This document shows, piece by piece, positions 1-64,000 of a DNA stretch of 64,000 bases. The DNA lies in NCBI GenBank assembly GCA_900167895.1, contig FUZR01000001.1, positions 601,144 to 665,143 of the forward strand. Direction: 5' to 3'. A model generated the notes under the pieces. That model ran no database searches and was not told the origin of the DNA. It saw nothing but the letters and a program-made list of their open reading frames with translations. Source of the DNA: Bacteroidales bacterium WCE2004 (GTDB taxonomy: Bacteria > Bacteroidota > Bacteroidia > Bacteroidales > UBA932). Every line of letters begins with the position of its first letter. Position 1 is the stretch's first letter. The translations under genes were made by a program, and so were the position numbers.

Positions 1-1069
1 TGGAGACGGAAGAGATCTCCAGCCAGCGGCCCTGGGCCGCAGACCAGAGTTCGAAGTCGTAGGTGATGGCGGAGGTGAAGCTCATGTCGCCGCCGCAAAG
101 CCGCAGGATGCGGTATTTGAGGCCGAGCTTGTTGACGAGGGACTCCACGTGGGCGACCATGTCGTCCAGCGCCTTGTAGGAATCCTCCGGCTTCTCCACG
201 CGCACGATCTCGACCTTGTCGAACTGGTGCAGGCGGTTCAGGCCGCGGACGTCCTTGCCGTAGGAGCCGGCCTCGCGGCGGAAGCACGGCGTGTAGGCCG
301 TCAGGCGCTGCGGGATCTCGTTCTCCGCCAGGATGACGTCGCGGAAGATGTTGGTCACGGGCACTTCGGCCGTCGGGACCATATAGAAATCATCCACCTC
401 GGCGTGGTACATCTGGCCCTCCTTGTCGGGGAGCTGGCCCGTGCCGAAGCCGGAATCGCGGTTGACCATCACGGGAGGTTCGACCTCCTTGTAGCCGGCC
501 GCGGTGTTGCAGTCGAGGAAGAAGTTGATCAGCGCACGCTGCAGCTTGGCACCCTTGCCCTTGTAGACGGGGAAGCCGGCGCCGGTGATCTTGACTCCGA
601 GGTCGAAGTCGATGATGTCGTATTTCTTGGCGAGCTCCCAGTGCGGCAGGGCGCCCTCGGGGAGGTTGACCTCCGGGCCGCCCATCTTGACAACCTCGTT
701 GTCTTCAGCGCCCTTGCCCGGCTTGACCAGGCTGCAAGGAGTGTTGGGCATCAGCACGAGCTGCGCCTCCAGCTCGGCGGCGGCCTCGTCCATCTGGGCA
801 AGGAGTTCAGCCGAGCGGGCCTTGAGCGCCGCGACCTCGGCCTTGGCGGCCTCGGCGGCGTCGCGCTGCCCCTGCTTCATCAGGCCGCCGATCTCGGCCG
901 CCTTCTGCTTCTGCTGGGCAAGCAGCGCATCGCTCTCCGTCTGGAGGCTGCGGCGGCGCGCGTCGAGCTCGAGCACCTTGTCTACGATCGGCTGCGCGTC
1001 GAAATTCTTGATTTTCAATTTCTCGATGACGGCTTTCGGGTCATCGCGAAGCATCTTGAGCGTCAACAT
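1..1069 (-). CDS. serS: seryl-tRNA synthetase, 3' end cut by window edge
   Basis: Cytoplasmic class II aminoacyl-tRNA synthetase charging tRNA-Ser. The ATG lies at 1069 and 356 codons are visible before the left edge. Residues 1-100 are a Glu/Ala/Lys-rich coiled-coil arm, as in the tRNA-binding domain of SerRS. The catalytic part follows, with class II motif 2 (TPCFRREAGSYG) and the FDKVEI stretch; motif 3 falls outside the window. It is the last gene after rplU and rpmA, separated from rpmA by a hairpin with a U-tract, so it may have partly independent expression. Family assignment is secure; only the C-terminus is missing. Confidence 0.97.
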   Translation of the reverse strand, partial: MLTLKMLRDDPKAVIEKLKIKNFDAQPIVDKVLELDARRRSLQTESDALLAQQKQKAAEIGGLMKQGQRDAAEAAKAEVAALKARSAELLAQMDEAAAELEAQLVLMPNTPCSLVKPGKGAEDNEVVKMGGPEVNLPEGALPHWELAKKYDIIDFDLGVKITGAGFPVYKGKGAKLQRALINFFLDCNTAAGYKEVEPPVMVNRDSGFGTGQLPDKEGQMYHAEVDDFYMVPTAEVPVTNIFRDVILAENEIPQRLTAYTPCFRREAGSYGKDVRGLNRLHQFDKVEIVRVEKPEDSYKALDDMVAHVESLVNKLGLKYRILRLCGGDMSFTSAITYDFELWSAAQGRWLEISSVS

Positions 1070-1082
1070 AATCTTCTTCTAT

Positions 1083-1122
1083 TAAAAAAGGACCCACACC
1101 TGTCTCGAAGTGCAAGTCCTTT
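1083..1122 (-). terminator. terminator after rpmA
   Basis: On the minus strand an AAAGGAC/GTCCTTT stem (1116-1122 with 1087-1093) is followed by a run of T. It lies between rpmA and serS. The loop is long (about 22 nt), so efficiency is uncertain. Confidence 0.6.
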
Positions 1123-1145
1123 GATTCAACTCGAATCCCCCGAGA

Positions 1146-1406
1146 CTAGTTCTCAAAAGGGATCACCGACACGTAGGATTTGTTCTCTCTCTTGCGGGTG
1201 AACTTCACGGTGCCGTCGATCAGGGCGTACAGCGTGTGATCCTTGCCCATGCCCACGTTGCGGTCCGGATTGTGGACCGTGCCGCGCTGGCGGACGATGA
1301 TATTGCCGGCTTTCACGACCTCGCCGCCGAATTTCTTGAGACCCAGGCGCTTGCTCTGCGACTCACGACCGTTCTTGGAACTGGATTGACCTTTCTTGTG
1401 TGCCAT
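1146..1406 (-). CDS. rpmA: 50S ribosomal protein bL27
   Basis: An 86-residue large-subunit protein whose N-terminus reaches the peptidyl-transferase centre. It begins [16 protein letters not shown], the usual bL27 opening, and contains the conserved [10 protein letters not shown] segment. It has no N-terminal extension of the type that needs Prp cleavage in Firmicutes. It lies 5 nt downstream of rplU, the near-universal rplU-rpmA pair. The length matches the family. Confidence 0.98.
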
Positions 1407-1411
1407 AACTC

Positions 1412-1723
1412 TTAAGCGATTTCGTTGATCTTGATCTTGGAAAGTTTCTGACGGTGGCCGTTGAGCTTCTGGAAGCCCTTGCGGCGGATCTTCTTGAAGA
1501 CAATCACCTTGTCAGCCTTGACTTCATCGTCGAGGACGGTGGCCTTGACCACAGCACCCTCAACATAGGGAGCGCCCACCTTGACAGCCGCGTCGTCCGC
1601 GACGAGGAGGACCTTCTTGAACTCCACATCAGCACCCTTGGCATCGGCGAGCCGCTGCACAAAGATTTCGTTGCCAGCCTCAACTTTAAACTGCTGGCCT
1701 GCAATGTCTACGATTGCGTACAT
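1412..1723 (-). CDS. rplU: 50S ribosomal protein bL21
   Basis: A 103-residue large-subunit protein that binds 23S rRNA. The opening [17 protein letters not shown] and the C-terminal [16 protein letters not shown] stretch are characteristic of bL21. It is first in the rplU-rpmA(-serS) transcript. The ATG at 1723 is preceded by a leader of about 90 nt with paired segments, and by a near-consensus -7 box at 1816-1823. Confidence 0.98.
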
Positions 1724-1747
1724 CTTAAAACTTATTAAAAGTTTCGG

Positions 1748-1793
1748 CCGTAAGCGTCTGCCGGAAGGCAGCTCTTTATCAATGGCTTAACGG
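1748..1793 (-). promoter_or_regulatory. structured 5' leader of rplU (candidate)
   Basis: An outer stem pairs 1748-1755 (CCGTAAGC) with 1785-1793 (GCTTAACGG, one bulged base). An inner hairpin CTGCC/GGCAG with a 4-nt loop occupies 1758-1771. On the minus strand this lies between the putative promoter and rplU. Autoregulatory leaders are common for ribosomal-protein genes, but no named motif is recognised here. Confidence 0.35.
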
Positions 1794-1815
1794 TCATCAA
1801 ATCTATTTTGGGCTG

Positions 1816-1823
1816 CGAAATTA
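1816..1823 (-). promoter_or_regulatory. -7 box of rplU (one mismatch)
   Basis: The minus strand reads TAATTTCG, one mismatch from TAnnTTTG, about 92 nt before the rplU ATG. Confidence 0.45.
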
Positions 1824-1875
1824 CACAAAAAACTCCGATCTGCCAAATATTTCTCGCTTTTTACGTGCGCGCGCA

Positions 1876-1910
1876 GCAAAAAAGAACGCGCGGCCGCAGG
1901 GGCCACGCGT
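1876..1910 (-). terminator. terminator after rpsU
   Basis: The minus strand has ACGCGTGGCC (1910-1901), a 5-nt loop and GGCCGCGCGT (1895-1886), a 10-bp stem with one G-U pair, followed by TCTTTTTT. It sits 25 nt past the rpsU stop. Confidence 0.85.
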
Positions 1911-1934
1911 GTATCTCAAAAGGTGAAAGCAGGA

Positions 1935-2126
1935 TTACTCCTCCTCCAGACGCAGGTGCTGGACATAGATAGCCTTCTGCTTCGCAATGCGGCGGACTTC
2001 CGACGGCTTCTGGAAATTCTTGCGGGCGCGCATCTCGCGGACGGCACCGGTCTTTTCGAATTTACGCTTGAATTTCTTCAACGCGCGCTCGATGTTTTCG
2101 CCTTCTTTAACGGGTACGATGATCAT
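1935..2126 (-). CDS. rpsU: 30S ribosomal protein bS21
   Basis: A 63-residue small-subunit protein beginning MIIVPVKEGENIERALKKFKR, the standard bS21 start, with a basic RRIAKQK region. In Bacteroidota, bS21 is reported to help sequester the anti-Shine-Dalgarno end of 16S rRNA, and rpsU is an exceptional gene that keeps a strong SD. Here a full AAGGAGGTG lies 8 nt before the ATG. The gene is monocistronic, with its own promoter (2161-2168) and terminator. Confidence 0.98.
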   Translation of the reverse strand: MIIVPVKEGENIERALKKFKRKFEKTGAVREMRARKNFQKPSEVRRIAKQKAIYVQHLRLEEE

Positions 2127-2134
2127 TGCTTTTA

Positions 2135-2143
2135 CACCTCCTT
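2135..2143 (-). promoter_or_regulatory. full-length Shine-Dalgarno sequence of rpsU
   Basis: The minus strand reads AAGGAGGTG, the complete complement of the usual 16S anti-SD (CACCUCCUU), with 8 nt to the ATG at 2126. No comparably strong SD was seen before the other genes inspected. This fits an autogenous switch in which free bS21 controls access to the anti-SD. Confidence 0.85.
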
Positions 2144-2160
2144 TTTCTAAAACTGGGGTG

Positions 2161-2168
2161 CAAAGGTA
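2161..2168 (-). promoter_or_regulatory. -7 box of rpsU
   Basis: The minus strand reads TACCTTTG, a perfect TAnnTTTG, 34 nt before the rpsU ATG. Confidence 0.75.
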
Positions 2169-2173
2169 GCAAT

Positions 2174-2881
2174 TTATTTTAACAATCCAACAAATTCTTG
2201 CATTCCCTCGGTCGCAACCTTCTGAATATGATGGATGCGCGCGTCGAAGAGGCGGACCTCCGCCGGGTCGATGAGGTAGATCGGCGCCTCCGGCCGCGCG
2301 TAGCGGTAGAGGCCGGCGGCGGGATAGACCTGCAGGGAGGTGCCCACGATCAGGACGATGTCCGCCTGGCTCACCAGGTCGGCCGCGCGCTCGATCTTGG
2401 GCACGGCTTCGCCGAAGAAGACGATGTGCGGGCGGTACTGTGCGCCGTTGGGCGCCTTGTCGCCCAGGCGCACGGGCTCGTAGCCGACGTCCACGACGTA
2501 TTTCTCGGAGAAACCGTCGTAGTCATTGCAGGTGTTCTCCGGACGGATCTTGGTGACCTCGCCGTGCAGGTGTACGACATGCGTGGAGCCCGCGCGTTCG
2601 TGGAGGTTGTCCACGTTCTGCGTGATCACATCCACGGTATAGTCCTTCTCCAGTTCCGCGATGAGGCGGTGCGCCGCGTTGGGCTTCACGTCCTTCAGCT
2701 TCTCGCGCTGCATGTTGTAGAAGTCCAGCACGAGGCCCGGGTTGCGCGCCCAGCCTTCGGCGGACGCGACCGCCATCGGGTCGTAGTTGTCCCAGAGGCC
2801 GCCGTTGTCGCGGTAGGTTCCCAGCCCGCTTTCGGCGCTCACACCGGCGCCGGTCAGCACGGCAATTCTCTTTTTCATCAT
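2174..2881 (-). CDS. cobB: NAD-dependent protein deacylase, CobB/Sir2 family
   Basis: A sirtuin that removes acyl groups from lysines using NAD+. The 235-residue protein has the Rossmann motif LTGAGVSAESG (9-19), TQNVDN (88-92 region) and the catalytic His in HLHGE (H106). The zinc CxxC pairs are absent, as in other Bacteroidota CobB proteins as far as recalled. The class III YxxR motif that favours succinyl-lysine reads Y55-N-M-Q58-R59, so the expected Arg is Gln. The start is placed at the ATG at 2881, which overlaps the TGA of the upstream AAA gene (ATGA); a second ATG follows at once at 2878. The pair is probably translationally coupled. Confidence 0.93.
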   Translation of the reverse strand: MMKKRIAVLTGAGVSAESGLGTYRDNGGLWDNYDPMAVASAEGWARNPGLVLDFYNMQREKLKDVKPNAAHRLIAELEKDYTVDVITQNVDNLHERAGSTHVVHLHGEVTKIRPENTCNDYDGFSEKYVVDVGYEPVRLGDKAPNGAQYRPHIVFFGEAVPKIERAADLVSQADIVLIVGTSLQVYPAAGLYRYARPEAPIYLIDPAEVRLFDARIHHIQKVATEGMQEFVGLLK

Positions 2882-4035
2882 TCGAAATTCATGTTGAAGT
2901 AGTACTTGCGCACCCAATACTCGAAGAGCGGGTCCAGCAGCACGGGGTTGTCGTCTTCGTCGAAGGTGACGATCTCCTTCTTGCAGAGGGCGTCCTTGAG
3001 GCGCCGCACGTTGGCGGAGGAATTGAGCCCATATTGCTTGATGACCTCGGCGCCGCTGAAGCGCTTGTGGCCCTCCAGGATGGCGCGCAAGAGGCTCACC
3101 TGGAAGGTCGTCAGGTCGTTCATCGTGGCCACGAAACGGCCCTCATGGATGGAGATCAGGCAGCTGAGGGCGTCGTTGAGCGTCGGCTCCATGATGTATC
3201 CGCGCGTGAGGGAATCGCAGATGGCACTGAAATGGTTGATATACCAGATGTTGTCGCGGAAGAGGCGGCAGACGCCCAGCAGCAGGTCGCGGTCGATGAC
3301 CTTGCCCGTGGCGAGGAAGCCGCGCACGACGTATTCGAGGATTTCCTTGGTGTCGATCGGGGCGAGCCGGACGCGCTCCACCCGGCGCCAGAAGTATCGC
3401 TTGACGCCGAAGATCTCGTGCATGGCGTTGACCTGCGAGCCGAGGAAGATGTAGGAGGCGCAGCCGGACAGGTCCCCGGGAAGGGTCTTGAAGACGTCCT
3501 CCAGGATCCGGCAGGCACGGTCGCCGTCTTCGGTGAGCATGATGTTCTGGAACTCGTCGATCACGACGTAACGGCGGTCGCCGTGCTGGCGGCCGACCCG
3601 GTAGGGCAGCAGGCAGGCGGCGCGCAGGTCGCCGTCGTCCAATGCCCCGTCGGCGGAGACGACTTCGTCCAGGTTGTCGTAGCGCTCGCGGTCGAAGACG
3701 AAATGCGTCCCGGCGAGCAGCTCCTGCACGGCGCGGGCGTAGTCCGCCGGACCGCTGCCCAAGGTGCGGACGACGCTGCCGGCAAGCCGCAGGGAGAAGT
3801 CGGACAGAGTCCGCACGTCCAGCAGCGAGAGCTGGGCGGTCTCGAAGCGCTGGCCGGAGCCCTTCATGAAGAAGAAGCCCTGCTGCACGAGCGAGCGGCG
3901 GCCGGTCTTGGGCGGCTCGTAGATGGCGATGTTCTCTCCCTGTCCGAGGAGGTTGGCGAAGGCGCGCAGCTCGGTCTTGCGGCCGATGAACTGCTTGCCG
4001 GTCACGGGTTTGTTGTATTGAAAAATACTGTCCAT
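2878..4035 (-). CDS. AAA-family ATPase with degenerate Walker A
   Basis: A 385-residue cytoplasmic protein of the archaeal-type AAA ATPase group that is widespread in Bacteroidales. The N-terminus carries the family's FIGRKTELRAF segment. The Walker A region reads EPPKTGRRSL (40-49), where typical members have PPRTGKTSL, so the phosphate-binding Lys and the following Thr are both Arg. Walker B is intact (RYVVIDEFQ, D160/E161). The C-terminal third (GAEVIKQYG...) looks like a winged helix. The start is the ATG at 4035 because the -7 box ends only 4 nt upstream; a longer reading frame to 4143 would cross the promoter. Its cellular role is unknown. Confidence 0.8.
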   Translation of the reverse strand: MDSIFQYNKPVTGKQFIGRKTELRAFANLLGQGENIAIYEPPKTGRRSLVQQGFFFMKGSGQRFETAQLSLLDVRTLSDFSLRLAGSVVRTLGSGPADYARAVQELLAGTHFVFDRERYDNLDEVVSADGALDDGDLRAACLLPYRVGRQHGDRRYVVIDEFQNIMLTEDGDRACRILEDVFKTLPGDLSGCASYIFLGSQVNAMHEIFGVKRYFWRRVERVRLAPIDTKEILEYVVRGFLATGKVIDRDLLLGVCRLFRDNIWYINHFSAICDSLTRGYIMEPTLNDALSCLISIHEGRFVATMNDLTTFQVSLLRAILEGHKRFSGAEVIKQYGLNSSANVRRLKDALCKKEIVTFDEDDNPVLLDPLFEYWVRKYYFNMNFE

Positions 4036-4039
4036 ACGG

Positions 4040-4047
4040 CAAATATA
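4040..4047 (-). promoter_or_regulatory. -7 box of the AAA ATPase/cobB operon
   Basis: The minus strand reads TATATTTG, perfect, with only 4 nt before the ATG at 4035. The transcript is probably leaderless. Confidence 0.7.
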
Positions 4048-4086
4048 ATAACACTTTTGTTTTAAAACAACTATGTTATTATTTCT

Positions 4087-4094
4087 TATCTTTG
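4087..4094 (+). promoter_or_regulatory. -7 box of the nitroreductase gene
   Basis: TATCTTTG with 5 nt before the ATG at 4100. This is divergent from the AAA promoter, 40 bp away, and again suggests a leaderless transcript. Confidence 0.75.
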
Positions 4095-4099
4095 CATTT

Positions 4100-4627
4100 A
4101 TGGACAACGAAGTACTCAAGGCGCTCCGCGAGCGCAGAAGCATCCGGCGCTACAAGCCGGAGCAGATCAAGGACGATGAATTGCAGGCCGTGCTGGAGGC
4201 CGGCACCTGGGCGCCGACCGGCATGGGGCGGCAGGACCCGTGGATCGTGGCCGTGCAGCGGCCGGACCTGGTGGCGCGCATCGACGCGATGAACGCCGCC
4301 GTCTGGGGCCGCCCTGCGCCGTTCTACGGCGCGCCGACCATCGTGCTCGTATTCGGCAGCGACCCGGCCGAATGGGCCAATTCCGTGCCCGACGGCTCGC
4401 TGGTGCTGGGCAACATGATGCTGGCGGCGCACGCCGTCGGCCTCGGCTCCTGCTGGATCAACCGCGAGCGGGAGATGTTCGCCACACCGGAGGGCAAGGC
4501 CCTGATGCGCGAGCTCGGGCTGCCCGACGGCCTGATCGGCATCGGCGCCCTCGCGCTCGGCTACCCCGCCGCCTTCCCGCCGACGGTCAAGCCCCGCAAG
4601 GAAGGTTACTTCCGCATCGTGAAATAA
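4100..4627 (+). CDS. nitroreductase-family FMN oxidoreductase
   Basis: A 175-residue member of the nitroreductase superfamily: dimeric, FMN-containing and NAD(P)H-using. It begins with the family signature RERRSIRRYKPEQI and has the APTGMGRQDPW segment, which in the family contacts FMN. GLGSCWINR and the C-terminal IGIGALALGYPA complete the fold. The substrate cannot be inferred. The start is the ATG just after the -7 box; an upstream in-frame codon would put the promoter inside the gene. The gene is monocistronic and ends at the shared terminator with dnaK. Confidence 0.9.
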   Translation: MDNEVLKALRERRSIRRYKPEQIKDDELQAVLEAGTWAPTGMGRQDPWIVAVQRPDLVARIDAMNAAVWGRPAPFYGAPTIVLVFGSDPAEWANSVPDGSLVLGNMMLAAHAVGLGSCWINREREMFATPEGKALMRELGLPDGLIGIGALALGYPAAFPPTVKPRKEGYFRIVK

Positions 4628-4657
4628 AAAAAGCAGCGCGGTTGCGCTGCTTTTTTT
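4626..4657. terminator. bidirectional terminator between nitroreductase and dnaK
   Basis: A perfect 14-bp stem, A7-GCAGCGC paired with GCGCTGC-T7, around a 4-nt loop (4640-4643). It has a U-tract on both strands and serves the two convergent genes. Confidence 0.95.
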
Positions 4658-4659
4658 GA

Positions 4660-6567
4660 TTACTGCTCGTCCGGACCATTATTTCCGTAGTCAGGCTGGG
4701 GGCCCTGCGGGCCGGCCTGGGGACCGCCCTGCGGCCCCTGAGGGCCCTGCTGGGCGCCACCCTGTGCGGCCTTGGCCATATCTTCGGATGCGGCGTGCCA
4801 GGCGGCCTCGAGGGCGGCGTTGGCGCTGTCGATCGCGTCGACGTTCTTCTCGTCCACGGCCTTCTTCAGGTCGGCGCAGGCGGCCTCGATGGCGGAACGC
4901 TTGTCGGCCGGAATCTTGTCGCCGTACTCCTTGAGGTTGCGCTCGGTCTGGAAGACCATCGCGTCGCCGTTGTTGAGCTTGTCGGCGCGCTCCTTCTCGG
5001 CCTTGTCGGCGGCCTCGTTGGCCTTGGCCTCGTCACGCATGCGCTGGATCTCGGCGTCGCTCAGGCCGCTGGAGGCCTCGATGCGGATGTGCTGCTCCTT
5101 GCCGGTGGACTTGTCCTTGGCGGACACGCTCAGGATACCGTTGGTATCAATGTCGAAGGACACTTCGATCTGCGGGATGCCACGGGGTGCCGGGGCGATG
5201 CCGTCGAGGTGGAAGATGCCGATCTGCTTGTTGTCCTTGGCCATCGGACGCTCGCCCTGGAGGACGCGGATCTCGACGGAAGGCTGGTTGTCGGCGGCCG
5301 TGGAGAAAACCTGCTCCTTATGGACAGGGATGGTGGTGTTGGACTCGATGAGCTTGGTCATCACGCCGCCCAGGGTCTCGATACCGAGGGAAAGCGGGGT
5401 GACGTCGAGCAGGAGGACATCCTTGACGTCGCCGGCGAGCACACCGCCCTGGATGGCGGCGCCGATGGCGACCACCTCGTCCGGGTTCACGCTCTTGTTC
5501 GGCTCCTTGCCGAAGAACTCCTTGACCAGCTCCTGGACTTTCGGGATACGGGTCGAGCCGCCGACGAGGAGGACCTCGTCAATCTCGGAGGCACGCAGGT
5601 GGGCGTCCTCGAGGGCCTTGCGGCAAGGCTCGATGCTGCGGCGGAAGAGGTCGTCGCAAAGGGTCTCGAACTTGGCGCGGCTCAGGGTCTTGACCAGGTG
5701 CTTCGGCATACCGTCAACGGCGGTGATGTACGGCAGGTTGATCTCGGCGCTGGTGGCGTTGGAGAGTTCGATCTTGGCCTTCTCGGCAGCCTCCTTGAGG
5801 CGCTGGAGGGCCATCGGGTCCTTCTTCAGGTCGATGCCGCCGTTGTCGGTGGCGAACTCGCGGGCCAGCCACTCGATGATGGCCTGGTCGAAGTCGTCGC
5901 CGCCGAGGTGGGTGTCACCGTTGGTGGACTTCACCTCGAACACGCCGTCGCCGAGCTCCAGGATGGAGATATCGAAGGTACCGCCACCCAGGTCGTAGAC
6001 CGCGACCTTCATATTCTTGTTCTTCTTGTCGAGGCCGTATGCGAGAGCGGCGGCCGTCGGCTCGTTGATGATACGCTTGACGTCCAGGCCCGCGATCTTG
6101 CCGGCCTCCTTGGTGGCCTGGCGCTGCGAGTCGGAGAAGTAGGCCGGGACGGTGATGACCGCCTCGGTAACCTCCTGGCGGAGGTAATCCTCAGCCGTCT
6201 TCTTCATCTTCTGGAGGATGATTGCGGAGATCTCCTGCGGAGAATAGAGACGTCCGTTGATGTCCACGCGCGGGGTGTTGTTCTCGCCGCGGGCGACCTT
6301 GTACGGGACGCGAGCGATCTCCTTGTCCACCTGGTCATAGGTCTCGCCCATGAAACGCTTGATGGAGAAGATGGTGTTGTGAGGGTTGGTGATGGCCTGA
6401 CGCTTGGCAGGATTACCCACCTTGCGCTCGCCATTCTCGGTAAATGCGACGACGGACGGCGTGGTGCGGGCGCCCTCGTCGTTGATGATCACGGTCGGCT
6501 GGTTGCCTTCCATCACGGACACGCACGAGTTGGTGGTGCCGAGGTCAATTCCGATAATTTTTCCCAT
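4660..6567 (-). CDS. dnaK: molecular chaperone DnaK (Hsp70)
   Basis: An ATP-dependent Hsp70 chaperone of 635 residues. The nucleotide-binding domain opens [16 protein letters not shown] and contains [13 protein letters not shown]. The substrate-binding domain and helical lid follow from about residue 385. The C-terminal tail (about 600-635) is rich in Gly, Gln and Pro (repeated GPQ) and ends GPDEQ, not the canonical EEVD/EEVK-type end. No grpE or dnaJ lies next to it, the common arrangement in this phylum. The 217-bp upstream gap holds a 13-bp inverted repeat that could be a heat-shock operator. Confidence 0.98.
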
Positions 6568-6692
6568 AATATCTGTCTTTTAAATTTTCTTGTTGTTTTG
6601 TTTCGCCGCCCGGCCTTGTCGCCCGGGCGCCGCCCGCCACTCCCGGCAGGCCGCGTAACCTATCATCAAAACCTTTGCCATCTCCGAATCTC

Positions 6693-6705
6693 TGACAAAT
6701 TGTCA
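6693..6705. promoter_or_regulatory. inverted repeat TGACAA-A-TTGTCA, candidate operator
   Basis: A perfect 6-bp inverted repeat around a single base, 126-138 nt upstream of dnaK. An imperfect -7-like AGGTTTTG for dnaK lies at 6667-6674, which would place the repeat over the -33 region. The regulator is not known. Confidence 0.4.
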
Positions 6706-6720
6706 TACCCCCGTCATCTC

Positions 6721-6751
6721 CGACCCGCCCGGGGATCCCTGGGCGGGCGGG
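6721..6751. repeat. GC-rich palindromic hairpin upstream of the pseudouridine synthase
   Basis: CCCGCCC and GGGCGGG flank an inner GGGGATCCCT, giving a strong hairpin on both strands just before the rluA-type promoter. There is no U-tract, so it is not a clear terminator. Confidence 0.4.
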
Positions 6752-6772
6752 GAGAAGGTCGGGAGAAATTGC

Positions 6773-6780
6773 TATCTTTG
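6773..6780 (+). promoter_or_regulatory. -7 box of the pseudouridine synthase gene
   Basis: TATCTTTG with 4 nt before the ATG at 6785; expected to give a leaderless mRNA. Confidence 0.75.
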
Positions 6781-6784
6781 CGGC

Positions 6785-7510
6785 ATGGAATATCGGCAGC
6801 TGTCAAAAGAAGAATTCGACGACCTGGCGGGGCGCATCCTCTATGAGGACAATCACCTGCTGGTGGTCAACAAGCGCGTCGGCGAGATCATGCAGGGCGA
6901 CAAGACCGGCGACGAGTGCCTCACTGACACCTACAAGGCTTTCATCGCCCAGCGCGACGCCAAGCCGGGCAAGGTCTTCCTGGGTCTCCCCCACCGCCTG
7001 GACCGCCCCGTGAGCGGCGTCTGCCTGCTCGCCAAGACCTCCAAGGCGCTGGAACGGCTCGGCGACGCCTTCCGCGACGGCAGCGTCCACAAGACCTACT
7101 GGGCCCTCTGCTGCGCGCTCCCCGAGCCGCGCGAAGGCCGGCTGGAGGGCTGGCTGGTCCGCAACGAACAGCAGAACAAATCCTACATCGTCGCGGACGG
7201 CGCCGCCCCGAAGCCCGCACGCCATCCGGACGCCAAACTGGCGCGCCTCAACTACCGCTACCTGCGCAGCACAGACCGCTACCACCTCGTGGAGGTGGAA
7301 CTGCTGACCGGCCGCCACCACCAGATCCGCTGCCAGCTCGCCCACCTGGGCTGCCCCATCAAGGGCGACCTCAAATACGGCGCGCCGCGCTCCAACCCGG
7401 ACGGCGGCATCTGCCTCCACGCACACCACATCAGCTTCATCCACCCGGTCCGCAAGGAGCCGATGGAAGTCACGGCGCCGGTGCCTTCCAGCTGGAAGGG
7501 CGTCATTTAG
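6785..7510 (+). CDS. RluA-family pseudouridine synthase
   Basis: Isomerises uridine to pseudouridine in rRNA or tRNA. The 241-residue protein has the RluA motif HRLDRPVSG with the catalytic Asp (residue about 75). Later come ELLTGRHHQIRCQLAHLG and GDLKYGAP, the usual motifs II and III. There is no N-terminal S4 domain, so it resembles short RluA/TruC types, and the target site cannot be assigned. The start lies directly after the -7 box. Its 3' end overlaps the convergent AraC-type gene by 8 nt. Confidence 0.92.
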   Translation: MEYRQLSKEEFDDLAGRILYEDNHLLVVNKRVGEIMQGDKTGDECLTDTYKAFIAQRDAKPGKVFLGLPHRLDRPVSGVCLLAKTSKALERLGDAFRDGSVHKTYWALCCALPEPREGRLEGWLVRNEQQNKSYIVADGAAPKPARHPDAKLARLNYRYLRSTDRYHLVEVELLTGRHHQIRCQLAHLGCPIKGDLKYGAPRSNPDGGICLHAHHISFIHPVRKEPMEVTAPVPSSWKGVI

Positions 7511-8489
7511 CGAATCGCTCGCTGCGCAGCCGCTCCAGGAAGGCGGACGGAGTCTCCCCCATATTGACCTTGAAGGCCGCGTTGAACGACGGGCTCGAAT
7601 GGAAGCCGCACATCTGCGCCACGTTGATGAGCCGCAGGCGCGGGTCCTTGCGGATCAGCTCCACGCCGTAGCGCACGCGGAAATAATTGACGAACTGGCT
7701 GAAGTTGCGCCCCGACAGGACGTTGATCGTCCGGGACAGATAGCCCCGGTTGGTAAAGACCGCCCCCGCCAGGTCGTCCAGGTTGAAATCCTCGTCCAGG
7801 AACGGCAGTTTCTGCTCCATCAGCGACACCACGCGCTCGTAGAGGCGCGTCATCCGGGTCAGCTCGTCCGTCTTGGGGCCGGCCTGCGCCGGCGGCGTGC
7901 GGAGATTGCCCCGGATCAGGTCCTTGATCTCCCGCTCGCGCGAAGGGCGCAGGAAGCACGTCCTGCCGGTGCGCACGCGCAGCAGCAGGACGGCGTAGAG
8001 CGCGAAGGTCAGCGGGAGCAGTACCCATTTCAGCCAGGGCAGCTGGCCGACGCCGGCCATCGACGCGACCAGCAGATAGAGCGCCAGCGAATAGATGAAG
8101 CGCGCGTGGCTCTCCACATTGTACCAGACCGCCATATTCTTGAAGAGGGGCTGCAGCTGCATGTGGCGGATCCTGCACCGCCGCACCAGGCACGCGCCGT
8201 GGACGGCCAGCATCCCCGGCAGCCAGGCCGGAGCCGTGAGGCCGGTCAGCACCCCGCCTACGCACACGCCCGACGCGGCGAGCGCGTAATAAAGGGAGAC
8301 GCTGACATACTCGTCCACGACAGGCAGCAGCAGAAGCACGGTGCTGCCGGACAGGAATCCGGCAGGGAGTTCATCGAGCCCGCCCGGCGCGCCGGCGGAC
8401 AACAGCCGCGCGACAGGCGGAAAGAACAGACAGAAGAGCGACAGGATGCAGACGCATTTGTAGAATGAAATGACAGGTTTACGTTTCAT
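7503..8489 (-). CDS. membrane-anchored AraC-family transcriptional regulator
   Basis: A 328-residue protein. Residues 1 to about 190 hold five or six hydrophobic segments (for example ILSLFCLFFPPVARLL and WVLLPLTFALYAVLLL). A cytoplasmic linker follows, then a C-terminal AraC/XylS double helix-turn-helix (NLDDLAGAVFTNRGYLSRTI; INVAQMCGFHSSPSFNAAFK). A membrane sensor fused to AraC DNA binding is common in Bacteroidota; ligand and targets are unknown. The start is the ATG at 8489, 32 nt after a perfect -7 box. A longer frame to 8558 would run into the neighbouring terminator. Confidence 0.88.
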   Translation of the reverse strand: MKRKPVISFYKCVCILSLFCLFFPPVARLLSAGAPGGLDELPAGFLSGSTVLLLLPVVDEYVSVSLYYALAASGVCVGGVLTGLTAPAWLPGMLAVHGACLVRRCRIRHMQLQPLFKNMAVWYNVESHARFIYSLALYLLVASMAGVGQLPWLKWVLLPLTFALYAVLLLRVRTGRTCFLRPSREREIKDLIRGNLRTPPAQAGPKTDELTRMTRLYERVVSLMEQKLPFLDEDFNLDDLAGAVFTNRGYLSRTINVLSGRNFSQFVNYFRVRYGVELIRKDPRLRLINVAQMCGFHSSPSFNAAFKVNMGETPSAFLERLRSERFAK

Positions 8490-8521
8490 GTTCAGGTCAG
8501 ACACATGGTTTTGAGTACACA

Positions 8522-8529
8522 CAAAAATA
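8522..8529 (-). promoter_or_regulatory. -7 box of the AraC-type gene
   Basis: The minus strand reads TATTTTTG, 32 nt before the ATG at 8489, immediately downstream of the YitT terminator. Confidence 0.65.
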
Positions 8530-8554
8530 AAAAAGCCCCCCGGAAAGACGGGGG
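8529..8554 (-). terminator. terminator of the leuS-yitT operon
   Basis: The minus strand has CCCCC, an 8-nt loop and GGGGG followed by GCTTTTTTATTTTT, 46 nt after the second yitT stop. Its T-rich tail doubles as the AraC promoter. Confidence 0.85.
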
Positions 8555-8599
8555 TCAATCCGGGGGTAACATTGTCAAATTGTGATTTCCAATCCGGGA

Positions 8600-9538
8600 T
8601 TATTTCTTATTTCCCGTTTTGAATTTGTCAAAACCCTTTCCATACACGCCCGTCACCGACGAGACGGACACGAAAGCATTGGGATCGATGGCGGTGATGT
8701 ACTTCAGGAAGACATTCAGGTCGGTCTTGCGGGTAATCACCATCACGACCTCGGTGTCGTGCTTGGTATACCAGCCCTTGCCGTTGAGCACGGTCACGCC
8801 GCGGTGCAGGTCGGTCGTGATGGCATCGGCGATCTGGGCATATTTCTGCGACAGGATGAAGATCTGCACGGACTGGCGCGAACCGGACAGGTAGAGGTCC
8901 AGCACCGTGCTGACGATCGTGATCAGGATGAAACCGTAGACCACGGTCGTGATCTTGTCCGGCCAGGGCATCAGCACCCCGTCGCCCACGTAGGACGGGA
9001 CGAACAGCGAGGACAGGATGATGACCGCATCCAGGATGAGGATCATCCGGCCCGGCGAGACGTTGCGGTATTTGTTGACGATCAGCGCGATGATGTCGGT
9101 GCCTCCCGTGCTGCCGCCCTGGGAGATGGACATGCCGATGCCGACACCCACCATGATGCCGCCCATGATGGTGCACATCAGCTTGCCATTGTCCAGGGCA
9201 AGGAGGTTGATGATCTCCTGCGGAATGAGTCCCTGCCCGACGTTGAGGGCGACGGAAGTCAGCAGGATGGCATAGATCGACTTGGCGCCGAAGGAGCGTC
9301 CCAGGGTGAAGAGGGCCGCGACGAGCAGGCCCGCGTTGACGACGAAGTAGGTGTAACCGATCTTGATCAGACCGCCCGTAGCATACTGGACGATGGAACC
9401 GAGGCCCGTCACGCCGCCGCCGATCATGTTGTTCGGGACCAGGAAGATGATCCACCCCATCACATACAGCAGCACGCCGACGGTGATCAGGGTGTATTCC
9501 TTCAGCCAGGTCCAGACATTCTTTTTAAGAAACGTCAT
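8600..9538 (-). CDS. YitT-family membrane protein (DUF161/DUF2179), copy 2
   Basis: A 312-residue integral membrane protein. The N-terminal two thirds contain about six membrane segments with the family's GGVTGL and [18 protein letters not shown] motifs. The C-terminal DUF2179 domain (about 215-305) has the VTVLNGKGWYTKHDTEVVMV pattern. The family is suspected to be transporters, with no proven substrate. Its ATG overlaps the end of the preceding yitT copy by 14 nt, so the two are almost certainly co-translated and may form a heteromer. It is the last gene before the terminator. Confidence 0.9.
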   Translation of the reverse strand: MTFLKKNVWTWLKEYTLITVGVLLYVMGWIIFLVPNNMIGGGVTGLGSIVQYATGGLIKIGYTYFVVNAGLLVAALFTLGRSFGAKSIYAILLTSVALNVGQGLIPQEIINLLALDNGKLMCTIMGGIMVGVGIGMSISQGGSTGGTDIIALIVNKYRNVSPGRMILILDAVIILSSLFVPSYVGDGVLMPWPDKITTVVYGFILITIVSTVLDLYLSGSRQSVQIFILSQKYAQIADAITTDLHRGVTVLNGKGWYTKHDTEVVMVITRKTDLNVFLKYITAIDPNAFVSVSSVTGVYGKGFDKFKTGNKK

Positions 9539-10447
9539 GGTTAGATTTTTTCTTTTTCAGGCGGACGCCTGTCTTGATCTCCTCGAAACCTTCTCCATAG
9601 ACGCTGCGGGTCGGGGAGATCGACATGAAGGCCCGCGGGTCGATGTCCTTGATGACCTTGGACAACTCGGACATCTGCGCCTGGTTGATCAGGATCAGAA
9701 GGACGTTCTTGTCTGCCTTGGTGTACCAGCCCTGCGCCTTGAGGACGGTCACGCCACGGTCCATCTTGTTGATGATGTGGTCGGCGATCCGGTCGTAGTG
9801 CTCGGAGAACACCAGCAGCTGGTAGGACGAGCGCTTGCCGCCCACCACCAGCTCGATGACCATCGAGAAGATGACCACTTCCGTCAGACCGTAGCACATG
9901 TCGGAGAAGTTCTTCTCCGGCAGGAACAGCAACAGTCCGCAGATGACGACATCCGAAACCAGGAACACGGTGCTCAGCGAGATGGGCCAGTATTTGTTGA
10001 TCATCACGGCGATGATGTCCGTGCCGCCCGTGCTGCCGCCATAGCGGAGCACAAGCCCCAGTCCGACCGCCTCGAACACACCCGCCACCACCGGGATCAG
10101 GAGCCGCTCTTCCATGAAGAAGAACTCCCCGGGGATCGCGTGGAGCGCGGGCACCCGGGCAATGAGATCCATCACCACGCTGGACACGGCGATGCACCAG
10201 ATGGTCTTGAACCCGAAACCGATGCCCATCGCGATCACGGCCACGATGATCAGGAGCGCGTTGACCGCGATGTAGGTATACTGCGCCGGGAGGCCCGTGG
10301 CGTACTGGATGACGGTACAGAGACCCATCATGCCGCCGGCGGACATCCCGTTGGGAATCATGAACGCCTCCCACGCCGCGGCGAAGATGAAACACGCCAG
10401 CGTCAGGACGACATACTCCCAGAGGACACGAAGGACTTTGTTGTGGA

Positions 10448-10451
<4 letters not shown>
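9525..10451 (-). CDS. YitT-family membrane protein (DUF161/DUF2179), copy 1
   Basis: A 308-residue paralogue of the next gene, sharing [33 protein letters not shown] and the C-terminal [20 protein letters not shown]. About six hydrophobic segments and a C-terminal DUF2179 domain are visible. The ATG at 10451 overlaps the leuS TGA (ATGA), so the start is fixed by coupling; a longer frame into leuS is rejected. The function of the family is not established. The tandem arrangement suggests duplication and divergence. Confidence 0.9.
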
Positions 10452-13183
<2,732 letters not shown>

Positions 13184-13184
13184 A

Positions 13185-14510
13185 CTATCTTTTCTTCTTT
13201 CTCTTCTCCAATCGGAATTCGACATAGACCGACATCGCGGTCTTCACTTTCTTGCCCCGGAACATGCCCGGCTTCCAGTCCGGCGACGCGGCGACCACGC
13301 GGACGGCTTCGTCGTCCAGGCGCGGGTCCACGCCGCGGGCCACCTTGACATGGCCCACCTTGCCGCGTTCGTCGATGACGAAATCCACGAGCACGCGGCC
13401 CTGCACACCCTCGTCGACCGCATCCTGCGGATAGCGGAGATAGGTATAGACCCAGCGCCGCAGGAACTCGGCGGGGTCGCTGGAGCGGAAGAAGGACGGC
13501 TTGACGTCGCAGTCGAAGTACGACACGACGCCCTCGCCCACCTCGGGCTCCGCCGTGTGGTCGCGGCGGAAGTCCGGCTTCCGGCCGTTGGTCAGGGCCA
13601 GGGCAAAGTTGTACAGGTATTCCAGTTCGCGCTCCATGCCATCGTATTCGATGACGGAGGCGTCGTCACGGTCGGTATTGTATTCGGGGAAAAGCCCGGT
13701 GGTGAACAGCACGGACGGGATCTCCCTGTCGTAGAAGATCCGGTTGTCGGAGCTGAAGGGCTCCCGGGTCACGAGCTCCGGGGTGACCGGCTGCAGGGTG
13801 GCGTTCACCTGCCTGACCAGGTCGCTCAGGTCGGGGTTGGACGCCGCGAAGGCGTAGAACCCGTTGGAGCCTGTGCCAAGCATGTCGAGGTTGATCATCG
13901 CGTCGATGTGATCCGCCCCGGAGAAGGAGCGGTTGAGGAAGTACCAGGCGCCCGCGCCGGACTCCTGCGAGGCGCCGAAGGCGGCGAAGATGACGGTACG
14001 CTTGAGCAGCACGCTGTTGTTGGAGAACATCCGGGCCAGCTCCAGGAGCATGGCCAGGCCGGAGGCATTGCCGTTGGCGCCGTAGTAGATGCGCTCGCGC
14101 TCCTCTTCCCCCTTCCGGTAGGACATCTTGCCGAGGTTGTCCAGGCGCGCGCCGATCACGATGTAGCGGTCGCGCAGGGCCGGGTCGTATCCGGTGACGC
14201 AGCCGAGGACGTTGCGGGAGGTCAGCGTGTCGCCCGCGTCCTGCTTGAGGCCAAAAGGATCGCCGTTGTCCCCGCTGAAGACCTCCACGCCGTAGGAGGC
14301 AAGCACCTCCGAGACGTAGAGCGCGGCTTCCCGCTCCCCTTCCGAGCCGGCCCTGCGGCCTTCGCGGGCGGCGGAAGACAGATAGCCGACGTGTTCTTTC
14401 AGGGCAGCCACGGCTTCGCTGTCCTCCGCGCCTCCGGTGAACGGCCGGTACTGGGCCGACGCCACCAGGGACAGGGACAGGAGCAACAGGCAGCCAAGGA
14501 TCCTACGCAT
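13185..14510 (-). CDS. M28-like domain fused to a TonB C-terminal domain, probable pseudopeptidase
   Basis: A 441-residue exported protein with a signal peptide (about 1-20, ending ASAQ). Residues about 35-310 follow the M28 aminopeptidase fold ([49 protein letters not shown]). The metal and catalytic positions are changed: the first His is R122, the bridging Asp is G147, the Glu-Glu pair is Q182-E183, and the last His is N278; D209 remains. Zinc peptidase activity is therefore unlikely. Residues about 345-435 match the TonB C-terminal fold ([20 protein letters not shown]). With no N-terminal membrane anchor, it probably acts in the periplasm. It lies 3 nt after the SPOR gene and 1 nt before leuS. 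Confidence 0.85.
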
Positions 14511-14513
14511 GGG

Positions 14514-15053
14514 CTATTCGTTCTTGAGGATCCAGGCGTCGGCCGGGCAGAAAGGCTCCTGGCGGACTTTCTTGAGCGCGTTGCAGACTTCGGTCAGGCT
14601 GTTGGTCGGGCAGACGCCGACCGCCGAGATGCCGTTCTTGAGGGGAATCACCGCAGAGGTGTAGCCGGCCTTCTCCGCGCGGGCCGCCTGGCGGGCGGCG
14701 TTGGCGGAGCTGCTGAAGGCGCCGATCATCACGTAGTAGCGGAAGGTCAGCGAAGCGTTGCTGACCCCCATGCGCTCCGAAGTCTTGACGACATCGTCCC
14801 CGCTGCGGCGCAGCGAGTCCTCCAGGGCCAGGGAGTCGGTCACCCACTTGCGGATCCGCTCCCGTTCCTGGGCCGCGACCGCCTCGAGCGAATCTTTCTT
14901 GCGCTGGACTTCGGCGGCCTGCTGCTCGATCATCTCGCGCTTGGCCGCGAGTTCGTGCGAAGTAGGGCGTCCTGCCAGGGTCCGGATGAAATCACATCCA
15001 CCCAGCAGACAGACAGATGCGGCTACTGCCGCGATGACAATTGCTTTTCTCAT
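14514..15053 (-). CDS. SPOR-domain lipoprotein
   Basis: A 179-residue lipoprotein with a hydrophobic signal ending in a lipobox (LLGG-C). Residues about 35-90 are a charged helical or coiled-coil spacer (REMIEQQAAEVQRKKDSLE). The C-terminal part (RYYVMIGAFSSSANAARQAA...) has the opening pattern of SPOR domains, which bind denuded glycan strands of peptidoglycan, usually at division sites. The start is the ATG at 15053, after the -7 box at 15064-15071. It is first in the operon with the M28-TonB fusion and leuS. Confidence 0.82.
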   Translation of the reverse strand: MRKAIVIAAVAASVCLLGGCDFIRTLAGRPTSHELAAKREMIEQQAAEVQRKKDSLEAVAAQERERIRKWVTDSLALEDSLRRSGDDVVKTSERMGVSNASLTFRYYVMIGAFSSSANAARQAARAEKAGYTSAVIPLKNGISAVGVCPTNSLTEVCNALKKVRQEPFCPADAWILKNE

Positions 15054-15063
15054 ATTTAACTTA

Positions 15064-15071
15064 CAAAAATA
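15064..15071 (-). promoter_or_regulatory. -7 box of the SPOR/M28-TonB/leuS operon
   Basis: The minus strand reads TATTTTTG, 10 nt before the ATG at 15053. Confidence 0.65.
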
Positions 15072-15081
15072 CAAAAAGTCT

Positions 15082-15089
15082 TATATTTG
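15082..15089 (+). promoter_or_regulatory. -7 box of the capA-type gene
   Basis: TATATTTG, 9 nt before the ATG at 15099, divergent from the SPOR operon. Confidence 0.7.
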
Positions 15090-15098
15090 CACAATTTT

Positions 15099-16217
15099 AT
15101 GAAAACGACCCACTTTCTCCCGCTTCTCTTGTCGCTGGCCTGCACGGCAGTACTGCACGCGCAACAGCCTTCTGCCCAGTGGTTCTCCGATCAATATCAA
15201 ATCCCGTTCCCGAAAGCGACGCTCAACGCTCCCGACACCGTGAGCGTGGTCGTCATCGGCGACGTGATGATGCACGCCAAGCAGCTCGTACGCAACCACC
15301 GCACCTTCATGGAGCGGCTCGCGCCCACCCTGCGCGCGGCGGATTTCGCCGTGGCGAACATGGAATTCCCGCTGGGCGGCGAGCCTTATGCCGGCTACCC
15401 GTCCTTCTCCACGCCGGACTATTATGCGTGGTACGCGGGCAAGGATTGCGGGATCGACGTTTTCCTGACGGGCAACAACCATGTCCTCGACCGCGGCTCG
15501 CGCGGCCTGCAGCGCACGCTGGACGTCTACGCCAGGATCCGCGACTCGCTCGGCGTCCGCCAGACAGGCGCGGCCCGCGACCCGGAGGAACTGGAAGAGA
15601 CCTACCCGCTGATGCTCTCGCGCCGCGGGCTGAAGATCGCGCTGGTCAGCTTCACCTACGGGACCAATACGGGCCCGGACGCGGAGTGGCCGAAAGTCTG
15701 CTATATGCGGAAGGATGAGGTGGAAGCGGCCATCAAGACGGCGCGCAAGAAGGGGGCGGACTTCGTCGTCGCCCTGCCCCACTGGGGCACGGAATACCAG
15801 CTGATCCACGACGCCACGCAGGATTCCTGGGCCAGGTGGCTGGTGTCCAAGGGGGTCGACGTCATCGTGGGAGGCCATCCGCACGTCGTGCAGGACACGA
15901 CGCACATCAAGGGCGTGCCGGTCATCTATTCCCTCGGCAACGCCATCTCCAACATGAGCATCATCAATTCGCGGCTGGGCCTCGCCGCCACGCTCCGTTT
16001 CGTCCACGACCCGGTCACGGGAGAGAAGCGGATGCTGGAGCCGGAACTGAAGTTCCTGTGGTGCACCCTGCCGGAGCGGCTGCTCCCGGACAGCTATGCC
16101 AGCCTGTTTGTAAAAGAATGGGCCAGCCGCCGCAGCGACTGGCTCACTCCATCTGATTTCGATAATATGATCGAGACCTGGCAGCGTGTCAAGGACACGT
16201 GCGGCATCGAAGATTAA
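15099..16217 (+). CDS. CapA-family protein (PGA_cap metallophosphatase fold)
   Basis: A 372-residue exported protein with an N-terminal signal ending LHAQ. The calcineurin-like CapA fold is shown by SVVVIGDVMMH, ADFAVANMEFPLGG, FLTGNNHVLDRG, LPHWGTEY and GGHPHVVQ. In Bacillus, CapA takes part in poly-gamma-glutamate capsule export, but most family members are of unknown role and no capB/capC partner is present here. The ATG at 15099 is preferred over a TTG inside the -7 box. It ends 3 nt from the convergent TPR gene. Confidence 0.9.
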   Translation: MKTTHFLPLLLSLACTAVLHAQQPSAQWFSDQYQIPFPKATLNAPDTVSVVVIGDVMMHAKQLVRNHRTFMERLAPTLRAADFAVANMEFPLGGEPYAGYPSFSTPDYYAWYAGKDCGIDVFLTGNNHVLDRGSRGLQRTLDVYARIRDSLGVRQTGAARDPEELEETYPLMLSRRGLKIALVSFTYGTNTGPDAEWPKVCYMRKDEVEAAIKTARKKGADFVVALPHWGTEYQLIHDATQDSWARWLVSKGVDVIVGGHPHVVQDTTHIKGVPVIYSLGNAISNMSIINSRLGLAATLRFVHDPVTGEKRMLEPELKFLWCTLPERLLPDSYASLFVKEWASRRSDWLTPSDFDNMIETWQRVKDTCGIED

Positions 16218-16220
16218 TCT

Positions 16221-17528
16221 TTATTTGCCGAAGCTCTCGTACTTCTCGTACTTGGCCTGGTACTCGGGATCGGTGCGGAAGCGGAAGCAGACGTTCTTGA
16301 GGTACTCGGCGATGCTGGCCTTGATATCGTTGTCCTGGCAGATCTCGAAGCCCTTCTCGAACGGCTCGACGCAGCCCTTGTAGCACTTCTCGAACTCGCC
16401 GAGGAGCGCGTTGTACTTGGCGTCGTCATACTCGCTGTTGGCCTTCTCGGCAATCTCGACAGCCATGTCATAGAGGAGGACACCCTTGCCGATGTAACCC
16501 CACTCGTAGTTCGGGTTGACCTCGATCGCCTTGTCGTAGGCGGCGAGCGCTTCCTCGTTCTGGCCGAGTTTCTTGCGGGCGTTGCCTTCCACATAGAACA
16601 GGGAGGCGTTGTTCGGCTCGTTCTTCTGGGCCTCGGAGAAGAGCTCGAAGAGCTGGGCGGTATCCTCACCGCTGTTGAGATAGTAGTTGATCAGGCCGAT
16701 CAGCAGGCTCTGGCTCTCCGGGAACTTCTGGGAACCCTCGGTCAGGTACTTCTTGGAAGCCTCCTTGTCGCCGAGCTTGTCGGCGATGTCGGCCAGCTTG
16801 GCGTAGGACTCGCCGCTTTCGCCATAATAACCATACTTGATGCCTTCCTCGAAGAAGCCCTTGGCGCGCTCCCACTCCTCAGCCTGCCATGCAGTGAAGC
16901 CGGCGTTGTAGATGGCGTTGGTGTCCACCTGGCTCAGCGGAGCGGTGGCGAAAGCCTTGGCGGCCTTCTCGAAGAGGACGGAAGCCTCGGAGACCTTGCC
17001 CAGGGTATAGGCGGCGTAAGCGTCGTCCGTATACTTGCTGTTGATGGACTCGAGGGCGGTCTTGATATCCTTGGTCTTCTGGCCCTTGGCGTCGAGCTCG
17101 GCAGCCTTGGCATAGGCCTCGACAGCCTTGTCGAGCGCGTCGGCGACGACCGGCTGGGAGACTTCGATCACGCGGAGCTGGCCGGCCTGGTCGAAGTAGA
17201 GGTTCTTGGTGGCGTAGACACGCTTGGTCATCGGCTGGCCGTTGACCTCGACCTGGGATTCGGAGGTCGGGCGCTCGTTGGCGGAAAGGACCTGGAGCTC
17301 CTGGGCGGTCATACCGATCCAGGCGCTGCCCTTCGGGGCCTCATAGGCCTTGACCAGGGCCTCGGCATATTTCAGCCAAGTGGCGGTCTTGGTGTTCTGC
17401 TTGGCATTGTCGATGCCAGCCTGGGCCTTCTCAAGGGCCGCTTTCGCAGCGGCAACTTCCTTGGTCTGGGCCTGGGCGCTCACTGCAAGCGTGGCCGCGA
17501 GTGCCAGAATTGCTAAAATCTTTTTCAT
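16221..17528 (-). CDS. exported tetratricopeptide-repeat protein
   Basis: A 435-residue protein with a signal peptide (ending VSAQAQ). Several TPR units cover most of the length; clear ones are AIYNAGFTAWQAEEWERAKGFFEEGIKYG and NNASLFYVEGNARKKLGQNEEALAAYDKAI. It is probably periplasmic or outer-membrane associated and acts as a scaffold. Many Lys and Glu residues suggest high solubility. It lies 33 nt downstream of gyrA with no -7 box seen between, so it may be read from the gyrA transcript. The partner is unknown. Confidence 0.85.
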   Translation of the reverse strand: MKKILAILALAATLAVSAQAQTKEVAAAKAALEKAQAGIDNAKQNTKTATWLKYAEALVKAYEAPKGSAWIGMTAQELQVLSANERPTSESQVEVNGQPMTKRVYATKNLYFDQAGQLRVIEVSQPVVADALDKAVEAYAKAAELDAKGQKTKDIKTALESINSKYTDDAYAAYTLGKVSEASVLFEKAAKAFATAPLSQVDTNAIYNAGFTAWQAEEWERAKGFFEEGIKYGYYGESGESYAKLADIADKLGDKEASKKYLTEGSQKFPESQSLLIGLINYYLNSGEDTAQLFELFSEAQKNEPNNASLFYVEGNARKKLGQNEEALAAYDKAIEVNPNYEWGYIGKGVLLYDMAVEIAEKANSEYDDAKYNALLGEFEKCYKGCVEPFEKGFEICQDNDIKASIAEYLKNVCFRFRTDPEYQAKYEKYESFGK

Positions 17529-17561
17529 TGGGTTATACGTGTTAAAAAATTAGTTCCTATA

Positions 17562-20111
17562 CTACTCTTCAGTTGCGGTCTGGTCCGCTTCCGGCGCTTC
17601 CTCCGGGAGTTCTTCCTCCGCCTTGGCGACCGGTGACACCGCGGCGATCGCATCTCCTTCCCGGATATTGATCAGTCTCACGCCTTGGGTGGCGCGCCCT
17701 GCGACCTTGATGTCCGAAACGGACATCCGGATCGTCAGTCCGGCCTTGGTAATGATCATCAGGTCATTCTCCTCGGTTACGTCCTTAATTGCAACAAGCG
17801 GGCCAGTCTTGTCCGTGATGTTGATCGTCTTGACGCCCTTGGCGCCGCGGGAGGTCAGGCGGTACTCCTGCGGATCGGAGCGCTTGCCATAGCCGTTCTC
17901 ACTGACTACCAGGATGGTATGGGATGCGAAGTCCTCCGCCTGCGGGTTGAAGGAGAGGGCGCCGATCACCTCGTCGTCATCGTCGATATTGATGCCGCGG
18001 ACACCCGATCCGCTACGGCCGATGGCGCGCACTTCCTCTTCGTTGAAGCGGCAGCAGCGGCCCTTGCGGGCGGCGATCATCACCTCGTGGGAGCCGTCGG
18101 TCAGCAGCGCGTCGAGGAGCTCGTCGCCCTCGCGGATGCTGATGGCGATGATGCCCTTGTTGCGGCTGCGCTTGTTGGAATATTCGGTCAGGTTGGTCTT
18201 CTTGACCACGCCGCGCTTCGTGACCAGGATCACGAAATGATTGTCCGTGTAGTCCGGATTCTCGATGGAACGGACGTTGAGATAGGTGCGGATGCTGTCG
18301 GACGGGTCGATGGAGAGCAGGTTCTGCACCGCGCGGCCCTTGGAGGTGCGGGTGCCTTCCGGCAGCTCATAGACCTTGAGCCGGTAGCACATGCCATGGT
18401 CGGTGAAGAAGAGCATCGTGGAGTGCATGTTGGCCACGTAGATATGCTCGATGAAGTCTTCGTCGCGCGTGGCGCTGGCCTTCTTGCCCACGCCGCCGCG
18501 GGCCTGGGTGCGGAACTCCGTCAGGGCCGTGCGCTTGATGTAGCCGAGGTGGGAGATCGTGATCACGACATCCTCGTCGGCGTAGAAGTCCTCGGGGTTG
18601 AATTCGTCGTCGGAGAGGGTGATCTCCGTGCGGCGGGGGTCGCCGTAGCGGGCCTTGAGGTCCATGGACTCCTGCTTGACGATCGCGAGCTGCTCGGCGT
18701 CGCTGGCGAGGATCTCGCGGCAGCGGGCGATGAAGCGCTCGAGTTCGTCGTACTCGGCCTGCAGGCGGTCCTTCTCCAGGCCGGTGAGCTGGCGGAGACG
18801 CATCTCCACGATGGCGGCTGCCTGGATGTCGTCGAAGCCGAAGGTCGACATCAGGGTCGCCTTGGCGTCGTCGACGCTGCGGGAGGCGCGGATGATGGCG
18901 ATGATCTCGTCGATGACGTCGATCGCCTTCAGGAGGCCTTCCAAGATGTGCGCGCGCTTCAGGGCCTTGTCCAGGTCGAACTTCGTGCGGCGCACCACCA
19001 CCTCGTGGCGGAAGTCGACGAAGGTCCGCAGCATGTCCTTGAGGGTCAGCGTTCGGGGACGGCCGCCCACGAGGGCCACGTTGTTGATGGAGAAGCTGCT
19101 CTGCAGCGCGGTATACTTGAAGAGCGTGTTGAGCACCACATTGGCGTTGGCGTCCTTCTTGACGACGAACTCGATGCGGATGCCCTCGCGGTTGGTGAGC
19201 TCGCGGATGTCGGCGATGCCCTCGATCTTCTTCTCATGCACCATCTCGCTGATGCGGGAGAGCATGTCGGCCTTGTTGACCATGTACGGCACCTCGGTGA
19301 CGACGATCGTCTCGCGGCCGTTGTCGCCCTCCTCGATCTCGGTCTTGGCGCGGATCACCACGCGGCCGCGGCCGGTGCTGTAGGCATCCACGATGCCCTG
19401 GCGGCCCATGATGATGCCGCCGGTCGGGAAGTCCGGGCCCTGGATGTGCTCCATGAGCTCCTCGGTCGTGATGTCGGGATTGTCGATATAGGCGCAGATC
19501 GCGTCGCAGACCTCGCCCAGGTTGTGCGGGGCCATGTTGGTGGCCATACCGACGGCGATGCCCGCGGAGCCGTTGAGCAGCAGCAGCGGGAGCTTGGTCG
19601 GCAGCACCGTCGGCTCCTGGAGGGAGTCGTCGAAGTTGAGCGTCATGTCGACGGTGTCCTTGTCGATGTCGGCGAGGACGTCCTCGGTCATCTTCTCAAG
19701 CTTGGCTTCCGTATATCGCATGGCGGCGACGGGGTCGCCGTCCATCGAGCCGAAGTTGCCTTGGCCGTAGACCAGCGGGTAGCGCTGGTTCCACGGCTGC
19801 GCGAGGCGGGCCATGGCGTCGTAGACGCTGGAATCGCCGTGCGGGTGGAACTTACCCAGCACCTCACCGACGATACGGGCGGATTTCTTGGTCTGGCCGC
19901 CGAAGTTCAAGCCCAGGCCGTCCATGCCGAAAAGCACGCGGCGCTGTACGGGTTTGAGGCCGTCCCGGGCGTCCGGGAGGGCGCGGGACACGATCACGGA
20001 CATCGAATAATCGATGTAGGCCGTTCGCATCTCATGGTCGATCTCGACCGGTTCTATAATTCCTGTCACTTCTTCCTGGATTTCTTCAGGATTCTTAACC
20101 TCACTGTCCAT
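17562..20111 (-). CDS. gyrA: DNA gyrase subunit A
   Basis: Type II topoisomerase subunit (849 residues) that cuts and reseals DNA; it works with GyrB. The catalytic Tyr is Y133 ([10 protein letters not shown]). The QRDR reads [10 protein letters not shown], with S94 and D98 at the positions of E. coli S83 and D87, so it is of the quinolone-sensitive type. The C-terminal beta-pinwheel carries a GyrA-box-like [10 protein letters not shown], which favours GyrA over ParC, and ends in an acidic tail. The ATG at 20111 follows a perfect -7 box; a longer frame to 20138 would take in promoter sequence. Confidence 0.96.
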
Positions 20112-20135
20112 AAAAATACAATAGTTCGAAACACG

Positions 20136-20143
20136 CAAATTTA
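20136..20143 (-). promoter_or_regulatory. -7 box of gyrA
   Basis: The minus strand reads TAAATTTG, 24 nt before the ATG at 20111. Confidence 0.7.
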
Positions 20144-20166
20144 ACTAAAAAATCCGATTAATTTGC

Positions 20167-20174
20167 TATTTTTG
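20167..20174 (+). promoter_or_regulatory. -7 box of the Clp N-domain gene
   Basis: TATTTTTG, 17 nt before the ATG at 20192, divergent from gyrA. Confidence 0.7.
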
Positions 20175-20191
20175 CCCATATATTTACCGCG

Positions 20192-20746
20192 ATGGAGATC
20201 AAGTTCTCGACAGACCTGCAGACCATCCTCTGCTATGCCCGCGACGAGGCGATGCGCACCGGAAGCTACGGCATCAATGCCGACCACGTCGTGCTGGGGA
20301 TGCTGCGCCACCGCGACAACGACGCCTGCCGGATACTTGCCGCCTGCGGCATCGATCCGGACGCGCTCAAGGCGACCCTCGACGAGTATCTGTTCGACGC
20401 GCAGGCCGTGCCCTGGCCGGACCAGGACCGCATCCGGCCGACGCGCACCGCGGCAGCCCTGCTGGGAGGAGCGGCCTACGAGGCGCTCAAGCAGGGCTTG
20501 CACGAAATCTCTTCCACCCACCTGCTGCTCGCCCTCTCCCGCCACGAGAAGAGCAAGGCGGCCGAGGTGCTCCGCGACCGCCAGCTGGACTACGGACACC
20601 TCCTCCCGCTGATGCGCGAGAAGCGCTACGCCTTGCCCGAGCAGGACACGACCCTGCCCCGGATGGAGGACCTGCTGGGGCCGCTCGGCGACCAGCTGAC
20701 CCGCCTCTACACCGAAGCCCAAGACAAAACAAACATCTACAGCTGA
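20192..20746 (+). CDS. stand-alone Clp N-terminal domain protein
   Basis: A 184-residue cytoplasmic protein with two Clp repeats: about 6-75 (ILCYARDEAMRTGSYGINADHVVLGMLRH) and about 80-145 (AAYEALKQGLHEISSTHLLLALSRH). These match the substrate- and adaptor-binding N-domain of ClpC/ClpA, but there is no ATPase module. Such proteins could compete for or deliver ClpC adaptors; this is inference. The last 40 residues are of unknown type. Its TGA overlaps the next ATG by one base. Confidence 0.85.
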   Translation: MEIKFSTDLQTILCYARDEAMRTGSYGINADHVVLGMLRHRDNDACRILAACGIDPDALKATLDEYLFDAQAVPWPDQDRIRPTRTAAALLGGAAYEALKQGLHEISSTHLLLALSRHEKSKAAEVLRDRQLDYGHLLPLMREKRYALPEQDTTLPRMEDLLGPLGDQLTRLYTEAQDKTNIYS

Positions 20747-21696
20747 TGAAAAATCTGATCACCGCCCTTCTCGTCTTCGCCTGCACCCTGGCGCAGGCGC
20801 AGACTCCCGATAAGACCCTCTGCTTCGCCCACCGCGACACCTGCGACCTCCTGCTGGATTTCTATTCCGCCGCCCCCGGCCGCGGACCCTGCGCCGACTC
20901 GCTGCGCAAGCCGGTGGTCGTGCACGTCTTCGGCGGCGCCTTCCTTGCCGGCCGGCGCAACCAGCCCGGCGACATGCCCTGGTACCGTGAGCTCGCCGAC
21001 CGGGGCTACCACGTGGCCGCCATCGACTACCGTCTCGGCCTGAAAGGCCTCAAGCTCAAGCCGGACCTGTCGGCCGTCGGCGCCCTGATGAACGCCATCC
21101 AGATGGCGGTGGACGATCTGTTCGCTGCGACCAACTACCTGATCGACAACGCCGAAGCGCTCGGCATCGACCCGGACCGCATCATCGTGAGCGGCTCCTC
21201 CGCCGGCGCCATCACGGCCCTGGAGGCCGAATGGGAGATCTGCAACCGCGCCGAGCCGGCCGCCGTACTGCCCGGCTGGTTCAACTACGCGGGCATCCTG
21301 TCCTTCTCCGGAGCCATCCTCTCGCTGGACGGCCCGATCCGCTTCCCGCAGAAGCCCTGTCCCATCCTGTTGCACCACGGCACCGCCGACAAGATCGTGC
21401 CCTACGGGCGGATCGACATCTTCCGCAAGCACTTCGCGGGCAGCGACGCCCTGGCGAAGAAGCTGGAGGCCGTCGGCGCCAACTTCCAGATCCTGCGCTA
21501 CAGCGGCAACGGCCACGAAATCGCCAACCTGATGCGGCGCAACCTGCCGGAGGAGCTCCGCTTCCTGGAGGAGAACGTCCTCAAGGGCGTGCACAGGACG
21601 ATGGACGCCACCCTTTCGGATGGCGCCATCGAAAAGCCCGACTGGGGCAATCTTGAATTTCAGAACATCTACAACGGCGACGTGACGCTCGAGTAG
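20746..21696 (+). CDS. secreted alpha/beta-hydrolase (esterase/lipase type)
   Basis: A 316-residue protein with a signal peptide (about 1-19, ending AQAQ). The alpha/beta-hydrolase core shows the oxyanion-hole strand VVHVFGGAFLAG, the nucleophile elbow VSGSSAGA, the acid region LHHGTADKIVPYG and the catalytic His in GNGHEI. The order and spacing fit a carboxylesterase. The substrate is unknown. It is translationally coupled to the Clp N-domain gene (TGATG overlap), although one product is exported and the other is not. Confidence 0.88.
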   Translation: MKNLITALLVFACTLAQAQTPDKTLCFAHRDTCDLLLDFYSAAPGRGPCADSLRKPVVVHVFGGAFLAGRRNQPGDMPWYRELADRGYHVAAIDYRLGLKGLKLKPDLSAVGALMNAIQMAVDDLFAATNYLIDNAEALGIDPDRIIVSGSSAGAITALEAEWEICNRAEPAAVLPGWFNYAGILSFSGAILSLDGPIRFPQKPCPILLHHGTADKIVPYGRIDIFRKHFAGSDALAKKLEAVGANFQILRYSGNGHEIANLMRRNLPEELRFLEENVLKGVHRTMDATLSDGAIEKPDWGNLEFQNIYNGDVTLE

Positions 21697-21708
21697 CGTC
21701 CGGCCGGA

Positions 21709-22578
21709 CTACTCCGTCAGGCGGCGGAGCGCCAGCTCCACGAGCTGCGCCACGCGCGGCTTGTAGTCGGTGTTGGCGTCCTTGAGGTAGCGGTGTGCGA
21801 TCGCGCAGCAGACCGTGGCGGCGTTGTGCCCGAGCTGGGCGGCCATGCCGGCGAGGGCGGAGCCTTCCATCTCGAAGTTGGTGATCTTATAGCCGCCGAA
21901 CTCGAAGGACTCGAAATCCTCGAGCATATTGGGCATCGCCAGGCCCTGGCGCACGACGCGGCCCTGAGGCCCGTAGAAGCCGGAGGCGGAGATGGTCATG
22001 CCCTTGACGGTGCAGTCCTGGAACTTGCGGATCATCTTCTCGCCGGCGCGCACGAAGTACGGGTCGGGAAGGTGCCTGTCCCAGTGGACATGCTTCTTGA
22101 AGGCCTCCTCGAAGTCGAGGAGCGCGATCTTGTCGCGGTTGGCATACCAGTTCATCAGGCCGTCGCAGCCGACGGAAATATGCGAGAGGATGAAGGCGCC
22201 GAGCGGGATCTCCGGCTGGATGGCACCGCAGGTGCCGATGCGCAGGATGTCCAGCGAGCGGTGCTCGGGAAGCTCCTCGCGCGTCTTGAAGTCGACGTTG
22301 GCGAGGGCGTCGAGCTCCGTCATCACGATGTCGATGTTGTCCGTGCCGATGCCGGTGGACAGGACCGTGATGCGCTGCCCGTTGAACACTCCCGTGGCCC
22401 AGACGAATTCGCGCGAAGCGCCTTCCGCCTCGATGGCGGAGAAGTAGGATTTGACCATGGCGACCCGGCCGGGGTCGCCGACGAGGATCACGTTGTCGGC
22501 CAGCTGTTCCGGACGGATGTGGATGTGGAACGCTGAGCCGTCTCCGTTGATGATCAGTTCGGATTCGGGAATTCTCAT
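21709..22578 (-). CDS. nucleoside phosphorylase (uridine phosphorylase-like)
   Basis: A 289-residue enzyme of the PNP/UDP family that splits nucleosides with phosphate. VILVGDPGRV is the N-terminal phosphate-loop region. ILRIGTCGAIQPEIPLG is the core motif, and NFEMEGSALAGMA carries the ribose-binding Glu-Met-Glu. The overall pattern resembles Bacteroidota uridine phosphorylase-type proteins; nucleoside preference cannot be read. It lies 19 nt downstream of the DUF4293 gene and is probably in the same transcript. Confidence 0.9.
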   Translation of the reverse strand: MRIPESELIINGDGSAFHIHIRPEQLADNVILVGDPGRVAMVKSYFSAIEAEGASREFVWATGVFNGQRITVLSTGIGTDNIDIVMTELDALANVDFKTREELPEHRSLDILRIGTCGAIQPEIPLGAFILSHISVGCDGLMNWYANRDKIALLDFEEAFKKHVHWDRHLPDPYFVRAGEKMIRKFQDCTVKGMTISASGFYGPQGRVVRQGLAMPNMLEDFESFEFGGYKITNFEMEGSALAGMAAQLGHNAATVCCAIAHRYLKDANTDYKPRVAQLVELALRRLTE

Positions 22579-22597
22579 AATCTTATGCGGTTAGGGG

Positions 22598-23002
22598 TTA
22601 TTTCTTTTTGCGTCTGGCGGCGCGCAGGCGGTCGGCGTTGCGCACCATCATCTCGTCCGCCAGGATGCTGCGGGCGGCGAGGAAGTCGAGGATCGCGGCG
22701 ACGACCGGGAACACGGCCGAGACCTTGAAGGCCGGGTCGTTGCCGCTCGCGATGAAGTCATAGACGAGCCAGCCCTGGAACGCGATCAGGATGATGGCCG
22801 ACAGGACGGCGGTGCGCATCTGGAAGATGCGGTGCTTCCACGTCGTGGTGGCCATCACCTGCAGGAAAGCGGTGACGATCAGCAGGACCAGGTAGGGCCA
22901 GTATTCGGTATAGGTGACGTCTCCTGCCTTGGTGCAGAAGAACAGCGCGGCGACAAGTCCCGTCGCCAGGATCAGATACAGGGTTTGTACTCTTTGCCAC
23001 AT
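22598..23002 (-). CDS. DUF4293 membrane protein
   Basis: A 134-residue integral membrane protein with four hydrophobic segments (LYLILATGLVAALFF, YLVLLIVTAFLQVMA, AVLSAIILIAFQGWLVYDF, VSAVFPVVAAILDFLA). It opens MWQRVQTLYLIL, the signature of DUF4293, a family largely confined to Bacteroidota. The C-terminus is strongly basic (RLRAARRKKK), presumably cytoplasmic. Function is unknown. It lies 6 nt after the LytTR gene. Confidence 0.85.
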   Translation of the reverse strand: MWQRVQTLYLILATGLVAALFFCTKAGDVTYTEYWPYLVLLIVTAFLQVMATTTWKHRIFQMRTAVLSAIILIAFQGWLVYDFIASGNDPAFKVSAVFPVVAAILDFLAARSILADEMMVRNADRLRAARRKKK

Positions 23003-23008
23003 AGTAGT

Positions 23009-23890
23009 CTAGCGGGAATTGAAGCGGGCCAGGACGGCCTGCTCGTAGGTTTTCGAGATGGGGATGGGATCCACCGAGTCGATGTCGAAGTCGACCTTGT
23101 AGCCCTCCTTCTCGGACTTCAGGATCGAGATCTTGCGGATGTTGACGATATACTTGCGGTGGCAGCGGACCAGCTCGCTGTCCGCGAAGCTGTCCTCCAC
23201 CGTCTTGAGGCGGCAGCGGAGCATGTACTGCTTCATTTCGCCGCCGCTGTCCATATACCAGGCCTTGATGTAGTTGTCGTCCGACTCGATGAAATAGAGG
23301 TTGTCCGAGCTGATGGAGAACTTGAGCACACCGTTGTTGTCGAACAGCGTGATCCGCTTGTCGCTGTAGGGGACCGCGGGCTTGTCGCTGACGACGTTGC
23401 CGTAGTTCATCAGCCGGATCGTGTTGTCCTTGTCCTGCAGGGCGAAAGCCAGGGAGGACAGGGCGTAGGGCACGCACAGGCAGACGGCCGTGTAGACCGC
23501 CGCGCTGAGGAAGACCGCGCCCGAGTTGCGCAGGTAGGGGTGGATGACCCCGAGCTCCGTGCCTTCGAAGGTGAAGAAGGTGTAGAGCAGGCTCACCGCG
23601 ACCACTTCGGCGACCACCCAGAGCGAGTAGCCCAGGATGGAGAAACGCTTGAGCGTCCGACAGCGGTGCAGGAGCGCGCGGCTGAGGATGATGATCAGGG
23701 CCGAGATGAGGATGAAGGCGAGCGTGTAGAAGAAAGCTTCGCTCGCGCCCAGCTCGAACCAGGCGTTGCTCGAGAAGGGGATGCTGACCAGGATGAACAC
23801 CAGGGAAAAGAGGGCCGTGTACACTACGGTCGTCCATATCTGGTGCTTCTCCAGAAGATACCTGGGCAGCTGGTCTCCGAGCTTGATCAT
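23009..23890 (-). CDS. LytTR-family DNA-binding protein with membrane domain
   Basis: A 293-residue protein. Four transmembrane segments lie within residues about 20-165. A short linker leads to a C-terminal LytTR DNA-binding domain (about 195-290), shown by DNLYFIESDDNYIKAWY, RCRLKTVEDSF and LVRCHRKYIVNIRKI. This makes a one-component membrane regulator. The ATG at 23890 is chosen because a GTG at 23914 lies on the last base of the -7 box. It is first in a three-gene operon with DUF4293 and the nucleoside phosphorylase. Confidence 0.88.
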   Translation of the reverse strand: MIKLGDQLPRYLLEKHQIWTTVVYTALFSLVFILVSIPFSSNAWFELGASEAFFYTLAFILISALIIILSRALLHRCRTLKRFSILGYSLWVVAEVVAVSLLYTFFTFEGTELGVIHPYLRNSGAVFLSAAVYTAVCLCVPYALSSLAFALQDKDNTIRLMNYGNVVSDKPAVPYSDKRITLFDNNGVLKFSISSDNLYFIESDDNYIKAWYMDSGGEMKQYMLRCRLKTVEDSFADSELVRCHRKYIVNIRKISILKSEKEGYKVDFDIDSVDPIPISKTYEQAVLARFNSR

Positions 23891-23913
23891 TCCGTCTGAA
23901 AATGCTTGAACCA

Positions 23914-23921
23914 CAAAGATA
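23914..23921 (-). promoter_or_regulatory. -7 box of the LytTR operon
   Basis: The minus strand reads TATCTTTG, 23 nt before the ATG at 23890. Confidence 0.72.
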
Positions 23922-23934
23922 AGAATATTTTTAC

Positions 23935-23942
23935 TACCTTTG
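23935..23942 (+). promoter_or_regulatory. -7 box of fabF
   Basis: TACCTTTG, 22 nt before the ATG at 23965, divergent from the LytTR promoter 13 bp away. Confidence 0.72.
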
Positions 23943-23964
23943 CCCCGTCAATTCTTGAAAACTT

Positions 23965-25209
23965 ATGGATAAAAGAGTAGCTGTGACCGGCCTCGGAGTG
24001 CTCTCCTGCGTAGGCAACGACGTCAAAACTTTCTGGGACAATCTCGTGCACGGCGTGTGCGGAATCGACTATATCACTGAATTCCCCACTGAGGACCTCG
24101 CCGTGAAAATCGGTGGCATGGTCCGCAATTTCAATCCTGAAGAATACGGGATGGACAAGCCCTTCATCCGCAAGCAGGACCCGTTCACGGTCTTTGCGAT
24201 GGCCTCCGCCTGGCAGGCGATGAAGGATTCCGGCCTCGTGTCCGGCGAGAACATCGAGCCGGGCCGCCTCGGCACCTATGTCGGCTCCGGCATCGGCGGC
24301 TTCGCCACCATCCAGCGCGAGCTGCAGAAGTTCTTCGACGATCCTTCCGGCCAGTGGGTCTCGCCCAACTTCGTGCCGACGATGATCAGCGACATGGCCG
24401 GCGGCCAGATCGCCATCAAGTTCGGCGCCCAGGCCTCCTGCATCGACATCGTCACGGCCTGCGCCACCTCCACGCACTCCATCGGCGAGGCGTACCGCGC
24501 CATCCGGCACGGCTATGCCGACGCCATCATCGCGGGCGGCACCGACCACTGCACGATCCCTATCGGCATCGCCGGCTTCGCCAATGCCAAGGCGCTCACC
24601 CGCGCCACCGACCCCCAGTACGCCTCCCTGCCGTTCAACGCCAACCGCAGCGGCTTCGTGATGGCGGACGGCTCCGCGGTCATGATCCTCGAGGAGCTGG
24701 AGCACGCCAAGGCCCGCGGCGCGCACATCTACGCCGAGGTGACCGGCTACGGCAGCACCTGCGACGCCTACCATGCCACGGCGCCGCGCCCGGACGGCAC
24801 GACCCAGGCCGAGTGCATCCGCCTTGCCCTGGAGCAGTCCGGCTTCGACCCGGACAAGGACAACGTCTATATCAACGCCCACGGCACCGGCACGCTGCTC
24901 AACGACGTAGCCGAGACCAAGGCCTACAAGATCGCTATGGGCGACGCCGCCTACAAGGCGCACATCAGCAGCACCAAGTCAATGCACGGCCACATGTTCG
25001 GCGCCACCGGCGCCATCGAGGCCGTCGCCACGGTCCTGGCCCTCCAGGAGGGCATCGTCCCGCCGACGGTGCACCTCGACGCCCCGGACCCGGAGTGCGA
25101 CCTGGACTACACGCCCAACGTCGCCGTCAAGGCCGACGTCAACCTCGGCCTCTCCGACTCCTTCGGCTTCGGCGGCCATAATGCCTGCCTCGCCTTCAGG
25201 AAATATTAA
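23965..25209 (+). CDS. fabF: beta-ketoacyl-ACP synthase II
   Basis: Condensing enzyme of fatty-acid elongation (malonyl-ACP plus acyl-ACP), 414 residues. The catalytic Cys is C166 (VTACATSTHS). The two His residues lie in INAHGTGTLLND and KSMHGHMFGATG, and the Lys in STKS. GFGGHNACL closes the fold. The length is normal for FabF. No acpP or other fab gene is adjacent, and the gene is monocistronic with a strong terminator. A secondary-metabolism ketosynthase is possible but less likely given the lack of partner genes. Confidence 0.93.
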   Translation: MDKRVAVTGLGVLSCVGNDVKTFWDNLVHGVCGIDYITEFPTEDLAVKIGGMVRNFNPEEYGMDKPFIRKQDPFTVFAMASAWQAMKDSGLVSGENIEPGRLGTYVGSGIGGFATIQRELQKFFDDPSGQWVSPNFVPTMISDMAGGQIAIKFGAQASCIDIVTACATSTHSIGEAYRAIRHGYADAIIAGGTDHCTIPIGIAGFANAKALTRATDPQYASLPFNANRSGFVMADGSAVMILEELEHAKARGAHIYAEVTGYGSTCDAYHATAPRPDGTTQAECIRLALEQSGFDPDKDNVYINAHGTGTLLNDVAETKAYKIAMGDAAYKAHISSTKSMHGHMFGATGAIEAVATVLALQEGIVPPTVHLDAPDPECDLDYTPNVAVKADVNLGLSDSFGFGGHNACLAFRKY

Positions 25210-25224
25210 GATACGATGATACAG

Positions 25225-25252
25225 AAAAGCCCAGCCGATCGGCTGGGCTTTT
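25225..25252. terminator. bidirectional terminator between fabF and prfA
   Basis: AAAAGCCCAGCC, a 4-nt loop, then GGCTGGGCTTTT: a 12-bp perfect stem with U-tracts on both strands, between convergent genes. Confidence 0.95.
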
Positions 25253-25270
25253 TCTTATTTCAATCTTCTT

Positions 25271-26362
25271 TTAATCGCCGGCTTCCTTGAGGCGCTCGGC
25301 GTTCTCGGCGATCTGCAGCTGGTCGATACACTCCTGGATGTCGCCGTCCATGAAGACCGGCAGGTTGTACATCGACCAGTTGATGCGGTGGTCGGTGACG
25401 CGGCCCTGCGGATAGTTGTAGGTGCGGATCTTGGCGGAGCGGTCGCCCGTGGAGACCATCGTCTTGCGCTTGGCGGCGATGCCGTCGAGGTATTTCTGGT
25501 GCTCCAGGTTGTACAGACGGGTCCGGAGTTCCTCGAAGGCGCGGTCCTTGTTCTTGAGCTGGGACCGCTCCTCCTGGCACTGGACCACGAGGCCGGACGG
25601 GATGTGGGTCAGGCGCACGGCGGAGTAGGTCGTGTTGACGCCCTGGCCGCCCGGGCCGGAGGCGCAGAACAGGTCGAGCCGGATGTCGTCCCAGCTCAGG
25701 TCCACGTCGAACTCGCCGGCCTCCGGGAACACGGCCACGGAAGCGGCCGAAGTCTGGATGCGGCCCTGGGTCTCGGTCTGCGGCACGCGCTGCACGCGGT
25801 GCACGCCGGACTCGTATTTCATCACGCCATACACGCCGTCGTTGCCGGAAAGCTTGAAGACGATCTGCTTGAAGCCGCCGGAGGTGCCGGGAGCCTGGTC
25901 GGTGACCTCGAGCTTCCAGCCGCGGCGCTCTGCGAAATGCTGGTACATGCGGAAGAGGTCGCCGGCGAAGATCGCCGCCTCGTCGCCGCCGGTGCCGCCG
26001 CGGATCTCGATCATCGCGTTCTTGCCGTCGTCGGGATCGGCCGGGATGAGCAGGAGGCGGATCTGCTGCTCCATCTCCGGGATCTTCGGTTCGATCTCGG
26101 AGACCTCCATGCGGGCCATCTCCCGGAGCTCCTCGTCCTTCTCGTTGACGAGGATGTCCTTGGCAGCCGCGAGGTCGTCCATCATTTTCTTGTATTCCTT
26201 GCCGGCCCGGATGATCGGCTCCAGCTCCTTGTAATCCTTGTTGAGCTGGACGTATTTCTTCATGTCCGCCATCGCCTCGGGGCTGGCGAGCTGCTCCTGC
26301 AGGGAGGTGAACTTGCCCTCCAGGGACAGGACTTTGTCGAGTAAGGTATTGTTGTCTGCCAT
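25271..26362 (-). CDS. prfA: peptide chain release factor 1
   Basis: Releases the nascent peptide at UAA and UAG; 363 residues. The catalytic GGQ is in CASGPGGQGVNTTYSAVRL. The codon-reading loop has VPQTETQGR, a PxT-type motif (RF1), not SPF (RF2). The coiled N-terminal domain covers about 1-100. The ATG at 26362 is 5 nt after the GNAT-like gene, so the two form an operon. A longer frame to 26617 only reads into that gene. Confidence 0.97.
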   Translation of the reverse strand: MADNNTLLDKVLSLEGKFTSLQEQLASPEAMADMKKYVQLNKDYKELEPIIRAGKEYKKMMDDLAAAKDILVNEKDEELREMARMEVSEIEPKIPEMEQQIRLLLIPADPDDGKNAMIEIRGGTGGDEAAIFAGDLFRMYQHFAERRGWKLEVTDQAPGTSGGFKQIVFKLSGNDGVYGVMKYESGVHRVQRVPQTETQGRIQTSAASVAVFPEAGEFDVDLSWDDIRLDLFCASGPGGQGVNTTYSAVRLTHIPSGLVVQCQEERSQLKNKDRAFEELRTRLYNLEHQKYLDGIAAKRKTMVSTGDRSAKIRTYNYPQGRVTDHRINWSMYNLPVFMDGDIQECIDQLQIAENAERLKEAGD

Positions 26363-26367
26363 AAGTA

Positions 26368-27486
26368 TCAGATTTTCTTGAGGTAGCAGCGACGGCGCAT
26401 GAACGGTTCGTGCTCGTAGCTGTTCCAGATGTTGACGGCGCTGTTGGTCTCGATCTGCGGGTTGGAGATCGCCCAGCGGTTGCCGATCTTGAGGGCCTTG
26501 TCGGCCATCGCTTCGTAGTAGACGGCCGAGACGCCCTTGTTCTGCCACTCGGGCGCGGCGCCGTTGACCATCAGGTCGGTGACTTCGTAGTCGTGCATCG
26601 CCCGCCAGAGGTGCCACCAGCCGAACGGGAACAGGCGGCCTTTGGCCTTCTGGAGCGCCCGGGAGATGGTCGGGAAGGAAATGCCGAAGGCGACGATGTC
26701 GTCGTGCTCGTCGAGCAGCAGGCAGCTCGCCTTGTCGTTGATGTAGGGCATCACGGACGCAGCCTCTTCGTCGATCTCCTCGTCCGTCAGCGGGATGAAG
26801 TTGGTCACCGTCTCCGCGAAGCTGTCGTTGTAGACCTGGAAGAACTTGCGGACGCGTTCCTTGTCCTTCTTGAGCTCGGAGAGGCTGCCGAAGTGGAGGT
26901 TGTAGCGCTCCTGCACCAGTTTGGACACCCGGCGGGCCTTGTCGGGCACGCCGTGGTTGGCCACCATCTTGTACTGGAGCCAGTCACATTCCTTCTCGTA
27001 GCCGAGCTCCGTGACGAAGTCGTTGTAGTACGGGAAGTTGTAGAGGCAGTTGAAGGGCGGGACGTTGTGGAAACCCTCCACCAGCATGCCCTGCTTGCCG
27101 AAAGTGTTGTAGTAGAGCGGGCCGTGGATCTCGTCCATCCCCTGCTCCTTCGCCCAGGCCTCGGCCGTGCCGATCAGCAGGCGGGCGACCTCGATGTCCC
27201 TGATGCAGTCGAACCAGCCGAAACGGGCGCGGCGCTTGCCGTAGCGCTCGTTGTAGCGGGGATTGACCATCGCGCTGATGCGCCCGACGACGCGCTCGCC
27301 GTCAAAGACGAGCCAGAGTTTGTGCGAGCAGTATTTGAGCGGCGCGACCGCGGTCAGCGACCTGACCTGGTCGCTGTGCAGGGCGGGCACATACTGGGCG
27401 CAGTCCTTGTACAGCTCATCCGGGAAACGGACGAACTGCATCAGCTCCTTGCGGGTCGTGACTTCGCGTATCTGGTAATCGGGCAT
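26368..27486 (-). CDS. GNAT-like acyltransferase-fold protein
   Basis: A 372-residue cytoplasmic protein of a family common in Bacteroidales and annotated only as N-acetyltransferase-like or hypothetical. Residues about 60-180 (LWLVFDGERVVGRISAMVNPRYNE; RDIEVARLLIGTAEAWAKEQGMDEIHGPL) resemble a GNAT core. A second region, about 265-360 (VAFGISFPT...VTDLMVNGAAPEWQNKGVSAVYYEAM), looks like another GNAT-type acyl-CoA loop, giving a tandem layout. Substrate and partner are unknown. It is first in an operon with prfA. Confidence 0.7.
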   Translation of the reverse strand: MPDYQIREVTTRKELMQFVRFPDELYKDCAQYVPALHSDQVRSLTAVAPLKYCSHKLWLVFDGERVVGRISAMVNPRYNERYGKRRARFGWFDCIRDIEVARLLIGTAEAWAKEQGMDEIHGPLYYNTFGKQGMLVEGFHNVPPFNCLYNFPYYNDFVTELGYEKECDWLQYKMVANHGVPDKARRVSKLVQERYNLHFGSLSELKKDKERVRKFFQVYNDSFAETVTNFIPLTDEEIDEEAASVMPYINDKASCLLLDEHDDIVAFGISFPTISRALQKAKGRLFPFGWWHLWRAMHDYEVTDLMVNGAAPEWQNKGVSAVYYEAMADKALKIGNRWAISNPQIETNSAVNIWNSYEHEPFMRRRCYLKKI

Positions 27487-27504
27487 CTCTTTTCAAATAA
27501 CTTG

Positions 27505-27512
27505 CAAAGATA
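27505..27512 (-). promoter_or_regulatory. -7 box of the GNAT-like/prfA operon
   Basis: The minus strand reads TATCTTTG, 18 nt before the ATG at 27486. Confidence 0.72.
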
Positions 27513-27552
27513 ATCATTTTTTTAGACTCCCCGCCGCCGGCCATCGGCTCGC

Positions 27553-28344
27553 CTACAGGCCTTTCGCCTTGGCTTCGTCCCAGATGGCGTCCATCTCGGC
27601 GAGGGTCAGGCCGGCGAGCTTGCGGCCCTTCCTGAGGGTCTGCTCCTCCAGGTAGTTGAAGCGGCGGCGGAACTTGCTGCAGCTGCCGCTCAGCGCCGCC
27701 TCGGGGTCCACCCCATAGAGGCGCGCAGCATTGATGACCGCGAAGAGCAGGTCGCCGAATTCCTCCTCCATGTGGCGCGGGTCCTGCTCCCGGCAGGCCT
27801 CGCCCACTTCGCCCAGCTCCTCGCTCACTTTCTCCCACACATCCTCCTTCTGCTCCCAGTCGAAGCCGCAGCCGCGGGCCTTCTCCTGCATCGAGAGGGC
27901 CTTGAGCAGGGCCGGCATCGCGTCTGGGATGCCGGACAGGACGGTCTTGTTGCCATCCTTCTCCTTGGCCTTGACGAGCTCCCAGGTGTCGGCGATCTCC
28001 TTGGCGGAAGTCGGCTTGCCGGCGTCCGGTCCGAAGACGTGGGGATGGCGGAAGACCATCTTGTCCACGACCTTGTCCAGGCTGTCCGCGATGTCGAAAC
28101 TCCCCTCCTCCTGCGCGATCCGGGCATAGAAGACCAGGTGGTAGAGCAGGTCGCCGATCTCCTTGGCCGTGCCGGGGCGGTCGCCCTTGAGGATGGCGTC
28201 GCTCAGTTCATATACTTCCTCTTCCGTCATCGGGCGGATGGTCTCCATCGTCTGGGCGGCGTTCCAGGGGCACTTCTCACGCAGCGCGTCCATCGTGTCG
28301 AGCAGCCGGCCGAAGGCTGCGAGCTTTTCTTCTTTGGTGTGCAT
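27553..28344 (-). CDS. mazG: nucleoside triphosphate pyrophosphohydrolase MazG
   Basis: Hydrolyses NTPs to NMP plus PPi; 263 residues. Two MazG modules are visible. The first (about 10-130) has LREKCPWNAAQTMETIRPMTEEEVYELSDAI and the metal-binding EIGDLLYHLVFYARIA. The second (about 165-255) has KVSEELGEVGEACREQDPRHMEEEFGDLLFAVINAARL. Both EExxE/ExxD helix pairs are intact. The ATG at 28344 follows a perfect -7 box. The gene is monocistronic and divergent from the CoA-transferase. Confidence 0.95.
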   Translation of the reverse strand: MHTKEEKLAAFGRLLDTMDALREKCPWNAAQTMETIRPMTEEEVYELSDAILKGDRPGTAKEIGDLLYHLVFYARIAQEEGSFDIADSLDKVVDKMVFRHPHVFGPDAGKPTSAKEIADTWELVKAKEKDGNKTVLSGIPDAMPALLKALSMQEKARGCGFDWEQKEDVWEKVSEELGEVGEACREQDPRHMEEEFGDLLFAVINAARLYGVDPEAALSGSCSKFRRRFNYLEEQTLRKGRKLAGLTLAEMDAIWDEAKAKGL

Positions 28345-28355
28345 TGATAATTTGC

Positions 28356-28363
28356 TATATTTG
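28356..28363 (+). promoter_or_regulatory. -7 box of the CoA-transferase gene
   Basis: TATATTTG, 28 nt before the ATG at 28392. It lies nested against the mazG promoter only 5 bp away, so the two divergent promoters overlap. Confidence 0.7.
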
Positions 28364-28368
28364 CGCTG

Positions 28369-28376
28369 CAAAAATA
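28369..28376 (-). promoter_or_regulatory. -7 box of mazG
   Basis: The minus strand reads TATTTTTG, 24 nt before the ATG at 28344. Confidence 0.65.
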
Positions 28377-28391
28377 ACAATAATTATCAAG

Positions 28392-29693
28392 ATGAAGCCC
28401 GTGAACTTCGTTTCCGCCGACGAGGCGGTCAGTCACATCCCCTCCCATTGCCACGTCCACCTGAGCAGCGTCGCCAGTGTCCCCCACATCCTGATCCAGG
28501 CCCTGTGCCGCCGTGCCGACGCGGGCGATGTCACCGACCTCCACTTCCACCATTTCCACACGGAAGGGCCGGCTCCCTACAGTGAGCCGCGCTACGAGGG
28601 GATCTTCTTCGAGCAGGGCTTCTTCGTCGGCCCCAACGTCCGCAAGAACGTCAACGCCGGCTATGCCGACTACCTCCCCGTGCACCTGGGCGAGAGCCAG
28701 AAGCTCTATCGCGACGGCTACATCAAGCTGGGCGCCGCCCTGGTCAACGTCTCCCTGCCCGACGAGCAGGGACGCGTGAGCCTCGGCACTTCGGTGGACT
28801 GCTCCGTGGCGGCCATCGAGACCGCCGACCTCGTGATCGGCGTGGTCAACCCCAACGTCCCGTTCGCCTACGGCGACCTCATCCCGCTGGAGAAGTTCGA
28901 CTATCTCGTGCAGGACGATGCGCCGCTCGTGACGGCCGCGTTCGCCGAGCCCACCCCCACCGAGGTGCTCATCGGCAAGAACTGCGCGGCACTCGTCGAG
29001 GACGGCGACTGCATCCAGATGGGCATCGGCGCGCTGCCCAACGCCCTGGCAGCGCAGCTCGGCGGCCACAAGCACCTGGGCCTCCATACGGAAATGTTCG
29101 CCGACGGCCTGCTGCGCCTGATCAAGGCGGGCGTGATCGACGGCACCAACAAGCGCATCGACACGGGCAAGGTGGTGGCATCCTTCCTGCTCGGCTCGCA
29201 GGAGGTCTATTCCTTCATCGACCACAATCCCGACGTGCTGATGCGCGACATCAAGTACGTCAACGACCCGTATATGATCCGCCAGAACCCCGGCATGAAG
29301 GCCATCAACTCCGCCGTGGAGGTGGACCTCACCGGCCAGATCAGCGCCGATTCCATCGGCACGCGCATCTTCAGCGGCACCGGTGGCCAGGTGGACTTCG
29401 TCCGCGGCGCCACGATGTCGGAGGGCGGCAAGAGCATCACGGCTTTTGCCTCCCGCACGGTCAAGGGCAAGAACAAGATTGTCGCGGAGCTCAATGCGGG
29501 CGCCGGCGTGGTCACGCCTCGCGCGGACGCGCACTGGATCGTGACCGAGTACGGCGCCGTGGACCTCTACGGCAAGAGCCTGCAGGAGCGCGCCAAGCTG
29601 CTGATCGGCATCGCGCACCCGGACGACCGGGAAATGCTCGACCGCCAGGCCTTCGAGCGCTTCGGCCCGCACTGGCACAACTTCAGCATCTAG
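28392..29693 (+). CDS. acetyl-CoA hydrolase/transferase family protein (class I CoA-transferase)
   Basis: A 433-residue enzyme moving CoA between acyl groups and acetate, or hydrolysing acetyl-CoA. Diagnostic stretches are IQMGIGALPNALAAQLG, the catalytic Glu in LHTEMFADG (E234), and FSGTGGQVDFVRGA. The family includes 4-hydroxybutyrate, butyrate:acetate and propionate CoA-transferases; the specific acyl-CoA cannot be read. It may feed acetate metabolism together with ackA-pta elsewhere in the window (inference). The stop overlaps the convergent receptor gene by 4 nt. Confidence 0.9.
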   Translation: MKPVNFVSADEAVSHIPSHCHVHLSSVASVPHILIQALCRRADAGDVTDLHFHHFHTEGPAPYSEPRYEGIFFEQGFFVGPNVRKNVNAGYADYLPVHLGESQKLYRDGYIKLGAALVNVSLPDEQGRVSLGTSVDCSVAAIETADLVIGVVNPNVPFAYGDLIPLEKFDYLVQDDAPLVTAAFAEPTPTEVLIGKNCAALVEDGDCIQMGIGALPNALAAQLGGHKHLGLHTEMFADGLLRLIKAGVIDGTNKRIDTGKVVASFLLGSQEVYSFIDHNPDVLMRDIKYVNDPYMIRQNPGMKAINSAVEVDLTGQISADSIGTRIFSGTGGQVDFVRGATMSEGGKSITAFASRTVKGKNKIVAELNAGAGVVTPRADAHWIVTEYGAVDLYGKSLQERAKLLIGIAHPDDREMLDRQAFERFGPHWHNFSI

Positions 29694-32317
29694 AAAGACA
29701 TTCTAAAGCCCGCGAGGAACTGTCGGCCGCGAAGGTGGTTGACAACGGAGACGGTACGATAAGCGTTGACGGTCTCCCGACGGTATTCCCTGATATCAAG
29801 GACATTGTTGCATTCAAGGTAAACCGTTCCCTTGGGAAGCCGCCAGGAGATCACTGCCTTAAGGAGAGGTCTGTTGAACACCGTGACACCCGGGATGCGA
29901 TCGCGCCGGAAGTATCCGTCAAGGTCAAAGCGGAGTTTTTTGAATGGTGAAATACGCATCGCGCCTTCTCCGGTAAGGATATGGCTGGTGACTTCGGCGC
30001 CGCCATGTTCCGTGACCTGACGGATATACTCCACCTTGAACCTAATACTGAACCAGTCGACGGGCGCGGAACTGACTTCGCCCCCGGTCGTGAAGCGGCG
30101 CGTGGTATAGTGGACCAGGACCTGCTGGAGATATTCATCCATTTCATTCACGTCATAGCCGGCCGAGCCCTCAAGCATCAAGGCCTTTCCCCCGAAGTAT
30201 TTGCGTATGCGCCCGTCCACGTTGTACATAGCCGTAGCGTTCTGTAGCGGCACATACCCGGTAACCGTCATATCCGGGAGGTATTTGCTGGAGGCGGTCT
30301 TGCTGCGGACGATCCGGCCGTAGCCGCCGCTAAGATCAACGAACAGCATCCCGACGGGGTCGGAGTAGCGGACCTCAGCCATGGCCGTGACGCGGTCGCT
30401 CCGGCTCAGGCTGTCAAGGCGGGAAAGAGACCGGTAGTTGCGCATTACCACGGCACCGAGAAGGCTTTCGGGCGAAGAGCGCTGAATGCCGTAACTGGCA
30501 CCGGCACTGGCGGTAAGGTTGGCCGTAGGGGTATACCGGAGGGAGACGGAAGGCGAAACGGAGGGATAGACCGCACCGCCTTTCCCGCAAACCTGCAGGA
30601 TGTGGAGCGCGGCCGGGAGCGACAGGGTCAGTCTGACATTGCCGAAAGCAATGATGTCGCGGAGCGACAGCGACGGGCAGGCCGAAAAGACGGAAAGGTG
30701 ATCCTGAAGCGGGCCGGAGACCGCCTTGGCCAGATCGGTGATGCCGGAGGAAGAGGAAAGGACGGCTTTGCGGTCCAGGTAGTCGAGATCGACGCCAGCA
30801 CTGGCAGAGAAACTGTGCCGACCGGCCGCAATACTCCAGGCGGTACCATGGCTGGACGTAAAGTCGTTCTGCAGATAGGACTGGTCGAACGTACGTCCTC
30901 CCGTGACGTAGGTGCCCGTGTGCGTATTCCGGATGTAGGTCGCCACGCTGGTGAAGTTAAGGGCGCTTTTGCCGCGGCGGAGCGTCAATCGCAGATTGTT
31001 GTCGGCTTTGAGGGACGGCAGGTCGTACCGCTGTTCGTAATTGTCGCGCCCCGTGCCGTCAGAAAGGTCGCTGCGCAATTGTCCGGAAAGGGAAAAGGAT
31101 TCGGAGAGATACCTGTCGGGGCCATTGTCCTCATAGGTAGCCTGACCCTGAAAATAGTATTTCCGGTCCGTCAATGACTTTCGGTCATCGATTGTCAGGG
31201 ATGTACCGTCTTCGAAGCAGACCGTTTCCGAAGAGGATGCCTGTTCAGCGTATTTCTCCGCAGCGGCGTTGAAGGAAAGGCGGAGCTTAGTGTTCTCGCC
31301 GGTCTTGGCGAGATGGTTGAAGGTGGCGATACCGGAAAGGTTGTCGTACCAGTATTCCCGGGGAATGGGAAGGCTGGAGAAAGAGGGGTTGAGCGCGGAA
31401 GAGAGCTGACCGTCGATCTCGTTTACAAGGAAAAATCCCGGCCCGTCACTGACGCCCGGTTGCTCTCGGAGTTCCTGCGTGATGTCTTTTCCCAGATTGT
31501 TGCCCTTGACCAGATAAAGGTCCTGGCTGGTCTTCCCAAAGCGGGAGACCATCGCCTTGGCATCAAAAAGCGGAAACGGCGGAAGGCCGAGAAGGGCATC
31601 GCCGGTAAACACCCAGGAGCCGCGGGCGCTTTCCTTGAGAATGATGTTGACAGCGCTCTTCTCGGACGGGTCTATCTCCCGTAGAGCATTGATCGGCTGA
31701 TGGTTGCGATAGACGTCTATGCGGGCGATATCGCTGGCTTTGAGGTTCTTGGTGACGACGCCGTATTTGCCGCCCATCAGGTCAAGACCCTCGACGTAGA
31801 ATCTGTTGATGGCTTCGCCGTCATATTGGATGGTTCCCTGCTCGTTGGTAGTGAGTCCGGGGATCTTGTTGATCAGCTCGTCCAGGACCTGTTCGGTCCC
31901 GTCGGCGAAAGCGTGGACATAGAATGAAAGCGTATCGCCTTTGCGCGCGATGGGACTCGATTTGACAGCGGCAGAGCTTAACTGCAGTGCCTGCTCCTTC
32001 AGTTCGATGACGAACCCGGAGGTTTTGCCTTCGGTCGATATGCTCACCGGCGCATACCCCATCATCGAGACTTTAAGGATATCCACATCTCCATCGTCCT
32101 GAATCCGGAGAGAAAACTGGCCATCAGACCCGCTGTACGCAAAACCCTTCTGGATATTGTCAGCATACGCGAGGACAAATGCTCCCGCCAGCGGCTCTTT
32201 GCTCTTCTGGTCCCGTACCACTCCGGAGATGTGGTACGAAGCCCATGCCTCGCAAAGGGTCAGCCCCCACAGGGAAAAAACCAGCAGGATGACTCTATTT
32301 ACCTTTCCAATAGTCAC
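29690..32317 (-). CDS. outer-membrane beta-barrel protein, TonB-dependent-receptor-like, with N-terminal CarboxypepD_reg domain
   Basis: An 875-residue protein. A signal peptide (about 1-27) precedes a carboxypeptidase-regulatory-like domain (about 28-110: ISGVVRDQKSKEPLAGAFVLAY). A plug-like region follows (about 135-225: VLDELINKIPGLTTNEQG; DIARIDVYRNHQPINAL). The remaining 640 residues are rich in alternating aromatic and polar strands and end in Phe (FLAGFRMSF), as in outer-membrane barrels. The start is a GTG at 32317, overlapping the GLPGLI gene by 23 nt; a slightly later start is possible. Base composition is visibly lower in GC than the neighbours. No SusD partner is present. It is the third gene of the peptide-GLPGLI-barrel operon. 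Confidence 0.8.
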   Translation of the reverse strand: MTIGKVNRVILLVFSLWGLTLCEAWASYHISGVVRDQKSKEPLAGAFVLAYADNIQKGFAYSGSDGQFSLRIQDDGDVDILKVSMMGYAPVSISTEGKTSGFVIELKEQALQLSSAAVKSSPIARKGDTLSFYVHAFADGTEQVLDELINKIPGLTTNEQGTIQYDGEAINRFYVEGLDLMGGKYGVVTKNLKASDIARIDVYRNHQPINALREIDPSEKSAVNIILKESARGSWVFTGDALLGLPPFPLFDAKAMVSRFGKTSQDLYLVKGNNLGKDITQELREQPGVSDGPGFFLVNEIDGQLSSALNPSFSSLPIPREYWYDNLSGIATFNHLAKTGENTKLRLSFNAAAEKYAEQASSSETVCFEDGTSLTIDDRKSLTDRKYYFQGQATYEDNGPDRYLSESFSLSGQLRSDLSDGTGRDNYEQRYDLPSLKADNNLRLTLRRGKSALNFTSVATYIRNTHTGTYVTGGRTFDQSYLQNDFTSSHGTAWSIAAGRHSFSASAGVDLDYLDRKAVLSSSSGITDLAKAVSGPLQDHLSVFSACPSLSLRDIIAFGNVRLTLSLPAALHILQVCGKGGAVYPSVSPSVSLRYTPTANLTASAGASYGIQRSSPESLLGAVVMRNYRSLSRLDSLSRSDRVTAMAEVRYSDPVGMLFVDLSGGYGRIVRSKTASSKYLPDMTVTGYVPLQNATAMYNVDGRIRKYFGGKALMLEGSAGYDVNEMDEYLQQVLVHYTTRRFTTGGEVSSAPVDWFSIRFKVEYIRQVTEHGGAEVTSHILTGEGAMRISPFKKLRFDLDGYFRRDRIPGVTVFNRPLLKAVISWRLPKGTVYLECNNVLDIREYRRETVNAYRTVSVVNHLRGRQFLAGFRMSF

Positions 32318-33164
32318 CGGGAATGAGGGGAATATATTTCATCCGATCCGAAACTTCATTTGCTTTCACCAGACGGACGCCGGTCATTTCTGACAGGAAA
32401 CCGATATCCGTCATGAGCCGGTAATTCATCTGTTCCGTGTCTTTCATCGGAAGTACAAAATGTCTCGTAGCACCCTTGTGATACGATTCGCGGGGGAAGC
32501 CGGACTCAATAAAATCGAGACGGTCATCGCGGTCGAGCTTATCTGTCCAGACCAGCTGGAAACTGAAAAGGCTCTCGCTGTCTTCCGCAGCAACGATCAA
32601 GCCCGGCGCACCCCAGAGCATCCAGGGCCCGATGGGCACCGGAATGTCTTCCGTGTACCAGACAGTCCAGGTCCGGCCCAGATATTTGGCCGTGGCTTTC
32701 TTACAGGTATAGCCTTTGATCGTACGCGTTTCGTCCGTAAGCACCCAGGCCGGAGCTTCCATTTCGTACGCGCCCCGGATGGAAATGGTCGCCTGTTTGT
32801 AGCATTGCGTAATCTCACTCTTTTTTAAATCGACGATCGTCACATCCTCCAAACGGGGACGGGGCAGGGACGTAATCTTCTGATATTCACCCTGATTCTT
32901 GGTACTCCCGTTCTCATCAAAGGCCAGGAGCCGCAGGGAATCCCGTTCGAACGTGAATTGATCATAGAAAACCGACCGCCCGTCGGAATAGTCCAGCCGC
33001 ATATTCAAGTACTGAACCGGAGCCGCCTTCGGATCTTTCTTCTTCAAGAAATGATAACCGCACTGAATGCTGTTGCGGGGACCGCCCGTCTGACTGAAAA
33101 CCGCTGTCGGTATCAGCATTAATACCGACAGCAGAATCAAGAACGATCTACGACTACAGGCCAT
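32295..33164 (-). CDS. GLPGLI family protein
   Basis: A 289-residue exported protein (signal peptide about 1-25, ending AVFSQ). The family signature appears as GPWMLWGAPGLIVAAEDSESLFSFQLV (about 185-205), with the usual upstream pattern of CKKATAKYLGRTWTVWYTEDIPVPIG. GLPGLI proteins are a Bacteroidota family of unknown function, often next to TonB-like barrels, as here. The start ATG at 33164 lies inside the end of the upstream peptide gene (11-nt overlap), which argues for translational coupling. Confidence 0.88.
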   Translation of the reverse strand: MACSRRSFLILLSVLMLIPTAVFSQTGGPRNSIQCGYHFLKKKDPKAAPVQYLNMRLDYSDGRSVFYDQFTFERDSLRLLAFDENGSTKNQGEYQKITSLPRPRLEDVTIVDLKKSEITQCYKQATISIRGAYEMEAPAWVLTDETRTIKGYTCKKATAKYLGRTWTVWYTEDIPVPIGPWMLWGAPGLIVAAEDSESLFSFQLVWTDKLDRDDRLDFIESGFPRESYHKGATRHFVLPMKDTEQMNYRLMTDIGFLSEMTGVRLVKANEVSDRMKYIPLIPGDYWKGK

Positions 33165-33369
33165 AGTCAAATTCGCAGTCAAGATACTCGAATAAATCGA
33201 ACCACTCCAAACACTCTTCATCACTCATCTCATAGCAGGTATCTACGTACTCCACCGTACCACAAGATGTAATGAATCCGTAGTAATACTCTTCCACTTG
33301 AGCATTGAGTTTCGAGGAGCCCGCAAGAAGCAGAATAGCTGCGGACACAAGAGCTGATACTTTTTTCAT
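33154..33369 (-). CDS. small secreted acidic cysteine-containing peptide
   Basis: A 71-residue precursor that I do not recognise as a named family. A clear signal peptide (about 1-24, MKKVSALVSAAILLLAG...NAQ) precedes a mature part of about 47 residues. The mature part has 14 Asp/Glu, no Lys, Arg or His, many Tyr/Phe/Trp, and four Cys (mature positions about 12, 21, 29 and 41), enough for two disulfides. It is the first gene of the operon: its own perfect promoter and a leader hairpin lie upstream, and its 3' end overlaps the GLPGLI start. Its position suggests a substrate or partner of the GLPGLI/barrel pair (inference). It is short, but signal peptide, promoter and overlap together support a real gene. 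Confidence 0.75.
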   Translation of the reverse strand: MKKVSALVSAAILLLAGSSKLNAQVEEYYYGFITSCGTVEYVDTCYEMSDEECLEWFDLFEYLDCEFDYGL

Positions 33370-33395
33370 AAAGTGAAGTTTTAAAGGTAAACAAT

Positions 33396-33421
33396 ATGCG
33401 GAAGCCCAATGACTTCCGCAT
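33396..33421 (-). promoter_or_regulatory. promoter-proximal leader hairpin
   Basis: A perfect 9-bp stem, ATGCGGAAG/CTTCCGCAT, with an 8-nt loop, beginning right after the -7 box of the peptide operon. It lacks a U-tract, so a role in mRNA stability or translation is more likely than termination. Confidence 0.55.
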
Positions 33422-33429
33422 CAAATATA
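33422..33429 (-). promoter_or_regulatory. -7 box of the peptide-GLPGLI-barrel operon
   Basis: The minus strand reads TATATTTG, 52 nt before the peptide ATG at 33369. Confidence 0.7.
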
Positions 33430-33480
33430 ACGACTATTTTCCGATTATGGTAATTAATTCCCCAGAAGATATTCCTTCCC

Positions 33481-33494
33481 GGAATCGCGATTCC
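33481..33494. repeat. palindrome after the DUF2807 gene
   Basis: GGAATCGCGATTCC, a 14-bp perfect palindrome 26 nt past the DUF2807 stop. It may contribute to termination, but no U-tract follows. Confidence 0.35.
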
Positions 33495-33520
33495 CGAGGA
33501 AACGGACGTCACCCGATTGC

Positions 33521-34456
33521 CTATCGGCCGGAGGCGTGCGTGTAGCTGGAAACCGAAGAGGCGCGGGAAACGTTCTGCTCGACGATGCGCAGCCTGTCGT
33601 GGCTGCAATAGCGCAGGGACGAGGCGCCGGAGAGGATGAAGCCGAGCTCGTCACGGACATCCACGACGGCGTGGGAAGCACCGCTCAGGCGGACCTTTCC
33701 GACGTTGGCGGCGGCATATTCCATGCTGATCTTGGAAGCGCCGGAGGCACCGCAGTCCAGGGCGCCGACCTTTCCGCTCATGGTGAAAGTGGAAGCGCCG
33801 CTGGTCTCCACGTCGAGACGGGTGATATTGCCCTTCGCGAACAGCTTGGACGCGCCGCTCAGTTCCACCTCCGCCTCTTTGGCGCTGAAGTCAAAATCGC
33901 AGTTGCCGCTGCCGGAGATCTCGATGTCGACCCTGTCGAAGCTGCCGGAGAAGGCCATCCTGCTGGCGCCGCTGCATTCGAAGGAGGCATCCCGGCTACG
34001 GGCGGCGAGACCCGAAACGGAGCAGGCGCCGGAAAGGGCGACGACGAACGTCCTGCGGGGCGTGAATTCTCCCGTGGCCTCGAGTTTGGAAGCACCGGAC
34101 ATCTTCAGGACATCCAGTTCCGGCATGGAAACGAATGCGCGGAGCTTATAGCGGCCGCTGTCCAGGCGGCGGCGGACATCGCGCGGAAGCTCATAGCAGG
34201 ACAGGACCAGCCGGCTGCCGCGAAGCTCGACGCGCAGGTAGGGAGCCATGAAATCCGGGGCCTCCACGCTGACGGCGTAACGGTCGGAACGGGTCAGTTC
34301 GACCTGATAGGTGAAGCCGATTTCCAATTCGGTGAAATGGGCGAAGTTGTAGTCTTTGGTCTCGATCTGGGCCGGGACGGAGGCGTTCGCCTCACGGGCG
34401 GAGAGAGACAGGACGGCGGCGAAGGCCGCGATGATGAGGGTGATGAAGCGTTTCAT
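33521..34456 (-). CDS. DUF2807 (GIN-domain) exported protein
   Basis: A 311-residue protein with a signal peptide (about 1-25). From about residue 118 onward, nine SGA(S/C)- or SGSG-type turns recur about every 20 residues (SGASKLEA, SGASRMAF, SGASKLFA, SGASTFTM, SGASKISM and so on), as in the right-handed beta-solenoid of DUF2807/GIN domains. It is probably anchored or free in the periplasm or cell surface; the molecular function is unknown. It lies 22 nt downstream of the ECF sigma/membrane-protein pair and is its likely effector or target. Confidence 0.88.
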   Translation of the reverse strand: MKRFITLIIAAFAAVLSLSAREANASVPAQIETKDYNFAHFTELEIGFTYQVELTRSDRYAVSVEAPDFMAPYLRVELRGSRLVLSCYELPRDVRRRLDSGRYKLRAFVSMPELDVLKMSGASKLEATGEFTPRRTFVVALSGACSVSGLAARSRDASFECSGASRMAFSGSFDRVDIEISGSGNCDFDFSAKEAEVELSGASKLFAKGNITRLDVETSGASTFTMSGKVGALDCGASGASKISMEYAAANVGKVRLSGASHAVVDVRDELGFILSGASSLRYCSHDRLRIVEQNVSRASSVSSYTHASGR

Positions 34457-34478
34457 TTTCTATCTGTATTAAGTGTTA

Positions 34479-34964
34479 TCAATATTTTTCGTTGACTTCT
34501 TCGGCGAGGGCGAGCAGCTCCGCGTAATAGGACTTGATCATCCGTGCGCGCTTTTCGGCAGGGTATTCGTCCGGCAGCTGGTCGAAGTAGGGGTCCGCTT
34601 CTTCCGTGATGTTCCGGATGGCCTCGTCGCGGTCGGCGCAGTTGCCGGCGGGCATCTCTTCGTAGATCCGGGCGACCTCTCCCAAATAGGCGAGGTAGAT
34701 GGCTTCCGGATCGTTGCCGGCATTGCGGAAAGGATCACCGGGACGGATCAGCAGGAAAGCGGCCGCCAGGGCGGCGCAGACGAGCGCCGGGATCCAGGCC
34801 CTGCGAAGCAGCGGGGCGAAGCGGCGGGACGGCTCCCGGCGGGTTTCCTGCGGCAGCTGCGTGACGGCGAGCCGGGCCAGGAAACGCTCCTCGTGGCCTT
34901 CGGCGGGCTTCGCCGCGTCGAATTCGGCCGCGTGTTCGCGGATGTATTTCTCGAGTTCGTTCAT
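34479..34964 (-). CDS. single-pass membrane protein, probable anti-sigma partner
   Basis: A 161-residue protein with a short cytoplasmic N-terminus (about 1-55, Glu/Arg-rich), one transmembrane helix (WIPALVCAALAAAFLLI, about 57-74) and an acidic periplasmic C-terminus (about 75-161). No zinc-binding anti-sigma motif is seen. Its ATG overlaps the stop of the ECF sigma gene by 4 nt (ATGA), the usual arrangement for an anti-sigma factor. That role is inferred from context and topology only. Confidence 0.7.
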   Translation of the reverse strand: MNELEKYIREHAAEFDAAKPAEGHEERFLARLAVTQLPQETRREPSRRFAPLLRRAWIPALVCAALAAAFLLIRPGDPFRNAGNDPEAIYLAYLGEVARIYEEMPAGNCADRDEAIRNITEEADPYFDQLPDEYPAEKRARMIKSYYAELLALAEEVNEKY

Positions 34965-35458
34965 ATCTTGTTCAATATAAGCGTCAATTTGTTCTTTCCT
35001 CTGGAGAACAGCGAGCGGAGCGTCGTCTCCTTCTGTCCGGTCAGCCCGGCGATCTCGCGGTAGTCCAGTCCTTCAATCAGTACGAGGTTCAGCACCAGGC
35101 GGTAGGGATCGGGCAGGCTTTCCAGCGCCGCGCGGATCTGCATCACGTCGGGGACGGGACCCCGGAGCTGCTCCTCGGCCGGCTCCTCCGCCGCTTCCTG
35201 CAGGGCATAGTCTGCCAGGAAGGCTTCCTCGCGTTTCCGGCTGCGGAGCCGGTCGATGGAAGCGCGGATGCAGGTGCGGGCCAACCAGGCGGAAACCTGC
35301 GCTTCGGAGCCGAACGTTCCTTCGGATGAGACAAACTTCAGGATGGTGTCCTGCATCACTTCCTCCGCCTCGCCGGAATCCTTCAGGATCCGCAGGCTGA
35401 TGTTGTACAGCCGCTGGTGATGTTTTCCGTAGAATTCCGTGATCTCCTGCCTTGTCAT
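34961..35458 (-). CDS. ECF-type RNA polymerase sigma-70 factor (copy 1)
   Basis: A 165-residue ECF sigma factor. Region 2 is at about 8-75 (YGKHHQRLYNISLRILKDSGEAEEVMQDTILKF), and region 4 at about 108-160 (ALESLPDPYRLVLNLVLIEGLDYREIAGLTGQKETTLRSLFSRGKNKL). There is no extracytoplasmic extension. It is first in an operon with a membrane protein and DUF2807. Upstream is a putative ECF promoter nearly identical in layout to that of the second ECF gene, which suggests autoregulation. The start is the ATG at 35458, 20 nt after the -10-like element. Confidence 0.9.
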   Translation of the reverse strand: MTRQEITEFYGKHHQRLYNISLRILKDSGEAEEVMQDTILKFVSSEGTFGSEAQVSAWLARTCIRASIDRLRSRKREEAFLADYALQEAAEEPAEEQLRGPVPDVMQIRAALESLPDPYRLVLNLVLIEGLDYREIAGLTGQKETTLRSLFSRGKNKLTLILNKI

Positions 35459-35478
35459 CTCTTTCAGGTCGTTTCTGT

Positions 35479-35509
35479 CTATATAACGCGAAAACACCCG
35501 GTCTGTTGC
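35479..35509 (-). promoter_or_regulatory. putative ECF promoter of sigma copy 1
   Basis: The minus strand reads GCAAC, a 17-nt spacer, then GTTATATAG. It does not match TAnnTTTG. The same GxxAC-N17-GTTATATAG arrangement precedes the other ECF gene (43453-43483). Confidence 0.55.
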
Positions 35510-35520
35510 AACGCCGGGTG
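35491..35520 (-). terminator. terminator after rsmD
   Basis: The minus strand has CACCCGG (35520-35514), a 12-nt loop and CCGGGTG (35501-35495), then TTTT. It overlaps the upstream half of the ECF promoter. Confidence 0.75.
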
Positions 35521-35522
35521 AA

Positions 35523-36056
35523 TTATTTTTCAAAAAAAGAGAAATGGACGCGACCGTAGGTCTTTTCCTTCTTGAAGAAGGGATGGTCCACGAAGCTGTG
35601 TTCGTCGCCGTGTTCGAGGATGAAATAGCATCCGGGATGCAGCAGGTCCCGCGACAGGACCTTGTCCGGGATGGTCTCCAGGCCCTCCAGCGCGTAGGGC
35701 GGGTCGGCGAAAATGATGTCGAACTTCTCGTGGCAGATGGGGAGGAAGTCGAAGACGTTGGCATGGACGGCCGTGACGGCGTCCAGCCCGAGCCGGGCGG
35801 CCTCGCGGCGGATGAAGGCCGCGTGGTCGCGGTTCATCTCAATGCAATACACGCGGCGCGCACCGCGCGAAGCGAACTCGTAGGACACGGCGCCGGTGCC
35901 GCCGAACAGGTCAAGCACCTGCAAGTCCTCGAACTCGTATTCGTTGCCGAGGATGTTGAAAAGCCCCTCACGGGCGAAATCCGTGGTGGGGCGGGCCCCA
36001 TAGCCCATCGGGGGCTGGATGGGTTTGCCCTTGAGACGGCCGCCGATGATCCTCAT
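35523..36056 (-). CDS. rsmD: 16S rRNA (guanine(966)-N(2))-methyltransferase
   Basis: A SAM-dependent methyltransferase acting on 16S rRNA G966; 177 residues. It opens MRIIGGRLKGKPIQPP, the RsmD start. The SAM motif is VLDLFGGTGAVSYEFASRGA, and the catalytic motif IV reads FADPPYAL. The ATG at 36056 overlaps the upstream TGA by 4 nt. It is the third gene of an operon with a conserved membrane protein and a DUF3822-like protein, a grouping seen in other Bacteroidales. Confidence 0.95.
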   Translation of the reverse strand: MRIIGGRLKGKPIQPPMGYGARPTTDFAREGLFNILGNEYEFEDLQVLDLFGGTGAVSYEFASRGARRVYCIEMNRDHAAFIRREAARLGLDAVTAVHANVFDFLPICHEKFDIIFADPPYALEGLETIPDKVLSRDLLHPGCYFILEHGDEHSFVDHPFFKKEKTYGRVHFSFFEK

Positions 36057-36514
36057 AACTTGACGACGGCCTTGAAATACCGGTACAGCGACATCTCGTC
36101 CTCCGCATCGAGCCCGTTGCGCCAGCAGATCGTGGAGATCTCCGGGTTGAGCTGGAGCGACTTGAGGGCGAGGAAGATGTAATATTCCGCGGTGGTGAAG
36201 TCCTGGGCGGGGAAGCTGTTGGCGAGCAGCAGGTTCTTGCCCTGGGCGACCGCCAGGAAGAGCCTGTCTCCATAGCGGCTGCAGAGGATCTTGTTGTATT
36301 CCGGACAATCGGGCAGCCGGGTCAGCAGGCGGTAGATCTCCGGAACGCCGTCTACAACGACGCTGTCCCCGTCCGTGGTATAGACGAGGACAGCGTTATA
36401 TTGCGGCAGGTCGAGGTGTCCGACGGTGTCGTCCTCCTTCAAATCCGCGACCTCGGCAAGCGCTTCACGCGCCGTCGCAGGGTCGAAAAATTGGGAGGGG
36501 ACGAGGGTGAACAC
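36053..36514 (-). CDS. DUF3822-like protein, shortened at the N-terminus
   Basis: A 153-residue protein matching the central and C-terminal part of DUF3822 as I recall the family (FTLVPSQFFD...; AQGKNLLLANSFPAQDFTTAEYYIFLALKSLQLNPEIS). Family members are usually about 250-280 residues, so roughly the first 90 are missing. The start appears to be a GTG at 36514, sharing one base with the upstream TAG. Either this lineage has a short form, or the N-terminal part has been deleted. Function is unknown. It couples to rsmD by a 4-nt overlap. Confidence 0.7.
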   Translation of the reverse strand: MFTLVPSQFFDPATAREALAEVADLKEDDTVGHLDLPQYNAVLVYTTDGDSVVVDGVPEIYRLLTRLPDCPEYNKILCSRYGDRLFLAVAQGKNLLLANSFPAQDFTTAEYYIFLALKSLQLNPEISTICWRNGLDAEDEMSLYRYFKAVVKL

Positions 36515-37212
36515 TACTCCCAGTTGCCTGCGTTGTTGTTCGGAGCGGTGACGGAACCGACCTGCAGACCTTCGTAGCGGTTGAGGTCACGCATTTCGGC
36601 ATCGAGGTTGACACGGAGCTGGTTGTCCATACCGACGAGGAGGATCTTCCAGGGAATCCGGGCCTCGAAGAGGGGCACGGGCACGCCGGAGACCATCCGG
36701 ATGGCGGATTCCATCTCGATGGGCTTGCCGGAGAACGGGATATACTTGATGGAGTCGATGCAGAAGTCCTGACGGCCGTTGAAGAGGGTGTCGCGCACGG
36801 GGATCTTGGTGGTGGTGGAATACACCACGTTCTGTCCGGCGGCGTAGGCCTCCTGGAGCTTGGCGGTCAGCTGGTCGCCCTTGAGGTTGCGGTTGGCCTT
36901 CTTGATGGCCTCGGTGTTGGCGACGGCGAGGGAGTCGTCCATGGAACCGATCTGCATCACGATCTCCATCTCGCCGTTCTCATAGAACTGCTTGAGGGAG
37001 TCGATGGAAGAATTGAACTTGCCGGTGACGGACTTATAGGCAACCTGCAGGGTACGGATGTCCTTGAGGCGCTGCACGGCGACCTCCTTGCGGATGTCTC
37101 TCTCCTTGTTGAATTTGACGGGAGCCATGATGTTGCTGTACAGCCAATAGACCAAACCGCCGATCGCGGCGAGCAGGATGACTTCGACGACAATTTTAGT
37201 TACTTTGTTCAT
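36514..37212 (-). CDS. conserved Bacteroidales single-pass membrane protein
   Basis: A 232-residue protein with one N-terminal transmembrane helix (IVVEVILLAAIGGLVYWLYSNI, about 6-27). A mostly periplasmic domain follows, containing FNKERDIRKEVAVQRLKDIRTLQVAYKSVTGKF and IKYIPFSGKP. The same pattern recurs next to DUF3822 and rsmD in Bacteroidales; no function is known to me. The start is the ATG at 37212; a longer frame to 37251 reaches into the promoter region. Confidence 0.75.
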   Translation of the reverse strand: MNKVTKIVVEVILLAAIGGLVYWLYSNIMAPVKFNKERDIRKEVAVQRLKDIRTLQVAYKSVTGKFNSSIDSLKQFYENGEMEIVMQIGSMDDSLAVANTEAIKKANRNLKGDQLTAKLQEAYAAGQNVVYSTTTKIPVRDTLFNGRQDFCIDSIKYIPFSGKPIEMESAIRMVSGVPVPLFEARIPWKILLVGMDNQLRVNLDAEMRDLNRYEGLQVGSVTAPNNNAGNWE

Positions 37213-37248
37213 TTTATGGGTTAAATTTATTTGATATCCAAAGTCCCA

Positions 37249-37256
37249 CAAAGTTA
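37249..37256 (-). promoter_or_regulatory. -7 box of the membrane protein/DUF3822/rsmD operon
   Basis: The minus strand reads TAACTTTG, 36 nt before the ATG at 37212. Confidence 0.7.
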
Positions 37257-37288
37257 CGAATTTGATTTATCAAATGCAATATTCTTAT

Positions 37289-37296
37289 TAAATTTG
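37289..37296 (+). promoter_or_regulatory. -7 box of the DHH/FKBP/MATE operon
   Basis: TAAATTTG, 19 nt before the ATG at 37316. Confidence 0.7.
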
Positions 37297-37315
37297 CAAA
37301 GTTTTTTTGGGAGAC

Positions 37316-38371
37316 ATGCAGACCCTTTCTTCGGCAGATATCACGCGTCTGGAGGCGTATTTCGCGGCAGCGGAACACGTCTGCATCGTCGTGCACACGC
37401 ATCCCGACGGCGACGCCATCGGCAGCGGCGCGGCGCTGCTCGCCTACCTGCGCCGCTGCCGGCACACGGACGCCACCCTGCTGCTGCCCGACTCCGCGCC
37501 GGACACGCTGGGATTCCTCCTCCCGGAGGAGGGCCTTGTCGACGCCGCCTGCGCCCCGCAGGAAGCGGCAGCCCGGATCGCGGCCTGCGACCTGCTCGTC
37601 TGCCTGGACATGAGCGGCTTCGGCCGCGCCGAGGCGCTGTCCGCACCGCTCTCCGCCTGCCGGGCGCCGAAGGTGCTGATCGACCACCACCTCCATCCGG
37701 AGCGGGCGTCTTTCGACCTGGTGTTCAGCGAGACGGAGATCTCGTCCGCTTCCGAACTGCTCTATCAGGTGCTGCTCGCCCTGCCCGGGGTCGGCTCCGC
37801 GGAGCGGCTCCCCCTGGCCGTGCTCACGCCCCTGATGGCCGGCATGACCACGGACACCAACAATTTCTCCAACTCGGTCTGGCCGTCCACCCTGCAGATG
37901 GCGTCCGAGCTCCTCGCGGCGGGCGTGGACCGGGATGCGCTCCTGGACCAGATCTACCACAACTACCGCGAGAACCGCTTCCGCGCCATGGGAGCCTTCC
38001 TCGAGCGGATGACCATCACGCCGGACGGCGTGGCGTACGCCGTGCTGGACCGCGGATTCCTGCGCCGCTATGACGTGCAGGACGGCGAGACCGAAGGTTT
38101 CGTCAACCTCCCGCTCGGCATTGCCGGCGTGTGCATGAGCATCTTCCTCAAGGAGGACGAAGGCCACTTCCGCGTGTCGATCCGCTCCCGGGCGGGCGTA
38201 TCGGCCAACCGCCTGGCGGCCGAGGCCTTCCACGGCGGCGGCCATGCCTGCGCGGCCGGCGGCAAACTCTACTTCCCGGCAGACATCCCCGCCCCTGAAG
38301 CGGCGGGCGGATACATAGCAACCGTGACGGCACGATTTATGCGGAATCAAGGGCCGTCCCAAAGTGAATGA
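37316..38371 (+). CDS. DHH-family phosphoesterase (NrnA-like)
   Basis: A 351-residue cytoplasmic enzyme, probably degrading short oligoribonucleotides and/or pAp. The DHH domain shows VVHTHPDGDAIGSG (motif I), CLDMSGF (motif II), VLIDHHLHP (the DHH motif) and TDTNNFSNS (motif IV). The C-terminal DHHA1 domain ends with FHGGGHACAAGG. All metal-binding residues appear intact. It is first in a four-gene operon (DHH, FKBP, MATE, kinase-like) with gaps of 1-6 nt. Confidence 0.9.
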   Translation: MQTLSSADITRLEAYFAAAEHVCIVVHTHPDGDAIGSGAALLAYLRRCRHTDATLLLPDSAPDTLGFLLPEEGLVDAACAPQEAAARIAACDLLVCLDMSGFGRAEALSAPLSACRAPKVLIDHHLHPERASFDLVFSETEISSASELLYQVLLALPGVGSAERLPLAVLTPLMAGMTTDTNNFSNSVWPSTLQMASELLAAGVDRDALLDQIYHNYRENRFRAMGAFLERMTITPDGVAYAVLDRGFLRRYDVQDGETEGFVNLPLGIAGVCMSIFLKEDEGHFRVSIRSRAGVSANRLAAEAFHGGGHACAAGGKLYFPADIPAPEAAGGYIATVTARFMRNQGPSQSE

Positions 38372-38372
38372 T

Positions 38373-39431
38373 ATGAAGAAGACACTCGTATATCTGACCC
38401 TCGCGGCCGTCCTGCTCGGCGCATGCGCCAAGGCCCCGAAAACCAGCAAGAACGAATCGGCCAGGCGCTATCTCGAATCCTGGATGCACCTGAACCATCC
38501 GGATGCGCAGAAGACGCCGCTGGGCTCCTATATCATCGAAGACATTCCCGGGACCGGAGCTCCCGCCGGGACGAACAGCCAGCACCCGTACGCGCAGGTC
38601 GCCTATACGGTCCGCGACCTGGCCGGCGCCGTGTCGCTCACGACCGACGAGCGCCTCAGCAAGCAGCTGGGCACGTACAACGAGCAGGGCTACTATGGCC
38701 CGGTCCTCTGGTACCGCGGCGACAACGCCCTCCTGGCAGGCCTCGAGGAAGCGGTCGCCGACATGCGCTGCGGCGGCACGCGCACGATCGTCATCCCCGG
38801 CTGGCTGATGGGTTCCGAGTCCACGACCGGTACCGCATACCACTACGACACGGCCGAGGAATACTATGAGAAAGTCTCCGGCTCCGCGCCGGCCGTCTAT
38901 ACGATCACGCTGACGGACGCCTTCGACGACGTCGTCAAGTGGGAGAACGATTCGCTCGCCCGCTATGTCCCGGCCCACTTCCCCAAGCTGGCCGCGGCGG
39001 ATTCCGTGAAGCAGGGCTTCTACTACTGCCGCACGGAGACTCCCTCCAGCCTCAAGGAGTTCACCAAGGACACGACGATCTACGTCAACTACATCGGCCG
39101 CCGGCTGGACGGCGTGGTCTTCGACACCAACATCGCGGACACGGCCAAGTATTACGGCCTCTACTCCGCTTCGCGGAAATACGGCCCGGCCGCCATCAAA
39201 TGGTATGGCTCCGAGGGGGACTACACGGACATGGAGATGACCTCCGCGGGCAGTTCCACCTCCACTTCGGTCATCCCCGGTTTCGCCTTCGGCCTCGACC
39301 AGATGCACCCGCACGAGAAGGGCACGGCCATCTTCAGCTCCAGCTGGGGATACGGCTCCCGCTCCGCTTCCTCCGCCATTCCGGCGTATTCCCCGCTCCG
39401 CTTTGACTTCGAGATCGTAGACAAACCCTGA
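38373..39431 (+). CDS. FKBP-type peptidyl-prolyl isomerase lipoprotein
   Basis: A 352-residue lipoprotein (signal with lipobox LLGA-C). Two FKBP-like regions are visible. The first (about 45-150) has AYTVRD and a LLAGLEEAVADMRCGGTRTIVIPGWL stretch. The second (about 205-350) has TIYVNYIGRRLDGVVFDTNI and IPGFAFGLDQM. In the first, the aromatic active-site residues are poorly preserved, so it may be non-catalytic. The likely role is envelope protein folding. It starts 1 nt after the DHH stop. Confidence 0.85.
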   Translation: MKKTLVYLTLAAVLLGACAKAPKTSKNESARRYLESWMHLNHPDAQKTPLGSYIIEDIPGTGAPAGTNSQHPYAQVAYTVRDLAGAVSLTTDERLSKQLGTYNEQGYYGPVLWYRGDNALLAGLEEAVADMRCGGTRTIVIPGWLMGSESTTGTAYHYDTAEEYYEKVSGSAPAVYTITLTDAFDDVVKWENDSLARYVPAHFPKLAAADSVKQGFYYCRTETPSSLKEFTKDTTIYVNYIGRRLDGVVFDTNIADTAKYYGLYSASRKYGPAAIKWYGSEGDYTDMEMTSAGSSTSTSVIPGFAFGLDQMHPHEKGTAIFSSSWGYGSRSASSAIPAYSPLRFDFEIVDKP

Positions 39432-39436
39432 CCCCC

Positions 39437-40837
39437 ATGGCAGCGAGCAGCGCGGCTCCGACTGAGCTCGGAACCCGGAAAATCAGCACGCTTCTGCGCC
39501 AGTACGCCGTCCCGGGCATCATCGCCCAGACGGCGGCGTCGCTTTACAATATGGTCGACAGCATCTACATCGGCCATATCCCCGGCGTGGGCTCGTCCGC
39601 GATCAGCGGACTGGCCGTGACTTTCCCGCTGATGAACCTGTCCATCGCGATGGGCACGCTGGTCGGCGTGGGCGCGATGACGCTCATCTCCGTCCTGTTG
39701 GGCCAGCGCAACTACCAGGCGGCCCAGAAGGTGCTCTCCAACGTCCTCACGCTCAACGTCATCATCGGCCTCGTCTTCTCGGTCGTCACCCTGTCGTTCC
39801 TGAGTCCGATCCTGCGTTTCTTCGGCGCGAGCGACGTCACGCTGCCCTTCGCGCGTGACTATATGTCCATCATCCTGGCGGGCAACGCCTTCACGCACCT
39901 GTATTTCGGCTTCAACGGCCTGATCCGGGCGTCCGGGCATCCCCGCGTGGCGATGAACCTGACCCTGTTCACGGTCATCAGCAACGCCATCCTCGACCCG
40001 ATCTTCATCTTCGTCCTCGGGATGGGCATCCGCGGCGCGGCCATCGCGACCGTGCTCTGCCAGCTGATGGCGCTCGTCTACACGCTCCGCTTCTTCTCCG
40101 ACAAGACGCGCCTGCTGCATTTCAGCAAGCCGCTCTTCCAGCTGGACTGGCACGTGGCGAAGCAGTCGCTCGCCATCGGCGTGGGCCCGTTCCTGATGAA
40201 CGTCGCCGCCTCGATGGTGGCCCTGTTCATCAACCAGCAGCTGGGCAAATACGGCGGCGACCTCGCGATCGGCGCCTACGGCATCGTCAACCGCCTGACG
40301 ATGTTCTTCGTGATGATCAACATGGGCTTCAGCCAGGGTCTGCAGCCGATCGCCGGCTACAACTACGGCGCCCGCCAATATACCCGTGTCCGGGAAGTCT
40401 TCATCCTGACGGCCAAGTGGGAGGTGCTCGTCACCTTCCTCTGTTTCCTGATGTCGGAGCTGATCCCGCGCACCGCCGTGGGCCTGTTCACCAACGACCC
40501 GCAGCTGGTCGACTTCGCGTCGCGCGGCCTGCGGATCATGAACTGCGGCTTCGCGCTGGTGGGCTTCGGCATGGTCACGGGCAATTTCTTCCAGTGTCTG
40601 GGGATGGTCCGCAAGTCCATCTTCCTGTCCCTGTCGCGTCAGTTGCTTTTCCTGCTGCCGCTGATCTACACCCTGCCGCTCTGGCTGCAGGAGACGGGGG
40701 TCTGGATCAGTTTCCCGATCTCCGATACGCTCAATGTCATCATTTCCGCCGTGCTGATCGTCCGGCTGTTCCGCAAGTTCGACCGGCTCAAGGACGGCGA
40801 GAATCCTGATATTCTCGGCAGTACCATTCAATCCTGA
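39437..40837 (+). CDS. MATE-family multidrug/sodium efflux transporter
   Basis: A 466-residue inner-membrane protein with about 12 hydrophobic segments in two halves. Typical MATE stretches are PGIIAQTAASLYNMVDSIYIGH, ISGLAVTFPLMNLSIAMGTLVGVGA, GFNGLIRASGHPRVAM and NMGFSQGLQPIAGYNYGAR. Transport is driven by a cation gradient; substrates are unknown. It is the third gene of the DHH operon, with a gap of 5 nt. Confidence 0.93.
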   Translation: MAASSAAPTELGTRKISTLLRQYAVPGIIAQTAASLYNMVDSIYIGHIPGVGSSAISGLAVTFPLMNLSIAMGTLVGVGAMTLISVLLGQRNYQAAQKVLSNVLTLNVIIGLVFSVVTLSFLSPILRFFGASDVTLPFARDYMSIILAGNAFTHLYFGFNGLIRASGHPRVAMNLTLFTVISNAILDPIFIFVLGMGIRGAAIATVLCQLMALVYTLRFFSDKTRLLHFSKPLFQLDWHVAKQSLAIGVGPFLMNVAASMVALFINQQLGKYGGDLAIGAYGIVNRLTMFFVMINMGFSQGLQPIAGYNYGARQYTRVREVFILTAKWEVLVTFLCFLMSELIPRTAVGLFTNDPQLVDFASRGLRIMNCGFALVGFGMVTGNFFQCLGMVRKSIFLSLSRQLLFLLPLIYTLPLWLQETGVWISFPISDTLNVIISAVLIVRLFRKFDRLKDGENPDILGSTIQS

Positions 40838-40843
40838 CGCGTT

Positions 40844-41455
40844 ATGGACAAGCACATCATCATCAACATCGGCCGCCAGTTCGGAGCGGGCGGCAAGGGC
40901 GTAGCCGACGTGCTCGGCGAGCGCCTGGGCATCCCGGTCTATGACAACGAGCTGCTGCAGAAGGCGGCGGAAGAGAGCGGGTTCAGCCCGGCCATCTTCA
41001 AAAGAAGCGACGAGAAGCGGCACCTGTGGCGCTTCGGCACCCTCTTCGGCCTGAGCCGTGCGAGTTCCTACGCGCCGTCGGCCATCGACGGCACGGAGCT
41101 GTTCAAGTTCCAGAGCCAGGCGATCCGCGACATCGCCCAGAAAGGCAGCGCCATCTTCGTGGGCCGCGCCTCCGACTACGTCCTGCGGGACATGGAGTGC
41201 CTGGACGTGTTCATCTGCGCCCCGATGGAGGACCGCGTCAAGCGCGTATGCGAGCGGACGGGGATGTCGGCCGAAGAGGCCGAGAAGTTCATTACCCGGA
41301 AAGAGAAGGCGCGCAGCGACTACTACAACTTCTTCACCTTCGGCAACTGGGGCGTGGCATCAAACTATGACCTCTGCCTGGACTCCTCCCTGTTGGGTCT
41401 GGAAGGAGCGGCAGAGGTCATCATCGATTTCGGTCGCCGCGCAGGGTTGCTCTAG
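40844..41455 (+). CDS. cytidylate kinase-like family protein
   Basis: A 203-residue protein. It begins with the nucleotide-binding loop INIGRQFGAGGKGVADVLGERLGIPVYDNELL, which matches the cytidylate-kinase-like (Cytidylate_kin2) family, not canonical Cmk. AIFVGRASDYVL and the DRVKRVCERTGMSAEEAEKFI lid region follow. The phosphate acceptor is unknown. It is the last gene of the operon, 6 nt after the MATE gene. Confidence 0.82.
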   Translation: MDKHIIINIGRQFGAGGKGVADVLGERLGIPVYDNELLQKAAEESGFSPAIFKRSDEKRHLWRFGTLFGLSRASSYAPSAIDGTELFKFQSQAIRDIAQKGSAIFVGRASDYVLRDMECLDVFICAPMEDRVKRVCERTGMSAEEAEKFITRKEKARSDYYNFFTFGNWGVASNYDLCLDSSLLGLEGAAEVIIDFGRRAGLL

Positions 41456-41456
41456 C

Positions 41457-41470
41457 CCTTCGGCCGAAGG
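41457..41470. repeat. palindrome between convergent genes
   Basis: CCTTCGGCCGAAGG, a perfect 14-bp palindrome just past the kinase-like gene stop. It lacks a U-tract; a weak bidirectional terminator is possible. Confidence 0.35.
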
Positions 41471-41479
41471 CCTGGCGGA

Positions 41480-42079
41480 TCAGAGCGCCAGACCGAGGTG
41501 CAGGCCGATCGACGGGCCGATCGACGGGCCGAAGAAGACGTTGGACTTGCCCCACAGGCGGATGGACACGCCCGGCTGCCAGGAAAGATACCACTTGAGT
41601 GCCCCTACCTTCGGCTCCCCGTCAATGACGTACCCGCTCACATTGTACACATAGGACCCGCCGACCATCACGTCGCTGTATAAGGAAATGCGGCGCGTAC
41701 GGTCCAAGGGGATATAGTGGCGGTGATAGAGAAAGAAGTCCAGCTGTTTTGCCTGGGCCGGATTGGCATCATATGTAACCCAGCCGTGCCCGAGGCCCAG
41801 TCCAAACACCTTGTTCGGGCTGGTCCGGATGCCGGCGGTCAGGGACACTTCTTCATAATAGATCATAGCGTTGCCCCGCACGCTGAACTCGGGCTTCCAG
41901 TATTTGCGCCCCTCGGCGGACAGGTGCGCCTTGACCTCCTCGAAATAATTCTTGGCCACGAAATTGGGCGTTTCGAAGTTCAGCTTGTCACCAACGACCG
42001 CGGACGTCGTGTCTGCCGTCTGGGCAAAAGCGGGAACCAGGATCATGAGAGCGGAAAGGATAGTGATGAGATGTTTCAT
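41480..42079 (-). CDS. small outer-membrane beta-barrel-like protein
   Basis: A 199-residue exported protein (signal peptide about 1-19, ending PAFAQ). The mature part alternates polar and hydrophobic residues with aromatic girdles (FSVRGNAMIYYEEVSLTAGI; FFLYHRHYIPLDRTRRISLYSDVMVGGSYVYNVSGY) and ends in a short strand, consistent with an eight-stranded barrel. Near the C-terminus a 12-bp direct duplication (41503-41526) gives GPSIGPSIG. No named family is recognised. It is the fourth gene of the second ECF sigma operon, 12 nt downstream. Confidence 0.7.
   Translation of the reverse strand: MKHLITILSALMILVPAFAQTADTTSAVVGDKLNFETPNFVAKNYFEEVKAHLSAEGRKYWKPEFSVRGNAMIYYEEVSLTAGIRTSPNKVFGLGLGHGWVTYDANPAQAKQLDFFLYHRHYIPLDRTRRISLYSDVMVGGSYVYNVSGYVIDGEPKVGALKWYLSWQPGVSIRLWGKSNVFFGPSIGPSIGLHLGLAL
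41503..41526. repeat. 12-bp tandem duplication inside the barrel gene
   Basis: GGCCGATCGACG occurs twice head to tail (plus four more bases). It is in frame and duplicates four residues (GPSI). Confidence 0.8.
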
Positions 42080-42091
42080 AGTATTGTGGTT

Positions 42092-42535
42092 TTATTGTTT
42101 GTCGAACATGGAACGGAGGTCCTCCAGGGTGGCGCTGCCCTCCAGGTACAGGATGGTGATGATCCAGGCGGGGCCTTCCGGACGGGCCTGGTAGCAGAGA
42201 TAGCGGTGGACCTTCCCCCGCTGGGCGGGCTGGACCAGGGCGTAGGTCAGGAGGTCGCCGGTCATTTCCGTCTCGGCGGATACCGCCGCCTCCGCGTCGG
42301 CTTTCACCAACGCAGCCACCTCCAGGGCCGTTTTTCCATCAACTTGGAACCGGACGCTGCGGTAGAAGTCAAGTTTGTAGGTAGTCATGCTGCTTCCGCG
42401 GACCTCGGTCTTGACCATACGGTCGGAAGGGATGACCCGTCCCCGGAAGATGGCGTTGCTGTTCAAGCCCCGCTGCGCAAAGGCCGCTCCGACTGACAGG
42501 AGCAGAGCCAGAAAACAAAGAAGTAATTTTTTCAT
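42092..42535 (-). CDS. small exported protein (DUF6108-like)
   Basis: A 147-residue protein with a signal peptide (about 1-20, ending AFAQ). The mature domain contains LNSNAIFRGRVIPSDRMVKTEVRG and YKLDFYRSVRF, and ends YLEGSATLEDLRSMFDK. It resembles proteins labelled DUF6108 that sit behind ECF sigma/anti-sigma pairs in Bacteroides; this label is from memory. The ATG at 42535 overlaps the previous stop by 4 nt, and the frame's extension to 42667 is antisense-like noise. Confidence 0.7.
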   Translation of the reverse strand: MKKLLLCFLALLLSVGAAFAQRGLNSNAIFRGRVIPSDRMVKTEVRGSSMTTYKLDFYRSVRFQVDGKTALEVAALVKADAEAAVSAETEMTGDLLTYALVQPAQRGKVHRYLCYQARPEGPAWIITILYLEGSATLEDLRSMFDKQ

Positions 42536-42948
42536 CGCCGGAACATTTCTATGAGGTTTGTTTCGGCGGGCGATTCGCCCGCAAAAAAGTCCGCCAGCGA
42601 AGCGTCCACGGACGCCATGATCTGCTCGCTGTCGGTAGAAGTTTCTCCGTAAGCATAAAGGATGCACATATCGCGTCCTGTCCCCTTGTTGCGGGAGGCA
42701 ATCCCGACGGACAGGAGGATGACGAGAGCGGCCGCGGCGGCGGCCCAGGAATAGACCAGGCGCGGCCGCACCTGGCGGTGCCTGCGCTCCCGGCCGATGG
42801 ACAGGTAGCCCAGCACGCCCCGCAGTTCCTCGAACGCGGGATCGTCCGTCCTGGCAGCGTACCGGGCAAGTTTCCGCTCCTCTGCCGGAGTGGTCTCGCC
42901 TTCCCAGTAGCGCTGCATCAAGGCTGTGTATTTCTCTTTATCTGTCAT
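42532..42948 (-). CDS. single-pass membrane protein, probable anti-sigma partner (copy 2)
   Basis: A 138-residue protein with a cytoplasmic N-terminus (about 1-65: RYWEGETTPAEERKLARYAART, the start typical of Bacteroidales anti-sigma-like proteins). One transmembrane helix follows (YSWAAAAAALVILLSVGIA, about 67-85), then a periplasmic tail of about 50 residues. It overlaps the ECF gene by 11 nt and the next gene by 4 nt, so all are translationally coupled. The anti-sigma role is inferred. Confidence 0.72.
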   Translation of the reverse strand: MTDKEKYTALMQRYWEGETTPAEERKLARYAARTDDPAFEELRGVLGYLSIGRERRHRQVRPRLVYSWAAAAAALVILLSVGIASRNKGTGRDMCILYAYGETSTDSEQIMASVDASLADFFAGESPAETNLIEMFRR

Positions 42949-43417
42949 CTTTCAGTGCATTTCTAAGTGTTTTGCGGGCGCGGGAGAGCTGCATCCTCGC
43001 CGCGGCCGGCTCCATGCCGAGTTCCCGCGCTATGTCTTCCAGGGTCCGCCCGCCGTATTCTTTCTCCTCCAGGATGTACCGCTGCGTCTGTGTCAGTTCC
43101 GACTCGATCTTGCGGTGCATGGCGTCGTAGGCTTCCTCCTTGTCCTCCGTGTCGGGCGGCGCCTCCGCGATCTCCGCTTCCAGCGGGAACGGGCGCTTTC
43201 GACGCCGCTCGTTGAGGCTCGCGTTGCGGACCGCCCGGGCCAGCAGGGCCTCGGCCTCCTGCTCGGAGTGCAGCGGATACCGCTTTTGCCAAAGGCGCAC
43301 GAAACTCTCCTGCAGGATATCTTCGGCGCCGTCCGGGTCGAGCAGCACGCGCACGGAAATCCCCTTCAGCTTTTGCCGAAGCCTGACAAACGCGTCGGTC
43401 AGGAAATCATTCATCAT
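42938..43417 (-). CDS. ECF-type RNA polymerase sigma-70 factor (copy 2)
   Basis: A 159-residue ECF sigma factor. Region 2 is compact (FLTDAFVRLRQKLKGISVRVLLDPDGAEDILQESFVRLWQKRY, about 5-50). Region 4 has SELTQTQRYILEEKEYGGRTLEDIARELGMEPAAARMQLSRARKTLRNAL (about 107-155). It heads a four-gene operon: sigma, membrane protein, DUF6108-like, barrel. A second ATG lies one codon in. The putative ECF promoter is at 43453-43483. Confidence 0.9.
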   Translation of the reverse strand: MMNDFLTDAFVRLRQKLKGISVRVLLDPDGAEDILQESFVRLWQKRYPLHSEQEAEALLARAVRNASLNERRRKRPFPLEAEIAEAPPDTEDKEEAYDAMHRKIESELTQTQRYILEEKEYGGRTLEDIARELGMEPAAARMQLSRARKTLRNALKDDR

Positions 43418-43442
43418 TGCAACTACAGTCGTCGTTTTTTGT

Positions 43443-43466
43443 GCCGTTCACCCTATATAACACGGC
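43443..43466. repeat. GCCGT/ACGGC inverted repeat across the ECF promoter
   Basis: Five-bp arms at 43443-43447 and 43462-43466 flank the -10-like element of the second ECF gene. It could be a regulator site or chance. Confidence 0.25.
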
Positions 43467-43483
43467 AGATGAAGAAATGTAAC
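43453..43483 (-). promoter_or_regulatory. putative ECF promoter of sigma copy 2
   Basis: The minus strand reads GTTAC, a 17-nt spacer, then GTTATATAG, 35 nt before the ATG. The spacing and the 9-nt downstream element match the promoter of the first ECF gene. Confidence 0.55.
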
Positions 43484-43524
43484 AAAAAAAACAGAAAATG
43501 CCGCCCGAGGGGGTGGCATTTTCT
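43482..43524 (-). terminator. terminator of ackA-pta
   Basis: The minus strand has AGAAAATGCC...GGCATTTTCT (43524-43493), a stem of about 13 bp with small mismatches, followed by a T8 run. Confidence 0.9.
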
Positions 43525-43547
43525 ATCGGATTCCGGAAAAATGCACG

Positions 43548-44555
43548 CTATTTCGCATCCATCGCCTGGCAGGCGGTGATGGCGATCATCTTGTAGACAT
43601 CGTCCACGGAGCAGCCGCGGCTCAGGTCGTTGACCGGGCGGGCGATACCCTGGAGGATGGGACCGATGGCGTCGGCGTTGCCGAGACGCTGGACCAGCTT
43701 GTAGGCGATGTTGCCCACCTCGAGGTTGGGGAACACGAGGACATTGGCGTTGCCGGCGATCTCGGAACCGGGGGCCTTCTTCTGGCCCACGGAGGGCACG
43801 AGGGCGGCGTCGGCCTGGAGCTCGCCGTCGATCTTGAGGGCGGGATCCAGCTCCTTGGCGAGCGCGGTGGCCTCGACGACCTTGTCCACGACTTCGTGCT
43901 TGGCGGAGCCCTTCGTGGAGAAGGAGAGCATCGCCACGCGCGGCTCGGCGAAACCGGCCACGCTCCTGGCGGTCTGCGCCGTGCAGACGGCGATCTGGGC
44001 CAGCTGCTGGGCGTCCGGAGCCGGGGTCACGGCCACGTCGCCGATCACGAGCACGCCGTTCTCGCCGTACTGCGGGGTCTGCGTGACCATCAGCATCGCA
44101 CCGCTCACGCAGGTGATGCCGGGGGCGCACTTGATAATCTGCAGGGCCGGACGGAGGGTCTCTCCGGTGGTGGAGAGGGCGCCGCTGATCTGGCCGTCGG
44201 CGTCGCCGCTCTTGATGATCAGGCAGCCGAAGTAGAGCGGATCGAGGACGGTCTTGCGGGCCACCTCGAGGGTCATGCCCTTCTTCTGGCGGAGCTGGAA
44301 GAGGAGCTGTGCGTATTCTTCCGTCTTCTCGCTGGTCTCAGGGTCGATGATGGTGGCCTGGTCAATATGCTTGAGGCCCAGCTGGGCGGCATAGGCAAGG
44401 ACTTTCTCGCGGTTGCCGATCAGGATGATGTCGGCAAGGCCGTCGGCGATGGCGCGGTCGGCCGCGGTGATGGTGCGCTCCTCGAAGGATTCCGGGAGCA
44501 CGATGCGCTGCCTGTTGGACTTGGCACGCGCGACAATCTGGTCAATGAGGGACAT
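43548..44555 (-). CDS. pta: phosphate acetyltransferase
   Basis: Interconverts acetyl-CoA and acetyl phosphate; 335 residues, the short form without the N-terminal DRTGG regulatory domain. Characteristic stretches are RIVLPESFEERTITAADRAI, YFGCLIIKSGDADGQISGALSTTGETLRPALQIIK and NANVLVFPNLEVGNIAYKLVQRLG. It lies 5 nt downstream of ackA, the usual pair for acetate formation and ATP gain in fermentation. Confidence 0.96.
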   Translation of the reverse strand: MSLIDQIVARAKSNRQRIVLPESFEERTITAADRAIADGLADIILIGNREKVLAYAAQLGLKHIDQATIIDPETSEKTEEYAQLLFQLRQKKGMTLEVARKTVLDPLYFGCLIIKSGDADGQISGALSTTGETLRPALQIIKCAPGITCVSGAMLMVTQTPQYGENGVLVIGDVAVTPAPDAQQLAQIAVCTAQTARSVAGFAEPRVAMLSFSTKGSAKHEVVDKVVEATALAKELDPALKIDGELQADAALVPSVGQKKAPGSEIAGNANVLVFPNLEVGNIAYKLVQRLGNADAIGPILQGIARPVNDLSRGCSVDDVYKMIAITACQAMDAK

Positions 44556-44560
44556 ATCTT

Positions 44561-45778
44561 CTAGTTTTCTAATTCGGAGACGAGATGCATCGTGTCACGG
44601 GCGATCACCAGCTCTTCGTTGGTCGGGATGAGGGCCACCTTGACGGTGGAATCCGGGGCGGAGATGATGGTCTCGGCGCTGCGGGCCGCGTCGTTGGCGT
44701 CGGAGTCGATCTTGACGCCCATGTAGCCGAGGTTCTCGCAGATGCGGCGGCGCAGGCGCGGGTTGTTCTCGCCGATGCCGGCGGTGAAGACGATAAGGTC
44801 CACGCCGTTCATCTCGGCGATGTAGGCGCCGACGTTCTTGATGGTATCGTAGGTGAGCTTCTTGAGCACGATCTTGGCGCGGACGTCGCCGGCCTTGGCG
44901 GCCGCGTCCATGTCGCGCAGGTCGGAGCTCTTGCCGGACAGGCCGAGGAAGCCGCTCTTCTTGTTCATGATGGTCGTCATCTCGTCCGGCGTGAGGTTTT
45001 CCTTCTTCATCAGGTACGGGATGATGTTGGCGTCGATGTTGCCGCAGCGCGTGCCCATGATCATGCCCTCGAGCGGGGTGAAGCCCATCGAGGTGTCCAC
45101 GACCTTACCGTCGCGGATGGCGGTCACGGAGCTGCCGTTGCCGAGGTGGCAGGTGATGATCTTGGAGTGCGCCAGGTCCAGGCCGGCGAGCTTGGCGCCG
45201 CGCTGGGAGACGTATTGGTGCGAGGTGCCGTGGGCGCCGTAACGGCGCACGCGGTATTTCTCGTAATACTCGTAAGGGAGGGCGTACATATAGGCGTACG
45301 GTTCCATCGTCTGGTGGAAGGCCGTATCGAAGGTCACGACCTGCGGGACGTCCGGCAGGACGTGCGAGATGGCGTGGATGCCGAGCAGGTGGGCCGGGTT
45401 GTGCAGCGGGGCGAAGTCGCAGCAGATCTCGATCTTCTTGAGGACGTCGTCGTTGACGACCGTGCTCCCGGAGAAGAAGTCGGCGCCCTGCACGATGCGG
45501 TGGCCGACCGCCTCGATGTCGTCGAAGCTGGAGAGCACGCCATGCTCCGGATCCACGAGGGCGTCGAGCACGAGTTTCATGCCGACTTTATGGTCGGGAA
45601 TGGGGAGGGTGACCGTGTAAGGGTCCTTGCCGGTGGGTTTATGGGTGAGAGAGCCGTCAGGCAAGCCGATCTTCTCGACGATGCCTTTGGCCAGCAGATC
45701 GTACACGTCGTCGTTCTTCATGTCCAGGAGCTGGTACTTCACGGAAGAACTGCCACAATTGATTACAAGGATAATCAT
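44561..45778 (-). CDS. ackA: acetate kinase
   Basis: Makes ATP and acetate from acetyl phosphate; 405 residues. It opens ILVINCGSSSVKYQL, the acetate-kinase signature 1. VTFDTAFHQTM is signature 2. HLGNGSSVTAIRDGKVVDTSMG binds phosphate, and FTAGIGENNPRLRR closes the active site. It is first in the ackA-pta operon, with a perfect -7 box 28 nt upstream. Confidence 0.97.
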   Translation of the reverse strand: MIILVINCGSSSVKYQLLDMKNDDVYDLLAKGIVEKIGLPDGSLTHKPTGKDPYTVTLPIPDHKVGMKLVLDALVDPEHGVLSSFDDIEAVGHRIVQGADFFSGSTVVNDDVLKKIEICCDFAPLHNPAHLLGIHAISHVLPDVPQVVTFDTAFHQTMEPYAYMYALPYEYYEKYRVRRYGAHGTSHQYVSQRGAKLAGLDLAHSKIITCHLGNGSSVTAIRDGKVVDTSMGFTPLEGMIMGTRCGNIDANIIPYLMKKENLTPDEMTTIMNKKSGFLGLSGKSSDLRDMDAAAKAGDVRAKIVLKKLTYDTIKNVGAYIAEMNGVDLIVFTAGIGENNPRLRRRICENLGYMGVKIDSDANDAARSAETIISAPDSTVKVALIPTNEELVIARDTMHLVSELEN

Positions 45779-45806
45779 ATGTCAAACATTAGGTTTCAAA
45801 ATCATG

Positions 45807-45814
45807 CAAAATTA
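45807..45814 (-). promoter_or_regulatory. -7 box of ackA-pta
   Basis: The minus strand reads TAATTTTG, 28 nt before the ackA ATG at 45778. Confidence 0.7.
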
Positions 45815-45850
45815 CGGATTTTTGCGTATTTTGCCAAAAATCTGATTGAA

Positions 45851-46909
45851 ATGGTCGAGGAGAAAGATATCGCGGCGGTTTCAATCCCATTTTCAGCAGG
45901 AGTGATGATGGCGGCCTTGTTGCCGCCGGGGAGCGATGCGCTTTTCTGGGCCGGTGCGGGCGCTTGTCTCGCGGCCGGCGGGCTGCTCGTGGCCGCCGCC
46001 GGACGCGGCCCGCGCACCCCCTGCCTGCTGGCGCTATTCTGGGCGCTCGGCGTGCTCTGCCAGGCCACCGCCGCGCTGGCGCCGGGGCCCGCGGGGCCGT
46101 GGCCCCCGGCGGAGCGGGCCCTCGGCGCGCTGCTGCGCGCCATCGACGCGGCGGGTTTCCCGCACGCGGACACCGCCGCGCTGCTGAAGGCCCTGCTGGC
46201 CGGGCGGCGCGAGGGGCTCGACGCCGCCACGGTGGCGGCTTTCCGCGATGCGGGCGCCGCCCACATCCTGGCCCTGTCGGGCCTGCACCTGGGCATCCTC
46301 TACGGCATCCTGCAGGGCGCGCTGGCCTGGATGGGGCACAGCCGCGCGGCCACGGCCGCGCGCAGCGCCCTGTCGGTCGGCGCGGCGGGGTTCTTCCTGC
46401 TGATGACCGGCGCCTCCCCTTCCCTCGTGCGCGCTTTCCTGTTCATCTGCCTGAACGAACTTTCCCGGCTCCTGCCGGGACGCAGGCGCCACCTGACGGC
46501 CATCTTCTTCGCCGCGCTCACCCTCCAGCTCGCCGTCTCGCCCGGCGTGGTCTCGAGCCTGGGCTTCCAGCTCTCCTACCTCGCGCTGCTCGGCATCGTG
46601 CTGGTCCACCCGCGGCTCGAGGCCTGGTACCCGGCCGGGCACCGGGCGGACCCGGTGCGGCGCATCTGGAGCGCGATGGCGCTCACGCTGTCCTGCCAGG
46701 CCTTCACGGCCCCGCTCGTCTGGCTGCGCTTCCATACCTTCCCCCGCCATTTCCTGCTGACCAACCTGGGCGCGCTGCCCCTGACCGAGGGATTCATCCT
46801 CTGCTCCCTCCCCGCCCTGCTTCCCGGCTGCCCGCAGGGCATAAAAAACCTGGCCGATGCGGTCGGCCAGGCACTCCTTTATTTTCTCGAAACGGTCGCC
46901 GCTATCTGA
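45851..46909 (+). CDS. short ComEC/Rec2-family membrane protein (competence domain only)
   Basis: A 352-residue protein consisting essentially of the Competence domain of ComEC, the DNA-uptake channel. AHILALSGLHLGILYG and TGASPSLVRAFLFI are the family's core motifs, and SPGVVSSLGFQLSYLALLGIVL follows. About eight hydrophobic segments are visible. Full-length ComEC is about 700 residues with an N-terminal OB-type domain and a C-terminal metallo-beta-lactamase domain; both are absent. The N-terminal 100 residues are unusually rich in Ala, Pro and Gly. DNA-uptake function is uncertain. The 3' end overlaps the convergent FISUMP gene by 8 nt. Confidence 0.82.
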   Translation: MVEEKDIAAVSIPFSAGVMMAALLPPGSDALFWAGAGACLAAGGLLVAAAGRGPRTPCLLALFWALGVLCQATAALAPGPAGPWPPAERALGALLRAIDAAGFPHADTAALLKALLAGRREGLDAATVAAFRDAGAAHILALSGLHLGILYGILQGALAWMGHSRAATAARSALSVGAAGFFLLMTGASPSLVRAFLFICLNELSRLLPGRRRHLTAIFFAALTLQLAVSPGVVSSLGFQLSYLALLGIVLVHPRLEAWYPAGHRADPVRRIWSAMALTLSCQAFTAPLVWLRFHTFPRHFLLTNLGALPLTEGFILCSLPALLPGCPQGIKNLADAVGQALLYFLETVAAI

Positions 46910-47909
46910 CGCAGCGCACCGAAGCGGCGAAATCGGTCTTCGACATCTTGCCGCGGTAGACGATGTCCTTGCTGTGGAAGATGTAGCGGCAGATGCCCTC
47001 GCCATCCTCCTCGTCGGCGGTCCAGAATGCGGCGTAGGTGTACTGTCCGCGGAAATCCGCGGCACCGCCGCCGACGTTGGCATAGCCGGCCGGAATCGCG
47101 GAGAAGAGGAAGGCGTCGGTGATCTTCACCTCACGCCAGTATTCCCACAGCCGGTCGCCGTTGAAATAGATGTCGCCCATCAGCCGGCCGGCCAGGCCCT
47201 TGATGTCCTCGCCGGGCGCCGCGCCATCCTGCAGGGCCGTCAGCTCGGCGTCGGTCGGCAGCCGCCAGCCCTCGGGGCAGGCGGTCTGCGCCTCCTCCCA
47301 GGTGTAGTAGCGGCCGAAGATGCCGGTCATCGCGTCGCAGTTCCAGGCGGGTACGCCTGCGCCGGTCCACGCCAGGTTGTGGCGCAACCAATCCAGGCCG
47401 TTCACGCTGGTATAGTAGTATTCCCGGCCGTCACGGGCGTCCTGGAAGGAGCCGGCGGACGCGGAAGCGTTGAAACGGGTGAGCGAGCCCTGCTCGTCGA
47501 GGCCCCCGCGCACGATCAGGAAAGCGGCCGTGCCGGACTGGCCGGTATAGTCGGAGTCCTTGTCCATGAAGGCCGTCAGGGTCAGGGTCTGGGACTCCCG
47601 CTTGTCGGCGACCGTCAGCGTGTAGAGATGCTTGCGGAAAGAGCCGTCGGCGTTGACGAGCGTGTCGCGGGTGTTCGTGTCGGGATCGACGAAATAATAG
47701 CCGATGGGAGAGCCGTCCGGGCAGGAAAGCGTCATCAGCGTATCGATCATGAAAGTCTTGGTGTATCCGACCTCGACCACGGCGGGAACGCTCAGCTTGA
47801 GCTCGCCGTTCAGGCTTTTCTTCGTCACGGCCGTATCTTTCTTGCATCCTCCCGCCACCGCGAGCGCGGCGACCAGTGCGGCAGGGAGCAACCATCTGTT
47901 CAACTTCAT
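46902..47909 (-). CDS. lipoprotein with FISUMP (Fib_succ_major) domain
   Basis: A 335-residue lipoprotein with a signal and lipobox (AGG-C). A central beta-rich region (about 25-150) is followed by a C-terminal FISUMP domain (about 155-335): WLRHNLAW, GRYYTWEEAQTACPEGWRLPTDAELTAL, AGYANVGGG and the closing SVRCVR. The family is common on the surface of Bacteroidota and Fibrobacter, with unknown role. The ATG at 47909 is chosen because the signal peptide starts there. It is monocistronic. Confidence 0.88.
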   Translation of the reverse strand: MKLNRWLLPAALVAALAVAGGCKKDTAVTKKSLNGELKLSVPAVVEVGYTKTFMIDTLMTLSCPDGSPIGYYFVDPDTNTRDTLVNADGSFRKHLYTLTVADKRESQTLTLTAFMDKDSDYTGQSGTAAFLIVRGGLDEQGSLTRFNASASAGSFQDARDGREYYYTSVNGLDWLRHNLAWTGAGVPAWNCDAMTGIFGRYYTWEEAQTACPEGWRLPTDAELTALQDGAAPGEDIKGLAGRLMGDIYFNGDRLWEYWREVKITDAFLFSAIPAGYANVGGGAADFRGQYTYAAFWTADEEDGEGICRYIFHSKDIVYRGKMSKTDFAASVRCVR

Positions 47910-47963
47910 ATTGTCTCTGTGCTTACAAATTGCAAATATGCGCAAAAATGCGCGAAAAACCGC

Positions 47964-47971
47964 TAACTTTG
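47964..47971 (+). promoter_or_regulatory. -7 box of apbE
   Basis: TAACTTTG, 21 nt before the ATG at 47993. Confidence 0.7.
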
Positions 47972-47992
47972 TACAAATACTTTGCCGAAGCG

Positions 47993-48964
47993 ATGAAATA
48001 CCGAATCATTTTTTCCATTCTCCTGGCGGCCTTCCTGTCCGCCGCTTGCCAGCAGCACCGCTACTACGTCTTCTCGGGCTACGCCCAGGGAGGCGTCTAT
48101 AGCGTCAAGGCCGACCTGGCCGGGGTCAAGACCCCGCCTAAGGCCATCCAGGCGCGCATCGACGCGCTGCTCGATTCGATCGACTTCAGCCTGTCGGGGT
48201 ACAACAAGAATTCGCTCCTGTCGCGCTACAACCGGGGCGAGGAGATCTTCCCCGACCGTTTCTTCACGGAAGTGCGCGCCCTGTCGGAGCGCTACCGCAC
48301 CGAGACCGGCGGCGCCTTCGACCACGCCTCCGGCCCGCTCTTCGACATCTGGGGCTTCGGCTTCACCGCCGACAGCCTGCCCGCCCCGGAGCGCGTGGCG
48401 GCGGCCCTGGCAGCCTGCAAGGAAGAGAAAGTATTGAATTTCAACGCCATCGCCCAGGGCTACACCTGCGACGTCGTGGCAGACTACCTCCAGGGGCTCG
48501 GCGTGGTCAACATGCTCGTGGACATCGGCGAGATCTACTGCGCCGGCGTCAACCCCTCCGGACGGGGCTGGACCATCGCCGTGGACAATCCCGTGGACGA
48601 CAATCAGGTGCCCGGCAGCGACCTGCTCGATACCTGGCAGTCGGCGGGCCGGTCCTGCGGCATCGTCACGTCCGGCAACTACCGCAAGTTCTACATCAGG
48701 GACGGCAAGAAATACGCCCACACCATCGACCCGCGCACCGGCTGTCCGGTCACGCACGACCTGCTCAGCGCGACCATCGTGGCCCCGACCGCGGCCGAGG
48801 CGGACGCCCTGGCCACGGCCTGCATGGTCCTCGGCCCCGAGCCCGCCAGGGCGCTGATCGAGGCGCGCGACGACATCGAGGGCTACCTGATCTGCGCCGG
48901 GGACACCTGGATGTCGGAAGGCTTCCGCGCGCAGCTGGCGGATAGGGATATTCCGCAAAAATGA
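47993..48964 (+). CDS. apbE: FAD:protein FMN transferase (ApbE lipoprotein)
   Basis: Attaches FMN to Thr or Ser of flavoproteins such as NqrB/NqrC and RnfD/RnfG; 323 residues. It is a lipoprotein (lipobox LSAA-C) facing the periplasm. Motifs are GAFDHASGPLFDIWGFG, LVDIGEIYCAG for FAD binding, and YAHTIDPRTGCPV with the Mg-binding Asp. No nqr or rnf gene lies within the window. The start is set by the signal peptide and the -7 box. Confidence 0.94.
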   Translation: MKYRIIFSILLAAFLSAACQQHRYYVFSGYAQGGVYSVKADLAGVKTPPKAIQARIDALLDSIDFSLSGYNKNSLLSRYNRGEEIFPDRFFTEVRALSERYRTETGGAFDHASGPLFDIWGFGFTADSLPAPERVAAALAACKEEKVLNFNAIAQGYTCDVVADYLQGLGVVNMLVDIGEIYCAGVNPSGRGWTIAVDNPVDDNQVPGSDLLDTWQSAGRSCGIVTSGNYRKFYIRDGKKYAHTIDPRTGCPVTHDLLSATIVAPTAAEADALATACMVLGPEPARALIEARDDIEGYLICAGDTWMSEGFRAQLADRDIPQK

Positions 48965-48965
48965 T

Positions 48966-48973
48966 TACCTTTG
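48966..48973 (+). promoter_or_regulatory. -7 box of DUF4290-ftsK
   Basis: TACCTTTG, 24 nt before the ATG at 48998 and just past the apbE stop. Confidence 0.7.
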
Positions 48974-48997
48974 TCATCTATTGACACGAATTGAATT

Positions 48998-49678
48998 ATG
49001 AATCTGAACGAAACCGAACATACCCTGGATTACAACACCTCCCGCGAAAAACTCGCCATGCCCGAGTACGGCCGCAACGTGCTCAAGATGGTCGAGCAGC
49101 TCAAGGCCATCCCCGACCGCGAGAAGCGCACCGAGCAGGCGCGCGCCGTGGTGAAGGTCATGGAACTCCTCAACCCGCAGGTGCACACCCAGGAGAATTT
49201 CGACCACAAGCTCTGGGACCATCTCTACATGATCGCTGGCTATGACCTCGACGTGGATTCCCCCTATCCCTGCCCCGTGGCCGAGGAGTTTGCGACGGCC
49301 CCCGTGCCCGTCCCGATGAAGGGCACGCGCATCAAGGCCTTCCACTACGGACGCAACATCGAGAGCATCATCCAGCTGCTCTGCGAGCAGCCCGAGGGAG
49401 AGGTGAAGACGGAGATGATCCGCTCGCTCGCCATCTACATGCGCACCCAATACCTCATCTGGAACAAGGACAGCGTGGCCGACGAGACCATCTTCGCCGA
49501 CATCGAGAAGATCTCCGACTACCGGCTCCGCGTCCCCGAGGGGCTGAGCCTGAGCAAGATCGCGGGCGACGCCAACTTCGCGCGTCCCGGCATGGGCATC
49601 AACGTGGGCCAGCCGGGCGGCCAGCGCAACCGCCAGCGCGGCAAGAACAACTACAAGCGTCCGTACAAGAAGAAATAA
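48998..49678 (+). CDS. DUF4290 protein
   Basis: A 226-residue cytoplasmic protein of a family found almost only in Bacteroidota. YNTSREKLAMPEYGRNVLKMVEQLKAI and LNPQVHTQENFDHKLWDHLYMIAGYDLDVDSPYP are the conserved core. The last 30 residues are Gly, Arg, Asn and Lys rich (RNRQRGKNNYKRPYKKK), suggesting RNA or DNA contact. The function is unknown. Its stop abuts the ftsK ATG with no gap. Confidence 0.85.
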   Translation: MNLNETEHTLDYNTSREKLAMPEYGRNVLKMVEQLKAIPDREKRTEQARAVVKVMELLNPQVHTQENFDHKLWDHLYMIAGYDLDVDSPYPCPVAEEFATAPVPVPMKGTRIKAFHYGRNIESIIQLLCEQPEGEVKTEMIRSLAIYMRTQYLIWNKDSVADETIFADIEKISDYRLRVPEGLSLSKIAGDANFARPGMGINVGQPGGQRNRQRGKNNYKRPYKKK

Positions 49679-52123
49679 ATGAGATTCTGGCAATCCTGGG
49701 ACGAAGAAGAGCGGGCCGCAGCGGTGCGGATCGCGGGTCTGTGCGTCGCGGCGCTGACCCTCTTCATCTTCATCTCCACCTTCTCCTACCTCTTCCACTG
49801 GCGGGAGGACATGAGCCTGCTGGGCGACCCTGACGCCATGCAGGCGGGCCGGGCCGTAGGCAACGCCGCCGGCAAGCTCGGCTTCCGGATGGGCCACCTG
49901 CTGGTGTGCGAGCTGTTCGGCCTGGGCAGCTTCTCGCTGCTGATCATCCTGACGGCCGTGTCCGTGCGCCTGCTGGCGCGCCGCTGGTCGAAATCGCTGG
50001 TCAAGACCGCCCTCATCGCCATCTTCGGCGCGTTCATCGCTTCGATCGTCCTCGCCTACGCGGGCAAGTGCGCCGGACAGGAGCTGCTCTTCGGCGGCGG
50101 CCTGGGCGGCCATTGCGGCGCCGCGGTCGTGGCCTGGGCCGAGAACCTCTTCGGGACCATCGTCACCGGCCTGTTCCTGCTGATCCTCACGGCCGCCTTC
50201 CTGTTCTTCTCCTCCAAGCGTTTCAACCGCTGGTTCGCCTCCATCGGGCGGAAGAAGGAGAAGCCGGTGGAGCCCGTGGACGCGGAAGAAGCCGAAGAGG
50301 AGGCCGAGGAGGAAGCGCAGGAGGAGCTGGAGGAAGCCTCCGACTCGCTGGCCGCGCTGGCGGAGGAAGCCGTGCCCGAAGGGATTCCTGACGGGCTGCT
50401 GGAGGGGGAGGAGATCCCCGATCAGGTCGGGGATGACGCCGCAGCCGCTGTCGCTGAAGCCGCCCTGGCGTCGGCCGAAGGCAATTTCGAGATTGTCGCC
50501 GACAACGGCCTGGAGGCCGAAAAGGTGGAGGACCTGGCGCCCATCGACAACCGCCTGGACCCGCCGGACGGCCTGCCGAAGTATAAATTCCCTTCGCTGG
50601 ACCTGCTGGAGAGCTATTCCAGCGGCCGCCGCGAAGTGTCCACGGAGGAGCTGACGCGCAACAACAACAAGATCCGCGCGGCCCTGTCCAACTACAAGAT
50701 CCAGGTCACCGACGTCAAGGCCATCGTGGGCCCGACGGTGACGCTCTACAAGGTGTATCCCGCCCCGGGCGTGAAGATCGCCGACATCAAGAAGCTTCAG
50801 GAGGACATCGCCCTGTCGCTCAACGCCAAGGGCGTGCGCGTGGTGACGCTCTCCGATGCCGTGGGCATCGAGGTCGCCAACGACTTCTCCTCGATCGTCC
50901 CGCTCAAGGCGCTGCTCAACGACGAGGCCTTCCGCTCCAGCAAGGCCGACCTCCCGGTGGCCATCGGCTACACGATCACGCAGAAGGTCCGCGTGTTCGA
51001 CCTCGCCGACGCCCCGCACCTGCTGATCGCCGGTGCGACCAAGCAGGGCAAGTCCGTGGGCCTCAACGTCATCGTGTCCTCGCTGCTCTTCAGCAAGCAC
51101 CCTTCGGAGCTGAAGTTCGTCTTCATCGACCCGAAGATGGTGGAATTCTCGTCCTACGGCCAGCTGCTCAAGCACTACCTCGCCGTGCTGCCGGATTCGA
51201 CCGACGAAGATGACGAGCGCGCCAACGCCATCGTCAAGAAGCCGAAGGACGCGGAGAAGATCCTGCGCTCGCTGTGCACCGAGATGGACGACCGCTACGA
51301 GCTGCTCAGCAAGGCGGGCGTCAACAAGATCACCCTCTACAACGAGAAATTCAAGGAGCGCAAGCTCCGTCCCGACCACGGACACCGCTACCTCCCCTAT
51401 CTGGTCGTGGTGGTGGACGAATACGCCGACCTGACGATGACCACGGGCGCTTCTCCGGACGCGCGCGCGGCTTCGCGCAGCATCACCAATTCCATCATCC
51501 GCCTCGCGCAGAAGGGCCGCGCCGCCGGCCTGCACGTCATCCTGGCGACCCAGCGCCCTTCGGTGGACGTGATCTCGGGTATCATCAAGAGCAACTTCCC
51601 GATGCGCATCGCCTTCCGCGTGGCGTCCCGCGTGGACTCGATGACCATCCTCGACGCGCCGGGCGCGGAGAAGCTCATCGGCCGCGGCGACATGCTCTTC
51701 TCGGCCGGCATCGACTCGGAACGCATCCAGTGCGGTTTCATCAGCGGCGAGGAGATCGACGCGGTGACGGAGTTCATCGGCGGGCAGGTCGGCTACGGCC
51801 GCTGCTACAACACGCCGTACTACCTGCCTTCCCCGGCGGAGCCGGGTGCCGAGGGCGGCGAAGGCGGCGGCATGGTCGACATGAGCAAGGTGGACGAGCG
51901 CTTCGAGGAGGCCGCCAAGATGGTGGTCCTGAGCCAGCGCGGCTCCACGTCCGACCTGCAGCGCAAGCTCGGCATGGGCTACGCCAAGGCCGGCCGCGTG
52001 ATGGACCAGCTGGAGGCCGCCGGCATCGTCGGCCCGCAGGAGGGCTCCAAGCCCCGCCAGGTCCTCGTGCCCGACCTCAACACCCTCGAGCCCATCCTCG
52101 ACGCCTTCCTGCACCGCATCTAG
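49679..52123 (+). CDS. ftsK: FtsK/SpoIIIE-type DNA translocase
   Basis: A septum-located ATPase that pumps chromosomal DNA during division; 814 residues. Four transmembrane segments lie within about 20-185. A Glu-rich acidic linker follows (about 195-260, with many EEAEEE repeats), shorter than in E. coli. The motor has Walker A GATKQGKSV and Walker B VVVVDEYADL. The C-terminal gamma winged helix (about 745-800: SKVDERFEEAAKMVVLSQRGSTSDLQRKLGMGYAKAGRVMDQLE) reads KOPS-like DNA. The start abuts the DUF4290 stop. Confidence 0.95.
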   Translation: MRFWQSWDEEERAAAVRIAGLCVAALTLFIFISTFSYLFHWREDMSLLGDPDAMQAGRAVGNAAGKLGFRMGHLLVCELFGLGSFSLLIILTAVSVRLLARRWSKSLVKTALIAIFGAFIASIVLAYAGKCAGQELLFGGGLGGHCGAAVVAWAENLFGTIVTGLFLLILTAAFLFFSSKRFNRWFASIGRKKEKPVEPVDAEEAEEEAEEEAQEELEEASDSLAALAEEAVPEGIPDGLLEGEEIPDQVGDDAAAAVAEAALASAEGNFEIVADNGLEAEKVEDLAPIDNRLDPPDGLPKYKFPSLDLLESYSSGRREVSTEELTRNNNKIRAALSNYKIQVTDVKAIVGPTVTLYKVYPAPGVKIADIKKLQEDIALSLNAKGVRVVTLSDAVGIEVANDFSSIVPLKALLNDEAFRSSKADLPVAIGYTITQKVRVFDLADAPHLLIAGATKQGKSVGLNVIVSSLLFSKHPSELKFVFIDPKMVEFSSYGQLLKHYLAVLPDSTDEDDERANAIVKKPKDAEKILRSLCTEMDDRYELLSKAGVNKITLYNEKFKERKLRPDHGHRYLPYLVVVVDEYADLTMTTGASPDARAASRSITNSIIRLAQKGRAAGLHVILATQRPSVDVISGIIKSNFPMRIAFRVASRVDSMTILDAPGAEKLIGRGDMLFSAGIDSERIQCGFISGEEIDAVTEFIGGQVGYGRCYNTPYYLPSPAEPGAEGGEGGGMVDMSKVDERFEEAAKMVVLSQRGSTSDLQRKLGMGYAKAGRVMDQLEAAGIVGPQEGSKPRQVLVPDLNTLEPILDAFLHRI

Positions 52124-52138
52124 GCATACCGCCATACA

Positions 52139-52170
52139 AGAAGAAGCGCCCCCTCCGAGGCGCTTCTTCT
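52139..52170 (+). terminator. hairpin terminator after ftsK
   Basis: AGAAGAAGCGCC, an 8-nt loop, then GGCGCTTCTTCT: a perfect 12-bp stem 15 nt past the ftsK stop. The U-tract is weak (GTATTT). Confidence 0.7.
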
Positions 52171-52186
52171 GTATTTCCGGCAGACC

Positions 52187-52585
52187 TTATTCCGCGTACC
52201 GCTGCTTGAACTCGGCGATCACAATGCGTTTCCCTTTCTTTTCTGCCGACACACGAGCTGTTCTTACCTTACCGGATTCGTTCTCAGAAACACTCACATA
52301 CACGTGTTGCTCCGTAGGCAAATAATAAACGCGGATCCAATCAAGGTCCACAACCCAGTTGCTGTGTTCCATATCCGACTCGTTTCCATAGAACACGGCA
52401 TTCTTCACGGAGCCCATATCGTCTGAAACCATAAGGGAAGGACCGTCAAGTTCCATTTCAAAATCAAACGGCCCCCCCGCCTTGCTGAAGAAAAAGCAGT
52501 GTTCGACTTTCTCGCATGAGACGTTCATCATCAAGACACAGAAAAGCGCTAACGTCCCAACCAATTTACGAATTACAAATTTCAT
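52187..52585 (-). CDS. small lipoprotein with BACON-like domain
   Basis: A 132-residue lipoprotein (signal with MNVS-C lipobox). The C-terminal half (HVYVSVSENESGKVRTARVSAEKKGKRIVIAEFKQ) follows the pattern of a BACON-type beta-sandwich, a domain common in Bacteroidota surface proteins. Base composition is clearly lower in GC than in the surrounding genes. It is the last gene of a three-gene leftward cluster, 5 nt after the previous one. Function is unknown. Confidence 0.7.
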   Translation of the reverse strand: MKFVIRKLVGTLALFCVLMMNVSCEKVEHCFFFSKAGGPFDFEMELDGPSLMVSDDMGSVKNAVFYGNESDMEHSNWVVDLDWIRVYYLPTEQHVYVSVSENESGKVRTARVSAEKKGKRIVIAEFKQRYAE

Positions 52586-52590
52586 TTCCC

Positions 52591-53451
52591 CTAATGCTTA
52601 ATAACATTTCTAACTAAAACAAAATCAAGCACATCTTGCGTTTCGACAAGAAGCTGATAATCAATATTATCAATATCAATATTCTCTACACATCCGCGCA
52701 GAAGAAACAGACTGCAATAAGCCGTATCGGGAATTCCTTCAAACAAGGTATCATCTAACATCGCACTTCCCGTATCCGGAAAATGCTTGAAATGAACAAC
52801 ATCTGACGACGAATAATCTTCACCAAAAAGAACAACCCCATTCCATTTTACGACGGCCATAATGCCGTTTTCGTTCTGCTTGTCTGCATTCCAACGGACG
52901 ACGAAGTCCCGGTCAAGACACAATGGAGCACGATGATTTTCGGAATCAAATTGAGGGAACGTTATCTTAAGAGACGCTGGCACATACATTTCGACGATTT
53001 CGGCATCTGCACCCTTCGTCGCAAGACTCAGTCTCGTGAGATCAAACTTGACGACTTCGCCAAAGAATTCTGCAAGCGAATTATCTCCGGATTTACTTGC
53101 CGGGGAGAGAAAATCTTTACCATTAATTCTGATTTTACTAGCAAACTCAGTCTTGCGGAGGCTCTCCTCTTTCGGATCATAAAAAGCAACCGCTTTTTCC
53201 AATCCGGTCTGTTCATAACGGAAGGACGCGATACCGATCCGAACATCCGCATCTTCAAAGATGGCTCTATACTCTCCTGGATCTCCATGAAGCTTAATAA
53301 TTGTCCGATCCGACATATAACTATCCTCGGAAACAGTCACGGTGATATCTTCCAGATCCACCTTTTCATCAACTTTCACCTCCGACTTTGCACAAGAAAC
53401 GGAAGTAAGTACGAGGAAACATAAAAGGATTGCAGTATCTATTATTTTCAT
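52591..53451 (-). CDS. hypothetical lipoprotein
   Basis: A 286-residue lipoprotein with a signal ending in a lipobox (SVS-C). The mature part is beta-rich and acidic (KVDEKVDLEDITVTVSEDSY; AVAFYDPKEESLRKTEF). No named domain is recognised. It is AT-rich compared with the window, as are its neighbours. It lies 11 nt downstream of the split lipoprotein gene. Comparable lipoprotein clusters in Bacteroidales often encode surface or fimbria-like proteins, but nothing here proves that. Confidence 0.7.
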   Translation of the reverse strand: MKIIDTAILLCFLVLTSVSCAKSEVKVDEKVDLEDITVTVSEDSYMSDRTIIKLHGDPGEYRAIFEDADVRIGIASFRYEQTGLEKAVAFYDPKEESLRKTEFASKIRINGKDFLSPASKSGDNSLAEFFGEVVKFDLTRLSLATKGADAEIVEMYVPASLKITFPQFDSENHRAPLCLDRDFVVRWNADKQNENGIMAVVKWNGVVLFGEDYSSSDVVHFKHFPDTGSAMLDDTLFEGIPDTAYCSLFLLRGCVENIDIDNIDYQLLVETQDVLDFVLVRNVIKH

Positions 53452-53462
53452 AATTCAAAGTC

Positions 53463-54032
53463 CTATTTGCAAATCAATTCAACGACTTCGGGCGCGGCCC
53501 ATTTATAATCCGATTTCACCTCTCCTCCCGTGCACACATCCTGCTCCAGCACATCAGAGAAAAACACATCCCGACTGACATGCTTCACTCCATATTCACC
53601 TTTTTGGATCACGCGCGTAACAGTATTGTCCACAAGAACGGCGCGTCCGTCCTCTATATGTACGGCCACCTCATTATCTATCGACTTCGTACCAGAAGAA
53701 GCAAAACCTACTGGATAATAAAGATCCGCATACGAAACCACATCCATAACATCAACAGCTCCTGATGATCCCAAAACCAGAGGAATAGCAGCATACCACT
53801 TGAAGCAAACTTCATCTGTCGTTGTAATCGTTTTAGCAAAGAACTCCGCCCAGCAAGCGGGTTTCGTGATTTTCGGCGCGTCTTTAATTTTGTTTTGCAG
53901 GCATAAATAGCCATCATCATACATATACACGTATTCGGCGCCATCCGAGCAATCCGGATCACGGAAGACAAACCCCACGAGCGGCGGTTCAATTCCATAA
54001 TAAAAACCGCTTAAAAGGGACGAAAACGTCAA
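53463..54032 (-). pseudogene. C-terminal part of a surface protein split by a poly-G frameshift
   Basis: The 189-residue reading frame (from a TTG at 54032) lacks a signal peptide and a good start. It stays open upstream without a stop to the G8 run at 54101-54108. Removing one G there joins it to the upstream 78-residue fragment and gives a continuous protein of about 286 residues. The fragment has several Cys residues (CSDG, ACWAEFF, DVCTGG, ELICK) and a beta-rich pattern. Either the gene is phase-variable and shown here in the OFF state, or it is a pseudogene or sequencing error. It is AT-rich, and the next gene follows 11 nt later. Confidence 0.75.
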
Positions 54033-54087
54033 GTAACCCGGTAAATAAGGATTAATACTATGGCTATTTTGTAATTGCGCGACAGTA

Positions 54088-54324
54088 TTAAACGGAAACG
54101 CCCCCCCCTATGCAAGAGTTCAAAAAAGGAGTTAAGTCATATCCTAGTTGTACTGTCCCCAAAGAAATGTCTTTTGTTTTCGTATAAACGGAGCTAAACG
54201 AAGGACGCGTATCTGCAGTGTTTCCGGACTGTTTTTGACAATCCTCGGCGGTCGACAGCAAGAACACTGCAGCAATGCCTAACGGGACCAAAGTACGCCG
54301 AAGAGAGAATTCTAGTTTTTTCAT
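54088..54324 (-). pseudogene. N-terminal part of a surface protein split by a poly-G frameshift
   Basis: A 78-residue fragment starting at the ATG 54324 with a signal-like N-terminus (LRRTLVPLGIAAVFLLSTAEDC); the Cys is near but not in a strict lipobox. The frame ends in NSCIGGGVSV, the stop arising just after the G8 run. Its promoter (54348-54355) is perfect. The reading frame extends upstream to 54378, but that part overlaps the terminator of the next gene. It belongs with the fragment downstream. Confidence 0.75.
54101..54108. repeat. homopolymer of eight G (minus strand), candidate phase-variation tract
   Basis: C8 on the plus strand, G8 in the coding sense. G7 (or G10) would restore one open frame across 53463-54324. 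It sits in an otherwise AT-rich gene. Confidence 0.7.
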
Positions 54325-54347
54325 AATTATAAATCTTATAGTTTTAG

Positions 54348-54355
54348 CAAATGTA
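54348..54355 (-). promoter_or_regulatory. -7 box of the lipoprotein cluster
   Basis: The minus strand reads TACATTTG, 23 nt before the ATG at 54324. Confidence 0.65.
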
Positions 54356-54361
54356 GAATAA

Positions 54362-54400
54362 AAGAAAAAAAACTGCAAGTTTCTCCATCGAAACTTGCAG
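54362..54400 (-). terminator. terminator after the lytic transglycosylase gene
   Basis: The minus strand has CTGCAAGTTTC, a 6-nt loop and GAAACTTGCAG, an 11-bp perfect stem (54400-54373) followed by a T8 run. It lies 34 nt past the stop. Confidence 0.95.
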
Positions 54401-54434
54401 GGTAACTACTTATCTACCACCAGAAAGCACGTGG

Positions 54435-55313
54435 CTAATGGGATGGAATGATGATCTGGTAGGTCTTGGAGTTCTTGTTGGTGAGCTTGTCGCTGCGGAG
54501 CCAGAGGTTGGCTTCTTTCAGGAAGAAATAGGTGGTGCCGTGCTCCGCGGCGAAGTCCGTCAGGTTCGGGATGGGGGCGCTGATCTCGACGATCTTCCTG
54601 GGCGCGCGGTAGGGATAGGGATCCGTGATGTGGAAACCGAAGTCCTCCGGATGCTCGAAGAAATACTTGGCCGTCAGGATGCGGAACATGTAACGGGAGG
54701 TCTCTACGGGCAGGAAAAGGTCCATCGCCTTCTTCTGGCGCTGGTTTGCGATGCGCTGGGTGATACCGCCCTGGCCGGCGTTGTAGCTGGCCGCCACGGT
54801 CATCCAGTCGCCGTATTTCGCGTAGGCTTCCTTCAGGTACTTGCAGGCGGCCTCGGTGGACTTGGCGATGTTGTAGCGCTCGTCCACCTCGTCGTTGACC
54901 TCCAGGCCGTAGGCGCGGCCGGTGCCCTTCAGGAACTGCCAGAGGCCCGCGGCCCCGGCCGTGGAGACGGACTTGGGGTCAAGATTGCTCTCGATGGCCA
55001 TCAGGTACTTCAGGTCCTCGGGAACGCCGTTCTTCTGGAGGATCGGGACGACCTGCCGGAAGATGCGCTCGGCGCGCTTGAGCATCAGCGTGGAATTGGT
55101 GTGCGAATAGGTGAAATTGATCAGTTCCCTGTCCATCCGCTCATAGAGGTCAGACCGGTCGAAACGGTAGGTCTGGCCGGCGAACTCGATGAACTCAGGC
55201 ACCTGGGGCGCTTGATAGTGAATCTCTTCGGGAATATAAACCACCTGGGCGCGGGCCGGGGCGGCAGCCGCGAGCGACGCGGCCAGCAGGAGCATGACTA
55301 ACGGTTTGTTCAT
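54435..55313 (-). CDS. lytic transglycosylase (MltD/SLT family)
   Basis: Cleaves peptidoglycan glycan strands with formation of 1,6-anhydro ends; 292 residues, exported (signal peptide about 1-22, ending ARAQ). The SLT domain (about 105-240) has the catalytic Glu in MAIESNLDPKSVSTAGAAGLWQFL and the YNAGQGGI motif. There is no LysM domain, unlike many MltD proteins. The start is fixed by the signal peptide and a near-consensus -7 box (CATCTTTG, 55318-55325). Confidence 0.92.
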   Translation of the reverse strand: MNKPLVMLLLAASLAAAAPARAQVVYIPEEIHYQAPQVPEFIEFAGQTYRFDRSDLYERMDRELINFTYSHTNSTLMLKRAERIFRQVVPILQKNGVPEDLKYLMAIESNLDPKSVSTAGAAGLWQFLKGTGRAYGLEVNDEVDERYNIAKSTEAACKYLKEAYAKYGDWMTVAASYNAGQGGITQRIANQRQKKAMDLFLPVETSRYMFRILTAKYFFEHPEDFGFHITDPYPYRAPRKIVEISAPIPNLTDFAAEHGTTYFFLKEANLWLRSDKLTNKNSKTYQIIIPSH

Positions 55314-55317
55314 ACCG

Positions 55318-55325
55318 CAAAGATG
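55318..55325 (-). promoter_or_regulatory. -7-like box of the lytic transglycosylase gene
   Basis: The minus strand reads CATCTTTG (one mismatch to TAnnTTTG), 4 nt before the ATG at 55313. Confidence 0.45.
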
Positions 55326-55353
55326 CAAAATCTTTTCGATATGCCGCAAAAAT

Positions 55354-55794
55354 CTACCGCAGGTCGGTGACGACCCAGGCGTCGTCAAGCGAAGCCGTGT
55401 CGAAACGGAAGGCGGACAGGTCGTCAGAGAGCGGGAGGTATTTGACCTCGGTGAGCGAGAGTTCGGTGATCGAATCCTTCCAGGCGAGCAGTTCCTCAAG
55501 CCCTTCCGCCGGTTCGATATAGACTTCCTTCGAGACAGGGTCCACGGTCCAGCGGTCCTTCCCGTCGCAATAGATCTCCACGCCGTTGCCGATGGCGCGG
55601 TAGCATTCGCCCTGGATGAGCAGGGTGCCGGACAGCTTGACCGGCGTATCCTGCGTGAGGGTGCAGGCGTAGTGCAGCGAGATGCGGTCCGTCTGCAGCC
55701 GCGCAGCCAGCTCGGCGGGCTGCGGCTGCTGGGCGCCCGCCGTCAGGGACAGCAGCAGGGTCGCCACAAGGGATATCCATTTAAGCCTCAACAT
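55354..55794 (-). CDS. LolA-like outer-membrane lipoprotein carrier family protein
   Basis: A 146-residue periplasmic protein (signal peptide about 1-21, ending AGAQ). The beta-rich core (LHYACTLTQDTPVKLSGTLLIQGECYRAIGNGVEIYCDGKDRWTVDPVSKEVYIEP) follows the LolA/LolB half-barrel pattern. A carrier role is inferred by family; it is shorter than E. coli LolA (about 180 mature residues). It overlaps the end of the AddA-like gene by 7 nt and so belongs to that operon. Confidence 0.82.
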   Translation of the reverse strand: MLRLKWISLVATLLLSLTAGAQQPQPAELAARLQTDRISLHYACTLTQDTPVKLSGTLLIQGECYRAIGNGVEIYCDGKDRWTVDPVSKEVYIEPAEGLEELLAWKDSITELSLTEVKYLPLSDDLSAFRFDTASLDDAWVVTDLR

Positions 55795-58577
55795 ACTGGA
55801 TCAATTTTATCTTCAGGGACATACCAGAGGTACGCTCCCTTCACCTGATAGCCAAGTTCGTGCCAAAGCTGCGCGTAGCGCTCGACCTGCCGGCGGTAGG
55901 AAGGATTCTCCCCGCCGAACTTGAAGTCCACGACCGTGACCTCGCGGCCGCGCAGGATCACGCGGTCGGGGCGGAATTCGCGGCCGCCCGCGTCGAAGAG
56001 CGTCCGCTCGTTGAGCACCCGGACGTCGGGGCCGGGCGTCTCCGGGAACCAGTCGGGGTGCGCAGCGATCCCACCGCCCAGCAGCGCCAGGGCCGCTTCG
56101 CCGCCTGCGGCGTCCAGGCGGCCGTCGCGCACGGCGGCCTGCACCGCCCCTTCGAGGTCGGCGGGCCGTACGACCTCCGACAGGATGTCGTGCAGGACGA
56201 TGCCGCGCAGGCGCGGGGAGGCCTCCAGGCCCACCCGCCCGTCGTCGCCGAAGAAGTCGTCCGCCTCCTGCGAAGGCGTCAGGCGGCCGTCCAGCGGGAT
56301 GGAAGGATATTGCCCCGGGAAAGGCATCTGCCCCGGGGTTTCCTCCCGCTCGAGCTGCGTGAAGTCATAGGGTTTGCCGGCCGTATAATCTTCCTCGCCG
56401 CGCAGGAACGCATAGAGGACCTGGGACAGGTTCTTGAAGACCGGAGTCCCCTTCTTCAACCCCTCCCGGCAGACATTGGGGACGGGCTCAGCGATGACGT
56501 GCAGGCTCTTGCCGGCCCGCGTCAGGGCGACGTAGAAGACATTGAGGTTGTCCACCAGCTGCAGGCGCTGCTCCTGCTCGACGGCCGGAGCGAACAGGCT
56601 GGCGCCTGCGAGCGAGCCCAGGTTGACCGGATAGATGCCGGACACCTCCGGGCTGAACGGCGTGCGGGCCGTGTCAAGCGGGCTCCAGTGGACATCGCTC
56701 TTGTAGAGCGCCACCTTCTCGGCAAACGGGAAGATGACGTGCGGGAACTCGAGGCCCTTGGACTTGTGGATGGTCAACACGCGGACGGAGGAGGCGTTCT
56801 CAGGCGAGCCGATGCAGATGTCCTTCTCGTCCCAGTGCTTGAGATAGTAGCGGAGGTTGTTGCCGTTGACCTGCACCCAGCTCTGGAGGTCGTCCATGAA
56901 AGCCTGGATGAAGAGGGTCTGTCCCTCGAAGGAGGCCGGGTCCCAGTTGCGCATCGCGCGCAGCAGCTCCTCGCAGAAGTCCACCAGCGAGTGGTATTCC
57001 TCCGGGAAGGTCAGCCCCATCGAGTCGGCCAGGAAACGGCCGATCGTGTCGTCGGGATTCTCGTAGCAGCTCAGCAGCGAAACCAGGCGGCGGACCACCG
57101 GAGAGGACTTGAGCACGAGCGAATCGTCGGAGATGACGGGAATCCCGCCCGCGACCAGGTGCGCCGCGATGGCGGAACCCTCCTTGCGGCCGCGCACCAG
57201 CACGGCGATGTCGTTCCAGCCGGCACCCTGCGAGCGGGCCTGCCGGATGGACTCCACGACCGCCGCGAGCTGGTCTTCGCAGAAGCTCACGCGCACACAG
57301 CCCTCCTGGGCGTCGTCCTTCTTCACTTCCTGCACCACGTCGGCGTAGATGTCGCCCAGCCCGAGCAGCCCCGCGGCATACGGGAAGAAGCGGTTGTTGA
57401 AGCCGACCACAGCACGCGAACTGCGCCAGTTGCCCTGCAGGGGCTCGACCCCGGCCTGCGGGAAGGCCTTCTGCACCTCGCTGCCCAGCAGTTTCCAGTC
57501 GGAATCACGCCAGCGGTAGATGCTCTGCTTGACGTCGCCCACGATCAGGTTGCCGCCCGCGCCGGCCTCGCTCTCCTGCAGCAGCGGAAGGAAATTCTCC
57601 CACTGGATGCGGGACGTATCCTGGAATTCGTCAAGCAGGAAATGCTCGTAGCGCACGCCCAGCTTCTCGTAGACGAACGGGGCGCTGGAGCCGCCGATGA
57701 TGTCGCGCAGGAGCGTATTGGAATCGTCCAGGCACATCACGTTCTTCTCGGCCGCCAGGGCGTCGAATCCGCGGTAGAACTCGCCCGCCAGGCCCAGCTG
57801 CGAGAGCAGCGAGTCCAGGATCAGGGCCGTGGTATAGTAGGAATAGGCGTCTTCGAAATGCTCCGCCAGCGCTGGGTTCGCCTTGAAGAGGCGCTTCTTG
57901 CTGTCGGGGCTGAGCGGCTTGCCCTGCTCCACGGGGTAGCCGAGCTCCTTCGCCTTGTCGGTGAAGGTCCGGATGACGGTGCGGCACTCCTGCCGGATCC
58001 GCTTCAGGCGGTCCTTGCCGAAGGCCTCCCGCCCGTTGATGCCCATGCGCTCGGAGAGCTCGCGGAATTCGTCGTTCTTGAGCAGTTTGCCCACTTCCAG
58101 CAGGCCTTCGTCCACCTGGAAGCGGCGGCCCTGCTCGAGCGTGTCGGCGAGGCTGTCGCGCAGCCAGCCGAGCAGTTCCTTGTCGTCCTCGGTCAGCGAG
58201 TCCAGGATGCGGTCCATCGTCTCGGCGATGAGCGAATCCTTGTCCAGCTCCACCTGGTAGTCCGCGAACTGGCCGATCTCACGGGAGAAGGCCTTGAGCG
58301 CCTGCTGGAAGAAGCGGTCGATGGTGCTGACCGAGAAGGCGCCGTAGTCGTGCAGCAACTCGGTCAGGAGGGCCTGCGCCCGGGGGTCGGTCTCGGCCAG
58401 CCGCGCGAGGTCGCGCAGGATGCGCGCCTTCATCTCGGCGGTGGCCTTGTTGGTGAAGGTCACCGCGAGGATATGGCGGTACGGCTGCGGCTCGCGGCTT
58501 GCCAGCAGCAAGTCGATGTAGGTCTTGGACAACCGGTAAGTCTTGCCCGATCCGGCGCTGGCTTTCAGGATTTTCAT
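55788..58577 (-). CDS. AddA-like UvrD-type helicase/nuclease
   Basis: The helicase-nuclease subunit of an AddAB-like double-strand-break repair complex; 929 residues. Walker A is at the very N-terminus (KASAGSGKT, 5-13). Other UvrD motifs are DEFQDTSRIQW, VGDVKQSIYRWRDSD, NWRSSRAVVGFNNRFF and VLTIHKSKGLEFPHVIFPF. The C-terminal PD-(D/E)XK nuclease has DRVILRGREVTVVDFKFG (about 880-900). It overlaps the AddB-like gene by 4 nt, so both subunits are made in step. Confidence 0.92.
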   Translation of the reverse strand: MKILKASAGSGKTYRLSKTYIDLLLASREPQPYRHILAVTFTNKATAEMKARILRDLARLAETDPRAQALLTELLHDYGAFSVSTIDRFFQQALKAFSREIGQFADYQVELDKDSLIAETMDRILDSLTEDDKELLGWLRDSLADTLEQGRRFQVDEGLLEVGKLLKNDEFRELSERMGINGREAFGKDRLKRIRQECRTVIRTFTDKAKELGYPVEQGKPLSPDSKKRLFKANPALAEHFEDAYSYYTTALILDSLLSQLGLAGEFYRGFDALAAEKNVMCLDDSNTLLRDIIGGSSAPFVYEKLGVRYEHFLLDEFQDTSRIQWENFLPLLQESEAGAGGNLIVGDVKQSIYRWRDSDWKLLGSEVQKAFPQAGVEPLQGNWRSSRAVVGFNNRFFPYAAGLLGLGDIYADVVQEVKKDDAQEGCVRVSFCEDQLAAVVESIRQARSQGAGWNDIAVLVRGRKEGSAIAAHLVAGGIPVISDDSLVLKSSPVVRRLVSLLSCYENPDDTIGRFLADSMGLTFPEEYHSLVDFCEELLRAMRNWDPASFEGQTLFIQAFMDDLQSWVQVNGNNLRYYLKHWDEKDICIGSPENASSVRVLTIHKSKGLEFPHVIFPFAEKVALYKSDVHWSPLDTARTPFSPEVSGIYPVNLGSLAGASLFAPAVEQEQRLQLVDNLNVFYVALTRAGKSLHVIAEPVPNVCREGLKKGTPVFKNLSQVLYAFLRGEEDYTAGKPYDFTQLEREETPGQMPFPGQYPSIPLDGRLTPSQEADDFFGDDGRVGLEASPRLRGIVLHDILSEVVRPADLEGAVQAAVRDGRLDAAGGEAALALLGGGIAAHPDWFPETPGPDVRVLNERTLFDAGGREFRPDRVILRGREVTVVDFKFGGENPSYRRQVERYAQLWHELGYQVKGAYLWYVPEDKIDPVC

Positions 58578-61399
58578 CGTCCGCAGATGTTTTTGAAGTC
58601 ACACCACTGGCAGGTCCTCGCGTCCTCCGTCCGGCTGAAGGGCACGGACAGGTCGGCGATCTCGGCGAGCAGGCCGTCCAGGCGCTCCGCCATCAGGGAG
58701 AGGAAGCGCGCGTTGAGCGCGACGTTCTCGATCTCGTGGACGAAAAGCCGGGATGTCCCGTAGATGGAATTGACGATGTCGCAGCCCCTGACCTTGTCGT
58801 CGCCGGAGATGAACCGGTCGTAGAGGTAGAGCTGGAGGGCGATCTTGGGCCGCTTGGCGTTGTCCGGGCCGAAGAGCTTCTCCACCACGGTGTCGGCATT
58901 CGCTTCCGTGATCAGGAAGTCTTCGTCGGTCACGCGGCCGGTCTTGTAGTCCACCACGCGGACCTGGCCGGGGACGACGCTGTCCAGCCGGTCGATGTAG
59001 CCGACGAAGCGGAAGCCGCCGATCTCGGTGTGGCAGCGCTTCTCCAGGCCGAGGATCTCGAAAGCGTCCCGGCCGGCGGAGACCAGCAGCTCGAGGTCGC
59101 GCTGGACCGCCTTGCGGACGCAGCGGCAGACCATGTCCTCGAAGAGGATGTTGCGGCCGCTCAGCTCGAAGGTGTGCAGGGTCTCCAGGATATGGCGGCG
59201 CACGGTCCGGCCGATGCGGTCGCCCTTCAGCAGCGCCTGCAGGTCCGCACGGGTGACCCGGCGGCCCTCGGGGCCGTAGAGTTCCTGCATGGTCTCATGG
59301 AAGACGTTGCCGATGTCGTTGGCCTCCAGCGCCTCCGTCACTTCTTCCTGCTCCTTGAGGCCGCAGACGCTGTGGTAGTAGAACTTGGCCGGGCACACGA
59401 GGTAGTTCTGCAGGGCCGAGGCGGAGAGGTTCTTTTCCCGCAGGGCGCGGACATGCTCCTCCGTCTTCGGAATCTGGCTCTCGTCCCCGCCCGTGCTGAT
59501 CTCCGCCTGCATCACGTAGCGCTTGAGGGGCGCGTGGAAATGCAGCTCCAGCTGCTTGATGTAGCGGCTCTCCTCACCGCCCTTGACGCCCTCGGTGCGG
59601 GAGTCGAAGAGCAGCCAGACCTGCCCCGCCCGGCGGATCATCCGGTAGAAATAATACGCCCACACGGCGTCCTGGTATTCGTAGGTCGGCAGGCCGAAGC
59701 TCCGGCGCAGCTCGGCCGGCACGAACGACGCCGCCACGCTGCGCCGCGGGAAGATGCCTTCGTTGCAGCTCAGCAGGATGAGGTTGTCGAAGTCGAGGGC
59801 GCGCGTCTCCAGCGGGCCCATGACCTGCAGGCCCCGCAGGGGCTCGCCATGGAACGGGTCCGTGATTCCGAGCAGGAGCTTGCCCAGCAGGCGGAAATAG
59901 GTGGCCGGCAGAACCTGCAGCGAGCGGCTGCGCAGGCGCCCGACGGCCAGGTAGTATTCGCGGATGAAATCCAGCTCCAGCGCCATGCCGGGCTGCTCGC
60001 GCAGGGCGGAGCCGAGGAAGGCGAGCAGCGCGAGCTGGTAGTCCTCCAGGGCGCGCACCTGGGCCTTGTCGCGTTCGCCGGGGGCCTTCGCCACCGGCTG
60101 GAAGATCTTGTCGAAGAGCGGCAGGCCGTTCAGGTCGGCCTGCGGGATATAGTAGCGGGCTTCGCCGCGGACCTTCTCCATCCGCGCCTGTCCTTCCTCG
60201 CCCGCGAGGGTCTTGAAGATGCTGTTGGAGAAGAGGCTCCAGACCTGCTTGTGGTAGAAGTACCACTGCCCGTCCTTCTCGCGCAGGTGCATCTGGAGCG
60301 CGGCCACGTCGTCCATCAGCGCGCTCAGGGCGCTGCCCGACATCGGGTAGCCCATCGTCACGTTGACATCGCGGATGCGCTCCGGCAGGGAGTTGAGCAC
60401 GCTCATCAGCAGGCCTTCGTCCGGCAGGACGACCGCCGTCTCGATGCCGCCGGCGCCGAGCCGGTCGAGGATGGCCGGGACCTGCTTGGCCTGGCCCACG
60501 GCAGAAGGCACGCTCAGCACGTGGATCTGCGGCTCGGGCAGGGGCTCCGGATCGGGCTCGAAGGCCTGGGGGAATTCGAGGACGTTGTCGCGCAGGAAGA
60601 AGGAGGATTTGTTGTGCGGGTCGCTGATCCAGCCCTTGCCGTAATCCCAGCAGAACTCCGCAAGATGCGCGTCGCGCAGGCGGCGCATCAGGCGCTTCTC
60701 GCACTCGTTGAGGGCGTTGAGCCCGACGAAGACGAACTTGCGCACGTAGCCGAAACGCTCCTGCAGCAGGTCCACGGCGGGCGTGTCCTGCAGGCGCTCC
60801 GCGAGGGCCCGGTACACCTGGCCCGCGCAGGACATGCCCTGCTCGCGCAGCCGCGCGTTGAACGCTTCGTAGAGCGGCAGCAGGATGTCCCAGATGCGGC
60901 GGAAGGCTTCCTTGTACTTGCCGCCCGTCTGGAAATGGGAAAGGAAATGCCGGATGGCCTCCAGCTGCTTCTCGTCGAGGTATTCGAAGTCGTCCTGGAG
61001 CGCGCGGAAGTCCGCGATGTTCTGGAAGAGCCGCTTCGGGTCGACGAGATACTTGTCCACGTCGCCGAAGTCGGACAGCAGTACGCCGCCCCAGAAGATG
61101 AATTCGTCCAGGTCCTCGGCCTTGGCGCCCTGCGCCTCGTAGAGGGGCCTGTAGCACTCGTACAGTTCCAGCAGGAGGTGGACCTGGTCGGTCTTCTCCG
61201 CCCCCGCGAGGGTGTAGAAGAAATCATCCATCGTATACACCTCCGGAGCGCACAAGGGGCGCCCGGCCTCGGCCACGCAGCCGGCCAGGTATTTCTCGAA
61301 GAACAGCTTCGCACGCCGGTTCGGGACGATGAAGCACAGATCTTCAACGCCTCCCTCGGCATAGTAATGCCGCGCCACCTGCTCAAGGAACGGAATCAT
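58574..61399 (-). CDS. AddB-like PD-(D/E)XK nuclease
   Basis: The partner of the AddA-like subunit; 941 residues. The N-terminal inactivated helicase-like region begins with FIVPNRRAKLFFEKYLA, where the Walker A is degenerate, as usual in Bacteroidota. The C-terminal nuclease carries VRVVDYKTG. Four Cys for a 4Fe-4S staple are visible: one in NYLVCPAKFYY and three in the last 12 residues (CQWCDFKNIC). The start at 61399 is 6 nt from a perfect -7 box. Confidence 0.9.
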   Translation of the reverse strand: MIPFLEQVARHYYAEGGVEDLCFIVPNRRAKLFFEKYLAGCVAEAGRPLCAPEVYTMDDFFYTLAGAEKTDQVHLLLELYECYRPLYEAQGAKAEDLDEFIFWGGVLLSDFGDVDKYLVDPKRLFQNIADFRALQDDFEYLDEKQLEAIRHFLSHFQTGGKYKEAFRRIWDILLPLYEAFNARLREQGMSCAGQVYRALAERLQDTPAVDLLQERFGYVRKFVFVGLNALNECEKRLMRRLRDAHLAEFCWDYGKGWISDPHNKSSFFLRDNVLEFPQAFEPDPEPLPEPQIHVLSVPSAVGQAKQVPAILDRLGAGGIETAVVLPDEGLLMSVLNSLPERIRDVNVTMGYPMSGSALSALMDDVAALQMHLREKDGQWYFYHKQVWSLFSNSIFKTLAGEEGQARMEKVRGEARYYIPQADLNGLPLFDKIFQPVAKAPGERDKAQVRALEDYQLALLAFLGSALREQPGMALELDFIREYYLAVGRLRSRSLQVLPATYFRLLGKLLLGITDPFHGEPLRGLQVMGPLETRALDFDNLILLSCNEGIFPRRSVAASFVPAELRRSFGLPTYEYQDAVWAYYFYRMIRRAGQVWLLFDSRTEGVKGGEESRYIKQLELHFHAPLKRYVMQAEISTGGDESQIPKTEEHVRALREKNLSASALQNYLVCPAKFYYHSVCGLKEQEEVTEALEANDIGNVFHETMQELYGPEGRRVTRADLQALLKGDRIGRTVRRHILETLHTFELSGRNILFEDMVCRCVRKAVQRDLELLVSAGRDAFEILGLEKRCHTEIGGFRFVGYIDRLDSVVPGQVRVVDYKTGRVTDEDFLITEANADTVVEKLFGPDNAKRPKIALQLYLYDRFISGDDKVRGCDIVNSIYGTSRLFVHEIENVALNARFLSLMAERLDGLLAEIADLSVPFSRTEDARTCQWCDFKNICGR

Positions 61400-61405
61400 A
61401 TCCTA

Positions 61406-61413
61406 CAAAGATA
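61406..61413 (-). promoter_or_regulatory. -7 box of the addB-addA-lolA operon
   Basis: The minus strand reads TATCTTTG, 6 nt before the ATG at 61399; the leader is at most a few bases. Confidence 0.72.
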
Positions 61414-61540
61414 GAAAAAAGATGCAGATTCAGGTGGGCGCGCCGGGCAGGACATGGCACCGCTGCCGGGCAGAGGAGAAAATGCGCAAAATGCGGGGCG
61501 GATTACGCAATTACCGCACTGCTTTTCTCAAACGAATCGT

Positions 61541-61548
61541 TATCTTTG
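61541..61548 (+). promoter_or_regulatory. -7 box of the NagB-PIG-L operon
   Basis: TATCTTTG, 19 nt before the ATG at 61568. The 168-bp gap to addB is otherwise free of recognisable genes. Confidence 0.72.
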
Positions 61549-61567
61549 TGATTCAAGTATATCCGTC

Positions 61568-63493
61568 ATGAACAAGCCATTTATTCTACCTTATGAAGGC
61601 GGCCTGATCGAGAAGGATCTCCCGGCCGGCATTCTGCATAATTACGAGAAAATCTGGACGGACATCTATCCGGAGGCCGCGCCGGCCGCTTCGGCCGTGG
61701 CCGACCTGATCGTCAACGCCATCAACCAGTGTGAAGGACGCCTGTTCCGGCTGGGCCTCACGACCGGCATCACGCCGGCGCCGCTCTACGAGGAGCTCGC
61801 CCGCCGTTTCCGCGCCGGCGAGGTGTCTTTCCGCAACGTGGAGGTCGTCTCCATCGATGAATACTACCCTTCTTCCGGCGACGAAGCCCAGAGCCGCAAC
61901 CACCGCCTCCACGAGGCGCTGCTGGACCAGGTGGACATCCTCCCGGAACACATCCACATCCCGGACGGCACCGTCCCGCAGGCGGAAGTGTCCGACTACT
62001 GCGCCGCTTTCGACAAAGTGGCCCGCGGCCTGGACCTGCTGGTGATCGGCATCGGCGAGGAAGGCCAGCTGGGCTTCAACGAAGCCGGCAGCAACGAGAA
62101 GACGCGCACCCGCACCGTGCGTCTCTCCTACAGCTCCCGCAAGCGCCAGGCGCGCAATTTCGGCAGCGACCTGTCGGTTACGCCGCAGAGCGCCATCACG
62201 ATGGGCATCGGCACGATGCTCTCCGCCGGGCACATCATCCTGATGGCCTGGGGCGAAGACAAGGCCGAGGCCGTCAAGGCCATCGTCGAGGGAGAGATCA
62301 CCACCGCCTGCCCCGCCTCGCTGCTGCAGCGCCACGACCACATCCGCTTCTTCACGGACGCCACGGGCGGCAGCCAGCTGACCCGCGTGGTGGCCCCCTG
62401 GCTGGTCGGCCCCTGCGACTGGACGCCGAAGCTCATCCGCAAGGCCGTCGTCTGGCTGTGCGGGGTCGTCGGCAAGCCGATCCTCAAGCTCACGGACAAG
62501 GACTACCTGGAGAACTCGCTGGGCGAGCTGCTCGAGTACGCCGGTCCGTTCGACAAGATCAACATCGAGGTCTTCAACGACCTCCAGCATACCATCACCG
62601 GCTGGCCGGGCGGCAAGCCGAACGCCGACGACAGCACGCGTCCGGTGGCCGCCGCCCCGTATCCCAAGACGGTGCTCCTCTTCTCGCCGCACCCCGACGA
62701 CGACGTCATCTCGATGGGCGGCACCTTCATCCGGCTTGTCTCCCAGGGGCACGACGTGCACGTGGCCTACGAGACGTCCGGCAACGTCGCCGTCCACGAC
62801 GACGTGGTGCTCCAGCATTTCGACGCCGCGTCGATGCTCGGCATGGCCGACCGCTACGACGCCGTCAAGGCCCTGGTGGACGCCAAGGTCCCGGGCGAGC
62901 CCGAACCGCGGGAACTGCTGGACCTCAAGGCGGCGATCCGCCGCAGTGAGGCCCGCGCGGCCGTCCGCTCCTTCGGCCTCAACCCCGACACCAACGCCCA
63001 TTTCCTCAACCTGCCCTTCTACGAATCCGGCAGCATCAAGAAGAAACCCTGCACCCAGGCCGACGTGGACATCATCAAGGACCTGATCCGCTCGCTCAAG
63101 CCGCACATGATCTTCATGGCCGGCGACCTCGCCGACCCGCACGGCACGCACCGCGTGTGCACCGAGGCGGCGCTGGAAGCCGTGGAGCAGCTGCGCGCAG
63201 AGGGCAACGCCTGGCTCGCCGGGACGCACATCTGGCTCTACCGCGGCGCCTGGATGGAATGGGAGATCGGACGCGTGGACATGGCCGTCCCCCTGAGCCC
63301 GGGAGAAGTGGTCATGAAGCGCCACGCCATCTTCCGCCACCTCTCGCAGAAGGACATCGTCCCCTTCCCGGGCGAAGACCCGCGCGAGTTCTGGCAGCGC
63401 GCCGAGGAGCGCACGCAGAACACCGCACGCCAGTACGACAGCCTCGGCATGGCCGAGTACCAGGCCATCGAAGTATTCCTGAAACTCTGTTAA
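61568..63493 (+). CDS. NagB-like domain fused to a PIG-L deacetylase domain
   Basis: A 641-residue protein of a type known in Bacteroides. The N-terminal NagB-like domain (about 1-265) keeps [13 protein letters not shown] and D97 in IDEY. However, the GxDGH motif is [13 protein letters not shown], so the catalytic Asp is E165 and the His is Q167; deamination is doubtful. The C-terminal PIG-L domain (about 375-600) has [13 protein letters not shown] and [11 protein letters not shown], with all zinc ligands present, fitting an N-acetylglucosaminide-type deacetylase. It is followed after 4 nt by a complete-looking nagB, pointing to amino-sugar metabolism. Confidence 0.9.
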
Positions 63494-63497
63494 AGAT

Positions 63498-64000
63498 ATG
63501 AAAGTCATCATCCGCGACAATGCCAGGGAGGGCGGCCTGTGGGCCGCGCACTACATCGCCTCCCGCATCCGGGAGAAAGCCGCCAGGACCGACGAGCCCT
63601 TCGTGCTGGGCCTGCCCACCGGCTCCACCCCGCTCAACACCTACGCCGAGCTCGTCCGCATGGTCAAGGCCGGCGAAATCTCCTTCAAGAACGTCATCTC
63701 CTTCAACATGGACGAATACGCCGGCCTGCCTGTGGAGCATCCCGAGAGCTACCATTCCTTCATGTTCAAGAACCTCTTCGACCACATCGACGAGCCGCTG
63801 GAGAACATCCATATCCTCAACGGCAACGCCGCCGACCCGGCCGCCGAGTGCGCCGCCTACGAGCGCGCCATCGAGCAGGCGGGCGGCATCGACCTCTTCC
63901 TCGGCGGCATCGGCGAGGACGGTCACATCGCCTTCAACGAGCCGTTCTCCCCGCTCTCTTCCCGCACGCGCCTGGTGACCCTCACGCAGGACACCCGCGA
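63498..64000 (+). CDS. nagB: glucosamine-6-phosphate deaminase, 3' end cut by window edge
   Basis: Converts glucosamine-6-phosphate to fructose-6-phosphate plus ammonia, the last step of amino-sugar catabolism. The first 167 residues are visible. [13 protein letters not shown] binds phosphate; [10 protein letters not shown] holds D72, and [11 protein letters not shown] holds D141 and H143, the same numbers as in E. coli NagB. The active site is thus intact, unlike the domain in the upstream fusion. It starts 4 nt after that gene and shares its promoter. Confidence 0.96.

Follow-up and report, generated by a model that had tools for sequence, protein, structure and literature searches.

A gene with an export-type start divided at a run of eight G in a Bacteroidales genome: a possible poly-G switch in a genus with long G tracts

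Gene organization at the locus

The window, i.e., the whole 64-kb stretch of DNA that was analyzed (64,000 nucleotides of Bacteroidales bacterium WCE2004), carries on its minus strand a block of about 2.2 kb composed of three genes, referred to here as A, B, and C, with gene A in the first position. The block is enclosed by an ftsK-like gene and a lytic transglycosylase gene. The features of the region are the following:

49679..52123, plus strand: ftsK-like gene, one flank of the cassette (named by eye from its sequence)
52187..52585, minus strand: gene C, encoding a lipoprotein-like protein of 132 aa with weak BACON similarity below the Pfam cut-off; 27% identity (E 9e-15) to its G431 partner
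52472..52478, minus strand: G7 tract in gene C, codons 36-38, in frame
52591..53451, minus strand: gene B, 11 bp after gene A, encoding a lipoprotein-like partner of 286 aa; its counterpart in G431 is 43% identical over 281 aa, six relatives aligned
53463..54098, minus strand: C-piece of gene A, 211 codons open in another frame (open 54098-53466, stop 53463-53465); relatives at 76, 52, and 47% identity
54088..54324, minus strand: N-piece of gene A, 78 aa with a signal-like start (ATG 54324, TAA 54088-54090), aligning to the N-termini of full-length relatives including P0003
54101..54108, minus strand: G8 tract (C8 on the plus strand), codons 73-75, the point at which the two pieces of gene A part; one of five tracts of G8 or longer in 2.32 Mb
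54348..54355, minus strand: promoter-like -7 box TACATTTG, matching TAnnTTTG, 24 bp before the ATG of gene A
54373..54400, minus strand: terminator-like hairpin, probably of the upstream transglycosylase gene; such sites are no commoner in the region than in shuffled sequences
54435..55310, minus strand: lytic transglycosylase (SLT) gene, the other flank of the cassette (Pfam SLT, E 2.5e-25)

The original prediction placed two fragments in different frames on either side of the G8 tract, and we found both the coordinates and the frames to be right; the gene lies on the minus strand, which had not been stated. The two pieces are open on both sides of the tract and are parted by its length alone. 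Reading of the frames revealed no second lesion, either in the N-piece or in the 211 codons after G8, which agrees with the earlier statement that no stop is met through the junction and leaves the break without the further downstream decay that would mark a plain pseudogene. In the frame of the C-piece a TAG stands immediately 5' of the tract, so that at the G8 length this piece is not enterable from upstream. The frames are more than a product of chance: genuine homologues exist for the C-piece, and the N-piece can be aligned with the N-termini of full-length relatives. As for the traits looked for in poly-G genes, the tract reads G on the coding strand, lies within the frame and in its 5' part, and is followed by 211 more codons; it is also the longest G/C run of the window. 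The start of gene A was judged by eye to be signal-like and hydrophobic, and its product is probably exported and held at the surface.

A perfect promoter had been proposed for gene A, of which only the -7 box can be retained. This box agrees with the TAnnTTTG consensus as quoted in a passage of PMC7366714, but the two strands of the 64 kb together contain 25 such boxes, and a sigma-70 scan gave no match at the promoter position.

The A-B-C cassette and its relatives

The cassette differs from its surroundings in base composition, with a GC content of 41-46% in 500-base windows from 52500 to 54499 vs. 62% for the whole window. In the two genomes closest by the flanking transglycosylase (G015 and G008, 79%), the gap between ftsK and the transglycosylase gene is empty and measures 70 and 76 bp; since these genes adjoin there, the cassette represents an insertion in the present genome. 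A horizontal acquisition of the cassette forms part of the explanation that we favor below. The cassette is sparse in the genus: gene B was detected in 10 of 400 genomes and the gene A profile in 6 of 400, including the source genome. The A-B pair was found in four same-genus species (G431, G628, G557, and G652), where it is positioned 3' of a gene for a small exported protein (recognized by eye); in G431 the pair is followed by gene C. A regulator-like protein of the TPR type is encoded beside the A-B operon in G628 and G557 (Pfam TPR) and in G652 (by eye).

We found gene A to be open in all four of these operons; a TAA flagged in G652 precedes the ATG. None of the four, read as DNA, possesses a G run at the site corresponding to G8, so that the tract lacks conservation. 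No G/C run in these operons exceeds a single G6, situated in gene B of G628. A G9 tract (L083:2283-2291) lies in G557 between the regulator-like gene and the cassette-homologous operon, about 190 bp before the first gene, and relaxase-like genes are located downstream of the same operon.

A protein search with the C-piece returned four matches, namely its own protein, P0001, and three relatives (76, 52, and 47% identity; E 5e-110 to 2e-49), with no near-identical full-length protein among them; a profile search added five more relatives. Six of these proteins, P0003 and P0005-P0009 (276-297 aa), continue uninterrupted across the G8 site, and it is to their N-termini that the N-piece aligns; P0005 corresponds to the gene A protein of G431 minus its first 18 residues. 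P0002 is unbroken at the site as well, but its record starts inside the gene, and the record of P0004 starts near the site. P0001 consists of the window's residues encoded on another contig of 769 bp, possibly from the same sample, and starts at an internal GTG, which would fit a gene A frame that is closed on that contig too.

The N-piece protein search, which reaches only proteins of 0.55 to 1.75 times the query length, gave no match; contig scans gave 16 and 60 pattern stretches, none of them a relative; and the phage records searched gave no match. Two viral contigs matched by a 17-base flank were rejected, being unrelated around the match, as were the weak profile matches L008, L069, and L070, which are other proteins; L107 (G672) and L294 (G748) were also among the weak profile matches. 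Neither Pfam nor NCBIfam assigned a family above cut-off to the pieces of gene A, its relatives, or gene B, and structure models of P0003 (pLDDT 75) and gene B (pLDDT 72) had no match in the PDB at E 0.001.

G runs in the source genome

In 364 kb of the source genome (G000), including the window, G/C runs of 5 to 8 number 254, 28, 5, and 1, a steady fall without a second peak. The whole genome of 2.32 Mb contains 22 tracts of 7 or longer, among them the five separate tracts of 8 or longer, of which only that of gene A is clearly intragenic. Three tracts of G7 or longer are clearly intragenic: G8 of gene A, the in-frame G7 of gene C, and an in-frame G7 in a gene of 357 aa at C5:23860. All three genes encode export-type N-termini, as judged by eye. 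When synonymous codons were resampled, a test that we settled on post hoc, two runs of 7 or longer arose in the cassette with p 6.5e-4. Elsewhere in the assembly, coding homopolymers are as a rule not broken: of the 34 G/C runs of 6 or longer in the 364 kb, 28 lie within an open frame of 200 aa or more, and some of these frames may be antisense. A first-order Markov expectation of run lengths was rejected because it over-predicts (121 tracts of G8 or longer expected in G000 vs. 5 seen); run-length decay, random positions, and G5 runs served as controls in its place. MutS1 is present in all three genomes tested, and mutS is present in the source genome; it is expected to hold mononucleotide slippage down.

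A dispersed GC-rich, REP-like repeat accommodates 10 of the 22 tracts of G7 or longer; it has hairpin-like flanks and contains a single G7 run or a pair of them spaced by about 24 bases (C1:697331, C1:722892, C2:266380, C2:403292, C3:72502, and C4:116828; L046-L049, L052, L054, L055, and L059-L061). In turn, C5:6349 and C5:8414 (L005 and L006) are two copies of a terminator-like hairpin with G8 in or beside the loop, located among genes for small exported proteins.

Long G tracts across the genus and the order

As the source genome alone cannot decide on the nature of the G8 tract, longer tracts were sought in its relatives. G9 or longer tracts were detected in 37 of 41 same-genus genomes that are at least 90% complete, the source genome included. 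Among the matches listed, we read 115 distinct tracts, which represent 31 of the 37 matching genomes and include a single tract of the source genome: 88 of G9, 21 of G10, 5 of G11, and 1 of G12, the lower end of this distribution being set by the search, which started at G9. Nine of the 115 were dropped for having less than 600 bp of flank, and 106, with 600 bp or more on either side, were counted. A tract was classified as 5' when, on the G-reading strand, it lay 8-90 codons after an ATG and its frame continued for 150 codons or more.

By this definition, 26 of the 106 tracts are 5' with G on the coding strand. Random positions in these loci would yield 11.0 (p 2e-5), and of the 242 runs of length 5 located there, 24 qualify (p 7e-4). 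For the C-reading strand, the corresponding numbers are 4 of 106 tracts and 17 of 242 runs of 5. One genome, G068, contributes strongly, with 9 of its 15 tracts being 5' vs. 17 of 91 in the other genomes (p 0.011). The share of 5' tracts that are in frame (12 of 26) is below that of random positions (0.70) and of G5-6 runs in the G068 sample (19 of 20), but comparable to that of G5 runs from those loci (13 of 24; p 0.78), and we therefore rejected the proposition that tract genes are out of frame more than expected. It is this genus background (G9 or longer tracts in 37 of 41 genomes, 26 5' tracts vs. 11), and not gene A alone, that lifts the case above that of a plain broken gene.

Across the order, 124 of 148 genomes contain long G runs. 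In G734, a genome of 1.2 Mb from the same order, we read fifteen tracts of G9 or longer, up to G18 (L271-L281); 11 of the 15 have no long frame downstream, and one is an in-frame tract within a gene that by eye resembles the one for ribosomal protein L11. Bare counts of G9 or longer tracts per genome were rejected as evidence, given that such tracts are order-wide and in G734 mostly lack a long downstream frame. By itself, a long G run is no proof of phase variation.

Genes carrying 5' tracts

A Pfam scan of all 26 pieces downstream of 5' tracts assigned a family to 14 of them, as follows:

TonB Plug: L110, L169, L176, L184, L238
BACON: L175, L178, L245
DUF3575: L182, L186
ECF sigma factor: L180
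SusG_C: L181
GDPD: L188
chorismate synthase: L215

Receptors of the SusC type and lipoproteins with BACON domains are thus among the products of the tract genes. By eye, the starts of L127 and L171 resemble those of lipoproteins. Several of the 12 pieces without a family (L114, L126, L134, and L138) have the look of antisense or spurious frames but were still counted. The 19 control genes, all from G068 (the 20 that were listed out of 21 runs, minus one sharing its gene with another), comprise one Plug, one DUF4493, one PCMD, and two without a family, the rest being enzyme-, transporter-, or household-like. Plug, BACON, or DUF3575 domains occur in 10 of 26 tract genes vs. 1 of 19 controls (p 0.014), a domain set that was picked after the matches had been seen.

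In 400 kb of G068, G/C runs of 5 to 9 number 177, 16, 1, 3, and 1, thus forming a second peak. In its 2.9 Mb at least 17 distinct tracts of 9 or longer are present, where decay from lengths 5-6 predicts 0.09; L173 and L177, at most 60 bp from a contig end, are possibly artefacts. In G052, two tandem paralogues carry a G10 (L247:3001-3010) and a G9 (L247:4872-4880) at the same place near the start and within like flanks. Both tracts are out of frame, as slippage would leave them.

Interpretation of the G8 tract in gene A

The reading that we favor, tentatively and as possible rather than probable, is a contingency locus: gene A would be switched by its poly-G tract and would have been sequenced while OFF. 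Gene A would lead a horizontally acquired three-gene surface cassette and encode an exported, probably surface-held product. Slipped-strand mispairing at G8 would shift the frame after codon 73, and the length of the tract would decide whether a stub of 78 aa or the full protein is made; with gene A OFF, expression of genes B and C may fall too, by polarity. From patterns in the DNA we infer length switching at gene A, its reversibility, selection for switching, the surface location of the product, and the polarity.

The phase-variable surface gene of the original prediction is partly supported by the export-type start, the coding-strand poly-G in the first third of the gene, the two open frames, and the freedom from other decay, to which we add that, within the genus, long poly-G is in excess in the 5' region of long genes, among which surface genes are numerous. 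Intact relatives in which gene A is open and the second coding G7 in the same cassette point in the same direction. Several findings count against such a locus: the tract is absent from all four relatives read as DNA, and at G8 it is shorter than the G9-G12 tracts of the related genomes; the source genome is poor in such tracts, its run counts fall steadily, and it possesses mutS; G runs are order-wide, and the in-frame share of tracts is like that of G5 runs.

The broader proposition, that a species-rich uncultured Bacteroidales genus possesses a poly-G phasome of which gene A is one member caught OFF, seems to us quite possible, if still short of probable. Hypermutable tracts of G8-G11 in the signal-sequence or 5' region of SusC-like, BACON, DUF3575, ECF sigma factor, and other genes would, through slipped-strand mispairing, switch nutrient uptake and the composition of the cell surface, either in addition to DNA inversions such as those of Bacteroides or in their place.

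A contingency locus has its closest competitor in a one-off slippage event, by which a homopolymer in an acquired, dispensable gene changed once, gene A being a young pseudogene and no selected switch. We regard this as a real possibility, ranked below the favored reading. It agrees with the lack of conservation of G8 in relatives, with a cassette that is sparse in the genus and newly inserted here, with a source genome that shows no excess of long tracts, and with P0001, whose internal GTG start on another contig fits the same closed frame. Yet, a pseudogene might be expected to have gathered other damage, and neither piece of gene A has done so; the genus-wide 5' tract pattern is not accounted for either, and homopolymer slippage is by nature revertible.

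An error of consensus or assembly, with a true tract of another length and an intact gene A, appears unlikely. The suspicion is natural for the longest G/C run of the window, homopolymer length errors being a known sequencing fault that in one metagenome set affects as many as 1% of genes, according to a passage of PMC8808543. However, most G/C runs of 6 or longer in the 364 kb are spanned by long frames (with the reservation on antisense frames made above), the coding G7 tracts of gene C and of the C5:23860 gene are in frame, and P0001 fits the closed frame on a contig of its own, though possibly one from the same sample.

Recoding would involve slippage on the G run by the ribosome or by RNA polymerase, with some full-length protein made from G8 DNA. 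This reading draws on the facts that G runs can slip at several levels and that both pieces of gene A are kept open, but we consider it very improbable; no relative has a tract or a frame break at the site, which is hence not a conserved recoding site, and conserved programmed frameshifting was rejected on this ground.

Relation to known phase variation systems

Among poly-G systems, that of Campylobacter offers the nearest comparison. Poly-G genes are recognized there with a cut-off of 7, and switching of expression was demonstrated for tracts of 8 or more, as given in a section of PMC6321876; for G8 in C. jejuni, a passage of PMC8224891 reports gain at about 4e-4 and loss at about 4e-5 per division, so that in this species a G8 tract is short but not inert. 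Like the members of the Campylobacter SSR phasome as they appear in these sections, gene A has a G tract within a frame, with G on the coding strand and open pieces in different frames. Unlike there, the present genome belongs to another phylum, possesses mutS, and has few such tracts. Poly-G runs of 7-8 were over-represented in only 9 genomes of the set surveyed, according to a part of PMC2831843.

As for the Bacteroidales, the relevant sections of two reviews (PMC11868660 and PMC12632263) describe phase variation in gut members as DNA inversion: in Bacteroides, promoters or genes are invertible, and the targets are surface proteins, SusC/SusD, and capsules. Those systems and gene A share the order and surface-type targets, whereas the mechanism would differ, inversion there and a G tract here. 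No report of poly-G phase variation in Bacteroidales was found among the literature matches listed, which came from freely available journal papers. Gene A may represent a type of on/off switch, based on poly-G, for which this order offers hardly any description. Should poly-G tracts in this genus indeed turn SusC receptors and surface lipoproteins on and off, differences between individual cells in glycan uptake, in phage receptors, and in antigens would have been overlooked, since inversion finders do not look for poly-G and annotation likely calls such genes pseudogenes; such switching is open to test on existing metagenome reads.

The nearest case within the order comes from Bacteroides fragilis 638R, where a part of PMC3090145 describes a single-base homopolymer frameshift in a polysaccharide locus and its authors suggest that slippage might generate variation. 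As with gene A, the frame of a Bacteroidales gene concerned with the cell surface is shifted at a homopolymer; the case differs in that the run is one of 4 C, with no long tract, and that what is described in that part is a difference between strains only.
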